This document shows positions 1 through 64,000 of a stretch of DNA of 64,000 nt, in pieces. Made by a program: the position numbers and the translations under genes. How positions within the stretch are numbered: position 1 is the first letter of the stretch; each line of letters starts with the position of its first letter. The notes below the pieces were generated by a model that was not told where the DNA came from, ran no database searches, and was given only the letters and a program-made list of their open reading frames with translations. The stretch is from Vicingaceae bacterium (GTDB taxonomy: Bacteria; Bacteroidota; Bacteroidia; Flavobacteriales_E; Vicingaceae). The stretch is taken from positions 806,001 through 870,000 of the forward strand of contig JAGYIE010000002.1 in NCBI GenBank assembly GCA_018402765.1, given 5' to 3'.

Positions 1-1825
1 TTTTTGTAACACCAACTACTAAGTCAGTAAAGTTAATTTTGTTTACATTAACAATTTCTCTTGCATTTTCTCCTGTTGCAGCATCATAATAATTCACGAA
101 TGCAATAAACTCCATTTTACTTTGATCCCATGAAGGGTTTAAAGGAATAGTGTATGTTTTTGATATTGTTGAGTTCAATGCTGGTGCCGATAAGAAAAAA
201 GTATCATCACCCCATGCACTTGTAGTTGCTAGAGCTCTAACCACATGTCTGTGAGGGTAGCCAATAATCGGATTACCTGCATTACCATATGGGTGACCTG
301 ATTGACCTTGATATGCGTTTATTTGATTATAGCCAGACCCTGAACCAACTACGCTGTCCTCAACTACAAATACAGTTAAGTTAGCATCTTGCCAATTTGG
401 TAAGAAATCAACAAAATCTACATCTACTGTAATGTCAACAGTATTTGCTGATGTTAAAGCTCCTACCATTGTTATATCAAGAGGAGTTAGAGCATTTGCT
501 TGAGATGCAGTATTTGCTACCCAATTACCTCTACTATGACCTACTCTAGTTTCTCCAGTGAATAACTTTCTATCAATAGCTGCTGTTGGGGCGCCGGTTG
601 TAAATGCAGCCGCATAAGCTGAGTGAGCCGGAATAGTCATCGCGTCAGTACCAAAACCTGCATGAATTCCAACTGTTATGGCTTCAGGAATCGTATTTCT
701 AATTTGATTAACAACTACTTCCCCATCTGGACAAAATTGACAAACTGCTGTAGTGAATTCTTCAACTAGAACCTTCTTTGTTCCTGATCCACCTGCATTA
801 ACGGTTGCAGTTGTTCTGAGTGTATCATTAAATGCTCTTGCATCACTAGCTGCTTCTAACCAAAAAACAAAATCTTTATTACCCGGAGTTCCTATAAAAG
901 GATTGGTTAATGTAAATGACCCTTTTGTCCCTGAAGCTATAGATTGCCCTGTGAAAGATTCAGTAATTGCACTACCTCCATTTACTGTATACTTTACGTC
1001 AAATGCAGTTAATGGAGAAGAACCTGCGTTAATAATATCTCCTGAAATAGTTGTAGAAGAAGCGTTAGCTAAAATAGCAGGCAAATTAACGTTTGTCAAT
1101 TCTGCATCAGCTGTAGGCTGTGTTCCAAAACCAAATTCATAATATGTATTATCGTCAGGACCGTCAGCAGAACCCCCATTTAAATTAACACCTGCAACAT
1201 TTGGGGAGCCTGCTACTGAAGTAGCAGTCGTACCATTTACCTGAACGCCTACTGTTAAAGAAAGAGGTGTATTGTAGTTACGCATATCAACTACAAATAA
1301 ACGGTTGGTAGTTTCTTCCATCATAATTGACCAATACGTCCAGCCCGTTCCACCTGCAGCAGAATAAGAAGAAAACATCACCCAGTGTTGTCTGTAAGGT
1401 GCAGAACCAAAGGTTTTAGAAATAATCGCATCATTTGGTCCATTTCCATTCATTCCCCACGCCATTACCGATTTGTCAGGAATTAAAGCTGAGGGAATTG
1501 CAACGTTTGCATCGCTAGGCGCTGCAACAGTAGAAGCAACATCGAAAGTCAATACCCCTGTAGTAGATACTTTATAATTTGTTTCAGTAACTCCATTAAA
1601 GCTAAAAGCAAAAGGAATTAACTGTGAAGCAGACCAAACCGGCGTTGATGAAGTACCTTGAACAATAGTCCATCCTTGTGGTCCTAATACTCCTGAGGTT
1701 TGTTCAACATCAGTGTTTAATCCACCTGGATTAGTATTTATTGATATATAGCTTTGTGTGTAATACTGAGCGTATCCCACCGAAGCTGTCGCCATGATGG
1801 CTAAAGCAGTAAAGATTTTTTTCAT
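1..1825 (-). CDS. Omp28-related secreted protein (partial, C-terminus beyond window)
   Basis: Read directly from the complement of 1-1825; the frame is open to the window edge, so the C-terminus is missing. It starts MKKIFTALAIMATASVGYAQ, a typical Bacteroidota signal peptide. The first half is a beta-rich region (WTYWSIMMEETTNRLFVVDM). Around residues 350-366 lies KKVLVEEFTTAVCQFCPDG, with a CxxC pair (C362, C365) in a thioredoxin-like setting, the hallmark of the Omp28-related family. The family is exported; its biochemical role is unsettled and the CxxC suggests thiol chemistry or a fold relic. A T9SS sorting tail would be expected beyond the window but cannot be seen. A -7 element lies 28 nt upstream of the ATG. 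The plus-strand frame at 753-1142 is its antisense shadow. Confidence 0.8.
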   Translation of the reverse strand, partial: MKKIFTALAIMATASVGYAQYYTQSYISINTNPGGLNTDVEQTSGVLGPQGWTIVQGTSSTPVWSASQLIPFAFSFNGVTETNYKVSTTGVLTFDVASTVAAPSDANVAIPSALIPDKSVMAWGMNGNGPNDAIISKTFGSAPYRQHWVMFSSYSAAGGTGWTYWSIMMEETTNRLFVVDMRNYNTPLSLTVGVQVNGTTATSVAGSPNVAGVNLNGGSADGPDDNTYYEFGFGTQPTADAELTNVNLPAILANASSTTISGDIINAGSSPLTAFDVKYTVNGGSAITESFTGQSIASGTKGSFTLTNPFIGTPGNKDFVFWLEAASDARAFNDTLRTTATVNAGGSGTKKVLVEEFTTAVCQFCPDGEVVVNQIRNTIPEAITVGIHAGFGTDAMTIPAHSAYAAAFTTGAPTAAIDRKLFTGETRVGHSRGNWVANTASQANALTPLDITMVGALTSANTVDITVDVDFVDFLPNWQDANLTVFVVEDSVVGSGSGYNQINAYQGQSGHPYGNAGNPIIGYPHRHVVRALATTSAWGDDTFFLSAPALNSTISKTYTIPLNPSWDQSKMEFIAFVNYYDAATGENAREIVNVNKINFTDLVVGVTK

Positions 1826-1853
1826 GTTGTTAAATTTAAGTTAGTGTATCCAC

Positions 1854-1861
1854 CAAATTTA
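1854..1861 (-). promoter_or_regulatory. Bacteroidota -7 promoter element for the Omp28-like gene
   Basis: The minus strand reads TAAATTTG, a full match to the TAnnTTTG element of the Bacteroidota housekeeping sigma factor. It lies 28 nt before the ATG at 1825. A TTG sits about 22 nt further upstream. The motif match is seen; promoter activity is inferred. Confidence 0.55.
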
Positions 1862-1903
1862 ACAAAAAACAACATGTAAATAACAATTTGTTATTCGTGC
1901 ATA

Positions 1904-2881
1904 TTAATAGCCCAATTGTGCTTTAATTCTCGATAAAACCTGTAGTGCTGTTTTTCTTGCTTTAACAGCTCCCGTTGCTAGCATTTGGTCAATTGATTCA
2001 GGGTTTTCCATCAATTCCCAATATTTCTTTCGTTGGCTTTCGTACTTTGAAATAATCAATTCAAAAAGCGCTTGTTTTGCATGTCCATAACCATAATTTC
2101 CACCTGCATAATTTGCTCTCATTTGATTCGTTTGGTCCTCATCGGCCAATAATTCGTAAAGTGCAAAAACGTTACATGTGCTTGTATCCTTAGGCTCTTC
2201 TAATGGTGTACTATCTGTTTCAATACTCATAATTACCTTACGTAGCTTTTTGTCTGGCAAGAATATATTGATAAAATTGTCGTACGATTTACTCATTTTT
2301 CGTCCATCAGTCCCAGGTATCGTCATTACTCGCTCACTTATCTGCGCTTCCGGGATAACTAATAATTCGCCAATTTGATGATTAAAACTACCTGCTATAT
2401 CTCTTGTCATTTCTAGGTGCTGACGCTGATCTTTACCTACAGGTACTAGATTAGCATCGTACAGTAATATGTCAGCCGCCATTAGAACAGGGTAGGTGAA
2501 GAGTCCTGCATTTACGTCTGCTAGTTGCGCTGATTTATCTTTAAATGAATGCGCATTGGCAAGCATTGGGTATGGAGTGAAACAGCTTAAATACCACGTT
2601 AATTCACAAACTTCGGGGATGTCAGACTGTTTATAAAAAACATTTTTATCGGTATCAAAACCAAATGCTATCCATGCTGCAGCAACTGCGTGAACATTCA
2701 TTTTTCTAATGTTCGCGTCCTTAACGGTAGTTAGCGAGTGTAGATCAGCTATAAAAAAATAGGCTTCGTTATTTGGATCCTTTGATAACTCAATTCCTGG
2801 CTCAATAGCACCTAAAATATTCCCGAGGTGAATCTCACCTGTTTTACCCGAACTTTGTATTCCTGTTAGTATTCTTGCCAT
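1904..2881 (-). CDS. trpS: Tryptophan--tRNA ligase
   Basis: Cytoplasmic class I aminoacyl-tRNA synthetase that charges tRNA-Trp with tryptophan using ATP. At 325 residues it has the usual bacterial length. The HIGH-type signature is HLGN at residues 18-21 and the KMSKS loop is at 195-199 (GRKMSKSYDN). The start MARILTGIQSSG matches the family N-terminus. A -7 element (TATTTTTG on the minus strand, 2886-2893) ends only 4 nt before the ATG, so the transcript is probably leaderless. The gene is divergent from the acyltransferase at 2919. Identification is secure. Confidence 0.97.
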   Translation of the reverse strand: MARILTGIQSSGKTGEIHLGNILGAIEPGIELSKDPNNEAYFFIADLHSLTTVKDANIRKMNVHAVAAAWIAFGFDTDKNVFYKQSDIPEVCELTWYLSCFTPYPMLANAHSFKDKSAQLADVNAGLFTYPVLMAADILLYDANLVPVGKDQRQHLEMTRDIAGSFNHQIGELLVIPEAQISERVMTIPGTDGRKMSKSYDNFINIFLPDKKLRKVIMSIETDSTPLEEPKDTSTCNVFALYELLADEDQTNQMRANYAGGNYGYGHAKQALFELIISKYESQRKKYWELMENPESIDQMLATGAVKARKTALQVLSRIKAQLGY

Positions 2882-2885
2882 GCTT

Positions 2886-2893
2886 CAAAAATA
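2886..2893 (-). promoter_or_regulatory. -7 promoter element of trpS, abutting the start codon
   Basis: TATTTTTG on the minus strand, a full TAnnTTTG match. Only 4 nt separate it from the trpS ATG (2879-2881), so RNA would begin at or near the A of the ATG. The element lies inside the region that would have to serve as upstream promoter DNA for the oppositely oriented acyltransferase. Confidence 0.6.
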
Positions 2894-2905
2894 CCAATTT
2901 GTTAC

Positions 2906-2913
2906 TACTTTTG
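2906..2913 (+). promoter_or_regulatory. -7 promoter element of the acyltransferase gene, abutting the start codon
   Basis: TACTTTTG, a full TAnnTTTG match, ends 5 nt before an in-frame ATG at 2919. This argues that translation starts at 2919 on a leaderless mRNA and not at the upstream ATG at 2880, which precedes the promoter. Only 12 bp separate it from the trpS -7 element on the other strand. Confidence 0.6.
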
Positions 2914-2918
2914 TACAC

Positions 2919-3650
2919 ATGAGATTTGCTTCTGCATTATTATCTGTAGCATGGAAGTGCTATTTTTTTTTGGTAATTCTACTATCAATAATAGTGCTTT
3001 ATCCTTTTCTATTTTTTTTCCTTCAAAACGTACGTTTATATCTTAGAGGGTTCAATTTAATCCGTTATCAAGCTAAGGCTATTTTATTTTTTACAGGTAT
3101 TCGATACACGCTTGAGCAGCCTGAAAGTTTACCTTCGTCACCTTATATCATTTGCCCGAATCATACTTCTTATCTTGATATCCTGTTAATTTATGCTTCT
3201 TGTGACCAATTTTTTGTTTTCCTTGGTAAAAAGGAGTTAGGCTCCATTCCTTTATTCAATATCTATTTCAAGCAATTTAATTTATTGGTAGATCGAAAAA
3301 GTCCAAAAGCCAGTTCTTTGGCATTAGAACAATGTGCGCAGCGGTTAAGGCAAGGCTGTAATGTGGTGATTTTTCCGGAAGGCACTATTTCTAACAGAGC
3401 ACCCCAGCTTCGTCCTTTTAAAAATGGAGCATTTAAACTAGCGATACAAGAGCAAGTGCCTGTGCTACCGATTACATTTACAAATAATTATACAATTGTA
3501 TCAGCTCAGCCCAGCCATTTTTTTGATTACAGTGGACCCGGTAAAGCTGTAGTTATCATTCACGAAGCAATACAGACTTCTGACTTGAAGTTAGAAGAAT
3601 GTGTACTTTTGTCGGAACAAGTAAGAAATAAAATTGCATCTAAATTATAA
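2919..3650 (+). CDS. 1-acyl-sn-glycerol-3-phosphate acyltransferase family protein
   Basis: Membrane-bound PlsC-type acyltransferase, probably making phosphatidic acid from lysophosphatidic acid during phospholipid synthesis. The N-terminus carries one or two hydrophobic segments (around FFLVILLSIIVLYPFLFFFL). The catalytic HX4D motif is in NHTSYLD (about residues 81-87) and the acyl-acceptor motif is FPEGT (about 152-156). The frame is open from an ATG at 2880 that overlaps the trpS start codon, but the -7 element at 2906-2913 favours the ATG at 2919, giving 243 residues. gatC follows 9 nt downstream, so the two are probably co-transcribed. The substrate could be another lysolipid or an ornithine lipid. 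Confidence 0.9.
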   Translation: MRFASALLSVAWKCYFFLVILLSIIVLYPFLFFFLQNVRLYLRGFNLIRYQAKAILFFTGIRYTLEQPESLPSSPYIICPNHTSYLDILLIYASCDQFFVFLGKKELGSIPLFNIYFKQFNLLVDRKSPKASSLALEQCAQRLRQGCNVVIFPEGTISNRAPQLRPFKNGAFKLAIQEQVPVLPITFTNNYTIVSAQPSHFFDYSGPGKAVVIIHEAIQTSDLKLEECVLLSEQVRNKIASKL

Positions 3651-3659
3651 TACATCACT

Positions 3660-3953
3660 ATGTCTATAGATAAATCTACAGTAGAGCGAATTGCAGAGCT
3701 TTCTAAATTAAAGTTTGACTCATCAGAGCAAGAAGCTATTTTAGAGGATATGAACCGTATGCTTGACTTTGTTGAAAAGCTTAGTGAAGTGGATACAGAA
3801 GGAGTAGAACCATTGGTTTATATGTTAGATGAAAAACCTACTGTACGTTTAGATAAAGTAGATCAAAAAACGACCCAAGCAGAAGCGTTGAAAAATGCAC
3901 CTGACGCAGACAGTGATTATATGAAAGTTCCTAAGGTGATGAAGGGAAGGTAA
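3660..3953 (+). CDS. gatC: Asp-tRNA(Asn)/Glu-tRNA(Gln) amidotransferase subunit GatC
   Basis: Small accessory subunit of the GatCAB complex, which converts Glu-tRNA(Gln) or Asp-tRNA(Asn) to the amide form in the cytoplasm. The protein has 97 residues, normal for the family. Characteristic segments are the N-terminal helix (VERIAELSKLKFDSSEQE), VDTEGVEPLVYML in the middle and a C-terminal DYMKVPKVM. gatA and gatB are not in this window, as is common in Bacteroidota. It follows the acyltransferase by 9 nt. Confidence 0.93.
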   Translation: MSIDKSTVERIAELSKLKFDSSEQEAILEDMNRMLDFVEKLSEVDTEGVEPLVYMLDEKPTVRLDKVDQKTTQAEALKNAPDADSDYMKVPKVMKGR

Positions 3954-3963
3954 AATTGCTTAA

Positions 3964-4050
3964 CAATGCACCAATAGTTTAATTTACCAATTTAGCAATT
4001 GTTTAATGTAGCAATTTGCGCATTGTTTAATCAATTTGGTAATTGTTCTC
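3964..4050. repeat. Degenerate tandem repeat of about 24 bp
   Basis: Two adjacent 24-bp units at 3984-4007 and 4008-4031 share most positions and both end in TTGTTTAAT. Partial units flank them at 3964-3983 and 4032-4050. The shared theme is alternating CAAT and TTTAGCAATT words. The array is intergenic between gatC and the bidirectional terminator and has no coding potential. Function is unknown. Confidence 0.6.
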
Positions 4051-4084
4051 ATTCTCTTTTCTTCAATTTTTAAAAATGCTATTA

Positions 4085-4120
4085 AAAAAGCCGTTTCAAG
4101 ATTTATTGAAACGGCTTTAT
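4085..4120. terminator. Bidirectional intrinsic terminator between gatC and the GDSL lipoprotein gene
   Basis: A perfect 10-bp stem GCCGTTTCAA/TTGAAACGGC (4090-4099 with 4106-4115) with a 6-nt loop. On the minus strand the stem is followed by six T residues, a strong terminator for the lipoprotein operon. On the plus strand it is followed by TTTATCG, weaker, for gatC. Confidence 0.85.
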
Positions 4121-4140
4121 CGTGTTTATTACGATTAATT

Positions 4141-5559
4141 TTACTCTATCGTAGGGTATGCATTTGCATTAACTTGTGATACATTTGATCCATATGTTTC
4201 ATTAATAGCATCAATAAAAAGGTTTGCTATAATTGCATATCCTCTTGAATTTGGGTGAACTCCATCAAGAGAAAAAGCACCACCTGTAACGAATGTGGCG
4301 GTATAAGTAGTTCCATTAAAATTGATTCCTGATTGTAGTTCTTTCATACGCTTATTAGCATCTACCAATGCTAAACCATTTGCCTTAGCTGCATTTTCAA
4401 TTACGGTATTGTATGAAGTAACGGCATTACTAATTTTATCAATTTCGTGACTTAGTAAGATGTATTGACCTGGTACTGGCACTCGAGTACCCCATCCTGC
4501 GCACTTTAAAGAATCTTGTGGCAGTGTTAATGTAACCAATTCTCCTGCTTTTAGTTGTCTGTAATTTGGTAATCCACTACCAGATAAATCAGTTAATGTA
4601 GGGTCAGTTACTAACATATAATTAGCACCAATAGAAAATCTAATTTTTCTTAATTCTGCTTCAGGAGCAAAGGCTGGATTTTGTGCAACTACGGTGTCAA
4701 GGCCGGCATTGTAATTAGCATAAGCAGCATTTAGTAATGCCACATTGACTCCACTTATAGGAATAGCATTTGCAGGTACTGTATTAAAAAATGGAATAGA
4801 AGTAATATCTGGAATGTTTGCAATTGCTCCTTTTGCACTATCAGCTACAAGTGCACTAACGGTTTGGTTGTATAACGCTGCAAAAGTACCTGCATCTGTA
4901 ATTGAATCTCCGCCCTCTTCTCCGCCGCTTGTTGCGTAACCTAGAACATCATTATTTCCAATCCATAAAGTAAAAAATGTTGGATTTATACTTATTGCAT
5001 GCTCTAACATTGTTTGTGTAGGCGATGCCGCAAATCTTTCAAAATATGGGTTTCCTTGAGAAGAACCGTAACCAGGGAAATTAATATGTATTAATCTGGC
5101 TCCTGGGACACCAACATTGTTAAATGGGCCTTGGCTAGCTATAGAGTTAAAATTATCGCCGGTAGGATACTTTTTTCCATTGTATCTAGGTCCGATACTT
5201 GATATTCCATTACAGTCAGTTCCTGAAAGAAGTGCCAAAGAAGGAGTTAAAAGACCTAATGAAATTTCAGAAATACCTGCACCTCTCTCACCTGCTTCTC
5301 CTGTAAAGTAAGGTGACTTAAATTCACCACCTCCAGCTAAAGCGAATTGTTTTGCTAATATTTCAGGAATTGAATTTTCTTGACCCTCTCTTGATAAAGC
5401 ATTACCTTGGTAACCTGCAGTTAAAGAGTTTCCTATTGCAACAGTTCTTGTAAAGTCAGCATTTCCATTGCTTCGAGTAAGATTCACATCATCGAACTCT
5501 GGCTCACATCCTACAGTAAATATTAGAGGTAGAATGTATAATAAATTTCTTTTTTTCAT
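4141..5559 (-). CDS. SGNH/GDSL-family hydrolase lipoprotein
   Basis: Predicted envelope lipoprotein with a lipase/esterase fold. The lipobox ends in IFTVGC with Cys18. The catalytic Ser block is GNSLTAG (about residues 43-49), block III is GNND (about 200), and block V is DGVHPNSRGY with Asp432 and His435, so the Ser-Asp-His triad looks complete. Length is 472 residues. It lies 12 nt downstream of the FadL-like porin gene, suggesting an operon in which an outer-membrane importer for hydrophobic compounds is paired with an esterase. The substrate is unknown; lipid or ester uptake is inferred from the pairing. Confidence 0.88.
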   Translation of the reverse strand: MKKRNLLYILPLIFTVGCEPEFDDVNLTRSNGNADFTRTVAIGNSLTAGYQGNALSREGQENSIPEILAKQFALAGGGEFKSPYFTGEAGERGAGISEISLGLLTPSLALLSGTDCNGISSIGPRYNGKKYPTGDNFNSIASQGPFNNVGVPGARLIHINFPGYGSSQGNPYFERFAASPTQTMLEHAISINPTFFTLWIGNNDVLGYATSGGEEGGDSITDAGTFAALYNQTVSALVADSAKGAIANIPDITSIPFFNTVPANAIPISGVNVALLNAAYANYNAGLDTVVAQNPAFAPEAELRKIRFSIGANYMLVTDPTLTDLSGSGLPNYRQLKAGELVTLTLPQDSLKCAGWGTRVPVPGQYILLSHEIDKISNAVTSYNTVIENAAKANGLALVDANKRMKELQSGINFNGTTYTATFVTGGAFSLDGVHPNSRGYAIIANLFIDAINETYGSNVSQVNANAYPTIE

Positions 5560-5571
5560 ATTTTCTGTTTC

Positions 5572-6792
5572 TTAAAAGTTATAATGTAAACCAATTCCAG
5601 GAATGAACGAACGGGAAGCATATTTTCCGCCAAATCTTCCACCGTCGCCAATTGGAGCATAAGATTCTCTCTCTGCGCCAATAATAAAAAGCGTTGATAA
5701 ATCAATTCCAAACTGCTCAGTAGGGTTAAAGCTTGCACCTAAAGTGATTCCATAGTTGTCAGAGTTGGGGGTTTCAGGAGAGAAGTAATCATCTTGAATT
5801 GGGGATTGATCATAATAGAAACCTGCTCTTAAGTCTAACTTTTCACTTGCAGTATACTGCACTCCGGTTCTTACGATAATGGCATCTTCATAATTTCGAG
5901 CATTCTTAGAATCAGGAGTCGTTGCATTTGCAAAGTCAAAATCCAAAGATTCATAAGCGCTCCACTGCACCAAACTTCCTTCAACTGATACCAACCATTT
6001 ATCGTTTACTTGATATCCAATTCCAAGTGTTGCAGTTGCTGGGAGTGGAAGTGTAGCATCAAACGTAGTATTTGGTAAAGTGGTTGCTAAAGCCGGATGA
6101 ACGTTAAAATTAGCGTCACCTTCTGTAAGTTCCACATCTACTTGAGATCTATACGTTAACCCAAAGCTTAACTTTTCGCTTGCTTGGATGTATAGTCCTG
6201 CATTAAATCCTAATGCAACTGTTGAACCTTGAAGATTTACTGTATTGTCATTTCCAACAGGGGAATCAATAGCTCTGTTCAACTCTACAGAACCTGAAAC
6301 AATGTTAAGGCCTGCTCCAAATCCGATTTTATCAGTTATTTTGTAAGACACCGTTGGTTGAATAAAAATAGCTCTTAGACTAATGTCTTGAATTAATTTA
6401 CTTCCACTCCATTCTTTACCCCAATCTACTGTGGACCCAAAAGGTGTATAGACACCAATTCCTGCAGAGAATTTTTCAGTTACTTTATAACTAGCGTAAG
6501 CATAAAAAGGAGTTCCCAAAGGGTTGTCAGTACGCTCTGTAATTCCGGTACTTTGGTCTTGAAAGGCAACTTTAGATGAGATAAAGGATCCACCTATTTC
6601 GCTACTTAATTTTTTGTCTAAAAAACCCATAGAACCTGGATTAAAATAAACATTAGACGCACCAAGAGTAAGACCTGTCCCTAAGTGGCCCATACCCGTC
6701 TGTTTGTTTCCTTGTAGGTTTACTTGAAACCCTCCCGCAAACATTAACATCGGTATCGATGTTAAAAGGGGAAATAGTAATGTTTTCTTCAT
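5572..6792 (-). CDS. OmpP1/FadL-family outer membrane transporter
   Basis: A 406-residue outer-membrane beta-barrel expected to import long-chain fatty acids or other hydrophobic molecules. The start is MKKTLLFPLLTSIPMLMFAG, a clear signal peptide. The frame stays open up to 6867, but the extra 25 residues are not signal-like, so the ATG at 6792 is preferred. The N-terminal plug-like region GNKQTGMGHLGTGL and SNVYFNPGSMGFLDKKL are typical of the family. Many alternating hydrophobic beta strands follow, ending in an aromatic residue (GIGLHYNF), the usual barrel C-terminus. A weak -7 element (TATATTTA, 6814-6821) lies upstream. It is first gene of an operon with the GDSL lipoprotein. Confidence 0.9.
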   Translation of the reverse strand: MKKTLLFPLLTSIPMLMFAGGFQVNLQGNKQTGMGHLGTGLTLGASNVYFNPGSMGFLDKKLSSEIGGSFISSKVAFQDQSTGITERTDNPLGTPFYAYASYKVTEKFSAGIGVYTPFGSTVDWGKEWSGSKLIQDISLRAIFIQPTVSYKITDKIGFGAGLNIVSGSVELNRAIDSPVGNDNTVNLQGSTVALGFNAGLYIQASEKLSFGLTYRSQVDVELTEGDANFNVHPALATTLPNTTFDATLPLPATATLGIGYQVNDKWLVSVEGSLVQWSAYESLDFDFANATTPDSKNARNYEDAIIVRTGVQYTASEKLDLRAGFYYDQSPIQDDYFSPETPNSDNYGITLGASFNPTEQFGIDLSTLFIIGAERESYAPIGDGGRFGGKYASRSFIPGIGLHYNF

Positions 6793-6884
6793 AGTGTTTG
6801 TTAATATTTGGAATAAATATAGAGAACTTTTTTTTAATCTGTATGCATTGTAATTCTGGGAAGCCAATTTATAATTATTCTAAC

Positions 6885-6905
6885 TAACTTTGAGGGGTAA
6901 TTTTG
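6885..6905 (+). promoter_or_regulatory. Promoter region of the 2-oxoacid oxidoreductase operon (two -7 candidates)
   Basis: Two full TAnnTTTG matches in tandem: TAACTTTG at 6885-6892 and TAATTTTG at 6898-6905, 23 and 10 nt before the ATG at 6916. Which is used cannot be decided from sequence; the first would give a short leader, the second a nearly leaderless mRNA. Confidence 0.55.
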
Positions 6906-6915
6906 ATCGAGTTTT

Positions 6916-8772
6916 ATGACAAAAGTTGTTGAAGAAAAACGAGAGGTAACGATCGTTTTTGCAGGAGATTCCGGAGATGGAATACAATTAACAGGTACGC
7001 AATTTACAAATACATCTGCATTATTTGGAAATGATGTCAGCACTTTTCCAAATTATCCGGCAGAAATTCGGGCTCCCCAAGGAACGTTGGCTGGTGTATC
7101 TGGTTTTCAATTGCAGTTTGGTAGTGTTGAAGTTTTTACACCTGGAGATATATGCGATGTTCTAGTCGCTATGAATGCAGCAGCGTTTAAGGTGAATTTG
7201 CCTAGGCTTAAGAAGAGTGGAACCATTATTGTAAATACAGAGGGGTTTAATCCAAAAAGCTTAAAGCTAGCAGGTTATGAAGCTAGCCCTTTAGAAGATA
7301 AGAGTTTAGAGGATTATCGAACCATTCAGATTGATGTTACTAAGATGACTCAAACTGCATTGGTAGACATGGGATTAGGGAAAAAGGAAGTGGACCGGTC
7401 AAGGAATATGTTTGTTTTGGGTTTTCTATATTATATGTATAGCCGAGATTTAAGTCCTACAGAGCAATTTATAAGAGAAAAGTTTACAAAAAACCCATTG
7501 TTAATAGAGGCGAATATAAAAGTTTTACGGGCGGGTTATAATTTTGGTGATACGAGTGAAACATTTACTTCTCGTTATAATGTAAAAGCAGCTCAACTTC
7601 CAAAAGGAACGTATAGAAATATAATGGGTAACCAGGCAGCTGCATTAGGATTAGTGGCAGCGTCTAAAAAATCAGGATTGAATTTGTTTTATGGTTCTTA
7701 TCCAATTACGCCGGCTTCTGATATATTGCATGAATTATCAAAATACAAAAATTTCGAGGTAAAAACATTTCAAGCTGAAGATGAAATTGCTGCCATTTGT
7801 TCTGCTATTGGTTCTTCTTTTGGCGGAGAATTGGCTGTTACAGCATCATCAGGGCCAGGGATAGCGCTAAAAGGGGAAGCAATAGGTCTTGCCATTATGC
7901 TAGAAATTCCATTGGTAATCATCAATGTTCAACGAGGTGGACCTTCTACAGGAATGCCTACAAAAACAGAACAAGCTGATTTAATGCAAGCCATGTATGG
8001 TAGAAATGGAGAGGCACCAATGCCAATTATCTCTGCAAATTCTCCTTCAGATTGTTTTGACGCGGTATTTGAAGCTTGCAGGATAGCAATAGAGCATATG
8101 ACTCCGGTTTTCTTTTTGTCTGATGGGTATATGGCTAATGGTTCTGAACCATGGAAGTTTCCTTCTACTGCCAGTTTGCCTTCGATTAGCGTAAAGCAAG
8201 CGAAAGAGCGAAAAGAAGATGATGCTACATTTTTACCTTATAAACGTGATGAGCGATTAGTAAGAGAATGGGCATTGCCGGGCACAAAGGGGCTTGAGCA
8301 TAGAATTGGAGGAATAGAGAAAGAGTGGGATACAGGGAATATTTCGTATGATCCCGAGAACCATCAACGAATGGTTAAGGTTAGAGCTGCAAAAGTAGCC
8401 AAGATTGCAGACAGTATTCCTTTGCAAGAATTAAATAATGGAACGGCAACAGGAGATGTTTTAGTAATCGGTTGGGGTTCTACTTATGGGGTAATAAAAA
8501 CCGCAGTTTCTCAGTGTATTACTGAAGGGATCTCCGTTAGTCATGCTCAAATTCGCTACATTGAGCCATTTCCACGAAATTTAGGAGAACTAATAAAGGG
8601 ATTTAAAGCAGTTATAATTCCTGAAATGAATAATGGGCAGTTAGTCAAAATTATTAGAGATCGTTATTTGATTGATGCAAAAGGGATCAATAAAATCAAA
8701 GGAATCCCGTTTTCTACAGATGAAATTATTACTGCTATAAAAGAAGCAGAAGAAACAGTGAAAAAAGCATAA
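6916..8772 (+). CDS. korA: 2-oxoacid:acceptor oxidoreductase, fused gamma-alpha subunit
   Basis: Cytoplasmic subunit of a thiamine-diphosphate enzyme that oxidatively decarboxylates a 2-oxoacid (probably 2-oxoglutarate) to the acyl-CoA and reduces ferredoxin. Residues 1-190 are the gamma domain (FAGDSGDGIQLTGTQFTN). From about 230 the alpha domain begins, with YGSYPITPASD, the conserved YPITP motif that contacts the substrate 2-oxoacid. Length (618) fits the fused two-subunit type. korB follows 2 nt downstream. The substrate is assigned from family precedent; pyruvate or branched-chain 2-oxoacids are possible. No separate ferredoxin-like delta subunit is present. Confidence 0.9.
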   Translation: MTKVVEEKREVTIVFAGDSGDGIQLTGTQFTNTSALFGNDVSTFPNYPAEIRAPQGTLAGVSGFQLQFGSVEVFTPGDICDVLVAMNAAAFKVNLPRLKKSGTIIVNTEGFNPKSLKLAGYEASPLEDKSLEDYRTIQIDVTKMTQTALVDMGLGKKEVDRSRNMFVLGFLYYMYSRDLSPTEQFIREKFTKNPLLIEANIKVLRAGYNFGDTSETFTSRYNVKAAQLPKGTYRNIMGNQAAALGLVAASKKSGLNLFYGSYPITPASDILHELSKYKNFEVKTFQAEDEIAAICSAIGSSFGGELAVTASSGPGIALKGEAIGLAIMLEIPLVIINVQRGGPSTGMPTKTEQADLMQAMYGRNGEAPMPIISANSPSDCFDAVFEACRIAIEHMTPVFFLSDGYMANGSEPWKFPSTASLPSISVKQAKERKEDDATFLPYKRDERLVREWALPGTKGLEHRIGGIEKEWDTGNISYDPENHQRMVKVRAAKVAKIADSIPLQELNNGTATGDVLVIGWGSTYGVIKTAVSQCITEGISVSHAQIRYIEPFPRNLGELIKGFKAVIIPEMNNGQLVKIIRDRYLIDAKGINKIKGIPFSTDEIITAIKEAEETVKKA

Positions 8773-8774
8773 AC

Positions 8775-9809
8775 ATGGCTACAGAGACTATAGATATACA
8801 ATTAACAGCTAAAGATTTTGTAACTGATCAAGAGGTTAGGTGGTGCCCGGGTTGTGGCGATTATTCTATTCTTAAGCAGGTACAGTCTATATTGCCTGAT
8901 ACTGGCGTGAAGAAGGAAGATATCGTTTTTATTTCTGGGATTGGTTGTTCTTCTCGTTTCCCATACTACATGAATACCTTTGGTATGCATTCTATTCACG
9001 GACGGGCAACGGCTGTAGCTAGCGGATTAAAAATAGCCCGACCTGAATTAAGCGTCTGGGTAATAACTGGTGATGGTGATTCTCTGTCTATTGGAGGAAA
9101 TCACTTGATTCATACCATTAGAAGAAATTTCAATATGAATATCTTGCTATTTAATAATGAGATATATGGATTAACTAAAGGTCAATATTCGCCTACATCA
9201 CCTGAAGGAAAGGTGACTAAATCTACACCAATGGGTTCATTAGATCACCCCTTTAATCCATTAGCCTTATGTTTAGGGGCAGATGCCACATTTATAGCAC
9301 GTGCTATGGATAGAGATGTGAAGCATTTAAGAGATGTATTAACCAGAGCTAATGATCATGTAGGAACTTCACTATTAGAAATTTATCAAAACTGTAACGT
9401 CTTTAATGATGGTGCTTTTGAGATCTATACAGATAAAGGGAGTAAAGTAGAAGAAGCGTTATTTTTAGAAGAAGGTCAGCCACTAATTTTTGGAGCTGAT
9501 AATAATAAGGGCATCATCTTAAATAGCGGACACCCTAAAGTAGTTAGGTTAGATGATGGTTCTTATACTGCAGATGATTTATGGATACATGATTCTAGCG
9601 ATCGATATAAAGCACACCTGCTTACCACTTTTTTTGACAATCCTTCATTGGAGGGCCATCTTCCACGGCCTTTTGGAGTGTTTTATGCTACTGATCGTTT
9701 TAGATACGAAGAAGCACTTAAAGATCAATTGGATTTAGCTGTTGATAAAAAGGGCAAAGGGGATTTAGATTCCTTGTTAAGCGGCAAAAATACATGGACT
9801 GTTGCTTAA
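8775..9809 (+). CDS. korB: 2-oxoacid:ferredoxin oxidoreductase, beta subunit
   Basis: Catalytic partner of the preceding gene; it binds thiamine diphosphate, Mg2+ and one [4Fe-4S] cluster. The TPP motif is GDGDSLSIGGNHLIHTIRRN with the following NNEIYGLTKGQ. Four likely cluster cysteines are visible: C24 and C27 (CPGC), C58 (GIGCSSR) and one in EIYQNCNVF, the pattern of two-subunit enzymes. Length is 344 residues. It sits 2 nt after korA. The stop codon lies in the loop of a hairpin at 9796-9820. Identification as a beta subunit is firm; the preferred 2-oxoacid is inferred. Confidence 0.93.
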   Translation: MATETIDIQLTAKDFVTDQEVRWCPGCGDYSILKQVQSILPDTGVKKEDIVFISGIGCSSRFPYYMNTFGMHSIHGRATAVASGLKIARPELSVWVITGDGDSLSIGGNHLIHTIRRNFNMNILLFNNEIYGLTKGQYSPTSPEGKVTKSTPMGSLDHPFNPLALCLGADATFIARAMDRDVKHLRDVLTRANDHVGTSLLEIYQNCNVFNDGAFEIYTDKGSKVEEALFLEEGQPLIFGADNNKGIILNSGHPKVVRLDDGSYTADDLWIHDSSDRYKAHLLTTFFDNPSLEGHLPRPFGVFYATDRFRYEEALKDQLDLAVDKKGKGDLDSLLSGKNTWTVA

Positions 9810-9820
9810 AGCAGCAGTCC
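9796..9820 (+). other. Hairpin spanning the korB stop codon
   Basis: GGACTGTTGCT pairs with AGCAGCAGTCC around a TAA loop: 11 bp with one T-G wobble. The korB stop codon forms the loop. No T tract follows, so this is not a classical terminator; it may protect the mRNA 3' end or slow ribosomes at termination. Confidence 0.5.
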
Positions 9821-9915
9821 AAGGCTTAATCTTTAAAAACAATCTTGTGCGTTAGCAGTCTTAATTACAGATTAGTCTAAATTCTTTAAAGAGGGGTTTA
9901 ATTGCCTATATGTAT

Positions 9916-11553
9916 TTAATGATTATTAAATGTATACTTGCCTACAAGTGGCATTAATCTGCCCATGCCAAAGGCTCTAGGAGATACGCGTAGAATAGGC
10001 GCGGCTTGATACCTTTTGTATTCATTCCTGTTCACTAGGTCTATTGATTTATTTACAGTTACTTCATCAAAGCCTTGGGCAATAATTTCATTTCCACTTT
10101 TAGAGCATTCAATATATTGAAACAAGATAGCATCTAATACATCATAATCAGGAAGCGAATCGGAATCTTTTTGATCAGGTCTTAATTCAGCAGAGGGTGG
10201 TTTGGTGATAATATTTTTAGGGATAATTTCCTTATTTCTATTGATAAATCTGCACATTTCAAAAACCTCTGTTTTGTACACATCGCCAATTACAGAAAGG
10301 CCACCGCACATGTCACCATAAAGTGTTCCATAACCAACAGCCATTTCACTTTTATTGGAAGTGTTTAGTAAAATATTTCCAAACTTATTAGACATTGCCA
10401 TCAAAACAACTCCTCGGGTTCTCGCTTGTATATTTTCTTCTGTTACATCTTCTTCTAACCCGTTAAATATGGTTGATAAGCTATTGTTAAAAGCTGTTAC
10501 AGCGTCTTCGATTGGGACTATTGTATACGGACTATTTAGATTTTTACACAGATCAATAGAGTCATTAATTGAATGCTCTGATGAATATTTTGATGGTAGT
10601 AAAACGCTCATTACATTTTTATTGCCTAAAGCTTCTGTAGCTATTGCTAACGTGAGTGCAGAGTCTATACCACCACTTAAGCCGATGATTGCTTTTGAAA
10701 AGTTAGACTTAACAAAATAGTCCTTAACGCCTAAAACTAAGGCGTTATACATTTTTTCTATTTTTGAATCTTTGCTCGAAGTGTATTTTTCTGAAATATT
10801 ATCAGTGTCGAAGATTGTTGTTTCTGATTTGAAATAAGCAAATTCATAATTCGTCTCTCCGTTTGCTTTAATAACGCAGGAACCACCATCAAAAATTAGT
10901 TCAGTTTGTGCGCCAATATGATTTACATAAAAAATAGGTAGTTTGTGTTTTTTAGCGTTCCATGCTAGCACCTTTTTTCTTTCTTCTTGTTGCTGATATG
11001 AAAATGGAGATGCAGCTATATTAATCATAAACTCTGCGTTTTCTAACTCCATTAAGTCTGTTGGAGCGGTACTATATTTCATATCCCCATCAATATTCCA
11101 TAAGTCTTCACAAATAGTAATAGCAATTTTTGTGTTCTTATAGTCAATTAAATGATGTTCTTTAGCGGCCTCAAAATATCTATTTTCATCAAATACGTCG
11201 TACGTAGGCAAAAGCGTTTTATGATGAATTGATTGTATCTGCCCGTCAGCGATAAAGAAGGCGGAATTGTGCAACCTTTTTCCACGCTCTAATTTGCTTC
11301 TACTTGGAGACCCTACAATCGCTGCAATACCAACACAATGTTTCGAAACTTCTAAAATTGCTTTCTCACAATCGAGTATAAACGACTCAAATTCTAAAAA
11401 ATCTTTCGGCGGATAACCACAGATAGCTAATTCAGCAAAAACAATTAGTTCAGCACCTTTTGCTTTTGCTGAATTTATCTCTTTTATGATTAAATGAGTG
11501 TTGGATTGAAAATCCCCAATGTGATAATTTAATTGAGCTAATGCTATTTTCAT
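9916..11553 (-). CDS. nadE: Glutamine-dependent NAD+ synthase
   Basis: Last step of NAD synthesis: amidation of nicotinate adenine dinucleotide with glutamine and ATP, in the cytoplasm. The N-terminal nitrilase-type glutaminase has the Glu-Lys-Cys triad (E41 in FAELAICGYPP, K112 in HHKTLLPTYD, C148 in ITICEDLWN). The C-terminal synthetase domain has the PP-loop SGGIDS at 293-298. At 545 residues it is full length. It lies 39 nt downstream of the small barrel gene on the same strand and near gldB, an arrangement known in gliding flavobacteria. It converges with korB. Confidence 0.96.
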   Translation of the reverse strand: MKIALAQLNYHIGDFQSNTHLIIKEINSAKAKGAELIVFAELAICGYPPKDFLEFESFILDCEKAILEVSKHCVGIAAIVGSPSRSKLERGKRLHNSAFFIADGQIQSIHHKTLLPTYDVFDENRYFEAAKEHHLIDYKNTKIAITICEDLWNIDGDMKYSTAPTDLMELENAEFMINIAASPFSYQQQEERKKVLAWNAKKHKLPIFYVNHIGAQTELIFDGGSCVIKANGETNYEFAYFKSETTIFDTDNISEKYTSSKDSKIEKMYNALVLGVKDYFVKSNFSKAIIGLSGGIDSALTLAIATEALGNKNVMSVLLPSKYSSEHSINDSIDLCKNLNSPYTIVPIEDAVTAFNNSLSTIFNGLEEDVTEENIQARTRGVVLMAMSNKFGNILLNTSNKSEMAVGYGTLYGDMCGGLSVIGDVYKTEVFEMCRFINRNKEIIPKNIITKPPSAELRPDQKDSDSLPDYDVLDAILFQYIECSKSGNEIIAQGFDEVTVNKSIDLVNRNEYKRYQAAPILRVSPRAFGMGRLMPLVGKYTFNNH

Positions 11554-11592
11554 GAAGTGAGATCAGATAGTGAACTGACTAAGGCTATAATC

Positions 11593-12273
11593 TTAAAAAA
11601 TTAATCCAATGTTAAGTGCTAAGTAATTGGAGATAGACTTTAATTCATCAGGATTTGAGTTTCCGCTAGCGTTATTTAATTTTTCAAAGTTATCTTGTGC
11701 ATCCTTGCTGTAAATATTCGTTATTCCATTGTTAAATGTTAGCCCAAGTAAAATAGAAGTACTGCCTGAAATATTATATTCCATACCTGCACCAAACATG
11801 ATAGAACCTCTGAATAATGCCATTTCATTCGCTCTATTTTTATCTTCAAAAGTTACACCGCCTGCAGTAGTTTCGCCACTTGCTTCATAATTGATTCCTA
11901 AACCTAAACCAAATTGACCGTAGTATGTAATGTATCCTATTTGATTTGTTTTTAGCTTTATAGAGATTGGAATTTCGATATATTTTGCTTTGTAAGTATC
12001 GTTGAAGTCCAAACTGTCTGATACAAAGCTTGTAGATCCACCTAAGGTTACAGACTCAACTCCTGTTGAAAATGAGTAACGCTCAGACATAGTAAAATCT
12101 GCAATAATTCCATAATTTAAGCCAAAGTTTACTCCCTCTCTTTCTAGTCCATTAGCATCCGTTTTAATCCAATGCATATTTGGTGAGCCTTTAAATCCAA
12201 GTTGGAATTTAGACTGAGCCATCATTGCTACACTAAATAAAATACTAAAAGATAATAGCGTAATCTTTTTCAT
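11593..12273 (-). CDS. Outer membrane beta-barrel protein (PorT-like family)
   Basis: A 226-residue protein starting with signal peptide MKKITLLSFSILFSVAMMAQ, followed by alternating beta strands (FQLGFKGSPNMHWIK, FSTGVESVTLGG, FGLGLGINYEASG) and ending NYLALNIGLIF, as expected of an eight-stranded outer-membrane barrel of the OMP_b-brl type. PorT of the type IX secretion system belongs to the same broad group and the gene lies beside gldB, but nothing in the sequence proves it is PorT. It is divergent from gldB; the gldB -7 element overlaps its start codon. nadE follows 39 nt downstream. Confidence 0.75.
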   Translation of the reverse strand: MKKITLLSFSILFSVAMMAQSKFQLGFKGSPNMHWIKTDANGLEREGVNFGLNYGIIADFTMSERYSFSTGVESVTLGGSTSFVSDSLDFNDTYKAKYIEIPISIKLKTNQIGYITYYGQFGLGLGINYEASGETTAGGVTFEDKNRANEMALFRGSIMFGAGMEYNISGSTSILLGLTFNNGITNIYSKDAQDNFEKLNNASGNSNPDELKSISNYLALNIGLIF

Positions 12274-12280
12274 AATTTTG
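12273..12280 (+). promoter_or_regulatory. -7 promoter element for gldBC
   Basis: TAATTTTG, a full TAnnTTTG match, 40 nt before the gldB ATG at 12321. Its first base is also the last base of the start codon of the divergent barrel gene, so expression of the two genes may interfere. Confidence 0.45.
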
Positions 12281-12320
12281 TGGTTTTACAAGTTGATTAA
12301 TTAATTCAATTACAATATTA

Positions 12321-13352
12321 ATGGGTTTTTATCTAAAAACAACGATAACAAGACTACTTTATACAATGATCTTTGGATTGCTATTAGTTGGTTGTGAAGA
12401 TGAGGTAAAACGAGTGGATACAAGTAATATTGAATTAAATGTAAAAATAGGACGTTTTGATCAGTCCTTATTAGCCAAAGCTGAGGAAGGAATTTCAACC
12501 GAAGAGTTTATTCAACTTGAAGCCGAGTACCCACATTTTCTTCCTCTGTTTATGAGGGGTGTAATTGGAGTAATAGATACCCGAGATAGCATTCAAGCAA
12601 TCAGTTTGACTAAATTTGTTTTAGACTCTAACCTGCGCCAACTTCGAGATACTGTTCAGGCCGTATTTCCATCCTTAACAGCTATTGAATCTTCACTTAA
12701 TAACGCCTTTAAGAGCTATAAATATTATTTTCCTAACAAGTTAATTCCTAGAATTGTTTCCTTCTATTCGGGGTTTAACTACGCCCAAATGGCTGATGAT
12801 AGCCTCCTTGCTATTGGACTTGATATGTATTTGGGAGCTAACTCTTTTTATTATCCAAGAGTTGGATTTCCTAAGTATCGATTTGTAAATATGAGTGCAA
12901 ATCGAATTCCTGTTGATGCTATTTACTCCTGGATTACAACAGAATATGAACTACCAAGTAATGGAAATTTGCTAAGCCAAATAATTTATTTTGGAAAGAT
13001 TCATTTGGCTATTAATTATTTACTCCCCGATGAGAAATTAAGGAGTACTTTTGGGTATTCTGAAAGGCAATTTGCTTGGTGTGAAGAGAATGAGGCTCAA
13101 ATTTGGTCTTTTCTTATTGATCAGGAACTCTTGTACACAAACGACAACATTAAAATTAGAAAGTTCTTGGGTGAAGGTCCTTTTACAGCAGGGTTTTCCG
13201 AAGAAGCTCCTGCAAAATTAGGGCAGTATATCGGGTGGAAAATAGTTAAGTCATACCTACAAAGACACCCTGAAATGGAATTAGAACAACTGTTAAAGGA
13301 AACAGATGCTCAACAAATTTTGAATGAATCATATTATAAACCAAGTAGATAA
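12321..13352 (+). CDS. gldB: Gliding motility lipoprotein GldB
   Basis: Lipoprotein required for gliding and for T9SS function in Flavobacterium johnsoniae. The signal peptide ends in a lipobox GLLLVGC with Cys25. Conserved GldB features include IGRFDQSL, the YPHFLPLFMRGVIG segment, FYSGFNYAQ and the C-terminal GQYIGWKIVKSY. Length is 343 residues, near the family norm. gldC begins on the last base of the stop codon (TAATG overlap), confirming the gldBC operon. Adjacent nadE on the opposite strand is the familiar neighbour. The exact biochemical role of GldB is not known. Confidence 0.93.
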   Translation: MGFYLKTTITRLLYTMIFGLLLVGCEDEVKRVDTSNIELNVKIGRFDQSLLAKAEEGISTEEFIQLEAEYPHFLPLFMRGVIGVIDTRDSIQAISLTKFVLDSNLRQLRDTVQAVFPSLTAIESSLNNAFKSYKYYFPNKLIPRIVSFYSGFNYAQMADDSLLAIGLDMYLGANSFYYPRVGFPKYRFVNMSANRIPVDAIYSWITTEYELPSNGNLLSQIIYFGKIHLAINYLLPDEKLRSTFGYSERQFAWCEENEAQIWSFLIDQELLYTNDNIKIRKFLGEGPFTAGFSEEAPAKLGQYIGWKIVKSYLQRHPEMELEQLLKETDAQQILNESYYKPSR

Positions 13353-13699
13353 TGGCAGTAAAAAATAGATCAACAATTCAGTTTAATATAGGAATGGATG
13401 AAAACAGTATTCCCGAGGAGATATCTTGGTTAGCTGAGGGTTCAGAAAATAGCAATGGACAGGAAGCGAAAGCGATGATGATCGCACTATATGATGAGAA
13501 AGAAGAGAATACGCTTCGAATAGATTTATGGAAAAAGGACCTTATGGTGGAGGAGATGATGAAGTTTACCTGTCAAAATATTATAACGTTGGCAGATTCT
13601 TTTGCTCGAGCTACAGGAGAAGAAGCGTATGCAGACGAAATTAGAGAATTTGGCAAAAGCATTGCCGTAAAAATGGGCGTTTTAGGGCTTAAAAAATAA
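13352..13699 (+). CDS. gldC: Gliding motility protein GldC
   Basis: A 115-residue cytoplasmic protein without signal peptide. It begins MAVKNRSTIQFNIGMDENSI and contains IPEEISWLAEGS and the acidic stretch around ALYDEKEENTLRIDLW, all typical of GldC. In F. johnsoniae it is not essential but improves gliding, probably by supporting GldB. Translation is likely coupled to gldB through the TAATG overlap. Confidence 0.93.
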   Translation: MAVKNRSTIQFNIGMDENSIPEEISWLAEGSENSNGQEAKAMMIALYDEKEENTLRIDLWKKDLMVEEMMKFTCQNIITLADSFARATGEEAYADEIREFGKSIAVKMGVLGLKK

Positions 13700-13770
13700 T
13701 TATTCCTAAATAACGTTGAAAAAAGGAAACATAAATTATAATTTAGCAGACCAATCACGCTAAAGATAGA

Positions 13771-14646
13771 ATGTCAAAAGAGGAAAAAAAAGTTGCAAGA
13801 AAAAGCATTCGAACTTCATACATATCAACAGTCATTAGTATTTCTCTGGTGCTGTTTATGTTGGGTTTGCTTGGGTTAATTGTGCTCAATGCACAAAAAC
13901 TATCTGACCATGTAAAAGAGAATATTGGGTTTTCAATATTTTTAAAAGAAGATGTTTCAGCGGAAGAAGCGTCTAAACTTCAGGCTAAAATTGGAAAGCA
14001 GCCTTATGTCAAACAAACTAAATTCATAAATAAGGAAGATGCTGCTAAATTATTGCAGCAAGACTTAGGGGAGGATTTCGTTGAGTTTTTGGGATATAAT
14101 CCGCTGTTAGCAAGTATCGATGTAAATATGAATGCTGCGTATGCTCATCCTGACAGCATTGGTTGGATAGAAGCGGATTTGTCGCGAAACCCGCAAATTT
14201 TGGAAGTTTCTTATCAGAAAGACTTGATTTCAGCAGTGAATAAGAATGTGCAAAAAATTGGAATTATTCTTTTGAGCTTTAGCATTTTATTGCTAGTTGT
14301 GGTTATCGCTTTAATCAATAACACTATACGGTTAGCAATTTATTCGAAGAGGTTTTTAATTAAAACCATGCAGTTAGTTGGAGCTACAGGTGGTTTTATT
14401 CGACGTCCTTTTGTTTGGAGAGGAATCGTAAACGGATTTGTAAGTGCTTTAATTGCTATTGTGTTGTTGGGTGGAGTAATATATTCTGTAGCTCAAAATA
14501 TGCCTGATATTATCGATTTAGATGATGTAGAAATGTATGGCATTTTAGCTAGTGGGGTTGCCATCTTAGGAATTATTATTTCTTGGGTGTCAACTTCTTT
14601 GGCGGTTCGTAAATTTTTAAGAATTCAAAGCACCGATTTATACTAA
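13771..14646 (+). CDS. ftsX: Cell division protein FtsX (ABC transporter permease)
   Basis: Inner-membrane subunit that with FtsE controls peptidoglycan hydrolases at the division septum. It has 291 residues, with one transmembrane segment near the N-terminus (about 20-45), a periplasmic domain of about 120 residues, and three C-terminal segments (about 165-190, 215-240, 260-280). VQKIGIILLSFSILLLVV and TMQLVGATGGFIRRPFVWRG are characteristic. ftsE is not adjacent, as in many Bacteroidota. It heads the block ftsX-DUF3098-uppP-truB with gaps of 6, 17 and 2 nt, almost certainly one transcript. Confidence 0.93.
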   Translation: MSKEEKKVARKSIRTSYISTVISISLVLFMLGLLGLIVLNAQKLSDHVKENIGFSIFLKEDVSAEEASKLQAKIGKQPYVKQTKFINKEDAAKLLQQDLGEDFVEFLGYNPLLASIDVNMNAAYAHPDSIGWIEADLSRNPQILEVSYQKDLISAVNKNVQKIGIILLSFSILLLVVVIALINNTIRLAIYSKRFLIKTMQLVGATGGFIRRPFVWRGIVNGFVSALIAIVLLGGVIYSVAQNMPDIIDLDDVEMYGILASGVAILGIIISWVSTSLAVRKFLRIQSTDLY

Positions 14647-14652
14647 ATCATT

Positions 14653-14886
14653 ATGGAAAATAGACAAGACGAATTTGCATTTGGGAAGAAGAATTATCAA
14701 CTGTTGATTGCTGCTGCGGCAATCGTATTAGTAGGATTTATTTTAATGGCAGGTGGCGGAGCGGAAAGCCCAAATGAGTTTCATTATGATGAAATTTTTA
14801 GTCCTGTAAGAATTACCCTTGCGCCAATTCTTGTGCTTTCAGGTTTTGTACTGGCTATTGTAGCCATTATGAAAAAAACTGATTAA
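14653..14886 (+). CDS. DUF3098 family membrane protein
   Basis: A 77-residue protein with two transmembrane helices (about residues 15-33 and 52-72). The core sequence FAFGKKNYQLLIAA and the central GGGAESPNEFHYDEIFSPVR with RITLAPILVL are diagnostic of DUF3098. In Bacteroidota it almost always sits between ftsX and uppP, as here, so a role in envelope or division is plausible but untested. Confidence 0.88.
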   Translation: MENRQDEFAFGKKNYQLLIAAAAIVLVGFILMAGGGAESPNEFHYDEIFSPVRITLAPILVLSGFVLAIVAIMKKTD

Positions 14887-14903
14887 TCGAGTAATTCAAA
14901 TTC

Positions 14904-15722
14904 ATGAGTGTTTTAGAAGCAATCATCCTCGGGATAATACAAGGATTAACGGAGTTTTTGCCAGTAAGTAGCAGTGGCCATATCGAGTTGGGAAAAGCTA
15001 TATTGGATGTGAAGTTAAGTGACCCACTCTTATTTTCCATTGTAGTTCACGGAGCTACTGCTTTAAGTACCATAGTAGTTTTTCGAAAAATAATTATTGA
15101 TTTAATAAAGGGACTTTTTTCATTTTCATGGAATGACGACACACAGTACTTATTCAAAATAGCCCTTTCCATGATTCCTGTTGGAGTTGTTGGTATCTTG
15201 TTTGAAAAGCAAATAGAGGAGCTGTTTGATGGGAATGTATTTTTTGTTGGCTTAATGTTGTTGTTTACAGGTTTGTTATTGTATTTAACCACTAAGGCTA
15301 GGGAGCGCACAGGAGATGTAACTTTTAAAAATGCTTTTTTCGTTGGGCTAGTTCAGGCTGTTGCCATTCTGCCAGGTATTTCTAGATCAGGCTCTACAAT
15401 TGCTGCATCCTTATTGCTTGGAATTAATAAATCTAAAGCTGCCCAATTTTCATTTCTAATGGTATTGCCTCCAATTTTGGGAACCTTATTGCTTAAGGGA
15501 ATTAAGTTTGCAGAGCAATCTGCTGAAACTACCACTGCTGCAGATGCAACAGTAATAACGCCTATTGTTTTGATTACTGGTTTTTTAGCAGCATTTTTCT
15601 CCGGATTATTTGCTTGTCAGTGGATGATTAAGATTGTTCAAAAAAGTAAGTTGCAATATTTTGCCTATTACTGTTTTACAGCGGGAACTATAGCTATTAC
15701 TTATACACTATTTGTATCCTAA
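14904..15722 (+). CDS. uppP: Undecaprenyl-diphosphatase
   Basis: Integral membrane enzyme that recycles undecaprenyl diphosphate to the monophosphate lipid carrier for peptidoglycan synthesis; also called BacA. It has 272 residues and several hydrophobic segments. The two signature motifs are EFLPVSSSGH (17-26) and PGISRSG (157-163). It lies between the DUF3098 gene and truB. Confidence 0.96.
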   Translation: MSVLEAIILGIIQGLTEFLPVSSSGHIELGKAILDVKLSDPLLFSIVVHGATALSTIVVFRKIIIDLIKGLFSFSWNDDTQYLFKIALSMIPVGVVGILFEKQIEELFDGNVFFVGLMLLFTGLLLYLTTKARERTGDVTFKNAFFVGLVQAVAILPGISRSGSTIAASLLLGINKSKAAQFSFLMVLPPILGTLLLKGIKFAEQSAETTTAADATVITPIVLITGFLAAFFSGLFACQWMIKIVQKSKLQYFAYYCFTAGTIAITYTLFVS

Positions 15723-15724
15723 AT

Positions 15725-16414
15725 ATGAAAAATCCTTTTGAAGAAGGTCAAGTTTTGCTAATCGATAAACCATTGCAATGGACTTCATTTGATGCTGTTA
15801 AAAAGATAAAGAACGCACTTCGAAAAAAATACCAGTTAAAAAAAATTAAGGTTGGACACGCAGGAACTTTAGATCCTTTAGCCTCAGGCCTATTAATTAT
15901 TTGTACTGGTAAGAAGACAAAAATTATTGAATCCATACAAGCACAGCGAAAAGAATATACTGGGACGATTATGCTAGGGGGGACTACTCCTAGTTATGAT
16001 TTAGAAACAGCAATAGATTTCACATACCCAACAGAACATATTACCGAGACGCAAATGTCGGAGGTTAGCGCTTCCTTTTTAGGAGATAACGATCAGATGC
16101 CTCCTGATTTTTCTGCAAAAAAGATTGACGGACAACGCGCTTATGATCTTGCAAGAAAAGGGGAAAAGCCTGATTTAAAAACAAAAAGGATTCAAATTTA
16201 TGCTTTTGATATTATTGTTTCTGAATTTCCTGCCGTACATTTTAGGATAGTATGTAGCAAGGGCACTTATATTCGATCTATTGCACATGATTTTGGTAAG
16301 GCACTGAATAGTGGAGGCCATTTAATTGCCTTGCGTAGAACAAAAATCGGAGATTATAATGTGAATAACGCGCTTAAAGTTGATGATTTTTATGAATCAT
16401 TGTCAACAATTTAA
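15725..16414 (+). CDS. truB: tRNA pseudouridine(55) synthase TruB
   Basis: Cytoplasmic enzyme that makes pseudouridine 55 in the T-loop of tRNAs. The catalytic aspartate is D50 in [16 protein letters not shown]. Further conserved elements are [36 protein letters not shown] and [15 protein letters not shown]. Length is 229 residues, at the short end, consistent with the Bacteroidota form lacking a PUA domain. It starts 2 nt after the uppP stop. Confidence 0.96.
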
Positions 16415-16441
16415 GCGAATAGTGATTTAAGTTTAAATTAT

Positions 16442-16449
16442 TAACTTTG
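16442..16449 (+). promoter_or_regulatory. -7 promoter element for queA-ispD
   Basis: TAACTTTG, a full TAnnTTTG match, followed by GCACCGCAAAA, a sequence context common after flavobacterial promoters. It lies 38 nt before the queA ATG and 28 nt after the truB stop, so queA-ispD probably has its own promoter. Confidence 0.6.
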
Positions 16450-16487
16450 CACCGCAAAAATTGACTCCATAATTTAATACGATATAG

Positions 16488-17534
16488 ATGAAGTTATCTA
16501 AGTTCAAGTTTGATTTACCCACAGAATTATTAGCAGAGCACCCTGCAGAAAATCGAGATGAATCCAGAATGATGGTGGTTCACAGAGATACGGGTGAGAT
16601 TGAACACAGAATGTTCAAGGACGTGCTTGAGTATTTCGATGAAGGAGATGTATTTATCATGAATGATACAAAGGTCTTTCCTGCTCGTTTGTACGGAAAC
16701 AAAGAGAAAACAGGTGCAAAAATTGAAGTTTTCTTACTAAGAGAATTAAATAGAGAAAGTTTGCTTTGGGATGTGCTGGTTGATCCTGCGAGAAAGATTA
16801 GAATAGGGAATAAATTATATTTCGGAGATGACGATCTTGTAGCTGAGGTTATCGATAACACTACATCACGCGGAAGAACGTTACGTTTCTTGTTTGATGG
16901 CTCTCACGAAGAATTCAAGGCCATTATAGAGCGTTTAGGAGAAACACCACTCCCAAAGTATATTCAGCGCGCAGTAGAGCCTGAAGATGAAGAAAGGTAT
17001 CAGACTGTTTATGCAAAAAAGGAAGGGTCTGTTGCAGCTCCTACCGCTGGATTGCATTTTTCTAAGAATCTTTTGAAGAAAATGGAAATCAAAGGAATTG
17101 ATTTCGCTTATGTAACCTTGCATGTTGGATTAGGAACTTTTAGGTCAGTAGAGGTAGAAGATTTAACAAAGCATAAAATGGATTCTGAAGAAGCAGAAGT
17201 AGATGAAGTTGCTGCAGAAATTGTGAATAGTGCGAAGAAGAACAAGAAAAAAATCATCGCAGTAGGCACTACAAGTATGAGAACGATCGAAACGTCAGTT
17301 TCAACTGACGGGTTTTTAAAATCACACAAAGGATGGACAAATAAATTTATTTTTCCTCCTTACGATTTTAAGATTGCTGATGCCATGATTACCAACTTTC
17401 ATACGCCTGAATCAACCTTGTTAATGATGACAGCTGCTTTTGGCGGATATGATTTAATTATGAAGGCATATAAAGAGGCAATCAAAGAGAAGTATAGATT
17501 TTATAGCTATGGAGATGCTATGTTGATTATTTAA
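16488..17534 (+). CDS. queA: tRNA preQ1(34) S-adenosylmethionine ribosyltransferase-isomerase QueA
   Basis: Cytoplasmic enzyme that transfers the ribosyl group of SAM to preQ1 at tRNA wobble position 34, giving epoxyqueuosine. N-terminal [20 protein letters not shown] is the family signature (split here: [18 protein letters not shown]). Others are [40 protein letters not shown] and [14 protein letters not shown]. Length is 348 residues, full. ispD starts 3 nt after the stop. Confidence 0.97.
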
Positions 17535-17537
17535 TCA

Positions 17538-18203
17538 ATGGCAAGATTTGCAATTATAGTTGCCGGTGGGAAGGGTAACCGAATGAATTCGGACTTGCCT
17601 AAGCAGTTTATAGAAGTTGGTGGAAAGCCTATTCTAATGCACACCCTAGAGCGATTTTATCAAGCAGATGCATCAATCAAAATTATTTTAGTGCTCCCTA
17701 AAGAGCAAATTTCCTATTGGCAGGAACTTCAAACTAAATTTAGGTTTGAAGTTCCTGTTTTAGTTACTGCAGGTGGTGACACCAGATTTCAGTCAGTAAA
17801 GAATGGTGTGTCCTTAGTGGATGAACCCGGCTTAGTTGCTGTTCATGACGGAGTTCGCCCATTTGTTTCATTACCAACTATTCTCAAAGGTTATGAAATT
17901 GCACATTTCCATAAAACAGCCATACCCGTTTTAGATCTTGTTGATTCAATCCGTCATGTTACGGATGATCATAACGAAGCTGTAAATCGTGCAAATTATC
18001 GTTTAGTTCAGACTCCACAAGTCTTTCAAGCTGAATTATTGAAAAATGCTTATGAACAACCATTTAGCGAGCTTTTTACTGATGATGCATCCGTAATTGA
18101 GGCATTTGGCGAATCAATTACTTTGTACGAAGGGAATAAAGAAAACATTAAACTGACTACTCCTTGGGATCTAAAGATTGCTCAAGTATTGATGACAGAA
18201 TAG
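17538..18203 (+). CDS. ispD: 2-C-methyl-D-erythritol 4-phosphate cytidylyltransferase
   Basis: Third step of the non-mevalonate isoprenoid pathway, forming CDP-methylerythritol from MEP and CTP. The nucleotide-binding N-terminus is IIVAGGKGNRM followed by LPKQFIEVGGKPILMHT. VAVHDGVRPFVS and RANYRLVQTPQVFQ are conserved active-site segments, and ELFTDDASVIEAFG lies near the end. At 221 residues it is normal length. It is in an operon with queA. A polyprenyl synthase gene 3 kb downstream uses products of the same pathway. Confidence 0.95.
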   Translation: MARFAIIVAGGKGNRMNSDLPKQFIEVGGKPILMHTLERFYQADASIKIILVLPKEQISYWQELQTKFRFEVPVLVTAGGDTRFQSVKNGVSLVDEPGLVAVHDGVRPFVSLPTILKGYEIAHFHKTAIPVLDLVDSIRHVTDDHNEAVNRANYRLVQTPQVFQAELLKNAYEQPFSELFTDDASVIEAFGESITLYEGNKENIKLTTPWDLKIAQVLMTE

Positions 18204-18265
18204 TTATAGTTCTACGCTGTACACATTAAAAAAACGATTATATTTAGTGTTTTAATTTAAATCTT

Positions 18266-18658
18266 ATGTTAAAACTAGTTTATAGATTATTGCTGATTTC
18301 TACTTTAGTTATTGCAATGTCTGCTTCTTTATCTTCTTGTAAAAAGGAAACCGAAGAGCCTGTAAGTGAAAAAGTGATTGGTTTAACTGATGCTCAAAAG
18401 CTTCAGTCTAAAATGTGGAGAAGCTATAAGGTGTTTAGTGGTGGTTTTGAAGTGCCTGCCACAGTTTCTTCAGTTAGCTATATATTTCTTCCTAATGGGA
18501 CCTATCAATCAATTTCTTTACTTGGTTCTCAAGATGGAATATGGCAGCTGAATAATGATGTCTTAACTTTAGATGGAATTGATTGGGATATTCTGGAATT
18601 AACTAAAACATCCTTAAAAATTGAATTAGTTCCTGCTATTACAATTTTTTTTCAATAA
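18266..18658 (+). CDS. Small lipocalin-like lipoprotein
   Basis: A 130-residue predicted lipoprotein with lipobox ASLSSC (Cys25) followed by a charged linker. The mature part (TDAQKLQSKMWRSYKVF, YIFLPNGTYQS, GIWQLNNDVLTLDG, ILELTKTSLKIEL) follows the beta pattern of lipocalin-like proteins that are abundant in Bacteroidota. It ends abruptly in ITIFFQ, somewhat short for the fold. A weak -7 element TATATTTA lies at 18239-18246. Ligand and function are unknown. Confidence 0.7.
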   Translation: MLKLVYRLLLISTLVIAMSASLSSCKKETEEPVSEKVIGLTDAQKLQSKMWRSYKVFSGGFEVPATVSSVSYIFLPNGTYQSISLLGSQDGIWQLNNDVLTLDGIDWDILELTKTSLKIELVPAITIFFQ

Positions 18659-18673
18659 GAATTTCAGAAATGA

Positions 18674-19846
18674 TTAAATGATTCTTTCTATATGAGAGGT
18701 GGAACTTACTGTGTCATTTTCAAGATTCTTAATCCAATTTATACCTGGAGCTTTTTCTTTCTCAAAACTGCCAAAAGTCTGCTGAATTCCTAAAAATTCT
18801 GCACCATTCAGCGTTGCCCATTTTAATAAAGTTGCTAATTCTATTTTAGGAAATTTAAATGAGATAACCTTTAATTCATCTAGTATTGAAAGGGCATAAT
18901 TGCTTGCTAAGCTATCCGTACCAATTGTGCATTTTGCGTTTTTATCGATGAATAAATTAATATTCGGTAGCGTATTTTCTATGTATTGATTTGCATTTGG
19001 ACAAAAACACCAAAATGGATTTTCGATTGTTTTAAGTGCAAAGTCTATGTCTTGTGATGAAGTGAATGTATTGTGCACAAATAGCACATTAGAACAATTG
19101 GGAAGTTTTTTTATGTATCCTTGAAGTGAACTATTGTGCTCTGGCTTCCAATTGTTCAAACTGATTCCAAAGCTTTCTAACATTTTTGCTAGTCTTCCCT
19201 CACCTGTTTGGTAAAATGTATTTTCGTCCTTATTTTCTTGATTGTGTATACATATAGGACTTTGGCTCTTATGTTCTGATTTTATTAATTTAAAGAGTTG
19301 GTCAGATACGGAATAAGGGCTATGAGGCACAATACTACTAGGAAGGTTGTTGTTGGTTAACTCAGCTTCTAGTGTTTTCGCACGATTAAATACCTCTAGT
19401 GCTTGATTAGGATTAAATCCAAATAACTCTAAAAATGTGTGGTAATAAATTTTACTTCGCGACTTTGATTGAAATGTTGCATTTCCATTGGAAATATCGC
19501 CTACTGCTACAATTCCGTTCTGCCACATTTCTTGATCTGCTTGCTCAATTGCTTTAAAAATAACGCCTTCTGAATCACGTCTTTTGGTTTGCAACTCTTT
19601 TACAAATCCATCAATATGCGTGTGTTCAGAAATTTTTCCTTTAAGGTGTGAAAGCTCAAGATGACAATGTGTGTTAATGAATCCGGGACAAAGTGCACCT
19701 TTAAAGAACTCGATTCTTTTTTCGTCAATACCATTTATACTACTTAGCAATTCTTGAATAACTCCATTATCATCAATCACGATGACTCCATTTTTTATGG
19801 GGGTTTTATAAATCGGAAAAATAATATCAGCACTTAGGTATCTCAT
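18674..19846 (-). CDS. Amidohydrolase-family metal-dependent hydrolase
   Basis: Cytoplasmic TIM-barrel hydrolase of the cytosine deaminase/chlorohydrolase type. The metal-binding HxH motif is in GFINTHCHLELSHL; further candidates are ICIHNQENKDE, LFVHNTFTSS and the C-terminal aspartate in IGTDSLASN. The frame extends to an ATG at 19909, but a -7 element at 19866-19873 lies inside that extension, and MRYLSADIIFPIY at 19846 matches the usual N-terminus, giving 390 residues. It is divergent from rlmN. The substrate is unknown; a deaminase acting on a nucleobase-like compound is possible. Confidence 0.85.
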   Translation of the reverse strand: MRYLSADIIFPIYKTPIKNGVIVIDDNGVIQELLSSINGIDEKRIEFFKGALCPGFINTHCHLELSHLKGKISEHTHIDGFVKELQTKRRDSEGVIFKAIEQADQEMWQNGIVAVGDISNGNATFQSKSRSKIYYHTFLELFGFNPNQALEVFNRAKTLEAELTNNNLPSSIVPHSPYSVSDQLFKLIKSEHKSQSPICIHNQENKDENTFYQTGEGRLAKMLESFGISLNNWKPEHNSSLQGYIKKLPNCSNVLFVHNTFTSSQDIDFALKTIENPFWCFCPNANQYIENTLPNINLFIDKNAKCTIGTDSLASNYALSILDELKVISFKFPKIELATLLKWATLNGAEFLGIQQTFGSFEKEKAPGINWIKNLENDTVSSTSHIERII

Positions 19847-19865
19847 AAACTTAACTAAAGGAGGA

Positions 19866-19873
19866 CAAAAATA
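19866..19873 (-). promoter_or_regulatory. -7 promoter element for the amidohydrolase gene
   Basis: TATTTTTG on the minus strand, a full TAnnTTTG match, 19 nt before the ATG at 19846. It is only 5 bp from the opposite-strand -7 element of rlmN, so the two promoters cannot both be bound at once. Confidence 0.55.
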
Positions 19874-19878
19874 AACAT

Positions 19879-19886
19879 TAACTTTG
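19879..19886 (+). promoter_or_regulatory. -7 promoter element for rlmN, abutting the start codon
   Basis: TAACTTTG, a full TAnnTTTG match, ends 7 nt before the rlmN ATG at 19894. Transcription would begin at or just before the ATG, giving a leaderless or nearly leaderless mRNA. Confidence 0.6.
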
Positions 19887-19893
19887 CCCTGAA

Positions 19894-20964
19894 ATGGAGA
19901 AAGAAGCAAAAAAAAACATTAGAGACTTAAACACAGCAGAGCTGACTACATTTTTTACTTCTATTGGGGAAAAACCTTTTCGTGCAAAGCAAGTTGATGA
20001 ATGGCTGTGGCAAAAAGGTGCTCGTTCATTTGATGAAATGACTAATCTATCGTCAGATTTGCGTACTAAGTTAGAAGAATATTTTACTATTCATGCAGTA
20101 CAAGTTGCAGAGAAACAGATTAGTAATGATCGAACTATAAAGAATGCTTTTGAATTGTATGATAAAAATATAACGGAAGGCGTTTTAATCCCGAGTACTA
20201 CTCGAATGACTGCTTGTATCTCTTCTCAGGTAGGATGCAGTTTGAGTTGTAAATTTTGTGCTACTGGCCGTTTGAAACGGCTAAGAAATATCGATGCAGA
20301 TGAAATTTTTGATCAGGTTGTACATATCAAGCAGCAAGCAGAAGAACACTACAATACACCATTGACCAATATCGTTTATATGGGCATGGGAGAGCCCTTA
20401 TTGAACTATAAAAACGTTTTAGAGTCTATCGAAAGGATAACTTCTCCGAAAGGGTTGGGGATGTCTCCGAAGCGAATTACTGTTTCCACCGCAGGCATTG
20501 CGAAAGCAATAGTTAAACTTGGAGATGATGAGGTGAAATTCAATCTTGCGCTTTCTTTGCATGCTGCAAATGACCAAAAGCGTGATCAAATTATGCCAAT
20601 TAATGAGCAAAACAATTTAGCTATCTTGGCTGAATCGTTAAAATATTTTTATTCGAAAACGGGAACACGAGTTACTTATGAATACATTATTTTTAAGGAC
20701 TTTAATGATGAGATTCAAGATGCAAAAGAGTTAGCAGAGTTTTGTAAACATGTTCCGTGTAAGATTAACATCATTGAATATAATCCTATTGACGATGGAG
20801 AGTTTCAGCAAGCGGATACTGCTAAAGTTGATGCATTTGCCGCATACTTAGAAAGTAGAAATTTAGTAGTGAATATTCGCAGAAGCAGAGGTAAGGATAT
20901 TGATGCTGCTTGTGGTCAATTAGCTAACAAAAATGAAGCTGTAAGGCACAAAGAACTGAAATGA
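19894..20964 (+). CDS. rlmN: 23S rRNA (adenine(2503)-C(2))-methyltransferase RlmN
   Basis: Radical-SAM enzyme that methylates C2 of A2503 in 23S rRNA and A37 in some tRNAs. The CxxxCxxC cluster motif is CSLSCKFCATG (C115, C119, C122). YMGMGEPLLNY and STAGIAKAI follow, and the methyl-carrying cysteine is in DIDAACGQLA near residue 340. Length is 356 residues, normal. Promoter position suggests a leaderless transcript. Divergent from the amidohydrolase. Confidence 0.97.
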   Translation: MEKEAKKNIRDLNTAELTTFFTSIGEKPFRAKQVDEWLWQKGARSFDEMTNLSSDLRTKLEEYFTIHAVQVAEKQISNDRTIKNAFELYDKNITEGVLIPSTTRMTACISSQVGCSLSCKFCATGRLKRLRNIDADEIFDQVVHIKQQAEEHYNTPLTNIVYMGMGEPLLNYKNVLESIERITSPKGLGMSPKRITVSTAGIAKAIVKLGDDEVKFNLALSLHAANDQKRDQIMPINEQNNLAILAESLKYFYSKTGTRVTYEYIIFKDFNDEIQDAKELAEFCKHVPCKINIIEYNPIDDGEFQQADTAKVDAFAAYLESRNLVVNIRRSRGKDIDAACGQLANKNEAVRHKELK

Positions 20965-21024
20965 ATTGAGGTTGTTTAAATAATACAAATTACTCATTAG
21001 AACCAATTTTTGTAAACCAAAAGA

Positions 21025-22002
21025 ATGCACTATTCCCTAGCCAAAATTAAAGCACCTATACAGCAAGAGATGGATACTTTTGAAACTCATTTTAGAGATT
21101 CAATGAAGTCTCAAGTAGCGCTATTGGATAAAATAACGCATTATATTATTAAGCGTAAGGGCAAGCAGATGAGGCCAATGTTTGTTTTTCTGTCTGCTAG
21201 GCTTTTTGGGGCAACCACCGAAAAGAGTTACATTGCTGCCTCACTGATTGAATTGTTACATACGGCTACCTTAGTGCATGATGACGTAGTAGATGAGGCA
21301 TATCAGCGAAGAGGTTTTTTCTCTATTAATGCTTTATGGAAGAATAAAATTGCTGTATTGGTAGGGGATTATTTACTTTCAAAGGGGCTACTACTTTCAG
21401 TAGATCACAACGGATTCGATTTATTAAGAATTGTATCTGATTCAGTCCGCAAAATGAGTGAAGGAGAGCTATTGCAAATTGAAAAAGCACGTCGATTAGA
21501 TATTGAAGAGCACATTTACTTTGATATTATTACCAAAAAGACCGCTACATTAATCGCGTCTTGTTGCGCCACAGGAGCTTCTTCTGTTGGTCAGCCTAAA
21601 GAAGTAGTAGATTTAATGCATGAGTTTGGAGAATTGACGGGTATCGCTTTTCAAATAAAGGATGACCTGTTTGATTATGGTTCCTTTAAAGATATTGGTA
21701 AACCTACGGGAATCGATATTAAAGAAAAGAAAATGACTTTACCATTGATTTATGCGCTTAACAATACCAGTAAAACCGAGCGAAGAAAAATTATACAAAT
21801 AATCAAAAACCATAGCGAGAATTCTGAAAAAGTTCAAGAAGTAATACAGTTCGTATTAAAAAGTGGAGGAATAGCATATGCCACCGAAAAAATGCTTGAA
21901 TACCGAGAACGGGCTATTAAAATTCTTCATACTTTTCCTGATAATTCAGCTAGACAATCGCTAGAAGAATTAGTAATGTACACAACAGAAAGAGTAAAGT
22001 AA
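21025..22002 (+). CDS. Polyprenyl synthetase (octaprenyl/solanesyl-diphosphate synthase type)
   Basis: Trans-prenyltransferase condensing isopentenyl diphosphate onto allylic diphosphates to make the side chain of menaquinone or a related lipid. The first aspartate-rich motif is DDVVD (86-90) and the second DDLFD (213-217). KGKQMRPMFVFLSARLFG and GDYLLSKGLLLSV are conserved. Length is 325 residues. It sits between rlmN and a MORN-type lipoprotein gene that begins 1 nt after its stop. Chain length cannot be fixed by reading. Confidence 0.92.
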   Translation: MHYSLAKIKAPIQQEMDTFETHFRDSMKSQVALLDKITHYIIKRKGKQMRPMFVFLSARLFGATTEKSYIAASLIELLHTATLVHDDVVDEAYQRRGFFSINALWKNKIAVLVGDYLLSKGLLLSVDHNGFDLLRIVSDSVRKMSEGELLQIEKARRLDIEEHIYFDIITKKTATLIASCCATGASSVGQPKEVVDLMHEFGELTGIAFQIKDDLFDYGSFKDIGKPTGIDIKEKKMTLPLIYALNNTSKTERRKIIQIIKNHSENSEKVQEVIQFVLKSGGIAYATEKMLEYRERAIKILHTFPDNSARQSLEELVMYTTERVK

Positions 22003-22003
22003 A

Positions 22004-22420
22004 ATGATACAAAGAGTTTTGTTGATTGCACTTCTAGGAGTGCTGTTTTCATGCGGTCAAACTGGGCCCAAAGAAGAAAAACCAAAAGAGCCGATTGGTT
22101 TAGATCATCCAGAATATTCAGGGGAATATGAGAAAAAGTATCCTAATGGGCTATTAAGAATTAAGGGAAAGAAGATTGCTGGTAAAAGAGAAGGGTTGTG
22201 GAGATACTTTTATGATAATGGAATGCTTTGGAGTAGAGGATATTTTCAAAATGACGTACAAGATGGAGCATCCTCCGTGTATTATCCAAGTGGAGTACTA
22301 AAGATGCAAGGAGAATACGCCGATGGAGTAGCTATAGGTGTATGGAGTTTTTGGGCAGAAGATGGAGCTTTTATTAAAAAAGTAGATGTTCAAAAGGAAG
22401 GATTTCCTGAGATAGAATGA
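22004..22420 (+). CDS. MORN-repeat lipoprotein
   Basis: A 138-residue predicted lipoprotein with lipobox GVLFSC (Cys17). The mature part contains MORN/YwqK-type repeats: YEKKYPNGLLRIKG, KREGLWRYFYDNGMLWS, GYFQNDVQDGASSVYYPSG and GEYADGVAIGVWSFWAEDG. Such repeats are common in Bacteroidota envelope proteins and, in a different setting, in YwqK-type antitoxins; no toxin gene is next to it. It starts 1 nt after the polyprenyl synthase stop and is surely co-transcribed. Function unknown. Confidence 0.85.
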   Translation: MIQRVLLIALLGVLFSCGQTGPKEEKPKEPIGLDHPEYSGEYEKKYPNGLLRIKGKKIAGKREGLWRYFYDNGMLWSRGYFQNDVQDGASSVYYPSGVLKMQGEYADGVAIGVWSFWAEDGAFIKKVDVQKEGFPEIE

Positions 22421-22449
22421 GATCATTCTTTTCTTTTAATTAGCAAAAA

Positions 22450-22457
22450 TACTTTTG
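22450..22457 (+). promoter_or_regulatory. -7 promoter element for dnaG
   Basis: TACTTTTG, a full TAnnTTTG match, 33 nt upstream of the TTG start codon of dnaG. Confidence 0.55.
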
Positions 22458-22490
22458 TATTTTTAGCTTTATCAATTATATAATTACACC

Positions 22491-24464
22491 TTGATTTCAC
22501 CAGATAAAGTAGCCGAGATATTAGAAACCGCTAGGGTAGAGGAGATCGTTGAAGATCATGTCACTCTTAAGCGAAGAGGCGCTAATTTGCTTGGATTATG
22601 TCCTTTTCATAATGAGCGTTCGCCTTCATTTACAGTTTCTCCTGCAAAGGGAATTTATAAATGTTTTGGTTGCGGTAAGGCAGGGAATGCAGTTAACTTT
22701 TTAATGGATCACGACCAGCTGACTTATCCTGAGGCATTAAGGGCGTTAGCCAAAAGGTACAATATAGAAATAGAGGAAGTAGAGTTATCCGCTGATCAAC
22801 GTCAGCAGCTTAACGAAAAAGAAAGCTTGTCGATTGTATCCAAATTTGCAGCAGAATACTTTAAGCAGCAAATGATGGAAACTCAAAATGGCAGAGCCAT
22901 TGGCTTTAGTTATTTCAAAGAGCGAGGGTTTACTAATGAAACGATCGAAAAATTTCAGTTAGGGTACAGTCCTGATGAGTGGTCTGCCTTTACTGATAAA
23001 GCTCTAGAGAAAGGGTATCAATTGGATTATCTTTCAAAAACAGGACTAACCATTGTAAAGGAAGATAAGAAGTTCGACCGATTCAAAGGGAGAGTAATGT
23101 TTCCGATTCATAATATTTCAGGTCGTGTATTGGGATTCGGTGGGCGTATTTTGACCAACGATAAGAAGGCAGCAAAATACCTTAATTCTCCCGAAAGTGA
23201 AATCTACCATAAAAGCAAAGTGCTCTATGGAATATACTTTGCTAAAAAATCAATTGTTGCAAATGATAATTGCTTTTTGGTTGAGGGATATACCGATGTA
23301 ATCTCATTGCATCAAAGTGGTGTTGAAAATGTAGTTGCCTCAAGTGGGACATCGCTCACTACCGATCAAATACGATTAATAAAACGGTACACACCAAATA
23401 TTACCATTCTCTTTGATGGAGATGCCGCGGGACTGAAAGCTTCTTTCCGAGGGATAGATATGATTTTGGAAGCTGGAATGAATGTTCGCGTAGTCTTATT
23501 TCCAGATGGAGAAGATCCTGATTCATATGCACGAGCGCACTCCAAGAATGAGATCAATGAATTTATTAGCGATAACTCCAAGGATTTCATAAAATTCAAA
23601 ACAGATTTGTTGCTTCAAGAAGCAGGAAAAGATCCAATCAAAAGGGCCGGTTTAATCAAGGATATTGTTGATAGTATTGCCTTAATTCCAGATCCGATTA
23701 TACGCTCAGTATACATTCAAGAGTGCAGCTCACTTATGGGAATGGAAGAGCAAATGTTGCTCAATGAACTTAATAAGGTTCGAACGACTAAGCTGAATAA
23801 AAAAATAGCTTCTGAAGAAAGAAGGTCAGCACCGGCTTCACAAGAACTACCTACACCTGACTTTTTTAATGAAGATTCAAGCGAGCCAATGCCGCTTCTA
23901 AGAAAGGAAAATTATCAGGAAAGAGATATTATTCGAATCATGATTCTTTATGGACATCATGAATTGCTTCTAGAAGTAGATAAAGACGAAAAAGGCACGC
24001 CAATTAAAGAACCATTTAAGCTGCTTGAAGTTATATTGGCAGATTTGCAAGAAGATAATATTGAGTTTGAAGATCCAATCTATTCAAGTATTTATAAAGA
24101 ATTTATCGCTGCTTTTGATCAAGAAAATCTATTGGAAGAAAAATACTTTATCCACCATGCTGATGACTCGATTAGAAATATGGCCATTGATTTACTATCA
24201 CAGCCTTACGAATTAAGCGAGAAGTGGGAAGCAAAGCATCAGATTCTTACTCATCATGAAACAGATGATCTATTTGGTGCCTTGCAATCTGGCTTAAATT
24301 ATTTTAAATTTAAGAAGTTAGATACGTTAAAAGAGCTCAAGCAAAAGCAGTTAGAGCATTCTAATGCGCCTGATGAATATACAGATATATTAGTAGATAT
24401 AATGAAAATAGACGCTTCTAGAAAGAAACTAGCTCAGGTTTTAGGGATCGTAATATCCAAATAA
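22491..24464 (+). CDS. dnaG: DNA primase DnaG (TTG start)
   Basis: Synthesises RNA primers at the replication fork. The CHC2 zinc finger is C37, H40, C58, C61 (GLCPFHNERSPSF, YKCFGCGKAG). The TOPRIM domain follows with LVEGYTDVISLHQ and LFDGDAAG. A C-terminal helicase-interacting region completes 657 residues. The start is TTG: no ATG or GTG lies between the promoter and the conserved N-terminus ISPDKVAEILETARVEEIV, so translation probably starts at this rare codon, which would limit output. mscS-type gene begins 9 nt after the stop. Confidence 0.96.
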   Translation: MISPDKVAEILETARVEEIVEDHVTLKRRGANLLGLCPFHNERSPSFTVSPAKGIYKCFGCGKAGNAVNFLMDHDQLTYPEALRALAKRYNIEIEEVELSADQRQQLNEKESLSIVSKFAAEYFKQQMMETQNGRAIGFSYFKERGFTNETIEKFQLGYSPDEWSAFTDKALEKGYQLDYLSKTGLTIVKEDKKFDRFKGRVMFPIHNISGRVLGFGGRILTNDKKAAKYLNSPESEIYHKSKVLYGIYFAKKSIVANDNCFLVEGYTDVISLHQSGVENVVASSGTSLTTDQIRLIKRYTPNITILFDGDAAGLKASFRGIDMILEAGMNVRVVLFPDGEDPDSYARAHSKNEINEFISDNSKDFIKFKTDLLLQEAGKDPIKRAGLIKDIVDSIALIPDPIIRSVYIQECSSLMGMEEQMLLNELNKVRTTKLNKKIASEERRSAPASQELPTPDFFNEDSSEPMPLLRKENYQERDIIRIMILYGHHELLLEVDKDEKGTPIKEPFKLLEVILADLQEDNIEFEDPIYSSIYKEFIAAFDQENLLEEKYFIHHADDSIRNMAIDLLSQPYELSEKWEAKHQILTHHETDDLFGALQSGLNYFKFKKLDTLKELKQKQLEHSNAPDEYTDILVDIMKIDASRKKLAQVLGIVISK

Positions 24465-24473
24465 ATAATTGCC

Positions 24474-25340
24474 ATGAAAGAGGTGTTTAAACAACTGAAA
24501 GGAGTCTTAGAATATAAAATAGTAGAGGTTTCTAACCATTCATTCACTCTTTATCACATTCTAATTTTTATTACCATATTGTTTGCCGTGCGCTTTATTG
24601 TGCGTGCAATGGAGGCTTTTGTAAAGCGGAAAATTGGCGGTAAGCAGTGGATAGATGAAGGAAAGCAATTTGCTATTACTCAGCTGGCAAAGTATCTTAT
24701 TTACATTGTTGGTTTGCTAATTGGTTTGAAAAGTATAGGTATAGATGTTACCGTATTGATATTCGGTTCAACAGCATTATTCGTGGGATTAGGGTTTGGT
24801 TTGCAAGAGGCATTTAGGGATCTTGTATCGGGTATTATTTTGCTTTTTGAGGGCAATGTGCAGGTAAGCGATGTGATTGAAATGGATAATGGAATTGTTG
24901 GCGTTGTTAAAGTTATCAATTTGAGAACATCAAAAGTGAGAACACGAGATGGGATTATGATGGTAGTACCAAATTCTGAGTTGATTAATAAACGTGTTGT
25001 AAATTGGAGCAACAGCAATAAGCTAACTCGATTTAATGTAAAGGTTGGCGTTGCATATGGTTCTGATGTGGATAAGGTTAGGGAAGTGTTGTTGAATGTA
25101 GCGAAAAAAGAAGAAACGATTACAACTCGAATCCCATCGTTTGTGCGTTTTGCTGATTTTGGAGACAGCGCATTAGATTTTGAATTATTCTTTTGGACAG
25201 AGCAGGTTTGGCGAATTGAGAATACGAAGAGTAATCTGCGCTTTGAGATTAATCGCCAATTTAGAGAATCAGGGATCCAAATACCTTTCCCTCAGCGAGA
25301 TTTACATTTAATAAGCGACCAAAGAAAAAAGATAGACTAA
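24474..25340 (+). CDS. Mechanosensitive ion channel, MscS family
   Basis: Inner-membrane channel that opens on hypo-osmotic stress. The 288-residue protein has transmembrane segments at about 22-42 and 72-92 and the pore-lining helix around ALFVGLGFGLQEAFRDLVSG. The MscS beta domain follows (VSDVIEMDNGIVGVVKVINLRTSKVRTRDG and VPNSELINKRVVNWS, quoted in parts: VIEMDNGIVGVV, VPNSELINKRVVNW). It is 9 nt after dnaG and possibly co-transcribed. Confidence 0.93.
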   Translation: MKEVFKQLKGVLEYKIVEVSNHSFTLYHILIFITILFAVRFIVRAMEAFVKRKIGGKQWIDEGKQFAITQLAKYLIYIVGLLIGLKSIGIDVTVLIFGSTALFVGLGFGLQEAFRDLVSGIILLFEGNVQVSDVIEMDNGIVGVVKVINLRTSKVRTRDGIMMVVPNSELINKRVVNWSNSNKLTRFNVKVGVAYGSDVDKVREVLLNVAKKEETITTRIPSFVRFADFGDSALDFELFFWTEQVWRIENTKSNLRFEINRQFRESGIQIPFPQRDLHLISDQRKKID

Positions 25341-25375
25341 CCACTATTTTAGTTTTTCCTTGCTTTAAGATGTAG

Positions 25376-25383
25376 TACTTTTG
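25376..25383 (+). promoter_or_regulatory. -7 promoter element for the ClC gene, abutting the start codon
   Basis: TACTTTTG, a full TAnnTTTG match, 5 nt before the ATG at 25389; another likely leaderless transcript. Confidence 0.6.
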
Positions 25384-25388
25384 CGCCA

Positions 25389-27161
25389 ATGAATCAACGA
25401 AAATCCATTACTGCTTTTCATCTATGGCGCCGAAGAAATATTGCCACTAAGCAATGGATTATGCTGCTGAGTATTGCTGTAGGATTCGCTTCCGGAATTT
25501 CAGCGGTAATTATGAAAAACTTAGTACATTGGGTTCAATCTTTATTGACACATTCATTTGTAGTTAGTTATCATAGTTATCTGTACTTTATATTTCCAAT
25601 AATTGGTATTTTCTTAACCATTCTGTTTTTAAAGGTAGTTCTAAAGAAAAAAGTTGGGCATGGTATTCCATCTACACTGTATGCTATTTCTACTAAGAAT
25701 TCTGTTATTCAGCGATTTAATATGTATGCTTCAGTGGTATCCAGTGTTTTTACTGTAGGTTTTGGTGGGTCTGTTGGTCTCGAGGGGCCTGCAGTAAGCA
25801 CAGCATCTGCTATCGGATCGAATGTTGGTAGAGCGGGAAGAGTAAATTACAAAGCCACTACCTTGCTACTTGGTTGCGGTGCTGCAGGAGCAATGGCCGG
25901 AATATTTAATGCCCCAATTGCCGCAATCGTATTTGCATTGGAAGTAATCATGCTAGACCTAACAGCAGGCTCACTTATTCCACTTCTGTTGGCTTCAGTA
26001 TCAGCGGCACTTACATCTCATTTTATTGCTGGGGATTCAGTCTTGTTCAACGTAGAAATTACGGAACTTTTTACCCTAAATGACACGTTATTTTATGTGC
26101 TTTTGGGAGTGTTCTCGGGATTAGTTTCTGTTTATTTCAGTAAAGTATATTGGGCTATTGAAGAAAGATTTGCAAGAATACATAATGCATATTATCGTTT
26201 GTTGCTTGGAGGATCAATTCTCGGTGGTTTAGTCTTTATAATTCCACCGTTATATGGTGAAGGTTTTGCAACTATAAATGTATTGTTATCTGGTGATTAT
26301 AAAGAAGTATTTAATGGCTCTTTACTCTACGAATACAGAGATAATGTGCTTATTGCCATAGGATTATTTTTTATAATGATCATTTTTAAGGCCGTGGCCA
26401 CATCTGTAACCTTTGGAGCCGGTGGGGTTGGTGGGATTTTTGCACCGTCATTATTTTTAGGAGCTACCTCAGGTTTTGTGTTTGCTAAAGCGATTAATTA
26501 TTTCAACTTTTTCCAGGTATCTGAAAAGAATTTCATTTTGGTAGGTATGGCAGGTATTTTAGCAGGTGTACTTCACGCACCTCTAACGGCGCTTTTTTTG
26601 ATTGCAGAAATTACCGCGTCTTATGATTTAATTATTCCACTTATGGTAACAGCGGCTATTAGTTTTCTAACTGCTAAGTATTTTGTTCCCCACTCTTTAT
26701 ACACCATGCAATTGGCGAAAAGAGGTGAGCTAATTACCCATGATAAAGATAAGGCAGTGTTAACTTTAATGAAATTACAGTCAGAGGTAGAAACCGATTT
26801 TAAAGCTGTACACCCTGCTACCTCTCTAGGGGAGTTGGTAAAAGTAGTAGCCAAGTCGAAAAGAAATATTTTTCCTGTGATAGACAACAAGAATCAACTA
26901 CTTGGTATCGTTACTCTGGATGATATTCGGAAAATTATGTTTGATGCTAATCAGTACGATACCTTACACGTAAGTGATTTTATGTCAGATTATCCTGATT
27001 GTGTATCTAGCTCAGATACGATGGATAGTGTTATGCAGAAGTTTCAACGCACTGGGGCATGGAACTTGCCTGTAATCAATGATGGAGATTATATAGGATT
27101 TGTCTCTAAATCAAAATTGTTTAATGCCTACCGGAAAATATTAATGGACTTTTCAGAATAA
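25389..27161 (+). CDS. ClC-family chloride channel/transporter with CBS domains
   Basis: Inner-membrane anion transporter of 590 residues. Selectivity motifs are GHGIP (90-94, replacing GSGIP), GLEGP (130-134) with the gating glutamate E132, and GGVGGIFAPSLFLGA. About ten hydrophobic helices span 25-430. Two CBS domains occupy about 450-585 (FPVIDNKNQLLGIVTLDD, WNLPVINDGDYIGFVSKS) and may bind adenine nucleotides. The retained gating glutamate favours H+/Cl- exchange over a passive channel. Fluoride or nitrate specificity cannot be excluded. Confidence 0.93.
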   Translation: MNQRKSITAFHLWRRRNIATKQWIMLLSIAVGFASGISAVIMKNLVHWVQSLLTHSFVVSYHSYLYFIFPIIGIFLTILFLKVVLKKKVGHGIPSTLYAISTKNSVIQRFNMYASVVSSVFTVGFGGSVGLEGPAVSTASAIGSNVGRAGRVNYKATTLLLGCGAAGAMAGIFNAPIAAIVFALEVIMLDLTAGSLIPLLLASVSAALTSHFIAGDSVLFNVEITELFTLNDTLFYVLLGVFSGLVSVYFSKVYWAIEERFARIHNAYYRLLLGGSILGGLVFIIPPLYGEGFATINVLLSGDYKEVFNGSLLYEYRDNVLIAIGLFFIMIIFKAVATSVTFGAGGVGGIFAPSLFLGATSGFVFAKAINYFNFFQVSEKNFILVGMAGILAGVLHAPLTALFLIAEITASYDLIIPLMVTAAISFLTAKYFVPHSLYTMQLAKRGELITHDKDKAVLTLMKLQSEVETDFKAVHPATSLGELVKVVAKSKRNIFPVIDNKNQLLGIVTLDDIRKIMFDANQYDTLHVSDFMSDYPDCVSSSDTMDSVMQKFQRTGAWNLPVINDGDYIGFVSKSKLFNAYRKILMDFSE

Positions 27162-27219
27162 AATATTGTCTGCTTTGTCAATAAATGACCTAAATTGGTG
27201 CTATTAAAATTATTTAATT

Positions 27220-27735
27220 ATGAATAAATATCTTGCTATTTTAGTTTTAATTGTCCTTCCATTTATAGCCGCTGCGCAGAGAGAATACAAAGGGCTGCCT
27301 GACGATTTAGATAAAAATAAAATCATTTTTCTGAATTATGAACCCATTAATATTTCTGATGGAAAACCTAAAGGTGAAGAGGATAAATATATATATACAC
27401 GAAAAAAACAACATAACAAAGCGGTAGAACAAGCAAATGAATATTTAAAAACAGCTGCTATTGATTACCCATTTAATTATGCAATTGCTGGGCATAGTAC
27501 TTACGAAAACTTAGTTTCTGCAGGGTATAAGTATGTGTTGGAGTGTAATAGCTTTGATAATGAACGATTAATGACATCGCCAGAGTCAGGAGTGTTGTTG
27601 ATATATGATTTCTACATCAAAGACTTAACCACTGGCGATGTCTATGTGCTTTTTGATTTAGATGAAATGAAAGTCTATGATTACCGTTTAATAATAAAGA
27701 AACTAAACAAGTTGGTGAAAAAAAATTCTAATTAA
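27220..27735 (+). CDS. Small secreted protein of unknown function
   Basis: A 171-residue protein with signal peptide MNKYLAILVLIVLPFIAAAQ. The mature part has no motif I recognise; it contains KGLPDDLDKNKIIFLNYEP, AIAGHSTYENLVSAGYKYVL and LLIYDFYIKDLTTGDVYVLF, a mixed alpha/beta pattern, and a basic C-terminus. It converges with the solute-binding protein gene, overlapping it by 4 bp at the stop codons. No function is assigned. Confidence 0.7.
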   Translation: MNKYLAILVLIVLPFIAAAQREYKGLPDDLDKNKIIFLNYEPINISDGKPKGEEDKYIYTRKKQHNKAVEQANEYLKTAAIDYPFNYAIAGHSTYENLVSAGYKYVLECNSFDNERLMTSPESGVLLIYDFYIKDLTTGDVYVLFDLDEMKVYDYRLIIKKLNKLVKKNSN

Positions 27736-28568
27736 TCCAACTCTACTTTTTCTATGATTTCATAACCTAAGTATTTCTCTAGAATCTTCTGATATTCTTT
27801 TGTTGCTGTAAACCCAAATCCTGTTTCAAAAAACTCATTAAATGGCTCGTTCCAATCACTATTCTTAGGGAAAGCAAAGCCAAAATAATCATCTTCTGTA
27901 TCAACGAATTTTTGAATTTTATAAAATTCCTTGCTGTTCTTCATGAAGTTCCAGAAAGAAAGCACGTCTAAAAAGGCAAATGAAGCATCTCCAGCTCTCA
28001 ATGCTTTCAAAACTTCATCGGTATTTTTAAAATAGTTTACATCTAATTCTACGCCATAATCTGTTGCTACTTTTTCAATGTATAAAGAGTGAACACTGTT
28101 TTTTACAGCTGCACCTTTTTGGTCTGCAAAGATAGTTTTCAGTTCCTCTTTTGAGTTAGCAGTTTTTAGCTTTCCATTGCTTACTAAAATGGACGTATTT
28201 CTTAAGTAAGGTGCCGAGAAGTTTAATTTCTGTTTTCGATCATCAGTAATGGCAATGCTACCCGCTCCAACAATGTTGCTTTCTCCTTTCTTAACTAACT
28301 CTATCATCTCACTAAAGTTACTATAGCTTTGTAAGTTAAGTTCTACTTTAATGCCCCTGTTCTCTGCAATCCAATTGGTAAATGATTGTAGTATATCTAC
28401 TTCAATTCCTTTTACAGCTTTTCCATCTGTGTAGGCCATCGGATAATTTGAAAAATAGGCCACGTTAAGCTTTGCTGTTTTCGTTTCTTTGGCTTTTGCA
28501 TAGCTATTTTGTGCTGAAACACTCGCAGTCATTAGTAGTAATGCGATTCCCAATAGTTTTATTTTCAT
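27732..28568 (-). CDS. Periplasmic solute-binding protein (family 3 type)
   Basis: A 278-residue exported protein (signal MKIKLLGIALLLMTASVSAQ) of the amino-acid-binding type. Family features are the N-terminal LNVAYFSNYPMAYTDG, GIEVDILQSFTNW, AGSIAITDDRKQKLNFSAPY and the C-terminal DYFGFAFPKNSDWNEPFNEF. No permease or ATPase gene is nearby, so it is either an orphan component or a lytic-transglycosylase/sensor-type relative without the extra domain. The ligand is unknown, probably an amino acid or amine. Confidence 0.85.
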   Translation of the reverse strand: MKIKLLGIALLLMTASVSAQNSYAKAKETKTAKLNVAYFSNYPMAYTDGKAVKGIEVDILQSFTNWIAENRGIKVELNLQSYSNFSEMIELVKKGESNIVGAGSIAITDDRKQKLNFSAPYLRNTSILVSNGKLKTANSKEELKTIFADQKGAAVKNSVHSLYIEKVATDYGVELDVNYFKNTDEVLKALRAGDASFAFLDVLSFWNFMKNSKEFYKIQKFVDTEDDYFGFAFPKNSDWNEPFNEFFETGFGFTATKEYQKILEKYLGYEIIEKVELD

Positions 28569-28776
28569 CGTTTTTGTGTTTATGATTTAACTGTAAATAT
28601 GGTAAAAAGAATCAAGATAATAAATTGTTTTCACGAAGTAGAATTTTATTATAAGCAAATAAAACGAAACACTTTTCGCTGATCCATGATTTAATTATTT
28701 ATTTACTAAGATGATCAACACTTTATCGTTGTCTTAAATAATTTATAAAAATTAACATTTATTAATAAAAATTATA

Positions 28777-28784
28777 TATATTTG
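28777..28784 (+). promoter_or_regulatory. -7 promoter element for the T9SS cargo cluster
   Basis: TATATTTG, a full TAnnTTTG match within a TATA-rich stretch, 223 nt before the ATG at 29008. It is the only full match found between 28600 and 29008, so the mRNA would have a leader of about 220 nt, unusually long here. Confidence 0.5.
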
Positions 28785-28841
28785 ATTTATAGACTACTAT
28801 AATTGCAGTATTTCTTACTCATTAATGAGGATTTAGTTCAT

Positions 28842-28898
28842 ATGAAAGCAGCCAAAACTGCTGTGATGACCAGAGCATCACAAACTTCTCTTTTTTAA
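28842..28898 (+). CDS. Putative 18-residue leader peptide
   Basis: A short frame starting MKAAKTAVM and ending QTSLF, followed by TAA, lies within the presumed leader of the downstream cluster. An inverted repeat TGTGATG/CATCACA (28862-28868 with 28876-28882) is embedded in it. It could be translated and link ribosome position to the downstream terminator-like hairpin, but the frame is short enough to occur by chance and no codon run points to a particular amino acid. Confidence 0.3.
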   Translation: MKAAKTAVMTRASQTSLF

Positions 28899-28937
28899 AA
28901 GGCGTTGAGCCAATTCTCTATTTCTTATTCCATGAGT

Positions 28938-28972
28938 GTCATTAATTACTCTAGTAATTAATGACCGTTTTT
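28938..28972 (+). terminator. Terminator-like hairpin in the leader of the T9SS cargo cluster
   Basis: A perfect 12-bp stem GTCATTAATTAC/GTAATTAATGAC (28938-28949 with 28954-28965), loop TCTA, then CCG-less CGTTTTTATTG. The T run suggests an intrinsic terminator or attenuator located between promoter and gene. The stem is AT-rich, so it may be weak, or it may instead be an operator because it is also a DNA palindrome. Confidence 0.5.
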
Positions 28973-29007
28973 ATTGTCTCTATTTATTAATTTAAACCTA
29001 ATTCAAA

Positions 29008-32000
29008 ATGATAGAAAAATGCATGCATAAAATAGGTGATTCAGAACATCATCTATTTAAAACCAAAATCTCAAAAACGAAATCCATACCTTATTTTCTT
29101 AAACCGATACAATTAATATTCTTTATTATTGCATGTATTGGTCTAAATTTCAACTTAATTGGGCAAACTACCCAAGGACCCGCTCCAAAATGGATAACTG
29201 AGGAAGCCACCCAAGTGAAATGGGATGGAACTAACAAACCTGATCCTTCTGACCCAAATTATTTATATAGCGATGATTGGTGGTACAACCATATAAAACT
29301 ATATGATAATGGGGTTCATGTTGGTTATATTGCTTCGGGTTATTCTACTTGGGCAGATGCAAGCGTGCCTCTTTTAACTCAAAACAATTGCTTCCAATAC
29401 CCAACTAGTTCTACTTATTACGACTGTGAAGCTTTTGAATCGTCTACAAGAAAGCGAGGTATGCTTTCTCAAGTTGTTGCTAGGTATAGTTTAGATGGCG
29501 AAATGGTTTGGTGTAGAAGATTTAATCAAGATTCCTTTTTTGAGGCTATTCAAGATGATGATGGGAATATTGTTTTAGTTGGAATTACCTCCTATGTAAA
29601 AGATAAAAATGGAAATCCAATACGCTACAACCCAACTCCAAATTTTGCAGGCTTTGAGCTTAACTGTTTAACCGCCTCTAATTCTTATAGTAGAAAGCTA
29701 AACTTGGTAAAGATTGATATAAATGGAAATGAAGTTTTCAATTACATTTATGGGATGCAAAATGGAGGGGTTATTGGTTCTAGTCAATGGGAGAAGGAGC
29801 TTTCCGAAGGATGGAGCCTGATTCAATTTGGAAATACTTACCGTGTTGTTGGTCGAACACAAGACAATTCTGCATACACAGGTACTCCTATTAATTATGG
29901 TTTCATGATTGAAGTTAATAAAAGTGGAGAACTGCTGAACAAGCAAAAGTATAGTGGATACACGAGCGCTGACCAAATCTTTTACTATAACATCAAAAAT
30001 GGAAACGGTAACTTGCTATTAACCGGTAAGGCCTTTGACAATAGTACCGGTAGATGGAATGCAATAGTCCAATACTTTCCAGGAGGTAATTTTTCAAGCA
30101 ACCCTTCAAATGTGCGAGTTATTAATCCCTCTACAGATCCACAAAACCTAGATGCTGTTTCGATTTTTTCTCAGTTTTTAGAACAACAAGATATGTTTGT
30201 AGTGCCTGTAATGTATAACCGCCAAGGCGGAAGTTTTTCAGCAAAAGCGAATATAGACTTGCATTTTTTTGACGATAACTTTAGTACTACTGGTATGCCT
30301 TTAGTGAAAACTTTACCAGATCAGTACGCTGCTTTTGATTTAAAAATGAATTTGACTGAAGTTAACAATGGATTTATAACCGTTAGCTCAATTCAGAAAG
30401 TAGCACCATTATCTGATAATCATGTAAATAACATCTTGAATAACTTGTACCCTAATGGTGTGAATGGTGACTGCCCTTTGTGGTCAGATCAACCATCTCG
30501 AGATTTCTGGATGACCTATTGGAACAGCAATGCTATAGTAGAAAAATATACTTTTGATGCCAATAATAATGAATTTATAAAGGTTTGGGAAAGCACTTTT
30601 GATGTAGATAGTGACGATCGACAGTTCTTTCCGGGTGATATTAAAAAACAGGAATGCCTATATAGTATTACTACTGATGATGCTGATGGTTCAGTAGTAA
30701 TATCCGGTAATACGTCTAATAATTTTGATGATTATTATTTAGTAAAACTCTATCCTGATAATTGTATAGGGTTAAGTTATGATGAAAAAGATCTTGCTGA
30801 TAATATAATTGAAATCAATTCGAATACGGTATGGGCGAGTAGCAGAACGGTATTAGGGGAAGTTCGAATTAAGACAGGTAAAACGTTGACGATATCTGGT
30901 GCTAATACCGTAATAAAGTTTGCCGATTCTAAGCGCTCTGGTGTGAGAACTAGAATAGCGATAGAAGAAAAAGGTAAACTTATTGTTAATGATGCTAGAT
31001 TAACTAGTGATGATAGATGCGCTGAGGGTTTATGGGAAGGTATAGTTTTGGAAGGATCTAATACAATAGCTCCAATTTTAAACAACTTTAATACTCAACC
31101 TGTTGTAGAATTAAATAAAGCAACCATAGATAATGCAACAACTGCAATACGCTACGGAGCCGATGGCCAATACCGAAATTACAAAGGAATTATTAGAGCT
31201 GAAGATGCTACCTTTAGAGTTACTCGAAGAGCAGTGGAATTTTTAACGTATAAATTGCCTAACATCAGTTACTTTAAACGGTGCACATTTGAATTTATTC
31301 CGAGTATTACAGAGCAACCGATTAATTTAATTACGGCTTGGGATAATCACGGAGTTAAGTTTTATGGGTGTAGCTTTTTAGATAATACAGGTATAGATAA
31401 ATATTCACCTAATAATGCTAATGGTATTTACTCCATAGATGCAACCTACGAGGTAATGGCCGACTGCAATTCCTCTATTGTACCCTGCCCAACTGCTAAT
31501 AAAAGAAGAAGTGTATTTTACAACCTAAACCAAGGTATTTATGCTACAGGTGCGGGTGTAGGAAGCAGAACCATACGGGTAGAAGAAACCGACTTTTTCG
31601 ATAATAGTATGGGTATGCGGGTAGAAGCACTAAACAATGTTAGCTTTATTAAAAACTGGGTATTGACCGGAAATTCGGAGAAGGAGGGTTATTTATCTCA
31701 AATTGGTCAATATCAATTTGGATTCTATTCCGACAGAAGTTCTGGTTATGAGATAGAGCAAAATACCTTTGAAAAGTCAAGTACAGCTAGTTTTGCTGTT
31801 GCTGGTATTAACATTATCAATAGTGGCTCGGCACCAAATGAGGTGTACCGCAATAATTTTATAAGAAATGATATTGGCCAAAAGCTAGATGGAGAAAATA
31901 AGGACAGCAGAAATAATTGGGTGCAGTATTTTAGAGGGTTAGTTACCAAGTGTAATGATAATAGTAATGTAGGGCAAGATATTCAGGTAAATAAGATCCG

Positions 32001-33414
32001 AACAGGTATTCTTGGAGACGCTGATGGTATTAGTCAACGACAGGGTACAGCTCAAACTTCTGCAAGTAATCTCTTTAGTGCTTCTAATACTGTAGACATA
32101 GAAAACTTTAGTGCACAAAGTTTTCGGTATTATTATAACAATAATGCGGCTATCCAAGAGCCCATTGGAATTGTAGGAGCAGTAGCTAAAGTCCCAGTTG
32201 CTAATTCTGCACAATGTGCCACTAGGCATTTAAGACGGCGTGATGGAATGCATGAACTAGAATTAGCACCAAATATGGTGGCCAATTATTACAGTAAGCT
32301 GACCAATTATGAAGATATGCTGTACATATACTCTAGGCAAATTGATGGTGGGAATACGGATTCATTAATGCAAGCCATACAAATGACGTTTTCGGACGAT
32401 GCACAGAGCTTGCGGAATGATTTATTGGCACAAGCACCTTATTTATCTCAAGAGGCATTAATGGAAGCTGCATTTACCGGCCTATTGTCTGACGGGGTAT
32501 TGCTAGAGATTTGTTTAGCTAATCCGGAAGCTACCTACGGAGATAATTTTTTAAACGTATTAGAGTTTGACATTCCTAATCCACTTCCAGCCAATATGAT
32601 TCAAATCATCTATCAAAATTGGGACTCTGAAACACCTCGAAGTTTGTTTGAGGATCAATTAGCTGATTTAGATGTCGATTTAGGACGTATGGCCAGTCAA
32701 TTGATACACTATTATGCGTTAGATACGCTAGACCATACCGACAGCATAGAAAGTATTTTAGTTAGCCAAAACAGTCTTTATGCTGATTATCAACGGGTAG
32801 AATTAGCCATTGAGCAAGAAGATTTTACGAAAGCAACTGACGTATTAAATCTGATCGGGAGCGCTAACGAATTTGATGAAGAGGAGCTAGCAGAACATAT
32901 GAATTATCTAGATTATGTAACGTTTAGACAGTTGATAGCTGATAATGAAGGAGGTTATATGAAGTTAAATTCAAATCAGCTAAAAGATTTAAGAGACATC
33001 GCCTTTGCTACTCAAGGCCGTAGTGCAAAGATGGCACAGAATATTCTGTGTTTTGGGTATGATGAATGTGACTTTGAGGTACCAGCTGAACAATTTAGGA
33101 CAAGAGCTAGAAGAATGTATGACTTTGAAAATAAGGCAATTGTTAATACCACTAGTAGTAGAATGGATGCTGTGGTACATACCGTATATCCAAATCCTAC
33201 CAAGGAGCAAATTAGCATTAAAATAACTAACTTTAGTGAAGTAGAAAGTTATGAGGTGCAGCTAAGAGAAATCTCCGGAAAGCTACTCCTGCAGCAAGGC
33301 ATTGCTAGCCCAGAGCAAGCAATAAGTTTGAGCAACCTAGCGAAAGGCTCCTACTTGTTAGTGCTCTATAAGGATGGCTTACAAGTAGCAGAACAAGTAA
33401 TTGCAAAAAATTAA
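29008..33414 (+). CDS. Large secreted T9SS cargo protein with beta-helix region
   Basis: A 1468-residue exported protein. The hydrophobic signal segment (LIFFIIACIGLNFNLIGQ, about residues 37-54) is preceded by a long basic region, so the true start could be further in. Residues 80-600 resemble secreted surface proteins with repeated strand-turn units (VVARYSLDGEMVWCRRF, LVKIDINGNEVFNYIYG). Residues about 610-1000 look like a right-handed parallel beta-helix (VRIKTGKTLTISGANTVIKF, AEGLWEGIVLEGS). Residues 1080-1380 are largely helical. The C-terminus (VYPNPTKEQISIKI to AEQVIAKN) is a type-A T9SS sorting domain. It ends 4 nt before the first propeller copy. Function unknown; adhesion or polymer binding is a guess. 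Confidence 0.85.
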   Translation: MIEKCMHKIGDSEHHLFKTKISKTKSIPYFLKPIQLIFFIIACIGLNFNLIGQTTQGPAPKWITEEATQVKWDGTNKPDPSDPNYLYSDDWWYNHIKLYDNGVHVGYIASGYSTWADASVPLLTQNNCFQYPTSSTYYDCEAFESSTRKRGMLSQVVARYSLDGEMVWCRRFNQDSFFEAIQDDDGNIVLVGITSYVKDKNGNPIRYNPTPNFAGFELNCLTASNSYSRKLNLVKIDINGNEVFNYIYGMQNGGVIGSSQWEKELSEGWSLIQFGNTYRVVGRTQDNSAYTGTPINYGFMIEVNKSGELLNKQKYSGYTSADQIFYYNIKNGNGNLLLTGKAFDNSTGRWNAIVQYFPGGNFSSNPSNVRVINPSTDPQNLDAVSIFSQFLEQQDMFVVPVMYNRQGGSFSAKANIDLHFFDDNFSTTGMPLVKTLPDQYAAFDLKMNLTEVNNGFITVSSIQKVAPLSDNHVNNILNNLYPNGVNGDCPLWSDQPSRDFWMTYWNSNAIVEKYTFDANNNEFIKVWESTFDVDSDDRQFFPGDIKKQECLYSITTDDADGSVVISGNTSNNFDDYYLVKLYPDNCIGLSYDEKDLADNIIEINSNTVWASSRTVLGEVRIKTGKTLTISGANTVIKFADSKRSGVRTRIAIEEKGKLIVNDARLTSDDRCAEGLWEGIVLEGSNTIAPILNNFNTQPVVELNKATIDNATTAIRYGADGQYRNYKGIIRAEDATFRVTRRAVEFLTYKLPNISYFKRCTFEFIPSITEQPINLITAWDNHGVKFYGCSFLDNTGIDKYSPNNANGIYSIDATYEVMADCNSSIVPCPTANKRRSVFYNLNQGIYATGAGVGSRTIRVEETDFFDNSMGMRVEALNNVSFIKNWVLTGNSEKEGYLSQIGQYQFGFYSDRSSGYEIEQNTFEKSSTASFAVAGINIINSGSAPNEVYRNNFIRNDIGQKLDGENKDSRNNWVQYFRGLVTKCNDNSNVGQDIQVNKIRTGILGDADGISQRQGTAQTSASNLFSASNTVDIENFSAQSFRYYYNNNAAIQEPIGIVGAVAKVPVANSAQCATRHLRRRDGMHELELAPNMVANYYSKLTNYEDMLYIYSRQIDGGNTDSLMQAIQMTFSDDAQSLRNDLLAQAPYLSQEALMEAAFTGLLSDGVLLEICLANPEATYGDNFLNVLEFDIPNPLPANMIQIIYQNWDSETPRSLFEDQLADLDVDLGRMASQLIHYYALDTLDHTDSIESILVSQNSLYADYQRVELAIEQEDFTKATDVLNLIGSANEFDEEELAEHMNYLDYVTFRQLIADNEGGYMKLNSNQLKDLRDIAFATQGRSAKMAQNILCFGYDECDFEVPAEQFRTRARRMYDFENKAIVNTTSSRMDAVVHTVYPNPTKEQISIKITNFSEVESYEVQLREISGKLLLQQGIASPEQAISLSNLAKGSYLLVLYKDGLQVAEQVIAKN

Positions 33415-33418
33415 AACC

Positions 33419-34924
33419 ATGAAAAAGCTCCTATTTACAGGACTATTTTTAGTAATCGGATTGGGCAGTTATGCCCAATCCTTTTTATTAGATAGCACTT
33501 TTCAGCCTTTCTTTGATATTACTAAGCAAAGGGGAGCATTAATATCTGATATGCATGAAAGCAAAAGTGGAAAACTTTATATAACAGGTGACTTTTCTCT
33601 TCAATTACCACCACAAATAAATTCCTTTAACGGCATTATTTCTATATTTAGCGATGGAAGACGCAATTTTTCCTTTAATAATATTGGCGGAGGTGGTATA
33701 ATTGTGCCTATCTCAGATTCTGTATTTGTTAATGGTAATAATGCTTACGGATTAATAGATACAAATGGAAATAGATTTAATTATAATTGGTTGTTTAATT
33801 ATAATAAATCCATTAAATGTAAAACTGGCTCTCCCTACTTCTACCCTGACGGTTCTTCCCTATTTGCAAATGGAAGAGATAATACTGGCATGCCTTGCCC
33901 CACCATATATAATGGAGATACGCTTACACGGAGGCACATTCTAAAGCTTACACCTGAAGGGCTGTGGGACAGCACTTTTTCAGGTGATGCCAATTTTCCG
34001 CCTTTAGGCTTTGCTCCTTATGATAGTAACCGCATTTTAATTTATGGCTATCCGGGTAGGTTTACCCATTATAATGGGGTTCGGGTAAATGGCCTTTGTC
34101 GCATCTTTTTAGATGGAACGCTAGATACTACCTTTTCTTCTCCTTTACAGCCATTGGCATTCGGTAGTTTAGGTAGCCCTAATTTGGTCAATAAAGATGG
34201 CAGTTTTTTTCTTGTAGGGGCTTTTTATGTCAATGGTCACCCTGACCTAGTAACCATAGCAAAATTTAAAGCCAATGGAGAGCTAGATCCCTCCTTCATG
34301 AATTTTTCAGGTCCAACAGGTAACACTAATCTGGTTTATGGAGTTAGCACATTAGCTACTACTCAGGACGGTGGCTATTTAGTGGGTGGTGTTTTTAATA
34401 ATTATCAAGGCCATGCAAAGAATGGAATTGCTAAAATAGACTCTACCGGTAAATTAGAGCCCCATTATTTTGTTAATTCAGGTCCGGATAGTTCAGATTG
34501 GCAAGGTGTGGGTTTTCCTGCTGTCAACTTTATCTACCAATCGAAATTTGGTGGCTATTATGTAGGTGGTGATTTTAGAAAATGGAATGGAAAATCGGTA
34601 CAGCCCATTGTACGCATTACCGATTTGGTTACATCTATTAAAGAAAACCCTAGTTTGGCAGAAAAGGCCACCATTACGGCATTTCCAAATCCTTCTAATG
34701 GCAATTTTACTTTAGAAAGTGATCAACCCTTAAAAGAGCTCCGCCTTTTTGATCTATTGGGCAAAGAAGTGCTCGTTGTGCCTACTCCTTTTGAAAATAA
34801 TGGGAACCATAGCGGCACTAATCAACAATTGATTAACTTAACCCATCAAACAAAAGGAATTTATCTACTGCGTATTACACTAACGGATGGCAGTGTGGTG
34901 AGTAAAAAGGTAATTAAAAATTAA
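33419..34924 (+). CDS. T9SS-secreted DUF5122 (delta-60) beta-propeller protein, copy 1 (alpha/1/I)
   Basis: A 501-residue surface or secreted protein. Signal peptide 1-20 (MKKLLFTGLFLVIGLGSYAQ). Delta-60 repeats, each a strand pair ending in G-x-L/W-D-x-x-F, are seen at FLLDSTF, GLWDSTF, GTLDTTF, GELDPSF and GKLEPHYF, with blades such as GGYLVGGVFNNYQGHAKNG. Residues 419-501 (AFPNPSNGNF to SKKVIKN) are a type-A T9SS sorting domain. The frame is open from 33401, but the ATG at 33419 corresponds to the start of every other copy. Variable N-terminal module: residues 39-136, allele alpha. Central cassette: 253-378, type 1. Ligand unknown. Confidence 0.9.
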   Translation: MKKLLFTGLFLVIGLGSYAQSFLLDSTFQPFFDITKQRGALISDMHESKSGKLYITGDFSLQLPPQINSFNGIISIFSDGRRNFSFNNIGGGGIIVPISDSVFVNGNNAYGLIDTNGNRFNYNWLFNYNKSIKCKTGSPYFYPDGSSLFANGRDNTGMPCPTIYNGDTLTRRHILKLTPEGLWDSTFSGDANFPPLGFAPYDSNRILIYGYPGRFTHYNGVRVNGLCRIFLDGTLDTTFSSPLQPLAFGSLGSPNLVNKDGSFFLVGAFYVNGHPDLVTIAKFKANGELDPSFMNFSGPTGNTNLVYGVSTLATTQDGGYLVGGVFNNYQGHAKNGIAKIDSTGKLEPHYFVNSGPDSSDWQGVGFPAVNFIYQSKFGGYYVGGDFRKWNGKSVQPIVRITDLVTSIKENPSLAEKATITAFPNPSNGNFTLESDQPLKELRLFDLLGKEVLVVPTPFENNGNHSGTNQQLINLTHQTKGIYLLRITLTDGSVVSKKVIKN

Positions 34925-34928
34925 AACC

Positions 34929-36434
34929 ATGAAAAAGCTCCTATTTACAGGACTATTTTTAGTAATCGGATTGGGCAGTTATGCCCAATCCTTTTTATTA
35001 GATAGCACTTTTCAGCCTTTCTTTGATATTACTAAGCAAAGGGGAGCATTAATATCTGATATGCATGAAAGCAAAAGTGGAAAACTTTATATAACAGGTG
35101 ACTTTTCTCTTCAATTACCACCACAAATAAATTCCTTTAACGGCATTATTTCTATATTTAGCGATGGAAGACGCAATTTTTCCTTTAATAATATTGGCGG
35201 AGGTGGTATAATTGTGCCTATCTCAGATTCTGTATTTGTTAATGGTAATAATGCTTACGGATTAATAGATACAAATGGAAATAGATTTAATTATAATTGG
35301 TTGTTTAATTATAATAAATCCATTAAATGTAAAACTGGCTCTCCCTACTTCTACCCTGACGGTTCTTCCCTATTTGCAAATGGAAGAGATAATACTGGCA
35401 TGCCTTGCCCCACCATATATAATGGAGATACGCTTACACGGAGGCACATTCTAAAGCTTACACCTGAAGGGCTGTGGGACAGCACTTTTTCAGGTGATGC
35501 CAATTTTCCGCCTTTAGGCTTTGCTCCTTATGATAGTAACCGCATTTTAATTTATGGCTATCCGGGTAGGTTTACCCATTATAATGGGGTTCGGGTAAAT
35601 GGCCTTTGTCGCATCTTTTTAGATGGAACGCTAGATACTACCTTTTCTTCTCCTTTACAGCCATTGGCATTCGGTAGTTTAGGTAGACCTAATTTGGTCA
35701 ATAAAGATGGGAGCTTTTTTCTTGTGGGATTTTTTTTTATAAATGGACATAATAGTCAAATTACTATCGCCAAACTGAAGGCCAATGGAGAGCTAGATTC
35801 TTCCTTCATGAATTTTTCATCTCCTAAAGATCTCGTTTATAATTCCGGTTCAGTTGCTACAATGGCTGAGTTACCTGACAAAGGATATTTAGTAGGTGGA
35901 TTTTTTAATGACTATCAAGGCCACAAGTTACCATCCATTGCTAAAATAGATTCTGTAGGTAAAGTAGACCCTACCTACTTTATAAATTCAGGTCCTGATA
36001 GTTCTGACCAAGATGGAGTCGGATTTGCTACAGTCAACGTGATCTACAAATCAAAATTCGGTGGCTATTATGTAGGTGGTGATTTTAGAAAATGGAATGG
36101 AAAATCGGTACAGCCCATTGTACGCATTACCGATTTGGTTACATCTATTAAAGAAAACCCTAGTTTGGCAGAAAAGGCCACCATTACGGCATTTCCAAAT
36201 CCTTCTAATGGCAATTTTACTTTAGAAAGTGATCAACCCTTAAAAGAGCTCCGCCTTTTTGATCTATTGGGCAAAGAAGTGCTCGTTGTGCCTACTCCTT
36301 TTGAAAATAATGGGAACCATAGCGGCACTAATCAACAATTGATTAACTTAACCCATCAAACAAAAGGAATTTATCTACTGCGTATTACACTAACGGATGG
36401 CAGTGTGGTGAGTAAAAAGGTAATTAAAAATTAA
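34929..36434 (+). CDS. T9SS-secreted DUF5122 beta-propeller protein, copy 2 (alpha/2/I)
   Basis: 501 residues, starting 4 nt after copy 1. It is the same as copy 1 up to residue 252, including the alpha N-terminal module (ALISDMHESKSGKLYITGDF). At residue 253 it switches from SPNLV to RPNLV and carries the type 2 central cassette (FFLVGFFFINGHNSQITIAK, GSVATMAELPDKGYLVGGFF). From residue 379 it returns to the constant sequence and sorting domain I. Copies 1 and 2 therefore differ almost only in the cassette, as expected from a single block exchange. Confidence 0.9.
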   Translation: MKKLLFTGLFLVIGLGSYAQSFLLDSTFQPFFDITKQRGALISDMHESKSGKLYITGDFSLQLPPQINSFNGIISIFSDGRRNFSFNNIGGGGIIVPISDSVFVNGNNAYGLIDTNGNRFNYNWLFNYNKSIKCKTGSPYFYPDGSSLFANGRDNTGMPCPTIYNGDTLTRRHILKLTPEGLWDSTFSGDANFPPLGFAPYDSNRILIYGYPGRFTHYNGVRVNGLCRIFLDGTLDTTFSSPLQPLAFGSLGRPNLVNKDGSFFLVGFFFINGHNSQITIAKLKANGELDSSFMNFSSPKDLVYNSGSVATMAELPDKGYLVGGFFNDYQGHKLPSIAKIDSVGKVDPTYFINSGPDSSDQDGVGFATVNVIYKSKFGGYYVGGDFRKWNGKSVQPIVRITDLVTSIKENPSLAEKATITAFPNPSNGNFTLESDQPLKELRLFDLLGKEVLVVPTPFENNGNHSGTNQQLINLTHQTKGIYLLRITLTDGSVVSKKVIKN

Positions 36435-36438
36435 AACC

Positions 36439-37962
36439 ATGAAAAAGCTCCTATTTACAGGACTATTTTTAGTAATCGGAATGGGCAGTTATGCCCAATC
36501 CTTTTTATTAGATAGCACTTTTCAGCCTTTTTTTGACATTACCAAACAGAGGGGAGCAGTGATGAACAGTATATTTGAAAATGAAATAACGAGCTCAATT
36601 TATTTAGTAGGTACTTTTAAAAGTTATTTTAATCAAATACCTTACGAAGGAGTAGTCTCTTATAAAAGAAGTGGTTCACTCAATTTTAATTTTAGTAGTA
36701 ATATTGGAGGAACATCTACTAGAACCTACATTCACTCTATTTCTGATACTTATTTTTATACTTCTAGTGTTGGTATTGGTAATATAACAGATACTATGGG
36801 CATGTATAACTACATTTATCCAAATTGGAGATCCAATGCATTTAAAACTGCAAAGTGCGGTACTGGCTCTCCCTACTTCTACCCAGATGGTTCTTCACTA
36901 TTTGCGAATGGAAGAGATAATACTGGCATGCCTTGCCCCACCATATATAATGGAGATACGCTTACACGGAGGCACATTCTAAAGCTTACACCTGAAGGGC
37001 TGTGGGACAGCACTTTTTCAGGTGATGCCAATTTTCCGCCTTTAGGCTTTGCTCCTTATGATAGTAACCGCATTTTAATTTATGGCTATCCGGGTAGGTT
37101 TACCCATTATAATGGGGTTCGGGTAAATGGCCTTTGTCGCATCTTTTTAGATGGAACGCTAGATACTACCTTTTCTTCTCCTTTACAGCCATTGGCATTC
37201 GGTAGTTTAGGTAGCCCTAATTTGGTCAATAAAGATGGCAGTTTTTTTCTTGTAGGGGCTTTTTATGTCAATGGTCACCCTGACCTAGTAACCATAGCAA
37301 AATTTAAAGCCAATGGAGAGCTAGATCCCTCCTTCATGAATTTTTCAGGTCCAACAGGTAACACTAATCTGGTTTATGGAGTTAGCACATTAGCTACTAC
37401 TCAGGACGGTGGCTATTTAGTGGGTGGTGTTTTTAATAATTATCAAGGCCATGCAAAGAATGGAATTGCTAAAATAGACTCTACCGGTAAATTAGAGCCC
37501 CATTATTTTGTTAATTCAGGTCCGGATAGTTCAGATTGGCAAGGTGTGGGTTTTCCTGCTGTCAACTTTATCTACCAATCGAAATTTGGTGGCTATTATG
37601 TAGGTGGTGATTTTAGAAAATGGAATGGAAAATCGGTACAGCCCATTGTACGCATTACCGATTTGGTTACATCTATTAAAGAAAACCCTAGTTTGGCAGA
37701 AAAGGCCACCATTACGGCATTTCCAAATCCTTCTAATGGCAATTTTACTTTAGAAAGTGATCAACCCTTAAAAGAGCTCCGCCTTTTTGATCTATTGGGC
37801 AAAGAAGTGCTCGTTGTGCCTACTCCTTTTGAAAATAATGGGAACCATAGCGGCACTAATCAACAATTGATTAACTTAACCCATCAAACAAAAGGAATTT
37901 ATCTACTGCGTATTACACTAACGGATGGCAGTGTGGTGAGTAAAAAGGTAATTAAAAATTAA
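36439..37962 (+). CDS. T9SS-secreted DUF5122 beta-propeller protein, copy 3 (beta/1/I)
   Basis: 507 residues. Its N-terminal module is unique in the array (AVMNSIFENEITSSIYLVGT, FSSNIGGTSTRTYIHSISD, MGMYNYIYPNWRSNAFK), allele beta, and six residues longer. Constant sequence resumes at GTGSPYFYPDGSSLF. The central cassette is type 1, matching copies 1 and 5, and the sorting domain is type I. The signal peptide carries the GMG variant and the following codons use FDITKQR with synonymous changes shared with copies 4 and 5, a clue that the 5' end was exchanged as a unit. Confidence 0.9.
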   Translation: MKKLLFTGLFLVIGMGSYAQSFLLDSTFQPFFDITKQRGAVMNSIFENEITSSIYLVGTFKSYFNQIPYEGVVSYKRSGSLNFNFSSNIGGTSTRTYIHSISDTYFYTSSVGIGNITDTMGMYNYIYPNWRSNAFKTAKCGTGSPYFYPDGSSLFANGRDNTGMPCPTIYNGDTLTRRHILKLTPEGLWDSTFSGDANFPPLGFAPYDSNRILIYGYPGRFTHYNGVRVNGLCRIFLDGTLDTTFSSPLQPLAFGSLGSPNLVNKDGSFFLVGAFYVNGHPDLVTIAKFKANGELDPSFMNFSGPTGNTNLVYGVSTLATTQDGGYLVGGVFNNYQGHAKNGIAKIDSTGKLEPHYFVNSGPDSSDWQGVGFPAVNFIYQSKFGGYYVGGDFRKWNGKSVQPIVRITDLVTSIKENPSLAEKATITAFPNPSNGNFTLESDQPLKELRLFDLLGKEVLVVPTPFENNGNHSGTNQQLINLTHQTKGIYLLRITLTDGSVVSKKVIKN

Positions 37963-37966
37963 AACC

Positions 37967-39469
37967 ATGAAAAAGCTCCTATTTACAGGACTATTTTTAG
38001 TAATCGGATTGGGCAGTTATGCCCAATCCTTTTTATTAGATAGCACTTTTCAGCCTTTTTTTGACATTACCAAACAGAGAAGAGCAATGATTGATGATAT
38101 GATTGAGTTGCCATCAGGAAACACAATTATTACTGGAACTTTTCAGATTAATATAAGTAATCGGTCATTTACAGGGTCTGTATCTTTAAAGAGTTATGGC
38201 AGTAATAATTTTAATTTTGTAGGCTCAACAGGTGGAAATGGCCTGATTAGACTTATATCAGATTCAGTTTATGTAATTGGGTATAATTCTTATGTTCAGA
38301 GGGACACGAATGGAATTGGAGTTAATTCCCTTTGGAGAGTTAATAGTTTGAAATCTGTAAGGTGTGGAACAGGTTCACTTTACTTCTACGCAGACGGTTC
38401 TTCCCTATTTGCAAATGGAAGAGATAATACTGGCATGCCTTGCCCCACCATATATAATGGAGATACGCTTACACGGAGGCACATTCTAAAGCTTACACCT
38501 GAAGGGCTGTGGGACAGCACTTTTTCAGGTGATGCCAATTTTCCGCCTTTAGGCTTTGCTCCTTATGATAGTAACCGCATTTTAATTTATGGCTATCCGG
38601 GTAGGTTTACCCATTATAATGGGGTTCGGGTAAATGGCCTTTGTCGCATCTTTTTAGATGGAACGCTAGATACTACCTTTTCTTCTCCTTTACAGCCATT
38701 GGCATTCGGTAGTTTAGGTAGACCTAATTTGGTCAATAAAGATGGGAGCTTTTTTCTTGTGGGATTTTTTTTTATAAATGGACATAATAGTCAAATTACT
38801 ATCGCCAAACTGAAGGCCAATGGAGAGCTAGATTCTTCCTTCATGAATTTTTCATCTCCTAAAGATCTCGTTTATAATTCCGGTTCAGTTGCTACAATGG
38901 CTGAGTTACCTGACAAAGGATATTTAGTAGGTGGATTTTTTAATGACTATCAAGGCCACAAGTTACCATCCATTGCTAAAATAGATTCTGTAGGTAAAGT
39001 AGACCCTACCTACTTTATAAATTCAGGTCCTGATAGTTCTGACCAAGATGGAGTCGGATTTGCTACAGTCAACGTGATCTACAAATCAAAATTCGGTGGC
39101 TATTATGTAGGTGGTGATTTTAGAAAATGGAATGGAAAATCGGTACAGCCCATTGTACGCATTACCGATTTGGTTACATCTATTAAAGAAAACCCTAGTT
39201 TGGCAGAAAAGGCCACCATTACGGCATTTCCAAATCCTTCTAATGGCAATTTTACTTTAGAAAGTGATCAACCCTTAAAAGAGCTCCGCCTTTTTGATCT
39301 ATTGGGCAAAGAAGTGCTCGTTGTGCCTACTCCTTTTGAAAATAATGGGAACCATAGCGGCACTAATCAACAATTGATTAACTTAACCCATCAAACAAAA
39401 GGAATTTATCTACTGCGTATTACACTAACGGATGGCAGTGTGGTGAGTAAAAAGGTAATTAAAAATTAA
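37967..39469 (+). CDS. T9SS-secreted DUF5122 beta-propeller protein, copy 4 (gamma/2/I)
   Basis: 500 residues. N-terminal module gamma (AMIDDMIELPSGNTIITGTF, RSFTGSVSLKSYGSNNFNF, SLWRVNSLKSVRCGTGSLYF). The constant middle block follows, then the type 2 cassette as in copy 2 and sorting domain I. So copy 4 joins the N-terminus of copy 5 to the rest of copy 2. It starts 4 nt after copy 3 and is followed 4 nt later by copy 5. Confidence 0.9.
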   Translation: MKKLLFTGLFLVIGLGSYAQSFLLDSTFQPFFDITKQRRAMIDDMIELPSGNTIITGTFQINISNRSFTGSVSLKSYGSNNFNFVGSTGGNGLIRLISDSVYVIGYNSYVQRDTNGIGVNSLWRVNSLKSVRCGTGSLYFYADGSSLFANGRDNTGMPCPTIYNGDTLTRRHILKLTPEGLWDSTFSGDANFPPLGFAPYDSNRILIYGYPGRFTHYNGVRVNGLCRIFLDGTLDTTFSSPLQPLAFGSLGRPNLVNKDGSFFLVGFFFINGHNSQITIAKLKANGELDSSFMNFSSPKDLVYNSGSVATMAELPDKGYLVGGFFNDYQGHKLPSIAKIDSVGKVDPTYFINSGPDSSDQDGVGFATVNVIYKSKFGGYYVGGDFRKWNGKSVQPIVRITDLVTSIKENPSLAEKATITAFPNPSNGNFTLESDQPLKELRLFDLLGKEVLVVPTPFENNGNHSGTNQQLINLTHQTKGIYLLRITLTDGSVVSKKVIKN

Positions 39470-39473
39470 AACC

Positions 39474-40976
39474 ATGAAAAAGCTCCTATTTACAGGACTA
39501 TTTTTAGTAATCGGAATGGGCAGTTATGCCCAATCCTTTTTATTAGATAGCACTTTTCAGCCTTTTTTTGACATTACCAAACAGAGAAGAGCAATGATTG
39601 ATGATATGATTGAGTTGCCATCAGGAAACACAATTATTACTGGAACTTTTCAGATTAATATAAGTAATCGGTCATTTACAGGGTCTGTATCTTTAAAGAG
39701 TTATGGCAGTAATAATTTTAATTTTGTAGGCTCAACAGGTGGAAATGGCCTGATTAGACTTATATCAGATTCAGTTTATGTAATTGGGTATAATTCTTAT
39801 GTTCAGAGGGACACGAATGGAATTGGAGTTAATTCCCTTTGGAGAGTTAATAGTTTGAAATCTGTAAGGTGTGGAACAGGTTCACTTTACTTCTACGCAG
39901 ACGGTTCTTCCCTATTTGCAAATGGAAGAGATAATACTGGCATGCCTTGCCCCACCATATATAATGGAGATACGCTTACACGGAGGCACATTCTAAAGCT
40001 TACACCTGAAGGGCTGTGGGACAGCACTTTTTCAGGTGATGCCAATTTTCCGCCTTTAGGCTTTGCTCCTTATGATAGTAACCGCATTTTAATTTATGGC
40101 TATCCGGGTAGGTTTACCCATTATAATGGGGTTCGGGTAAATGGCCTTTGTCGCATCTTTTTAGATGGAACGCTAGATACTACCTTTTCTTCTCCTTTAC
40201 AGCCATTGGCATTCGGTAGTTTAGGTAGCCCTAATTTGGTCAATAAAGATGGCAGTTTTTTTCTTGTAGGGGCTTTTTATGTCAATGGTCACCCTGACCT
40301 AGTAACCATAGCAAAATTTAAAGCCAATGGAGAGCTAGATCCCTCCTTCATGAATTTTTCAGGTCCAACAGGTAACACTAATCTGGTTTATGGAGTTAGC
40401 ACATTAGCTACTACTCAGGACGGTGGCTATTTAGTGGGTGGTGTTTTTAATAATTATCAAGGCCATGCAAAGAATGGAATTGCTAAAATAGACTCTACCG
40501 GTAAATTAGAGCCCCATTATTTTGTTAATTCAGGTCCGGATAGTTCAGATTGGCAAGGTGTGGGTTTTCCTGCTGTCAACTTTATCTGCAAATCAAAATT
40601 TGGTGGCTATTATGTAGGTGGTGATTTTAGAAAATGGAATGGAAAATCGGTACAGCCCATTGTACGCATTACCGATTTGGTTACGTCTATTAAAGAAAAC
40701 CCTAGTTTGGCAGAAAAGGCCACCATTACGGCATTTCCAAATCCTTCTAATGGCAATTTTACTTTATCAAGTGATGAACCCATCAATGATTTACATCTTT
40801 TTAATCTATTGGGTAAAGAAGTCGGCTACATTCCCTCACCTTCAGAAAGTAATGGGAACCATAGCGGCACTAATCAACAATTGATTAACTTAACCCATCA
40901 AACAAAAGGAATTTATCTACTGCGTATTACACTAACGGATGGCAGTGTGGTGAGTAAAAAGGTAATTAAAAATTAA
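39474..40976 (+). CDS. T9SS-secreted DUF5122 beta-propeller protein, copy 5 (gamma/1/II)
   Basis: 500 residues. It shares module gamma with copy 4 and cassette type 1 with copies 1 and 3. At the end of the cassette it reads FICKSKFGG instead of FIYQSKFGG, a hybrid with type 2 sequence. Its sorting domain differs from about residue 430 to 460 (TLSSDEPINDLHLFNLLGKE, VGYIPSPSESNG) before returning to the common C-terminus. It is the last intact copy; the altered sorting domain may mark the ancestral 3' end of the array. Confidence 0.9.
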   Translation: MKKLLFTGLFLVIGMGSYAQSFLLDSTFQPFFDITKQRRAMIDDMIELPSGNTIITGTFQINISNRSFTGSVSLKSYGSNNFNFVGSTGGNGLIRLISDSVYVIGYNSYVQRDTNGIGVNSLWRVNSLKSVRCGTGSLYFYADGSSLFANGRDNTGMPCPTIYNGDTLTRRHILKLTPEGLWDSTFSGDANFPPLGFAPYDSNRILIYGYPGRFTHYNGVRVNGLCRIFLDGTLDTTFSSPLQPLAFGSLGSPNLVNKDGSFFLVGAFYVNGHPDLVTIAKFKANGELDPSFMNFSGPTGNTNLVYGVSTLATTQDGGYLVGGVFNNYQGHAKNGIAKIDSTGKLEPHYFVNSGPDSSDWQGVGFPAVNFICKSKFGGYYVGGDFRKWNGKSVQPIVRITDLVTSIKENPSLAEKATITAFPNPSNGNFTLSSDEPINDLHLFNLLGKEVGYIPSPSESNGNHSGTNQQLINLTHQTKGIYLLRITLTDGSVVSKKVIKN

Positions 40977-40980
40977 AACC

Positions 40981-41067
40981 ATGAAAAAGCTCCTATTTGC
41001 AGGACTATTTTTAGTAATAGGATTGGGCAGTTATGCCCAATCCTTTTTATTAGATAGCACTTTTTAG
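40981..41067 (+). pseudogene. Truncated sixth propeller copy
   Basis: After the standard AACC spacer the sequence encodes MKKLLFAGLFLVIGLGSYAQ then SFLLDSTF and a TAG stop where the other copies have CAG (Gln). Similarity to the array ends within a few bases after the stop. The signal peptide has its own differences (T8A and a silent change), so it is older than the near-identical blocks. It is a remnant, not a likely functional peptide. Confidence 0.85.
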
Positions 41068-41127
41068 CCAATATTCTTTCATCTGACTATACGATCCACT
41101 GTAGTTTCAAAAACACAATAGAACCCT

Positions 41128-41135
41128 TAAATTTG
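41128..41135 (+). promoter_or_regulatory. -7 promoter element for the TonB receptor operon
   Basis: TAAATTTG, a full TAnnTTTG match, 35 nt before the ATG at 41171. It shows that the receptor operon is transcribed separately from the propeller array. Confidence 0.5.
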
Positions 41136-41170
41136 TTCAACTTTCTACTTGTTTCGTTGTTAATTTGTTA

Positions 41171-43513
41171 ATGAAAAAATTATTCCTTTCTCTCCTTTTA
41201 ATTGGCTTGATGCAGGTTTATGCCCAAAAAGGGTTCACTATTCGTGGAACTATAAAGGGTGAGGATAATGGTATTCCTCTAGTAGGTGCAAGTGTTATCG
41301 ACTTAAAGCAAGGCGCTGGTGTAAGTGCCAATCAAAATGGGTATTTTTCAATAGCCTTACCAAAAGATACTTACAACATTAAAGTTAGTTTTATTGGTTA
41401 TCAACCACAGCAATATAGGATAATACTGAATGCTGATACCTCATTAAACTTAAGCCTTAAACCTGCTTTTACTGAAGTAGAAGAGGTAAAAATTGTAGGG
41501 GAAAGAAAAATCGATAATGTTAACAATACAAGTATGGGATCTACCATACTAAATATGGAGTCGATTAAGAAAATTCCATCCTTTATGGGAGAGATTGACC
41601 TATTAAAAACCATTCAACTTTTACCGGGAGTACAAGGTTCAGGAGAAGGACAAACTGGCTATAATGTTAGAGGAGGTGGGATTGATCAGAATTTAGTTTT
41701 GCTTGATGATGCACCCATTTACAATCCAAGTCACTTTTTGGGTTTTTTCTCTGTATTTAATGCTGACGCTATTAAAGATCTGGAGCTCTTCAAGGGTGGT
41801 ATTCCTGCTCGGTATGGTGGGCGATTATCTTCTATCTTAGATGTGAGAATGAAGGAAGGAAATCCTGAAAAGTTTTCAGGTTCAGGAGGGATTGGTTTAA
41901 TTTCGAGTAGGTTGTATTTAGATGGTCCAATAAAGAAGAATAAAGGCTCATTTATGCTAGCAGGAAGAAGAACCTATGCCGATGCATTCTTATTTTTAGC
42001 ACCTGATGAAGATATTAGAGATAGCCGGCTTTTCTTTTACGACTTAAACGCGAAAGCTGATTACCAAATAAATGAGAGAAATAGCTTGTACCTTTCTGCC
42101 TACCTAGGGAGAGATGTGTTAAGTCTCAGCGATCAAATATTGGTGAATTGGGGAAATGCAACCACTACCTTGCGATGGAATAAGATATTCTCTAATAAGT
42201 TAGTGAGTAATTTAACTGCGCTGGTTAGTAATTTCGATTATCAAATTGGTATTCCTGATGGAAGTCAAGAGTTTACTTCTACCACTCAAATTCTAGATTA
42301 TCATTTAAAAGCCGACTTTAATTACTACTTAAATGACATCCATACCCTACAGTTTGGTGCAGGTTCTATTTTTCATACGTTTAAACCCGTAGAAATAGAT
42401 GCAGGAAGCGAGAGTTTTGTAAATTCAACCACTTTCCCTGAATCGTATGCTCTAGAGCATCACGCTTATTTAAGTGACGCAATGGATTGGGGTGGTGTTT
42501 GGTCTGTAGAAGCAGGGTTGCGGTTGTCAGCTTTTCAGAATATTGGACCTGGTACCGTTTATTCATATGATCGTTCAGATCCTGAAAATTACTTAGTTTC
42601 AGACGCTGTAAATTATGGTTCTGGCGAAGTGTACAACACCTTTTCTAATTTTGAGCCCCGCCTTTCTGTCCGATATTTACTAAATGAATTTAGTTCTGTT
42701 AAAGCGAATTATCAGCGAACAGCGCAATACATTCAGCAAGCGGTGAACAGTACTTCTTCCTCACCTTTTAATACCTATTTTGCTTCTTCTCCAAATGTAA
42801 AACCACAATTGTCAGATCAGGTTTCAATAGGATATTTTAGAAACTTTAATAAGAATACCTATGAATTTTCAGCAGAGGCTTACTATAAAACAATGCAAAA
42901 TGTAATTGATTTTAAGGATCATGCTGAAATTTTTTTTAATCGTTTCGTTGAGGGAGAAATTAGAACAGGCACTGCCACTGCTTATGGTTTAGAGCTAATG
43001 ATGCAGAAAGTAAAAGGAAAGTTTAATGGGTGGGTTAGTTATACATTATCTAAAGCTGAGCGCAACATACCTGAGATAAACGAAGGTGAGCCTTTTTTAG
43101 CTCCTTATAACCGCACACACGACATATCAGTAGTGCTTAATTATGAATTATCCGAACGTTGGCAGTTTGGTTTAGTGTGGGTTTATGCGAGTGGTAGACC
43201 CATAACGGTGCCCAGTGGAAAGTTTGAATATAGAAACACGTACATTCCGATTTATTCTGATAGAAATTCCGAGCAAATGCCGAGTTATCATCGGATGGAT
43301 CTAACTGCAACTTACTTTTTGAAAGATAAAATGACCTTCGGAGGTAAAGTGAAGTGGCAAAGCAATTTGAATTTCTCTTTATTTAATGCCTACAACAGAC
43401 ACAATGCATTTACCATTAACTTTAAACGAAGAGAAGGCACACAGACTACATTCGCTGAGAAAGTTTATTTTTTTGGGATAGTTCCATCAATCACGTATAA
43501 TTTTAAATTCTAA
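41171..43513 (+). CDS. TonB-dependent receptor with carboxypeptidase-like N-terminal domain
   Basis: Outer-membrane importer of 780 residues. The ATG at 41171 (MKKLFLSLLLIGLMQVYAQ) is preferred over a TTG 6 nt upstream. Residues 22-100 form a CarboxypepD_reg-like domain (IRGTIKGEDNGIPLVGASVI, SFIGYQPQQYRI). The plug domain follows (LLPGVQGSGEGQTGYNVRGG, DQNLVLLDDAPIYNPSH, GGIPARYGGRLSSILDVRMK) and then the barrel to a C-terminal SITYNFKF. No TonB-box substrate clue is seen. The DUF4249 gene begins on its stop codon (TAATG), forming the common Bacteroidota receptor/DUF4249 pair. Substrate unknown. Confidence 0.93.
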   Translation: MKKLFLSLLLIGLMQVYAQKGFTIRGTIKGEDNGIPLVGASVIDLKQGAGVSANQNGYFSIALPKDTYNIKVSFIGYQPQQYRIILNADTSLNLSLKPAFTEVEEVKIVGERKIDNVNNTSMGSTILNMESIKKIPSFMGEIDLLKTIQLLPGVQGSGEGQTGYNVRGGGIDQNLVLLDDAPIYNPSHFLGFFSVFNADAIKDLELFKGGIPARYGGRLSSILDVRMKEGNPEKFSGSGGIGLISSRLYLDGPIKKNKGSFMLAGRRTYADAFLFLAPDEDIRDSRLFFYDLNAKADYQINERNSLYLSAYLGRDVLSLSDQILVNWGNATTTLRWNKIFSNKLVSNLTALVSNFDYQIGIPDGSQEFTSTTQILDYHLKADFNYYLNDIHTLQFGAGSIFHTFKPVEIDAGSESFVNSTTFPESYALEHHAYLSDAMDWGGVWSVEAGLRLSAFQNIGPGTVYSYDRSDPENYLVSDAVNYGSGEVYNTFSNFEPRLSVRYLLNEFSSVKANYQRTAQYIQQAVNSTSSSPFNTYFASSPNVKPQLSDQVSIGYFRNFNKNTYEFSAEAYYKTMQNVIDFKDHAEIFFNRFVEGEIRTGTATAYGLELMMQKVKGKFNGWVSYTLSKAERNIPEINEGEPFLAPYNRTHDISVVLNYELSERWQFGLVWVYASGRPITVPSGKFEYRNTYIPIYSDRNSEQMPSYHRMDLTATYFLKDKMTFGGKVKWQSNLNFSLFNAYNRHNAFTINFKRREGTQTTFAEKVYFFGIVPSITYNFKF

Positions 43514-44370
43514 TGAAAAAATTGCTAAAATATACGTCTCTAATTGTATTGCTTTCATTTACAGCTTGCACTGAAGAAATTGATTTTCAATTGTCAGATG
43601 AGGCGATAAACCGATTAGTAGTAGAAGCTTCATTTACTAATGAATCTAAGCAACACCGTGTAGAATTGACGCGTACTTCATCATTTTATGAGCCTAATGA
43701 AACTCCTGTGGAGACTGGTGCAAGAGTGACTATAATTGGGGATAATAAAACGTTTTTATTCGATGAGGTACAGCCTGGTGTATACCTTAATTTAGCGGAG
43801 GATTCAGGTAGAATTGGAGAAACATACACTTTGCAAATAGAGTTGCAAAATGGTGAGCGCTACGCTGCCTCAGAAACCATGAGAAGAAATACACAGATTG
43901 ATAGTATGTCTTATGAATATTTGCCATTCGCTTCTTTGTATAATTTAGAAATATGGACTCAAGAGCCTGCAGGTATGGGTGATAGTTATTTGTGGAATGT
44001 TTATGTTGATGGTGATTGGATTAACGATACGTTGAGGTATTCTTCTTTTCAGAATGATGATTTTGTAGATGGATCGTATGTGAATGGAGGAGCAATTTAT
44101 CAGATTCGAGAACGCTCTTTTCTTGATAATAATTTTATACCTCCTATTAAAAAAGATAGTTTGCGTATAGCTATTGAAACAGTTAGTATAACAGAGGGCT
44201 TTTTTACCTTCGTTGTTACATCTTTGCTAGAAACTGAATTTAGAGGCACCCCCTTTGACGGCCCTCCTGCAAATGTTCGTGGGAATATTTCGAATGATGC
44301 GTTGGGCTATTTTTCAGTAAATTCCGTATCCAATCGTTATGAATTTACCATTTATCGAGAACATGATTAA
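43513..44370 (+). CDS. DUF4249 family lipoprotein
   Basis: A 285-residue predicted surface lipoprotein (lipobox LLSFTAC, Cys19). The mature N-terminus has the family pattern RLVVEASFTNESKQHRVELT, ETGARVTIIGD and YTLQIELQNGERYAASETM, with Ig-like strands, followed by DSMSYEYLPF. Such proteins pair with TonB receptors and are thought to act as accessory binding proteins, by analogy to SusD. Its start overlaps the receptor stop by 1 nt and its stop overlaps the start of tag by 8 nt. Confidence 0.9.
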   Translation: MKKLLKYTSLIVLLSFTACTEEIDFQLSDEAINRLVVEASFTNESKQHRVELTRTSSFYEPNETPVETGARVTIIGDNKTFLFDEVQPGVYLNLAEDSGRIGETYTLQIELQNGERYAASETMRRNTQIDSMSYEYLPFASLYNLEIWTQEPAGMGDSYLWNVYVDGDWINDTLRYSSFQNDDFVDGSYVNGGAIYQIRERSFLDNNFIPPIKKDSLRIAIETVSITEGFFTFVVTSLLETEFRGTPFDGPPANVRGNISNDALGYFSVNSVSNRYEFTIYREHD

Positions 44371-44953
44371 TCAAGAAAAAAACCGTTGTGGATGGGTCTC
44401 TAAGGAGCCATTGTATATAAAGTACCACGATGAGGAGTGGGGTAGACCTGAGTATGACGACCAACAACTTTTTGAATTACTAATGCTAGAGGGATTTCAA
44501 GCAGGTTTAAGTTGGATAACGGTGTTGAAAAAACGAGAACATTTTAGAAAGGCATTTGACGGGTTTGATGCTAGAAAAGTAGCAAAGTATTCTGCATCTA
44601 AAGTAGAAGAATTGATGAAAGATGAAGGAATCATCCGTCATCGTGGTAAGATAAATGCTACCATTAAAGGCGCACAGATTTTTTTAACTTTTGAGGAAGG
44701 AGACAAGCGGTTTAGTCATTTTTTGTGGTCATTCGTTAATCATCAACCAATCAACAACACACCGAGAAGTCTTAAAGATTTACCTGCATTAACTGAGATA
44801 TCAACAGCCATGAGTAAAGCACTAAAAACGCTTGGGTTTAACTTTTGTGGACCGACAATTTGTTATGCATTCATGCAAGCTTCCGGAATGGTAAATGACC
44901 ACACAATGGATTGTTTTTTGTGTAGCTCCTCAAAAGATAAAATACACGATTGA
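44363..44953 (+). CDS. tag: DNA-3-methyladenine glycosylase I
   Basis: Base-excision repair enzyme that removes 3-methyladenine. It has RCGWVSKEPLYIKYHDEEWG at the N-terminus, GFQAGLSWITVLKKREHFRK, GIIRHRGKINATI, FLWSFVNHQP and GPTICYAFMQASGMVNDH, all conserved. Zinc ligands are the Cys of CGW, the His of YHDEEWG, and the His and Cys of NDHTMDCF. An ATG at 44339 is also in frame, but the one at 44363 gives 196 residues, close to the known length, and overlaps the DUF4249 gene by 8 nt. Translational coupling to an uptake operon is odd for a repair gene. Confidence 0.95.
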   Translation: MINQEKNRCGWVSKEPLYIKYHDEEWGRPEYDDQQLFELLMLEGFQAGLSWITVLKKREHFRKAFDGFDARKVAKYSASKVEELMKDEGIIRHRGKINATIKGAQIFLTFEEGDKRFSHFLWSFVNHQPINNTPRSLKDLPALTEISTAMSKALKTLGFNFCGPTICYAFMQASGMVNDHTMDCFLCSSSKDKIHD

Positions 44954-45111
44954 ACCGATTGTGTGATAATTTTCTACACATTATTCTGTTATTGATTTTA
45001 TGTATTGAGGGTATCTGTTTGATAATTAATTAAATGGATAAAATTTCAATCGTATTAAAAAGTAGGCATAAAATTCTATATTGCTTATGTTAAACAATTA
45101 AAATTTAGACC

Positions 45112-45966
45112 ATGAAAAATTATGCAATAGGATTTCTATTAATTGCTTTTACTGTAGCTTGTAATCAAGAAGAAGTAGACCAATTGACGCAATTAAAAAC
45201 GGAATTAGAAAGTGAAGCCATCACAAAGGACTCTACCATTAATGAAATGATGGCAACCTTTAATTTAATTCAAGATAACTTGGATGAAATAAAAAGAAGA
45301 GAAAATCTTGTGGAAATTAATACGGAAGGTGATGCAGAAATGAGCATTGGCAAAACGGAAAAAATCAACCGTGATTTGCAAATGATCAATAAGTTAATGA
45401 TTGATAATAAGAATTTGATCGAAGCACTTTCTAAGAAGGTAAAAAATTCTGGTGTAAAAATCGGAGAGTTAGAACGTATGATCGCTAATTTAACGAAGCG
45501 TGTTCAAAGTAAGGATGTTGAAATTGCAACTTTAAAAGAAGAATTGGTAACTATGAATTTCAAGGTTACTGAACTAAACCAATCTCTTGATGAGATGGCA
45601 TTAGAAAATATGCGGAAACAAAAAGCTTTAGAAGAAAGTATTGATGAGATTAATACCGCTTATTTCGCGTACGGAACCTATAATGAGTTAAACGAAAAGA
45701 ATGTATTAACCAAGGAAGGTGGCTTTTTAGGATTAGGAAAGCAGAAAACGTTAAAGGATAATTATAATGAAGAGTATTTTAGTAAAATAGATTTAACTAA
45801 AACCACTTCTTTCTTAATTTACAGTAAGAAAGCTTCATTAGTTACTACTCATCCTGATGACTCCTATAAATTTGTAGGTAGTGACAATCAAATCGATAGT
45901 TTGGTAATTATTAATCCTACTGAATTCTGGAAAGCATCTAAGTATCTAGTAGTATTGGTTGATTAG
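45112..45966 (+). CDS. Coiled-coil lipoprotein
   Basis: A 284-residue predicted lipoprotein with lipobox FTVAC (Cys17). Residues about 25-185 are strongly helical with heptad-like repeats (MIANLTKRVQSKDVEIATLK) and should form a coiled coil. The C-terminal 100 residues are conserved-looking and globular: AYFAYGTYNELNEKNVLTKE, GFLGLGKQKTLKDNYNEEYF and KFVGSDNQIDSLVIINPTEFW. This two-part layout is frequent in Bacteroidota but I cannot give a reliable function. It is monocistronic and followed by a good terminator. Confidence 0.8.
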   Translation: MKNYAIGFLLIAFTVACNQEEVDQLTQLKTELESEAITKDSTINEMMATFNLIQDNLDEIKRRENLVEINTEGDAEMSIGKTEKINRDLQMINKLMIDNKNLIEALSKKVKNSGVKIGELERMIANLTKRVQSKDVEIATLKEELVTMNFKVTELNQSLDEMALENMRKQKALEESIDEINTAYFAYGTYNELNEKNVLTKEGGFLGLGKQKTLKDNYNEEYFSKIDLTKTTSFLIYSKKASLVTTHPDDSYKFVGSDNQIDSLVIINPTEFWKASKYLVVLVD

Positions 45967-45990
45967 AACAGCATATATAACTTTGAAAAG

Positions 45991-46020
45991 GCCGGTTCGT
46001 TAGCTCGAATCGGCTTTTTT
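45991..46020. terminator. Intrinsic terminator after the coiled-coil lipoprotein gene
   Basis: GCCGGTTCG (45991-45999) pairs with CGAATCGGC (46006-46014) with one G-T wobble, then six T. It overlaps the stop codon of the convergent M20 gene. On the minus strand the stem is followed by CTTTTC, so it may work in both directions. Confidence 0.85.
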
Positions 46021-47215
46021 ATGTTGCTTCTTTTAGTTGACAAATTGCTTGATAAGCCATAAAACCCATTCCAATTTCTAGCGCTTTTTCATCAATATCA
46101 AATTGTGCGTTGTGCACTTTATGGTTGATTCCTTCTGCCATATTTCCTGTACCTAATCGGTAAAAACATCCTTTTGTATGATGGGTATAAAAAGCAAAGT
46201 CTTCGGCAGTCATTCTAAGGTCTAAGTCAATTACATTTTCCGCTCCGACGTAGTTTTGAGCTGCTTGATAAGCCGTAGCAGTCATATCGTTGTCATTGGT
46301 GAGATAAGGATAACCCTTTCGGACTTCAAACTCACATTTTCCTCCCATTCCCTTGGCAATATTTTCTGCCAAATGAATCATTTTTTTGTGAGCTAATGCT
46401 CTCCAATCTTCATTCATTGTTCTAAAGGTTCCTTCAATAGTGACTACATCTGGTAATACATTGGTTGCACCTTTTCCTTCAATTTTACCAAAGCTAAGCA
46501 CCGTCGGAATAGTTGGTGGTGCATTTCTACTGACTAATTGTTGTAGGTTTACTATTATGGTAGATGCCATTAGAACAGCGTCAACGGTATGCTGTGGAAG
46601 TGCTGCGTGTCCGCCTTTCCCAATTACGTTTACATAGATTTCATCGGCGCTGGCCATGTACATGCCGCTTCTCAATCCGATTTTCCCTACTTCTAATTCG
46701 GGATATACGTGCTGGCCAACAATGCCTTTCAGTGATTGATCTTCTAAAACTCCTGCTTTAATCATTAAGGAAGCTCCACCCGGTAATTTTTCTTCCCCTG
46801 GTTGAAAAATCAATTGAATACTTCCTTCAAATTCATTACGTAATTCATTCAATATTTTTGCTGCTCCTAATAGACATGCACTGTGCACGTCGTGACCGCA
46901 AGCATGCATAATGCCATCTATAGTTGATTTATAAGCTACGTTGTTTTTTTCAAAAATAGGAAGTGCATCCATATCGGCACGTAAGGCTATTGTCTTTGAG
47001 GTTGGATTCTTCCCTTGAATGGTTCCTACAATACCTGTGCCTGCAATTCCTTCTTTAAATGAAATTTTATAATCCGTTAATTTTTGGGCAATGTATTTTG
47101 CTGTTTCTACTTCTTCAAAAGATAGTTCAGGGTAGGCATGCAAATGCTGGCGTATAATTCTTACTTCTGCAAAATACTCAGCAGCTTTTTCTTTAATTAT
47201 TGAAACGATATCCAT
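46019..47215 (-). CDS. M20-family amidohydrolase (N-acyl-L-amino acid hydrolase type)
   Basis: Zinc peptidase-like enzyme of 398 residues that removes acyl or aminoacyl groups from small amides. Metal and catalytic motifs: RADMDALPI, HACGHDVHSACLLG, FQPGEEKLPGG, GQHVYPELEVG and the C-terminal MTAEDFAFYT. The dimerisation insert (GKGGHAALPQHTVDAV) is present. No signal peptide, so cytoplasmic. It is the third gene of a minus-strand operon, 6 nt after the TauE-like gene. The substrate is unknown: hippurate, indole-acetyl amino acid and acetyl-amino acid hydrolases look alike. Confidence 0.92.
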   Translation of the reverse strand: MDIVSIIKEKAAEYFAEVRIIRQHLHAYPELSFEEVETAKYIAQKLTDYKISFKEGIAGTGIVGTIQGKNPTSKTIALRADMDALPIFEKNNVAYKSTIDGIMHACGHDVHSACLLGAAKILNELRNEFEGSIQLIFQPGEEKLPGGASLMIKAGVLEDQSLKGIVGQHVYPELEVGKIGLRSGMYMASADEIYVNVIGKGGHAALPQHTVDAVLMASTIIVNLQQLVSRNAPPTIPTVLSFGKIEGKGATNVLPDVVTIEGTFRTMNEDWRALAHKKMIHLAENIAKGMGGKCEFEVRKGYPYLTNDNDMTATAYQAAQNYVGAENVIDLDLRMTAEDFAFYTHHTKGCFYRLGTGNMAEGINHKVHNAQFDIDEKALEIGMGFMAYQAICQLKEAT

Positions 47216-47221
47216 AGGTTC

Positions 47222-47596
47222 TTATTTAGAGAAGAAAATCATTTTGATGGCGGCAATAAGCATAAAACTCCCAAAAAGCTTTTTTAAGTTGGTTTCACTT
47301 ATAAAGCCTAAAGATACTTTTGATCCTATAAATCCACCAATAATAAAAGCCAATCCTAAAATTAAAGCATATTTAATATCTAGTGATCCTGCTTTGTAAT
47401 AATTGTAGGCAGCTAGTATCCCTATTGGTGGTAACATCATACCTAGACTTGTCCCTTGTGCGCTAGCTTGAGAAAAGCCTAAAAAATAAATGAGTGCAGG
47501 AACCACAATTATTCCACCACCAATACCCACCATTCCGCTAAGTACACCTGCTGATAAGCCAATTATTAGTAATATTAAAACTGTTTGTGAAGCCAT
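47222..47596 (-). CDS. TauE/SafE-family membrane permease, half-size
   Basis: A 124-residue protein with four transmembrane segments. The conserved N-terminal GVLSGMVGIGGGIIVVPAL and the following QASAQGTSLGMMLPP are the TauE/SafE repeat. Full-size members contain two such repeats; this one has only one and probably dimerises. It lies 2 nt after the large propeller-barrel gene and 6 nt before the M20 gene. A transported substrate (sulfonate, sulfite or other organic anion) cannot be named. Confidence 0.88.
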   Translation of the reverse strand: MASQTVLILLIIGLSAGVLSGMVGIGGGIIVVPALIYFLGFSQASAQGTSLGMMLPPIGILAAYNYYKAGSLDIKYALILGLAFIIGGFIGSKVSLGFISETNLKKLFGSFMLIAAIKMIFFSK

Positions 47597-47598
47597 GA

Positions 47599-50500
47599 TT
47601 AGATGTCTAAGCTTAATGATAGATAAAAGATATGTTCAGAATTAATTGCTTTATTTTCTACTCCCCAAGCCCAGTCTGCTCGAACAAAATAACCGAGAAC
47701 AGTACTTCTCAATCCAAATCCAAATCCACCAATTATTGGCTCATTTAGATTGTACACATCAATCGAAAAAGGATAGGTGTCTATTTCTTCTGTACTAGAC
47801 GGGTTCTTGTCTTCAAAAGGGTTTTTACCAACCCAAGCTGTGCCTGCATCGGCAAAACCAATTAACTGAAAGTTTCTAACAAAGTCGGATTGAATCGGCT
47901 TTCGAATAAAATAGGAAAACACAGGAAAGCGAAGCTCAGCATTTGCAACCATAAAGTTATTTCCATTTTTAGCATTTTGTAAATGCCCTCTCATATTCGT
48001 TGCTATTGTTTGAAAACTATAATTCTGTGTTCGATCAATCTTTGTATCTCTAAAGTTATCAGATACATTCCACCATTCATCTACTCCACCCATGTAGTAA
48101 ATGAGTTTGTTTTTCCCAAACGAGGAACTTCCCGCCAGTCGCGTTACAAATATTAATTGTCTGCTAATTTTTTGATAATGACGCATATCAAAGCCTACAA
48201 CCGCCATGTTTACATGTTTAGCTTCTGAATTTTGATCAAAGAATTTTTGATAATACTCTGCAAAGAACTTCATACGGGTACCATATTTAATATTAAGCGC
48301 AATGTTTCGCGTATTATCAAATACATATGCTGCCTTTAAATTACCCCAAGTTCTGTTGGTAATTTCAGTTTCTAGTGCATTTTGTGAGGTTGCAAGGGGC
48401 ACACTTCTATCATTTCTAGCTGATGCGGTCATACGCAGACTAGTTACCTCGCTAAAAGGATAAATCAAAGAATACACTCCTCGAAGCGTATTTAAGTTGC
48501 TTAAAATCTGAGCGCTTTCATCTCTTTGCCTCGTGTAACTTACGATATATTCTTTATCAACCTGTTTTTTTCTATCCTGTACCCCAAACATAACCTCTTT
48601 GGTTTCTCCTGCAAAACGAAATCCTCCATAAACTCTGTAATCTTCCATTAAGTCAACTATGCCATATTTTAAAGCCAATCCTAGTCCCGGATTATTATAA
48701 GGTCTCCCTGTGAACACTTGATATTGTCCTGTTAAAAAGGAATTGTTTAACTGAAGTGCTGAATTATCAATTTTAAAATTTAGGTTATAGTTTCGTTGGT
48801 TACTTAACGAAAATGGCTTCGCTTGGTCTTTAGGTTCTAGTGTAGTGATTACTGTAGACTTTTTCGTTCTGATTGGTCGTTGAGGCTGAGTTTTCTCTTC
48901 TTTTTCAAAGGTATAATTTTTTACTATTCGCTGTTCATTATCAACTGTTTTGACTAATTTACTTTGTAAGATGATTTGATTTTTTGTTTGATCATTTTCA
49001 ACCTCAATAATTTTTCCTTTTCCTTTTTTTCCCGAACTACTCTTTCTTTTATTTTTAACTTCCCCTGAGTTATAAAAATTTTCTTCTACCAAAAAATAAC
49101 CTTCTTTTGTGGCTATGATCTCGCTAAAGTCATTGCTGTTTTGTGAATTATTTTGCTCAGAAATTGTTCTATTGTAGTTAGTACTTTCCTTTTCTTTAAA
49201 GTAGTAATCGTAGTGGATAATGGTATCGATACGAGTTACTGAACTATCAAATTGGGCAACTTTTCGCTGATATACAGCATTGTCTATTCCCAAATATGCC
49301 AAATCACCTTGATATCGCATAGGCTGTTTTTCTGCCAGATTAGGGGTGTTGGATACCCTTATTAATCGCGGTTCTTTCGCTTTGTATTCCAAAACGAATA
49401 TGTCGGTTTCATATTGCAGCTGATTAAATACGATTTGTTTTGGATCTAAACTGTCTGTCTTTCTGTTACTCGCAAATGCTATAGCTTCTCCATTATTAAT
49501 AAAGACAGGATCTAAGTCGTCAAATATATCATCAGTAATCTTCTTGTGAGTATTACCTCCAATTGTATATAGATATAGATCTGTTTGACCTCTGAATATG
49601 GCTGAAAGCACCATCTGTTTTCCATCAGGAGTATAGTCATAACTGAGTACCTTTTCTAAGTTAAAGATGTTTTTTTGGTACAGCTTTTCTTCCTCCAAAT
49701 CATAAGTGAAAAGTTGTAGGAATCCTTTTTCTTCTAAAAAAAAGGTAAGTAGTTTTCCTGTTGGATGCCATTCTAAGATAGGGTAGGAGTAGTCAACTAT
49801 CCGATCGAGTTTGTGTTCATCTTTAAATAATTGTTTCCTTTTACCCGTTGTTTTATCATACAAGTACAGACGATACTGTCCTCTTTGGTTGGTCACAAAA
49901 GCTGTTTTGTTGCCATCAGGACTTAATTTGAATTGTTGGTAGACTCTATTTCTTTTAATTTTGGTTGCAATAGGTGTATGATTATCAGCATACGAATCTT
50001 GACCAATGTCCATAAATCTTTCTTGATAATATGCTGTCCAATCAGCTGTAATGGATTCAAATGAAACTCCAATGGAATACAATAAGCCGTCTTCCACATC
50101 ACGAGTTATTCTGGTTAAATAAAGAATGTTGCTAATCGTTTTCGGATCATACTTTTCGGCTATGAATGTCCACATGGCATGGCTAGCAATAGTTGCCTCT
50201 TTTTCATCTAAGCGATTAAACTTTTCAAACTTGTTATTCGCGATAGCATTTTTAATTTTATTTACGATTAATGGATCATTCCCATAGGTTAGGTAAGAAA
50301 CTAAGCCGTTGATATACCAACTTGGAATAGTCAGCAAAGCCGAGTTTTTGATCATATCTTTCCAACTTCCACCATACATCATTTGGTATATAAGCACTTC
50401 CGTAATGCCTGCATCTATTTGTTGGTTTAGCTTTTTATAGTCACCTTCAAAATAAAGAAACACTTTAGAGCCTACAATTCTGGTAACTCCTCCTATGCTG

Positions 50501-50868
50501 TATGATTCATCAGCTCCAACACCAATATTACTTTGTTTAAAGTCTGAGTGTTTATTGTAAATAACAAATTGTATTCTTTCATCTAAGTAATAATCGAAGA
50601 ATTTTTCTTTCTCTGCTATTTTATTGTGCGCATACTGTGCAGTATGTTCCGCAATAGCTTGGCCTCCTGTGTAAAAGTAGGTCTCATATTTTTCAAAACG
50701 ATAGAATTTCCATTCGAAATTCTCGTATTGAACCCTATTTTTTCCAAACTCAATGTTGCTGCCGTTGTAGAATTGAGCTTTTGTATTCGTAGTGTAAAGG
50801 ACAGAAAGTAATAGCAAGAAAATACCTGCAAAATGATTAATTGAGAATTTGGAGTAGTTTACTTTCAT
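47599..50868 (-). CDS. TolB-like propeller protein with C-terminal outer membrane barrel
   Basis: A 1089-residue exported protein (signal around INHFAGIFLLLLSVLYTTNT). Residues 30-280 resemble a peptidase-like domain, but the position expected for a zinc HExxH motif reads ITEVLIYQM, so the domain is probably inactive. Residues 300-560 hold TolB/PD40-type propeller repeats (FKLSPDGNKTAFVTNQRGQY, YDYTPDGKQMVLSAIFRGQT, DLDPVFINNGEAIAFASNRK). A charged linker follows (SSGKKGKGKIIEV). Residues 720-1089 look like a surface-antigen/BamA-type barrel ending IFYLSLSLDI. First gene of the operon with the TauE and M20 genes. Role unknown. Confidence 0.82.
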   Translation of the reverse strand: MKVNYSKFSINHFAGIFLLLLSVLYTTNTKAQFYNGSNIEFGKNRVQYENFEWKFYRFEKYETYFYTGGQAIAEHTAQYAHNKIAEKEKFFDYYLDERIQFVIYNKHSDFKQSNIGVGADESYSIGGVTRIVGSKVFLYFEGDYKKLNQQIDAGITEVLIYQMMYGGSWKDMIKNSALLTIPSWYINGLVSYLTYGNDPLIVNKIKNAIANNKFEKFNRLDEKEATIASHAMWTFIAEKYDPKTISNILYLTRITRDVEDGLLYSIGVSFESITADWTAYYQERFMDIGQDSYADNHTPIATKIKRNRVYQQFKLSPDGNKTAFVTNQRGQYRLYLYDKTTGKRKQLFKDEHKLDRIVDYSYPILEWHPTGKLLTFFLEEKGFLQLFTYDLEEEKLYQKNIFNLEKVLSYDYTPDGKQMVLSAIFRGQTDLYLYTIGGNTHKKITDDIFDDLDPVFINNGEAIAFASNRKTDSLDPKQIVFNQLQYETDIFVLEYKAKEPRLIRVSNTPNLAEKQPMRYQGDLAYLGIDNAVYQRKVAQFDSSVTRIDTIIHYDYYFKEKESTNYNRTISEQNNSQNSNDFSEIIATKEGYFLVEENFYNSGEVKNKRKSSSGKKGKGKIIEVENDQTKNQIILQSKLVKTVDNEQRIVKNYTFEKEEKTQPQRPIRTKKSTVITTLEPKDQAKPFSLSNQRNYNLNFKIDNSALQLNNSFLTGQYQVFTGRPYNNPGLGLALKYGIVDLMEDYRVYGGFRFAGETKEVMFGVQDRKKQVDKEYIVSYTRQRDESAQILSNLNTLRGVYSLIYPFSEVTSLRMTASARNDRSVPLATSQNALETEITNRTWGNLKAAYVFDNTRNIALNIKYGTRMKFFAEYYQKFFDQNSEAKHVNMAVVGFDMRHYQKISRQLIFVTRLAGSSSFGKNKLIYYMGGVDEWWNVSDNFRDTKIDRTQNYSFQTIATNMRGHLQNAKNGNNFMVANAELRFPVFSYFIRKPIQSDFVRNFQLIGFADAGTAWVGKNPFEDKNPSSTEEIDTYPFSIDVYNLNEPIIGGFGFGLRSTVLGYFVRADWAWGVENKAINSEHIFYLSLSLDI

Positions 50869-50908
50869 ATATAGGTCTATAAAATTAACTAAAATCTATG
50901 TTAACCTT

Positions 50909-50916
50909 TATATTTG
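50909..50916 (+). promoter_or_regulatory. -7 promoter element for the MBL-fold hydrolase gene
   Basis: TATATTTG, a full TAnnTTTG match, 21 nt before the ATG at 50938. Confidence 0.5.
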
Positions 50917-50937
50917 TATCACTTAAAATTTTGAACT

Positions 50938-51576
50938 ATGTTATCGATTAAAAAGTTTACATTCAATGCTTTTCAAGAAAATACTTATTTGCTCTATGAC
51001 GAGTCTAAATCTGCAGTGATAATTGACCCTGGTTGTTCAAATGCAACAGAAGAACGAGAACTAATTAATTTCATTGATAATGAAGGGCTAACAATAGTTC
51101 ATCTCATTAATACCCATTGTCATGTAGATCATGTCCTGGGACTTAATTTTATTGCGGATAGATTTACTATTCCCGCTCAATTTCATGAATTAGATTTGCC
51201 TGTTTTAGAAGCCGTGCCAAATTATGCTACCATATATGGCTTTAATGTTATGCCATTTTCTGGCAAGAAGAAGTTTTTAAATGAAGGAGATCAAGTCCTA
51301 TTTGGATCCACTACTTTAGATATCTTATTTGTACCTGGACATGCTCCTGGACACATTGTTTTTGTTGATCATTCTGAAAAAATAGTTATCGGAGGAGATG
51401 TGCTTTTTTACAGCAGTATTGGTAGAACTGACCTGCCCGGAGGTGACCACGAGACGCTGATTAACTCGATTAAATCAAAATTGTTCCCTTTAGGCGATGA
51501 GTATACTGTTTATCCAGGACATGGCCCCAAAACAACGATAGGTTTTGAACGAATTAATAACCCATTTTTAAATTAA
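50938..51576 (+). CDS. MBL-fold metallo-hydrolase (glyoxalase II-like)
   Basis: Cytoplasmic metal-dependent hydrolase of 212 residues. The metal motif HxHxDH is THCHVDH (H60, H62, D64, H65); further ligands are H135 (PGHAPGHI), the Asp in IGGDVLF and the His in VYPGHGP. The layout matches the glyoxalase II/YcbL group without the C-terminal glutathione-binding domain. The thioester or other substrate is unknown. It converges with the beta-barrel gene at 51573, overlapping 4 bp. Confidence 0.92.
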   Translation: MLSIKKFTFNAFQENTYLLYDESKSAVIIDPGCSNATEERELINFIDNEGLTIVHLINTHCHVDHVLGLNFIADRFTIPAQFHELDLPVLEAVPNYATIYGFNVMPFSGKKKFLNEGDQVLFGSTTLDILFVPGHAPGHIVFVDHSEKIVIGGDVLFYSSIGRTDLPGGDHETLINSIKSKLFPLGDEYTVYPGHGPKTTIGFERINNPFLN

Positions 51577-52379
51577 TCTACCTCATATTTCGGCCCATTG
51601 TAAACTGGACTGTTACAGTTTACAGGATCTTCTCTCAAAAAGAAAAATTGCAAACTGAAAATAAGTGGTTGAAATTCTTGTGAACCATAGCGAAGGCTGG
51701 GGTTATACTCTTTATTCTGAAATAAGGATACTATTGGTGTTTCGATACTTGGAATTACAAGGAGCTTTTTCGCAACTTTAAATCCTATTCCAAGCTTATA
51801 ATGCAGCTGAACAACATCAAATGGAGGATACTTATGATCAACAACTTGGCCATTTGATGAGATGCCTCCACCTTCAATTATCCTGTAGTCGTAGTTAATG
51901 CCAATAGAATTGGTAAGAAATACATTTGGTTGAATAGGGGTTGTTTTAGTGATATTTAAAAACAGTCCAATATGCGAATCATTAAATGCCAATGAAGATT
52001 TGGTAGTGTTTGTCTGATTCGTCAAATTGTCGGTTAAATCAATTACTGTATTGATCTCACCTCTAAATAACTTATAACTTGCCCCAAAGTCTATAAAATC
52101 AATGAATTTAGTATTTTCAAAACTGTGAAACCACCCCAATTGAACGGCTCCACCCAGCTTGCCTTTTGGAGTAGATGTTTGGGAATTAACTGTATTTTGA
52201 TCAGTAAAGGTTAATGTTGACTCAGCGTAACCTATTAGATAGGTCGCTCCTGGTGCAATAAGTAACCCTCCCTTTTTTAACTCACGATCAAGCGGGAATA
52301 CTTCGCCTCTTGCTTTTCGCAATTGTGCAAAAGAGAAAGAAGTAATTAGAAGCGTCAATAAAAGAAGTTGAGTTTTCAT
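51573..52379 (-). CDS. Outer membrane beta-barrel protein of unknown function in the kynurenine operon
   Basis: 268 residues with signal peptide MKTQLLLLTLLITSFSFAQ. The mature part has alternating beta strands (GKLGGAVQLGWFHSF, FIDFGASYKLFRGEIN, VVQLHYKLGIGFKVAKKLLV) and a late aromatic-rich strand (PLIFSLQFFFLRED). I recognise no family. Its ATG directly abuts the kmo stop codon (TAA then ATG), so it belongs to the kynU-kmo transcript. A link to export or uptake of tryptophan catabolites is an inference from position only. Confidence 0.75.
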   Translation of the reverse strand: MKTQLLLLTLLITSFSFAQLRKARGEVFPLDRELKKGGLLIAPGATYLIGYAESTLTFTDQNTVNSQTSTPKGKLGGAVQLGWFHSFENTKFIDFIDFGASYKLFRGEINTVIDLTDNLTNQTNTTKSSLAFNDSHIGLFLNITKTTPIQPNVFLTNSIGINYDYRIIEGGGISSNGQVVDHKYPPFDVVQLHYKLGIGFKVAKKLLVIPSIETPIVSLFQNKEYNPSLRYGSQEFQPLIFSLQFFFLREDPVNCNSPVYNGPKYEVD

Positions 52380-53714
52380 TTAAATCAAACTCAGAATATG
52401 ATGTTCTATTTCATCACTGTCCCATTTTTTCTCTATTTCAGGGTCAGCCATTACCGTATCCATTATCTTCTCTTGCTTTTTTCCTTTCGCATTAGCAGTG
52501 GCGTAAGGAATGTGGCTAAACGTAACTTGAGAATAGAGTGGCATCCATTTTTCAGGATATTTTGTAAATAACTTTTTCTCTATTTTTTTTCGCAACAAGA
52601 AGCTTTCATCTGCTACTTTATCACGCATTTCGATAAAGTTTTGAATAGCTAAATCAGCGATAGCATCACCATTCGGCTTTCTTTCGTCAGCAAATTCTTT
52701 GAATAATTTTGCCCAATCTCCATCAAAATTAGTCGACATCTCTTCGAATACTGAACAATCTTCAAATCCACTATTCATTCCTTGTCCATAAAAAGGAACA
52801 ATAGCATGAGAGGCATCTCCCATTAGTATGATTTTGTCACTGTAGTTCCATGGTTCGCACTTTACAGTGACTAAAGGAGCTGTTGGGTTTTCAAAATACT
52901 CTGTAACTAAATCCGGCATTAAAGGAACTGCATCTGCAAATGTGGTGTTAAAAAAGCTCAGCACATCTTCTTCTGTTTTAATCGATTCAAATGAATTTTT
53001 ACCTTCAAAAGGAAAGAATAGAGTACAGGTAAAACTACCATCGATATTCGGTAAGGCAATCATCATAAACTCTCCTCTTGGCCAAATATGCAGGGAGTTT
53101 TTGTCAATTTGATGCGTTCCATCAGAATTTGCAGGAATGCATAACTCCTTATATCCGTGCTTTAGATAAGTTTGGGAATAATTAAAGCGAGATGTTTTTT
53201 GCAGTCGTGCTCGTATTGCTGAGAACGCTCCATCTGTTCCAAAAATACGATCAGGTTGGTAAGTAATTCGTTCTTTTGTTTCTATATCAGAAAAAGTAAG
53301 CTGGTTGGTTTCAAGATTTACATCCTTGCAAGCCTTGTTAAAGTTAAAATGGACATTTTCGTATTGATCAGCCAGGTTCATCAACGTTTGATTTAGACCA
53401 CCTCTGCTCACAGAATAAATCGCTTGTCCTTCTTTGCCATAGGCTTGAGGTGTTAGCGTTCCATCTTCTGCATGCATCATTCGACCGTACATAGGAATGG
53501 CAGTTTCTTTAATTTTTTCATCTACGCCTGCCATTTTCAAGGCTTTCCAACCTCTATCTGAAAGCGCAAGATTTATAGATCTGCCTGCACTAAGTTTTAC
53601 ATTTCTCATATCAGGTCTTCTTTCGAAAACTTCAACCTGATAACCTTTTTTTGCTAGTAGAATGGCTTGTAATGAACCTACTAGGCCTGCGCCTACAACT
53701 GCTATTTTTTCCAT
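52380..53714 (-). CDS. kmo: Kynurenine 3-monooxygenase
   Basis: FAD-dependent hydroxylase that converts L-kynurenine to 3-hydroxykynurenine with NADPH and O2. The N-terminal dinucleotide-binding motif is VVGAGLVGSLQAILLAKKG, followed by VEVFERRPDMR. SAGRSINLALSDRGWKAL and the FAD-ribityl motif ILMGDASHAIVPFYGQGMN are conserved, together with GFEDCSVFEEM. Length is 444 residues. It lies 4 nt after kynU in the same operon. The need for O2 points to an aerobic organism. Confidence 0.94.
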   Translation of the reverse strand: MEKIAVVGAGLVGSLQAILLAKKGYQVEVFERRPDMRNVKLSAGRSINLALSDRGWKALKMAGVDEKIKETAIPMYGRMMHAEDGTLTPQAYGKEGQAIYSVSRGGLNQTLMNLADQYENVHFNFNKACKDVNLETNQLTFSDIETKERITYQPDRIFGTDGAFSAIRARLQKTSRFNYSQTYLKHGYKELCIPANSDGTHQIDKNSLHIWPRGEFMMIALPNIDGSFTCTLFFPFEGKNSFESIKTEEDVLSFFNTTFADAVPLMPDLVTEYFENPTAPLVTVKCEPWNYSDKIILMGDASHAIVPFYGQGMNSGFEDCSVFEEMSTNFDGDWAKLFKEFADERKPNGDAIADLAIQNFIEMRDKVADESFLLRKKIEKKLFTKYPEKWMPLYSQVTFSHIPYATANAKGKKQEKIMDTVMADPEIEKKWDSDEIEHHILSLI

Positions 53715-53718
53715 TTTT

Positions 53719-54999
53719 TTATATGTTCTTTAATCCCTCGTCTAATAATTGCCCAAAATGATATACATCTTCAAATGAGTTGTACATCGGTACTGGAGCC
53801 ATTCGAATTACATTGGGTTCCCTCCAATCGGCAATAACACCTTTTTCGGTTATAAAATCAAATAATTCTTTACCCGTACCATGTGTTAATATTGAAATTT
53901 GAGAACCTCTCTCACGTTTGTCTTTAGGAGTAATTATCTCAAAGTTTGCATTTTCATTTGCTGCCGAAACATCATTGATTATAAACTCTAAAAACCCTGT
54001 TAAAGCATCCCTTTTTTCAAACAATCGCTCAGGTCCTGCAGCTTCAAACAAATCAAGAGCAATTTTGTGCGCGGTCATGCATAAAACAGGCGCATTACTT
54101 AACTGCCATCCATCTGCACCTACAGCTGGTTCGAAGCCTTTAGCCATCTTAAATCTACCTTCCGATGGAGTTCCCCACCATCCTGCAAATCGTTTTAAGT
54201 CAGGTTTATATTCATGGTGTTGATGCACAAAAACACCTGAGATAGCGCCTGGGCCTGAATTTAGATATTTGTAAGTACACCATGCTGCAAAATCAACTCC
54301 CCAATCGTGTAATTCTAATGCAATGTTTCCTGCACCATGGGCTAAGTCAAAACCAACTATGGCTCCTGCTTTATGTCCTTTTTCAGTGATTGTTTTCATA
54401 TCGAAAACTTGTCCGGTATAGTAGTTTACTCCACCAATCATTACCAGTGCAATCTCTTCTCCGTGGATCCTCAAAGCATCATAGATGTCTTCATGGTTTA
54501 TTGTATGTTCTCCTTCCCTTGGAGGAATTTCTATAATGGCAACTTCAGGGTCGAAACCATGAAACTTAACCTGACTCTCTAATGCATACTGATCAGAAGG
54601 AAAAGCTTTGGCTTCACACAGTATTTTAAAGCGGTTGCCTTTAGGTTGATAAAATGAGGCCATTAATAAGTGTAGATTGGTCGTTAAACCATTCATCACC
54701 GTAACTTCACTTTCCTTAGCGCCAACTACTCTTGCAGCCCCTTTTTTGAATTGTTCATGATAGGAAACCCACGGATTTTTAGCATGAAAATGTCCTTCAA
54801 CACCATACTTTGCCCAGTCTTCAAGTTCTTGATTTATTGCTTCTTTTACTTTTTTAGGCATTAATCCTAAACTATTTCCTGTAAAATAAAAGCACCCATT
54901 CGGATTGAAGTTTGGGAAATGAAACTCATCTCTGAATGAACGCAAAGGATCCTTCGCGTCTTGTTCTTGTGCAAATGCAAGGGAATTTATATAACTCAT
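53719..54999 (-). CDS. kynU: Kynureninase
   Basis: PLP enzyme that cleaves 3-hydroxykynurenine (or kynurenine) to 3-hydroxyanthranilate (or anthranilate) and alanine. The PLP lysine is K244 in WCTYKYLNSGPGAI; GFDLAHGAGN carries the Asp that pairs with the cofactor ring. FYFTGNSLGLMPK and VMNGLTTNLHLL are further signatures. Length is 426 residues. It is first gene of the operon; a -7 element lies 17 nt upstream. Genes for tryptophan dioxygenase, formamidase and 3-hydroxyanthranilate dioxygenase are not in the window. Confidence 0.95.
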   Translation of the reverse strand: MSYINSLAFAQEQDAKDPLRSFRDEFHFPNFNPNGCFYFTGNSLGLMPKKVKEAINQELEDWAKYGVEGHFHAKNPWVSYHEQFKKGAARVVGAKESEVTVMNGLTTNLHLLMASFYQPKGNRFKILCEAKAFPSDQYALESQVKFHGFDPEVAIIEIPPREGEHTINHEDIYDALRIHGEEIALVMIGGVNYYTGQVFDMKTITEKGHKAGAIVGFDLAHGAGNIALELHDWGVDFAAWCTYKYLNSGPGAISGVFVHQHHEYKPDLKRFAGWWGTPSEGRFKMAKGFEPAVGADGWQLSNAPVLCMTAHKIALDLFEAAGPERLFEKRDALTGFLEFIINDVSAANENANFEIITPKDKRERGSQISILTHGTGKELFDFITEKGVIADWREPNVIRMAPVPMYNSFEDVYHFGQLLDEGLKNI

Positions 55000-55016
55000 G
55001 GAATTTTCTTTGGCTT

Positions 55017-55024
55017 CAAAGATA
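55017..55024 (-). promoter_or_regulatory. -7 promoter element for the kynU-kmo operon
   Basis: TATCTTTG on the minus strand, a full TAnnTTTG match, 17 nt before the kynU ATG at 54999. Confidence 0.55.
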
Positions 55025-55084
55025 CAAAGCCCCTATATATTTATTTGAATTTACCGGCGAAATGATACCTTGATTTTATTTTAT

Positions 55085-55945
55085 CTAAATTAGTTTAAGT
55101 AACGTAATCCATATTCTTTTCAAAAAAAAAAGTAAAAATGGAAAGAAAAGTATTGATTCTACTACAAAAGAGTAATAGATCTCGCTAGAATTTTTCTTAA
55201 TCCCTAAACAGATTGGTATCGCTAAAAAGCAACCCCAAACATATACGATAGAAAGGTTCGGTAACGACCAAAATACAACACCAAGATAAATTGCTACCCC
55301 AAGTAAAACAAGCCCTATTACAATAATGAATTTGCTTCTGTTAATGCCAATTTTTTGAGCAATTGTTTTGATGCCCAACGAACGGTCTAGTTGACTGTCT
55401 CGAATGTCAAAAGGAATTGTTTGTAGTACTACATAAGTTGAAATAATTAGTAGTAAAGGAATTAAGTTCTTCGTTTTGTCAGGGAATAAAAGGTATGGAA
55501 GTCCTAAGGTAATTAGTCCCCATATTAATCCAATAACAAATAACTTAATGTATGGTACTTCTCTTAATGCAGGGATTCTTTTGTAGCTAATTACATACCA
55601 TATTGAAACGATGCTCGAGGGTAAAATAATAAAGAGTAATTGCAGGCTTAACTGACTTCCAATTAGTACAAGTGCAATTGCAGAAATAATATTTGTAATG
55701 CGTAATGAGCTAGCATTTTCCTTGATCCAAAATAATCGAAAAGACGTAGCTGAGGCAGCTGTTTTTTTTGTGCGAATTAAACGCTGAAAATTATAAGCTA
55801 ACAGGGTAGTAAAAAAAACAAATAGGCAAAGCCAATAAACAGAGGCTTCTAATCCTATTATCTGCGCATTCACATATGTCATGCTTGCCGCTGCTAGAGC
55901 AACATATATGTTGCCATAAAATAGGTAAAATAGAATGGCGCGCAT
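55085..55945 (-). CDS. UbiA-like membrane prenyltransferase homologue
   Basis: 286 residues with seven to nine predicted transmembrane helices. A second aspartate motif of the UbiA type is visible in PFDIRDSQLDRSLGIKTIAQ. The first motif (NxxxDxxxD) is not intact: the matching place reads AYNFQRLIRTKK, keeping the Asn but losing both Asp. Activity as a prenyltransferase is therefore doubtful, and the protein may be an altered or non-catalytic member. The frame begins with GTG at 55957, but the ATG at 55945 seems the better start. A near -7 element (TAACTTTA on the minus strand, 55975-55982) lies upstream. Confidence 0.75.
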   Translation of the reverse strand: MRAILFYLFYGNIYVALAAASMTYVNAQIIGLEASVYWLCLFVFFTTLLAYNFQRLIRTKKTAASATSFRLFWIKENASSLRITNIISAIALVLIGSQLSLQLLFIILPSSIVSIWYVISYKRIPALREVPYIKLFVIGLIWGLITLGLPYLLFPDKTKNLIPLLLIISTYVVLQTIPFDIRDSQLDRSLGIKTIAQKIGINRSKFIIVIGLVLLGVAIYLGVVFWSLPNLSIVYVWGCFLAIPICLGIKKNSSEIYYSFVVESILFFPFLLFFLKRIWITLLKLI

Positions 55946-56178
55946 TAAATTAATCACAATGATCGAAAATGGAGTAAAGTTACGTTTTTGAAAAAAGAAA
56001 AATTAGGAAAGAAAAACTTCTATTGAAAGAATTTGTTTATGCATAGTAAATCAACTTTTATCTGATTTATAAGATGTGCACAAAGCAGGCAAATGCTTTG
56101 TTAAATGCTTGTAATACAGATCTATTTTTTGCTTCAAAATACCTATGTAAATTGGGTAGTAAACAATTTTACTATGAG

Positions 56179-56186
56179 TATATTTG
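56179..56186 (+). promoter_or_regulatory. -7 promoter element for gcvP
   Basis: TATATTTG, a full TAnnTTTG match, 32 nt before the gcvP ATG. No glycine riboswitch is apparent in the short leader. Confidence 0.5.
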
Positions 56187-56218
56187 CGGTCAATTTTTAA
56201 CTTAACACCACAGACTAG

Positions 56219-59101
56219 ATGACAACCGCTGAGTTTAAATCAAGACATATTGGTCCAAGAGCTGAAGAAATTCAACAAATGTTGGACACTATCGGAGTAA
56301 ATTCTATCGAAGAATTAATTAAAAAAACAGTTCCTGCTAATATTCGATTAAAAGGGGAAATGAATGTTCCGAAGGCCATGAGCGAGTTTCAATTTATTAA
56401 GCACCTAAAAAAGTTGGGTGGTAAGAATAAATTGTACAAGTCTTACATTGGATTAGGTTATCACGGTACGAAGTTACCAGGTGTTATTCAACGAAATATT
56501 TTAGAGAATCCAGGTTGGTATACGGCATACACGCCTTATCAAGCTGAAATTGCTCAAGGTCGATTGGAGGCATTGTTGAATTTTCAAACCATGGTTACAG
56601 ATTTAACAGGAATGGAAATAGCCAATGCGTCCTTGTTAGATGAATCTACTTCTGCTGCGGAAGCTATGATTATGTTCTTTGCGAACAGAAGTCGAGATGC
56701 AAAGAAAAATGAAGCAAATCAGTTTTTTGTATCAGAATTGGTATTGCCACAAACAATCGCTTTACTTCAAACAAGAGCTGAGCCTCTTGGTATTGAATTG
56801 GTTGTTGGGAATCATGAAACAGTTGAACTAAGCAATAAGATGTTTGGTGCACTTGTTCAGTACCCTGCAAAAAGTGGTGAAGTGTATAATTACAAAGACT
56901 TTGCAGGTAAAGTTAAGGCCAACGATTCGTTCTTAGTTGTTGCTGCTGATATTATGAGTTTAGCATTGCTAGATGCACCTGGGGAATGGGGAGCAGACGC
57001 AGTAGTCGGAACTACTCAACGATTTGGAGTTCCTATGGGTTATGGTGGTCCTCATGCAGCTTTCTTTGCGACTAAAGAAGCCTACAAGAGAAGTATTCCT
57101 GGTAGAATAATTGGCGTTTCTGTTGATGCGAAGGGAAATAGAGCGCTAAGAATGGCATTGCAGACTAGAGAGCAGCACATTAAGCGTGATAAAGCAACTT
57201 CAAACATCTGTACTGCGCAAGTTTTATTAGCTGTAATGGCAGGAATGTATGCTTGCTACCACGGTGCAAACGGCATTAAAAAGATTGCTACTGGAATTCA
57301 TCAATACACCAAGGCTTTAGCTGAAAAATTAAACGAACTAGGTTTTACAGTTAAAAACACCAGTTATTTTGATACCATTACGATTCATACTGCATCTAAA
57401 ACTGCAGATGAGGTTATGAAAGCAGGCTGGGCAGCAGAAATGAACTTTAGAAAAGTTGATGAGCAGCATATCTCAGTTACTTTAGATGAAACGGTAGAGT
57501 TGGATGATTTAAATGAATTGGTAATTGTTTTTGCTCAATTAGCAGGTAAAAGCATTTCGATTACAAAAGAAGATATCAATGGTACAGCAGTTCCTGAAGC
57601 AATGCAGAGAACGACTGATTATTTAACTCACGAAGTATTTAATCAGTATCATTCGGAGACGGATATGATGCGTTACATCAAAAGTTTAGAGAATAAAGAT
57701 TTGTCATTGACACATTCGATGATTGCTTTAGGCTCTTGTACAATGAAGTTAAATGCAGCATCTGAGTTGTTCGCATTAAGCTGGCCTGAATTTAACAATA
57801 TTCACCCGTTTGTGCCAGTAGACCAGGCTAAAGGATATTCAGAGATGTTGCACAATTTGGAGCGATATTTATCTGAAATTACAGGTTTTGCAAAAACATC
57901 ATTGCAACCGAATTCGGGAGCTCAAGGTGAATATGCAGGTCTTATGGTGATTAGAGCATACCACCATGATCGTGGAGATTTTCAACGAAATATTGCATTA
58001 ATTCCTTCATCTGCACATGGTACCAACCCTGCTTCAGCGGTAATGGCAGGTATGACGGTAGTAGTTGTGAAATGTGATGAAAGAGGAAACATAGATGTTG
58101 AAGATTTAAAAACAAAAGCAGAAAAGCACTCAGCTGAACTTTCTTGTTTAATGATTACTTACCCATCTACTCACGGTGTATTTGAAAGTTCTGTAAAGGA
58201 CATCACTGCAATAATTCATCAGCATGGTGGACAAGTATATATGGATGGAGCAAACATGAACGCACAAGTAGGATTAACGAATCCAGCAGAAATTGGAGCA
58301 GATGTTTGTCACCTTAACCTTCACAAAACCTTCGCGATTCCTCATGGTGGTGGTGGTCCTGGAATGGGCCCTATCGGAGTGGTGGCTCATTTAGCACCTT
58401 TCTTACCATCTAATCCGGTTATATCCACAGGTGGAGAAAAAGCAATTACGCCTATATCAGGAGCACCTTATGGTAGTGCACTTATTTTAACCATTTCATA
58501 TGCTTACATCAGAATGTTAGGCGCAGTAGGATTGAGAGAGAGTACTGAATTTGCTATTCTGAATGCCAATTACATGCGTGTGATACTAGAAGATAAATTT
58601 AGTGTACTGTATAAAGGCGAAAATGGATTTGTTGCGCATGAAATGATTCTAGACTGTAGAGGCTTTAAGGCAACAAGTGGTGTAGAGGTTGTTGATATTG
58701 CAAAGCGACTAATGGACTATGGTTACCATGCGCCTACAGTTTCTTTCCCTGTTGGAGGAACTTTAATGATTGAGCCGACTGAGAGTGAAAGTAAAGCAGA
58801 GCTCGATAGATTTATGAGTGCAATGCTTTCTATTTACAATGAGATAGAAGCGATTAAAAATGGCTTAGTCGATAGGGATAATAATGTTTTGAGGAATGCT
58901 CCTCATACCATGAATGAGATTGTCCAAGAAGAATGGGCATACCCGTATACCAGAACTAAGGCTGTTTTTCCGTTGAGTTACGTACAGCAAAATAAATTTT
59001 GGCCAACTGTAAAGCGTGTTGATGATGCTTATGGTGATCGTAATCTTATTTGCAGTTGTACACCAATTTCTGCTTATGAGAAAGAGCTAGTGATAAGCTA
59101 A
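56219..59101 (+). CDS. gcvP: Glycine dehydrogenase (aminomethyl-transferring), P protein
   Basis: P protein of the glycine cleavage system, which decarboxylates glycine and loads the aminomethyl group on lipoylated H protein. At 960 residues it is the single-chain form. The N-terminus FKSRHIGPRAEEIQQML, the first half GLGYHGTKLPGVIQRNILEN, and the PLP site HLNLHKTFAIPHGGGGPGMG with K703 are diagnostic. Also ISSAHGT-like PSSAHGTNPASAVMAGM. gcvT and gcvH are not in the window. A weak terminator follows. Confidence 0.97.
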   Translation: MTTAEFKSRHIGPRAEEIQQMLDTIGVNSIEELIKKTVPANIRLKGEMNVPKAMSEFQFIKHLKKLGGKNKLYKSYIGLGYHGTKLPGVIQRNILENPGWYTAYTPYQAEIAQGRLEALLNFQTMVTDLTGMEIANASLLDESTSAAEAMIMFFANRSRDAKKNEANQFFVSELVLPQTIALLQTRAEPLGIELVVGNHETVELSNKMFGALVQYPAKSGEVYNYKDFAGKVKANDSFLVVAADIMSLALLDAPGEWGADAVVGTTQRFGVPMGYGGPHAAFFATKEAYKRSIPGRIIGVSVDAKGNRALRMALQTREQHIKRDKATSNICTAQVLLAVMAGMYACYHGANGIKKIATGIHQYTKALAEKLNELGFTVKNTSYFDTITIHTASKTADEVMKAGWAAEMNFRKVDEQHISVTLDETVELDDLNELVIVFAQLAGKSISITKEDINGTAVPEAMQRTTDYLTHEVFNQYHSETDMMRYIKSLENKDLSLTHSMIALGSCTMKLNAASELFALSWPEFNNIHPFVPVDQAKGYSEMLHNLERYLSEITGFAKTSLQPNSGAQGEYAGLMVIRAYHHDRGDFQRNIALIPSSAHGTNPASAVMAGMTVVVVKCDERGNIDVEDLKTKAEKHSAELSCLMITYPSTHGVFESSVKDITAIIHQHGGQVYMDGANMNAQVGLTNPAEIGADVCHLNLHKTFAIPHGGGGPGMGPIGVVAHLAPFLPSNPVISTGGEKAITPISGAPYGSALILTISYAYIRMLGAVGLRESTEFAILNANYMRVILEDKFSVLYKGENGFVAHEMILDCRGFKATSGVEVVDIAKRLMDYGYHAPTVSFPVGGTLMIEPTESESKAELDRFMSAMLSIYNEIEAIKNGLVDRDNNVLRNAPHTMNEIVQEEWAYPYTRTKAVFPLSYVQQNKFWPTVKRVDDAYGDRNLICSCTPISAYEKELVIS

Positions 59102-59118
59102 CATAGCTCGTTTAAAAA

Positions 59119-59143
59119 TTTAACCTATTGTTAAAGTTTTTTT
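59119..59143 (+). terminator. Probable weak terminator after gcvP
   Basis: TTTAAC pairs with GTTAAA around a CTATT loop, followed by G and seven T. The stem is only 6 bp and AT-rich. Confidence 0.45.
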
Positions 59144-59219
59144 CAAAAAATATACACTTTGTAAAAAAAACCTTAACTTTAGAGTTGATATTAAAATTGT
59201 TTAACTTAAAACACACAAA

Positions 59220-61118
59220 ATGAAAAAGAATTACTTTTTAATAGCTGGTTTGATGTTGGCTTCAGTAGCTTCTTTTGCTCAGCAGAGCAGAATAGAAGCA
59301 AATGAGGTTCCGATGAAACCAGCTCCTGTTTCAGCAGAAGAATTAAAGTATAATGAAATTTCTAATGTTTCAAAGGCAGAAGGAGATACATTATTTTACG
59401 AAGACTTTGGTGGCGGATTTTCAACCAATGGTTGGACTTCAGTTGACCCATCTCAAAATGGATTTGATTGGATTTACACTACTGCAGCTCCCGGAGGACA
59501 GTATTCGTCGACCATTCCAGTAATAGCTTCTGCTACTGCAGCGAATGGTTTCCTTTCTATGCCTTCAGATTTTTATAACACACCAACTCCTGCAGGTGGT
59601 TTTGCAGGAATGTCAGCTGTAGTTACTTCAGGTCCTATTGCTATTAATCCCGTTGGAAACGTTATTATCAAGTGGAAACAAGCGCAAAGATATTGTTGTG
59701 CATCTACAGAACAGTTAGAACTTCAAGTTTCTACTGATAACGTAACTTTCGTTGCTTTTGATGCGAAGTTTGGTCGTCAAGCGAATACTAACGTTACTGA
59801 AGACGCCGAGATTAACATCTCATCAGTTGCTGCTAACGAGGATACTATTTATCTTAGATTCTTCCAATCATCTTCTCACTATTTTTGGATGATTGATGAT
59901 ATCGCAATCGTAGAAGGTCCTGGTAATCAATTGGTAGTTAATAAAGGTTTTTCTACTTTTGGTTCTGATTTGTTCGAAGGATATTATTCTATAACTCCTT
60001 TAGCTTTGACTCAGGCATTGAGTTTTCAAGCTGCTGTTCAAAATGATGGTGGTTTCAATGCGCCTAATACTGGTATTACACTTTCTATTGATGAGGCCAC
60101 ATTAGGTAATGTTTACTTAGATTCTTCTGCTAAAATAGCGTCTTTACCTACTCCACTTGGTATAGATACTTTTGAAGTAGTAACTCCTTTTGCGAACACT
60201 TCAGGTAATGGAGATTATACTGCTACCATTACTGCTACCTCTGATTCAGGTAGTGCAGATCCAGGCAGAGCAACATATGCTTTCCCATGGTCTATTTCTG
60301 ATACCGTATTGGCAAAAGATTTTGACAACAATGGCGGTAATATTGGACCGGGTTCATATGTTGGTGGTGATAATGACGGATCTAAAATGGCAACTAAGTT
60401 TACGTTGAAGTCAGCACAGACTGTAACTTCAGTTTCTTATTTCATCTCTACATCTACAGCTAACGTAGGCGCTGAAATGAAAGCACAAGTATGGGGATTC
60501 GATACTTCACAAGCTACGTTAAATGATGCAATTAATGTTGCTGGAATTAAGGCGCAAAACCCAATTCCTTACATTGTTCAATCTACAGATGTAGGTACTT
60601 GGTTAACTATTCCTATGTTGCCTCCTGCTGTTTTACCTGCAGGTCAGTATGTAGTAGTTGCTGAGCAATCAGCAGGTAATGCAAATGGATTTGAGTTAGG
60701 TTTTGGTAGAGCAAGAGATGCTGAAGAATTCCAACCTTTTGGTCTCCAATTTGTTTCTATGGTGTACGCTAATGATGCATCTCCTTCATGGGGTAACATT
60801 TTTGCTCAACCAATGATGAGAATGAACTTTGGTTTGTTAGCACCTGTAGGTGTTGATGAGTCTGCAAAAGCTATTGAAGGCTTTACAGTGTCTCCAAACC
60901 CAAACAATGGTCAGTTTAATGTAACAGTTAATGCTGCTAAAGCTAACTTTAACTTAAGCGTTCGTAACATGGTAGGTCAAGTTGTTTACAACGAAGCTAT
61001 CGCAGTTAACAACATATTGACTAAAAACATCGATTTATCGAACTTAAATAAAGGTATTTACTTTGTTTCTATCGAAAACGGTGTGAACAGAAAAGTTCAA
61101 AAAGTGATTATCAAGTAA
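59220..61118 (+). CDS. T9SS-secreted protein with choice-of-anchor-type N-terminal domain, paralogue 1
   Basis: 632-residue exported protein, signal peptide ending SVASFAQ (about residue 21). Residues 55-235 form a jelly-roll-like domain beginning GDTLFYEDFGGGFSTNGW and ending WMIDDIAIVEGPGNQL, with a CC pair in QRYCCASTEQLELQ. A middle region of Ig-like strands and a second repeated block follow (GPGSYVGGDNDGSKM, KAQVWGFDTSQATL). Residues about 555-632 (VSPNPNNGQFNVTVN to KVQKVIIK) are a type-A sorting domain. Near -7 element TAACTTTA at 59174-59181. First of three tandem paralogues. Confidence 0.87.
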   Translation: MKKNYFLIAGLMLASVASFAQQSRIEANEVPMKPAPVSAEELKYNEISNVSKAEGDTLFYEDFGGGFSTNGWTSVDPSQNGFDWIYTTAAPGGQYSSTIPVIASATAANGFLSMPSDFYNTPTPAGGFAGMSAVVTSGPIAINPVGNVIIKWKQAQRYCCASTEQLELQVSTDNVTFVAFDAKFGRQANTNVTEDAEINISSVAANEDTIYLRFFQSSSHYFWMIDDIAIVEGPGNQLVVNKGFSTFGSDLFEGYYSITPLALTQALSFQAAVQNDGGFNAPNTGITLSIDEATLGNVYLDSSAKIASLPTPLGIDTFEVVTPFANTSGNGDYTATITATSDSGSADPGRATYAFPWSISDTVLAKDFDNNGGNIGPGSYVGGDNDGSKMATKFTLKSAQTVTSVSYFISTSTANVGAEMKAQVWGFDTSQATLNDAINVAGIKAQNPIPYIVQSTDVGTWLTIPMLPPAVLPAGQYVVVAEQSAGNANGFELGFGRARDAEEFQPFGLQFVSMVYANDASPSWGNIFAQPMMRMNFGLLAPVGVDESAKAIEGFTVSPNPNNGQFNVTVNAAKANFNLSVRNMVGQVVYNEAIAVNNILTKNIDLSNLNKGIYFVSIENGVNRKVQKVIIK

Positions 61119-61442
61119 TTTGATATTGCATTAAATTATAATCGATTTATTCGATTGAAGAGGCCCTAAGTGAAAACTTAGGGCTTTTTTTGTGAGTAGG
61201 TCTGTTATTTTTTATTTGGCTGAATTCTGGAAATTTTCACTAAAATGAGGTTAAATAGTTTTTGTGTTTATCAAGTAATGTAAGCTCTTAGAGCTTTAAG
61301 TATAATAGTTCTAGGAATTTTATCGGCCATTTGAAATTACATGAAAGCAGCAAATAGTTTGTATTAAGTGTCTTGTAAAATGTAAGGTATTGTTTTGTCA
61401 AGAAATTGCGCTATATTTAACTAATTACTTAATCTAAATCTT
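61119..61442. other. Intergenic region between secreted paralogues 1 and 2
   Basis: 324 bp. It holds the terminator at 61163-61191 and a near -7 element TATATTTA at 61412-61419 with a TTTG about 14 nt upstream. An eight-codon frame MKAANSLY occurs at about 61341; its first 11 bases match the start of the leader frame at 28842, probably by chance. Nothing else recognised. Confidence 0.5.
61163..61191 (+). terminator. Strong intrinsic terminator after paralogue 1
   Basis: A perfect 9-bp stem GCCCTAAGT/ACTTAGGGC (61163-61171 with 61176-61184) with a GAAA tetraloop, then seven T. Confidence 0.92.
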
Positions 61443-63329
61443 ATGAAGAAGAATTACACCTTTTTATTTCTTTTTGCTATTGCTTCAATAGCAAATGCTC
61501 AACAAAGTATCTTAAGTGGGCTACCTTTAGAAATGTTAGAACAGCCAACGTCATTTGAAGAAATTAAAAATTCAGTAGTTTCAACTACCTCTAAAGCCTC
61601 TGGTGACACCCTTTGGTATGAAGACTTTTCAGGTGGATTTGGAACCAACGGTTGGGTGCCTTTTGACGCCGGTTCAAATGGATTTGACTGGATCTATACT
61701 ACTCAACCTCCTGGTGGGCAATACGCAACAAATGTACCTGCTATCCAATCGACCACTGGGACAAATGGTTTCGCATCCTTACCGTCTAGTTTTTACAATA
61801 CGCCAACGCCTGTGGCAGGATGGGTAAATATGGCAGCCTTGTTATCTTCAGGCCCAATTACAATTCCACCAACTGGAAATGTTCTTATTCGATGGCAGCA
61901 ATCACAGCGATTTTGTTGCTCAAGTAACACTGCCCGACTAGAGCTTTCTGTTAGCACAGATAGCATCAATTGGGTTGCATTTGATGCCCGATTTGGTAGA
62001 GGTGCTAATACTGCAGTATTTGAAAATGCAGAAATCAATATTTCTTCTGTAGCAGCAAATCAAGATACTATTTATCTGAGGTGGTATCAAGGAGAAACTA
62101 GAAATTATTACTGGATGATTGATGATATCGCCATTGTGGAAGGGCCAGGAAATCAGTTAGAGATTACAGAGGTGTTTACGAGTTTTGGTAATGATCAATA
62201 TGAGGGATATTATGCCCAAGTGCCCGTAGGTCAAACCCAACCGTTAACCTTTGGTGCAACCATTCGAAATACAGGTGGTTTTAATGCTACTAACGTAGAT
62301 TTAGAGGTTGCAGTGTCTAAAACTGTTGTAGGCGAGGTGTTTAACGACTCTTCAGCTAGTGTTGGTTTGCTTGCTCCTTTACAAGATGATACCTTTGATG
62401 TAGTTACTCCTTATGGAAATAATGATGGACCTGGAGCATATACCGCAACTTTATTTGCACGAGCTGATTCTGCAAGTGGAATCCCTTTAAAAGCAACTTA
62501 TAGTATCCCATGGATTATATCTGATAGCGTTTTTGCTAAAGATTTTGGTAATGCTGGTGGATCTATCGGACCGGGTTCTTATGTAGGTGGTGATAATGAT
62601 GGATCACGAATTGGAACAAAATACACCTTGACTCAGTCTTGGCAAGTTAACTCCCTTTCTTATTATATTACCAATACTGCTGATAATGTAGGCGTAGAAA
62701 TTAAAGCTAAAATTTGGGGATTTGATACATCTCAGTCTACTGTAGATCAAATGATATCTGTGCCGGGGATTAAAGCACAAAATCCGATTCCTTACATAAT
62801 CCAGCAATCTGATTTGGGAACTTGGATAACCCTATCTATGCTTCCATATGTAACATTACCTGCTGGTCAATATGTGGCAGCAATAGAGCAGTCTGCAGGA
62901 AATGCAAATAATCAAGAATTAAGAATTGGTAGAGCAACCGATATTGAAGAATTGCAGCCGTATGGAAACAACTTTTCTTCTTTTGTTTATGCAAATGATG
63001 CCACTCCTAATTGGGGAAATATTTTTGCTCAGCCGATGATTCGAATGAACATAGATATTCCAACAAGTATAAAAGAAAATACCAAAGCTTTTGAATCGAA
63101 TATTGTGCCAAATCCTTCAAGCGGTCAATTCTCTATCCGTATGAATGAGCAAGTGAATGTAAATTCTATTCAAGTTTTCAGTATAGAAGGGAAGCAAGTA
63201 CATTTTATGCCCATTGGACAAACGACTCAACTGATAGAAATGGATTTAAACGAATTGGACAAAGGAGTTTATTTCCTTCAAATTAATTCAGAACAAAATC
63301 GAGTGGTTGAAAAAATTGTGATTCAATAG
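61443..63329 (+). CDS. T9SS-secreted protein with choice-of-anchor-type N-terminal domain, paralogue 2
   Basis: 628 residues, collinear with paralogue 1. Signal peptide MKKNYTFLFLFAIASIANAQ. It shares GDTLWYEDFSGGFGTNGW, GFDWIYTTQPPGGQY, QRFCCSSNTARLEL, YYWMIDDIAIVEGPGNQL, GPGSYVGGDNDGSR and WGFDTSQST. The C-terminal sorting domain begins at IVPNPSSGQFSI and ends VEKIVIQ. The two proteins have diverged throughout, unlike the propeller array, so this duplication is older. It has its own promoter-like and terminator sequences, so each copy is a separate unit. Confidence 0.87.
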   Translation: MKKNYTFLFLFAIASIANAQQSILSGLPLEMLEQPTSFEEIKNSVVSTTSKASGDTLWYEDFSGGFGTNGWVPFDAGSNGFDWIYTTQPPGGQYATNVPAIQSTTGTNGFASLPSSFYNTPTPVAGWVNMAALLSSGPITIPPTGNVLIRWQQSQRFCCSSNTARLELSVSTDSINWVAFDARFGRGANTAVFENAEINISSVAANQDTIYLRWYQGETRNYYWMIDDIAIVEGPGNQLEITEVFTSFGNDQYEGYYAQVPVGQTQPLTFGATIRNTGGFNATNVDLEVAVSKTVVGEVFNDSSASVGLLAPLQDDTFDVVTPYGNNDGPGAYTATLFARADSASGIPLKATYSIPWIISDSVFAKDFGNAGGSIGPGSYVGGDNDGSRIGTKYTLTQSWQVNSLSYYITNTADNVGVEIKAKIWGFDTSQSTVDQMISVPGIKAQNPIPYIIQQSDLGTWITLSMLPYVTLPAGQYVAAIEQSAGNANNQELRIGRATDIEELQPYGNNFSSFVYANDATPNWGNIFAQPMIRMNIDIPTSIKENTKAFESNIVPNPSSGQFSIRMNEQVNVNSIQVFSIEGKQVHFMPIGQTTQLIEMDLNELDKGVYFLQINSEQNRVVEKIVIQ

Positions 63330-63343
63330 ACTAGATTATTGAC

Positions 63344-63378
63344 ATAGGGGACTTTATTTAAGGTCCCCTATTTATTTT
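63344..63378 (+). terminator. Intrinsic terminator after paralogue 2
   Basis: A 9-bp stem ATAGGGGAC/GTCCCCTAT (63344-63352 with 63363-63371), 10-nt loop, followed by TTATTTT. Confidence 0.82.
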
Positions 63379-63504
63379 AAGCAACTATTTTGTTAAAAAA
63401 GGTGTCTTATGAAATATATTGTGCCAGTTAAAATGGAAATTATCGTCGGAATATTCTAAACTTTATTTAAGAAAGTTTGTATAAAAATATTAAATACGTT
63501 CATT

Positions 63505-64000
63505 ATGAAAACAATAAGTTTATCTCTTTTATATTTCATCAATACATGTTTAGGTATAACCTTAATTGCTCAATCTTCACACATTGAGGAGTTATCACCT
63601 TTACCAAAAGTGCAGTCTGCTTATGAATTAGGGCAGAGGCCACAGCTGAGCAATTTTAATAAAGCACCAGGAGATACACTGTTTTATGAAGACTTCGCAA
63701 ATGGTTTTAACACTAACGGATGGACTTCTAATGATGGAAGTTTTAATGGATTTGATTGGATTTATACGACGAATGCACCTGGCGGTCAATATTCTATTTC
63801 CACTCCTGCATTAGTCTCTGCAACTTCTTCAAATGGGTTTGCATCTTTACCTTCTGATTTTTATAACACACCAACTCCTCCGGCTGGATTTATACAAATG
63901 GATGCCTCGCTTACATCTGGTCCTATTTCCATAAATGCTGTATCCGGTGTATTATTAAGTTGGACACAATCGCAGCGTTTTTGTTGCTCTACTTTAGATC
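63505..64000 (+). CDS. T9SS-type secreted protein, paralogue 3 (partial, cut by window end)
   Basis: Read directly from the sequence: starts MKTISLSLLYFINTCLGITL with a signal peptide ending LIAQ, and stays open to the window edge (165 codons). It shares GDTLFYEDFANGFNTNGWTS, NGFDWIYTTNAPGGQY, LPSDFYNTPTPPAGF and SQRFCCST with the two preceding genes, so it is the third tandem member of the family. A sorting domain is expected beyond the window. Confidence 0.85.
   Translation, partial: MKTISLSLLYFINTCLGITLIAQSSHIEELSPLPKVQSAYELGQRPQLSNFNKAPGDTLFYEDFANGFNTNGWTSNDGSFNGFDWIYTTNAPGGQYSISTPALVSATSSNGFASLPSDFYNTPTPPAGFIQMDASLTSGPISINAVSGVLLSWTQSQRFCCSTLD

What the first reader, a model, noticed from the sequence alone, without database searches (positions are those of the whole stretch)
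33419..41067. Mosaic tandem array of secreted beta-propeller genes: a possible surface-variation locus
Five intact, in-frame, about 1.5-kb genes lie head to tail with the same 4-nt spacer. They are identical by eye over long blocks, including silent positions, yet carry sharply bounded variable modules at the N-terminus (three alleles), centre (two) and sorting domain (two). Combinations are alpha/1/I, alpha/2/I, beta/1/I, gamma/2/I and gamma/1/II. That pattern needs block exchange, not just duplication. The products are predicted to be exported by T9SS to the cell surface or medium. A recombining repertoire of DUF5122 propellers is, to my knowledge, not a described variation system; the function is inference.
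Basis: partly seen in the sequence, partly recalled or inferred. Interest (0 to 1): 0.88.

Follow-up and report, generated by a model that had tools for sequence, protein, structure and literature searches.

The report
Mosaic tandem array of secreted propellers
Five back-to-back copies of a gene for an exported propeller-shaped protein have clearly swapped blocks of sequence with one another, so this marine-type bacterium carries a home-made set of mix-and-match surface or secreted proteins; whether the set still reshuffles today, and what it is for, is not shown.

Summary
Five intact genes (33419-40976), each followed by the same 4-nt AACC spacer, are 100% identical over long blocks. Between the blocks lie three sharply bounded modules: N (alpha/alpha/beta/gamma/gamma), C (1/2/1/2/1) and sorting-domain (I/I/I/I/II). 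Silent sites are near saturation inside the N and C modules (dS 0.9-1.7; 0.7 in the sorting-domain module) but carry essentially no differences outside them. The combinations alpha1, alpha2, gamma1 and gamma2 all occur, so recombination is required. A decayed sixth leader closes the array. Three near-identical rRNA operons in a row elsewhere in the genome point to long-read assembly, so an artefact is unlikely.

The products are T9SS cargo with a probable seven-bladed DUF5122 propeller, in an operon behind a 1468-aa T9SS protein. That gene pair recurs at two other loci of this genome and in another genus (G016), where the propeller is also duplicated.

A second tandem T9SS array in the same genome, and one in another genus, show the same signature. 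A third tandem T9SS family in the window does not.

Best reading: unequal crossover and gene conversion through shared blocks, giving an Opa-like reassorted, probably co-expressed repertoire. No silent store was found. Active variation is untested. New variant of a known kind.

The parts
29008..33414 (+). 1468-aa T9SS cargo protein (Por_Secre_tail); first gene of the operon; stop 4 nt before copy 1
   Evidence: the same gene pair recurs at G000:C1, G000:C10 and G016:C4
33419..34924 (+). copy 1: DUF5122 propeller, modules alpha / 1 / I, 501 aa
34929..36434 (+). copy 2: modules alpha / 2 / I, 501 aa
36439..37962 (+). copy 3: modules beta / 1 / I, 507 aa
37967..39469 (+). copy 4: modules gamma / 2 / I, 500 aa
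39474..40976 (+). copy 5: modules gamma / 1 / II, 500 aa
40977..41067 (+). remnant sixth copy: AACC spacer plus leader only, ending at an in-frame TAG, then unrelated sequence
   Evidence: (family D12)
33511..33868 (+). module N of copy 1 (approximate; within alignment cols 93-476, roughly propeller blades 1-2); equivalent stretches in copies 2-5
34177..34549 (+). module C of copy 1 (approximate; alignment cols 785-1157, roughly blades 5-6); equivalent stretches in copies 2-5
40767..40850 (+). tail module II of copy 5 (approximate; alignment cols 1323-1405, inside the sorting domain)
33869..35020 (+). example of a long exact shared block: 1152 bp here are repeated exactly at an offset of 3038; the longest is 1194 bp, 35358-36551 repeated at an offset of 3035

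Best explanation
A tandem multigene family of T9SS-secreted beta-propellers that has been amplified and reassorted by ordinary homologous recombination (unequal crossover and gene conversion) acting through the blocks the copies share. Shown: the unit is CDS + AACC; the shared blocks (leader, a ~300-bp middle block, and the 3' end + spacer + next leader) carry essentially no silent divergence; the modules between them are old, with silent sites near saturation, and occur in several reassorted combinations. Inferred: the array was founded by duplication of the propeller gene behind the 1468-aa gene, using the short sequence AAAAATTAAAACC that ends both genes. Recombination within the shared blocks then homogenised the framework and swapped blade pairs 1-2 and 5-6. 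All five products are made together from one operon, exported by T9SS, and give the cell a small repertoire of related propellers with different binding faces (ligand, glycan, phage or partner recognition; the target is unknown). Copy number and module order should change at the rate of recombination between kb-scale direct repeats, without a dedicated switching enzyme.
For: Module map and near-zero divergence outside modules. dS 0.94-1.66 in N and about 1.05 in C, against none in the shared blocks. Permutation, four-gamete and PHI-like tests. Exact repeats up to 1194 bp. Junction homology between the upstream gene end and the copy ends, and the remnant sixth leader. DUF5122 + Por_Secre_tail. 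Propeller fold over residues 20-408, Z 17-18 to propeller chains, on a weak model. Same operon pair elsewhere, propeller duplicated in G016. Same silent-site signature in a second array of this genome and in G024. A RecA-like ORF is present (L082 340-1362; named from its sequence by my own knowledge). Three rRNA operons in a row, repeats of 7.3 kb at 99.97% differing only by indels, imply long-read assembly.
Against: Adaptive diversification is not shown: average dN/dS of modules is 0.23-0.57, i.e. no sign of positive selection. Another tandem T9SS family (window 59220-63329 and beyond) is not homogenised, so tandem T9SS genes do not automatically behave this way. No strain comparison or reads were available. 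Co-transcription is inferred from the 4-nt spacers only. The structure model is of low confidence (pLDDT 57).
Confidence: 0.66

Rival explanations
1. An active, selected antigenic or phase-variation locus: cells in one clone continually reshuffle modules so that surface propellers differ between siblings, for example to escape phage or predators.
For: Mutation-free shared blocks imply recent exchange. Direct repeats of 421-1194 bp favour frequent RecA recombination. A second array in the genome has the same signature.
Against: No silent cassettes elsewhere; all copies intact with 4-nt spacers, so no obvious way to show one variant at a time; no promoter consensus inside the array; no positive selection on average; no data on within-clone variation.
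Confidence: 0.15
2. Neutral concerted evolution: old tandem paralogues whose most conserved parts (leader, middle blades, sorting domain) are homogenised by gene conversion because they are similar, while diverged parts escape conversion. The mosaic has no function of its own beyond gene dosage.
For: Across genera the same middle block is the better conserved part (41-57% aa) and N the worse (24-44%). 3' ends are homogenised in the mosaic arrays examined, including G016 and G024. dN/dS below 1.
Against: Conversion of conserved parts alone leaves each copy with its own N and C alleles; the reassorted combinations alpha1/alpha2/gamma1/gamma2 need exchange of modules too. The 630-aa tandem family is not homogenised.
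Confidence: 0.3
3. Import of diverged modules from related strains or species by transformation into a recently amplified, otherwise identical array.
For: dS near or above 1 in modules beside no divergence in the shared blocks is also what imported blocks would give. The N-module tree does not hold the three alleles together with support.
Against: Each N allele is closer in identity to the other two (43-55%) than to any homologue found (at most 44%); C alleles 1 and 2 form a clade with 98/98 support. No donor sequence was found.
Confidence: 0.2
4. Assembly artefact: a chimeric consensus of repeats or of several strains.
For: A 16-contig draft assembly; contig C12 ends inside a repeat.
Against: Three near-identical rRNA operons in a row are resolved inside one contig, differing by indels only, which short reads would not be expected to give. 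All ORFs are intact; the longest exact repeat (1.2 kb) is easily spanned by long reads. Contamination estimate 0.05%.
Confidence: 0.06

Closest known systems
Opa proteins of Neisseria (PMC13183285, PMC2265424)
   Same: Several complete genes per genome with a constant framework and discrete variable regions (SV, HV1, HV2) reassorted by recombination and gene conversion within the genome; surface proteins.
   Different: Opa genes are dispersed and switched individually by phase variation of their reading frame. Here the genes are one head-to-tail operon of T9SS propellers, with no phase-variable repeat seen. No homology.
Tandem leucine-rich-repeat genes of Flavobacterium psychrophilum (PMC8400371)
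   Same: Flavobacterial tandem array of repeat-protein genes, resolved by long reads, copy number differing between strains.
   Different: Different protein fold; module reassortment between copies was not reported in the passages I read; no strain data exist here.
Gingipain and HagA adhesin domains of Porphyromonas gingivalis (PMC5266723)
   Same: T9SS-exported surface proteins diversified by domain rearrangement, allelic exchange and gene conversion in Bacteroidota.
   Different: Large proteinases and adhesins; not a tandem operon of near-identical propeller genes.
DUF5122 (PF17164) propellers
   Same: Sequence family of the products; predicted propeller also in PMC8078820.
   Different: No described mosaic tandem array of this family was found in the paper library.

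Membership tests
T9SS type A cargo | Signal peptide and C-terminal Por_Secre_tail/TIGR04183 domain above cut-off | tested here: met
   PF18962 45-47 bits (cut-off 27), TIGR04183 41-42 bits (cut-off 23) in the three copies tested; all five over the cut-off in the genome search; leader ending ...YAQ by sequence
T9SS type A cargo | Actual secretion or surface attachment | not testable with these tools
   needs fractionation or surface labelling
DUF5122 beta-propeller | PF17164 repeats above gathering score | tested here: met
   57-67 bits against cut-off 27, three stretches per protein
DUF5122 beta-propeller | Seven-bladed propeller fold | tested here: inconclusive
   Z 17-18, rmsd 3.6-4.3 over residues ~20-408 to propeller chains, but model pLDDT only 57 and Foldseek TM at most 0.4 on the query
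delta-60 repeat (TIGR02608) | score above the NCBIfam cut-off | tested here: not met
   26 bits against cut-off 76.5
Recombinational antigenic variation with silent cassettes (pilS/vls type) | one expression site and incomplete silent donor copies | tested here: not met
   five complete ORFs with 4-nt spacers; no other DNA-similar copies in the genome apart from short weak matches on C1; the remnant sixth leader holds no variable module
Site-specific DNA inversion/shufflon system | inverted repeats at fixed borders and an adjacent recombinase | tested here: inconclusive
   all copies are direct repeats; borders differ between allele pairs (cols 455/476); no recombinase recognised among the neighbouring ORFs examined, but the whole window was not scanned against profiles
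Opa-like reassorted repertoire | shuffled discrete variable regions among intact paralogues of one genome | tested here: met
   N x C combinations alpha1, alpha2, gamma1, gamma2; a working analogy only, not homology
Opa-like reassorted repertoire | independent phase-variable expression of each locus | tested here: inconclusive
   no promoter consensus in the array and no coding repeat seen; 4-nt spacers suggest one operon
Opa-like reassorted repertoire | repertoire differs between strains or within a clone | not testable with these tools
   one genome per species is held; no reads

The most novel reading that the evidence does not exclude
A family-wide (Vicingaceae-like) recombination-driven diversification strategy: several tandem T9SS operons per genome keep identical leaders, middle blocks and sorting domains as recombination anchors while exchanging passenger modules, generating shifting sets of secreted propellers within populations.
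Probability: 0.2. Interest if true: 0.75.

Novelty: new variant of a known kind. Interest (0 to 1): 0.5.

Why it matters
Most of the many T9SS cargo proteins in free-living Bacteroidota have no known role. An array in which shared blocks have no silent divergence while the modules between them are near saturation is a clear natural record of modular protein exchange. It gives a directly testable question: do such arrays turn over within populations, and do swapped blades change what the protein binds? If yes, environmental flavobacteria would have a surface-diversification route so far known mainly from pathogens.

Tried and rejected
Silent copies elsewhere in the genome: none by DNA beyond short weak matches on C1. 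Plasmid relatives: only distant or sorting-domain matches. RNA families and tRNAs in the window: none. Bacteroidota promoter consensus: 5 matches where 5.55 are expected, none in the array. Positive selection on modules: average dN/dS below 1. Ancestry of the N alleles: tree unresolved, one clade not rejected (p-AU 0.29). Short-read assembly chimera: judged unlikely on the rRNA evidence. Order-wide search meant to count such arrays: only 46 genomes of the order are held, 8 with the family, tandem copies only in G000 and G016.

Full report
CHECK. Aligning them at nucleotide level gives 1532 columns, 384 variable. Variable columns fall into module N (93-476), module C (785-1157) and a tail module (1323-1405). 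Outside these there is one shared difference (col 43, Leu/Met) and a few private to copy 5. Thus copies 1 and 3 are identical for 1056 bp of coding sequence, copies 2 and 4 for 1077 bp, copies 4 and 5 for 741 bp; including spacers the longest exact repeats are 1194 and 1152 bp. The allele strings are alpha/1/I, alpha/2/I, beta/1/I, gamma/2/I, gamma/1/II. The array ends in a sixth copy cut to its leader, with a CAG-to-TAG change and other decay.

IS IT RECOMBINATION? Yes. Module alleles differ at 0.46-0.67 of synonymous sites (dS 0.7-1.7), amino-acid identity 43-70%, while the blocks between them show essentially none. Point mutation alone cannot give both. All four N x C combinations of alpha/gamma with 1/2 exist. 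Runs of agreement (up to 206 of 350 variable sites; permutation maximum 33), 11,574 incompatible site pairs, at least two recombination events by the Hudson-Kaplan bound, and a PHI-like statistic of 0.052 against 0.494 all agree. Average dN/dS of about 0.23-0.57 gives no sign of positive selection.

IS IT AN ARTEFACT? Unlikely. The same assembly holds three rRNA operons in a row in one contig, repeats of 7.3 kb at 99.97% identity differing only by indels, which implies long reads. Completeness is 99.78% and contamination 0.05%. I have no reads, so spanning reads were not seen.

WHAT THE GENES ARE. The copies tested carry DUF5122 repeats and a T9SS type A sorting domain well over the curated cut-offs. 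The genome holds about 90 such sorting domains over the cut-off. A model from a shallow alignment has low confidence (pLDDT 57), yet residues 20-408 match propeller chains, mostly WD40, at Z 17-18. With seven blades over about 390 residues, module N covers about blades 1-2 and module C about blades 5-6 (inference). The array follows a 1468-aa T9SS protein with a 4-nt gap. The same pair (large T9SS protein, then propeller) occurs at G000:C1 and G000:C10 with single propellers of 40-43% identity, and at G016:C4 with two propellers. In G016 the spacer between the propellers also resembles the junction after the upstream gene, as here, where both genes end in AAAAATTAAAACC before ATG. Duplication of 'CDS plus spacer' through that short homology is an inference.

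SURROUNDINGS AND CONTROLS. A second tandem array of this genome, G000:C10 near 480-490 kb, has three units of a lipoprotein-like gene and a ~512-aa T9SS gene. Exact blocks of 766-1114 bp border modules with roughly 50-80% identity, and which two units agree changes along the unit. Silent divergence runs from 0 at the ends to 0.6-0.9 in the centre. In genus g4, G024:C91 has three tandem T9SS genes with homogenised ends. The G016 propeller pair is homogenised only over its last ~40 codons. By contrast, four tandem ~630-aa T9SS genes at and beyond the window's right end (from 59220) share only 71-76% identity in parts, with no identical blocks. So the signature recurs but is not automatic.

ORIGIN OF MODULES. 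Each N allele is nearer the other two (43-55%) than any other homologue (at most 44%), and the C alleles form a supported clade. The N tree is unresolved; one clade is neither supported nor rejected (p-AU 0.29). Old paralogues reassorted within the lineage is the simplest reading; import from near relatives is possible.

ORGANISM. One relative (G013) has a contig of the same length (244,972 bp) as the MAG record labelled Flavobacteriales bacterium UBA1494. The placeholder genus UBA1494 was placed in Vicingaceae, a family of sea- and freshwater flavobacteria (PMC7214798). The window's genome is in the same family code; the family name is therefore inferred.

MECHANISM. Shown: exchange through homologous blocks, fresh framework, old modules, no silent store found. 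Inferred: RecA-dependent unequal crossover and conversion; co-transcription; a repertoire of propellers with different faces. Not shown: that variation occurs within a clone, that it is selected, or what the proteins bind.

COMPARISON. It works like the Opa repertoire of Neisseria (intact genes, discrete variable regions shuffled by intragenomic recombination; PMC13183285) but is not homologous, is in one operon, and shows no phase-variable repeats. In Bacteroidota, tandem LRR arrays whose copy number differs between F. psychrophilum strains (PMC8400371) and domain rearrangement of T9SS adhesins in P. gingivalis (PMC5266723) are the nearest described cases. I found no report of mosaic DUF5122 arrays, within an open-access library only. 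Hence: a new variant of a known kind, with interest mainly because it is a very clean case, recurs in the genome, and is easily tested.

Noticed in passing
L078 8214-17852 (G000:C10:480213-489851): Second mosaic tandem array in the same genome: three units of a ~338-aa lipoprotein-like protein and a ~512-aa T9SS protein, exact blocks up to 1114 bp beside diverged modules; partial units flank it.
   Followed up: partly
L045 7243-11879 (G024:C91): Three tandem ~515-aa T9SS genes in another genus, 3' ends without silent divergence, centres near saturation; a fourth gene shares the leader.
   Followed up: partly
window 59220-63329 and beyond (L079 5221-13329): Four tandem ~630-aa T9SS genes, 71-76% identical in parts, not homogenised: a useful negative control.
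   Followed up: partly
L029 about 11000; L044 6307-7778; L063 about 213: In genus g12 (UBA1494) the three single propeller homologues found all carry a frameshift (near GGGGG in G013) or in-frame stops (G022, G058): pseudogenes, sequencing errors or programmed changes.
   Followed up: partly
L036 1689-8311, L037 3606-8704, L038 7613-14518: Recurrent gene pair: large T9SS protein immediately followed by the propeller, suggesting the two products act together.
   Followed up: partly
window 29008-33414: The upstream 1468-aa protein reads propeller-like in its first half and beta-helix-like in the middle (by eye); only its sorting domain is recognised by Pfam.
   Followed up: no
L100 (G000:C1:752500-769500): Three rRNA operons in direct tandem, 5.2-5.5 kb apart, near identical and differing only by indels.
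   Followed up: yes
L080 7568-15438 (end of contig C12): Contig ends inside a second copy of a 2221-aa T9SS gene whose last 987 bp are 98% identical to the first, so a further long tandem repeat is probably unresolved.
   Followed up: no
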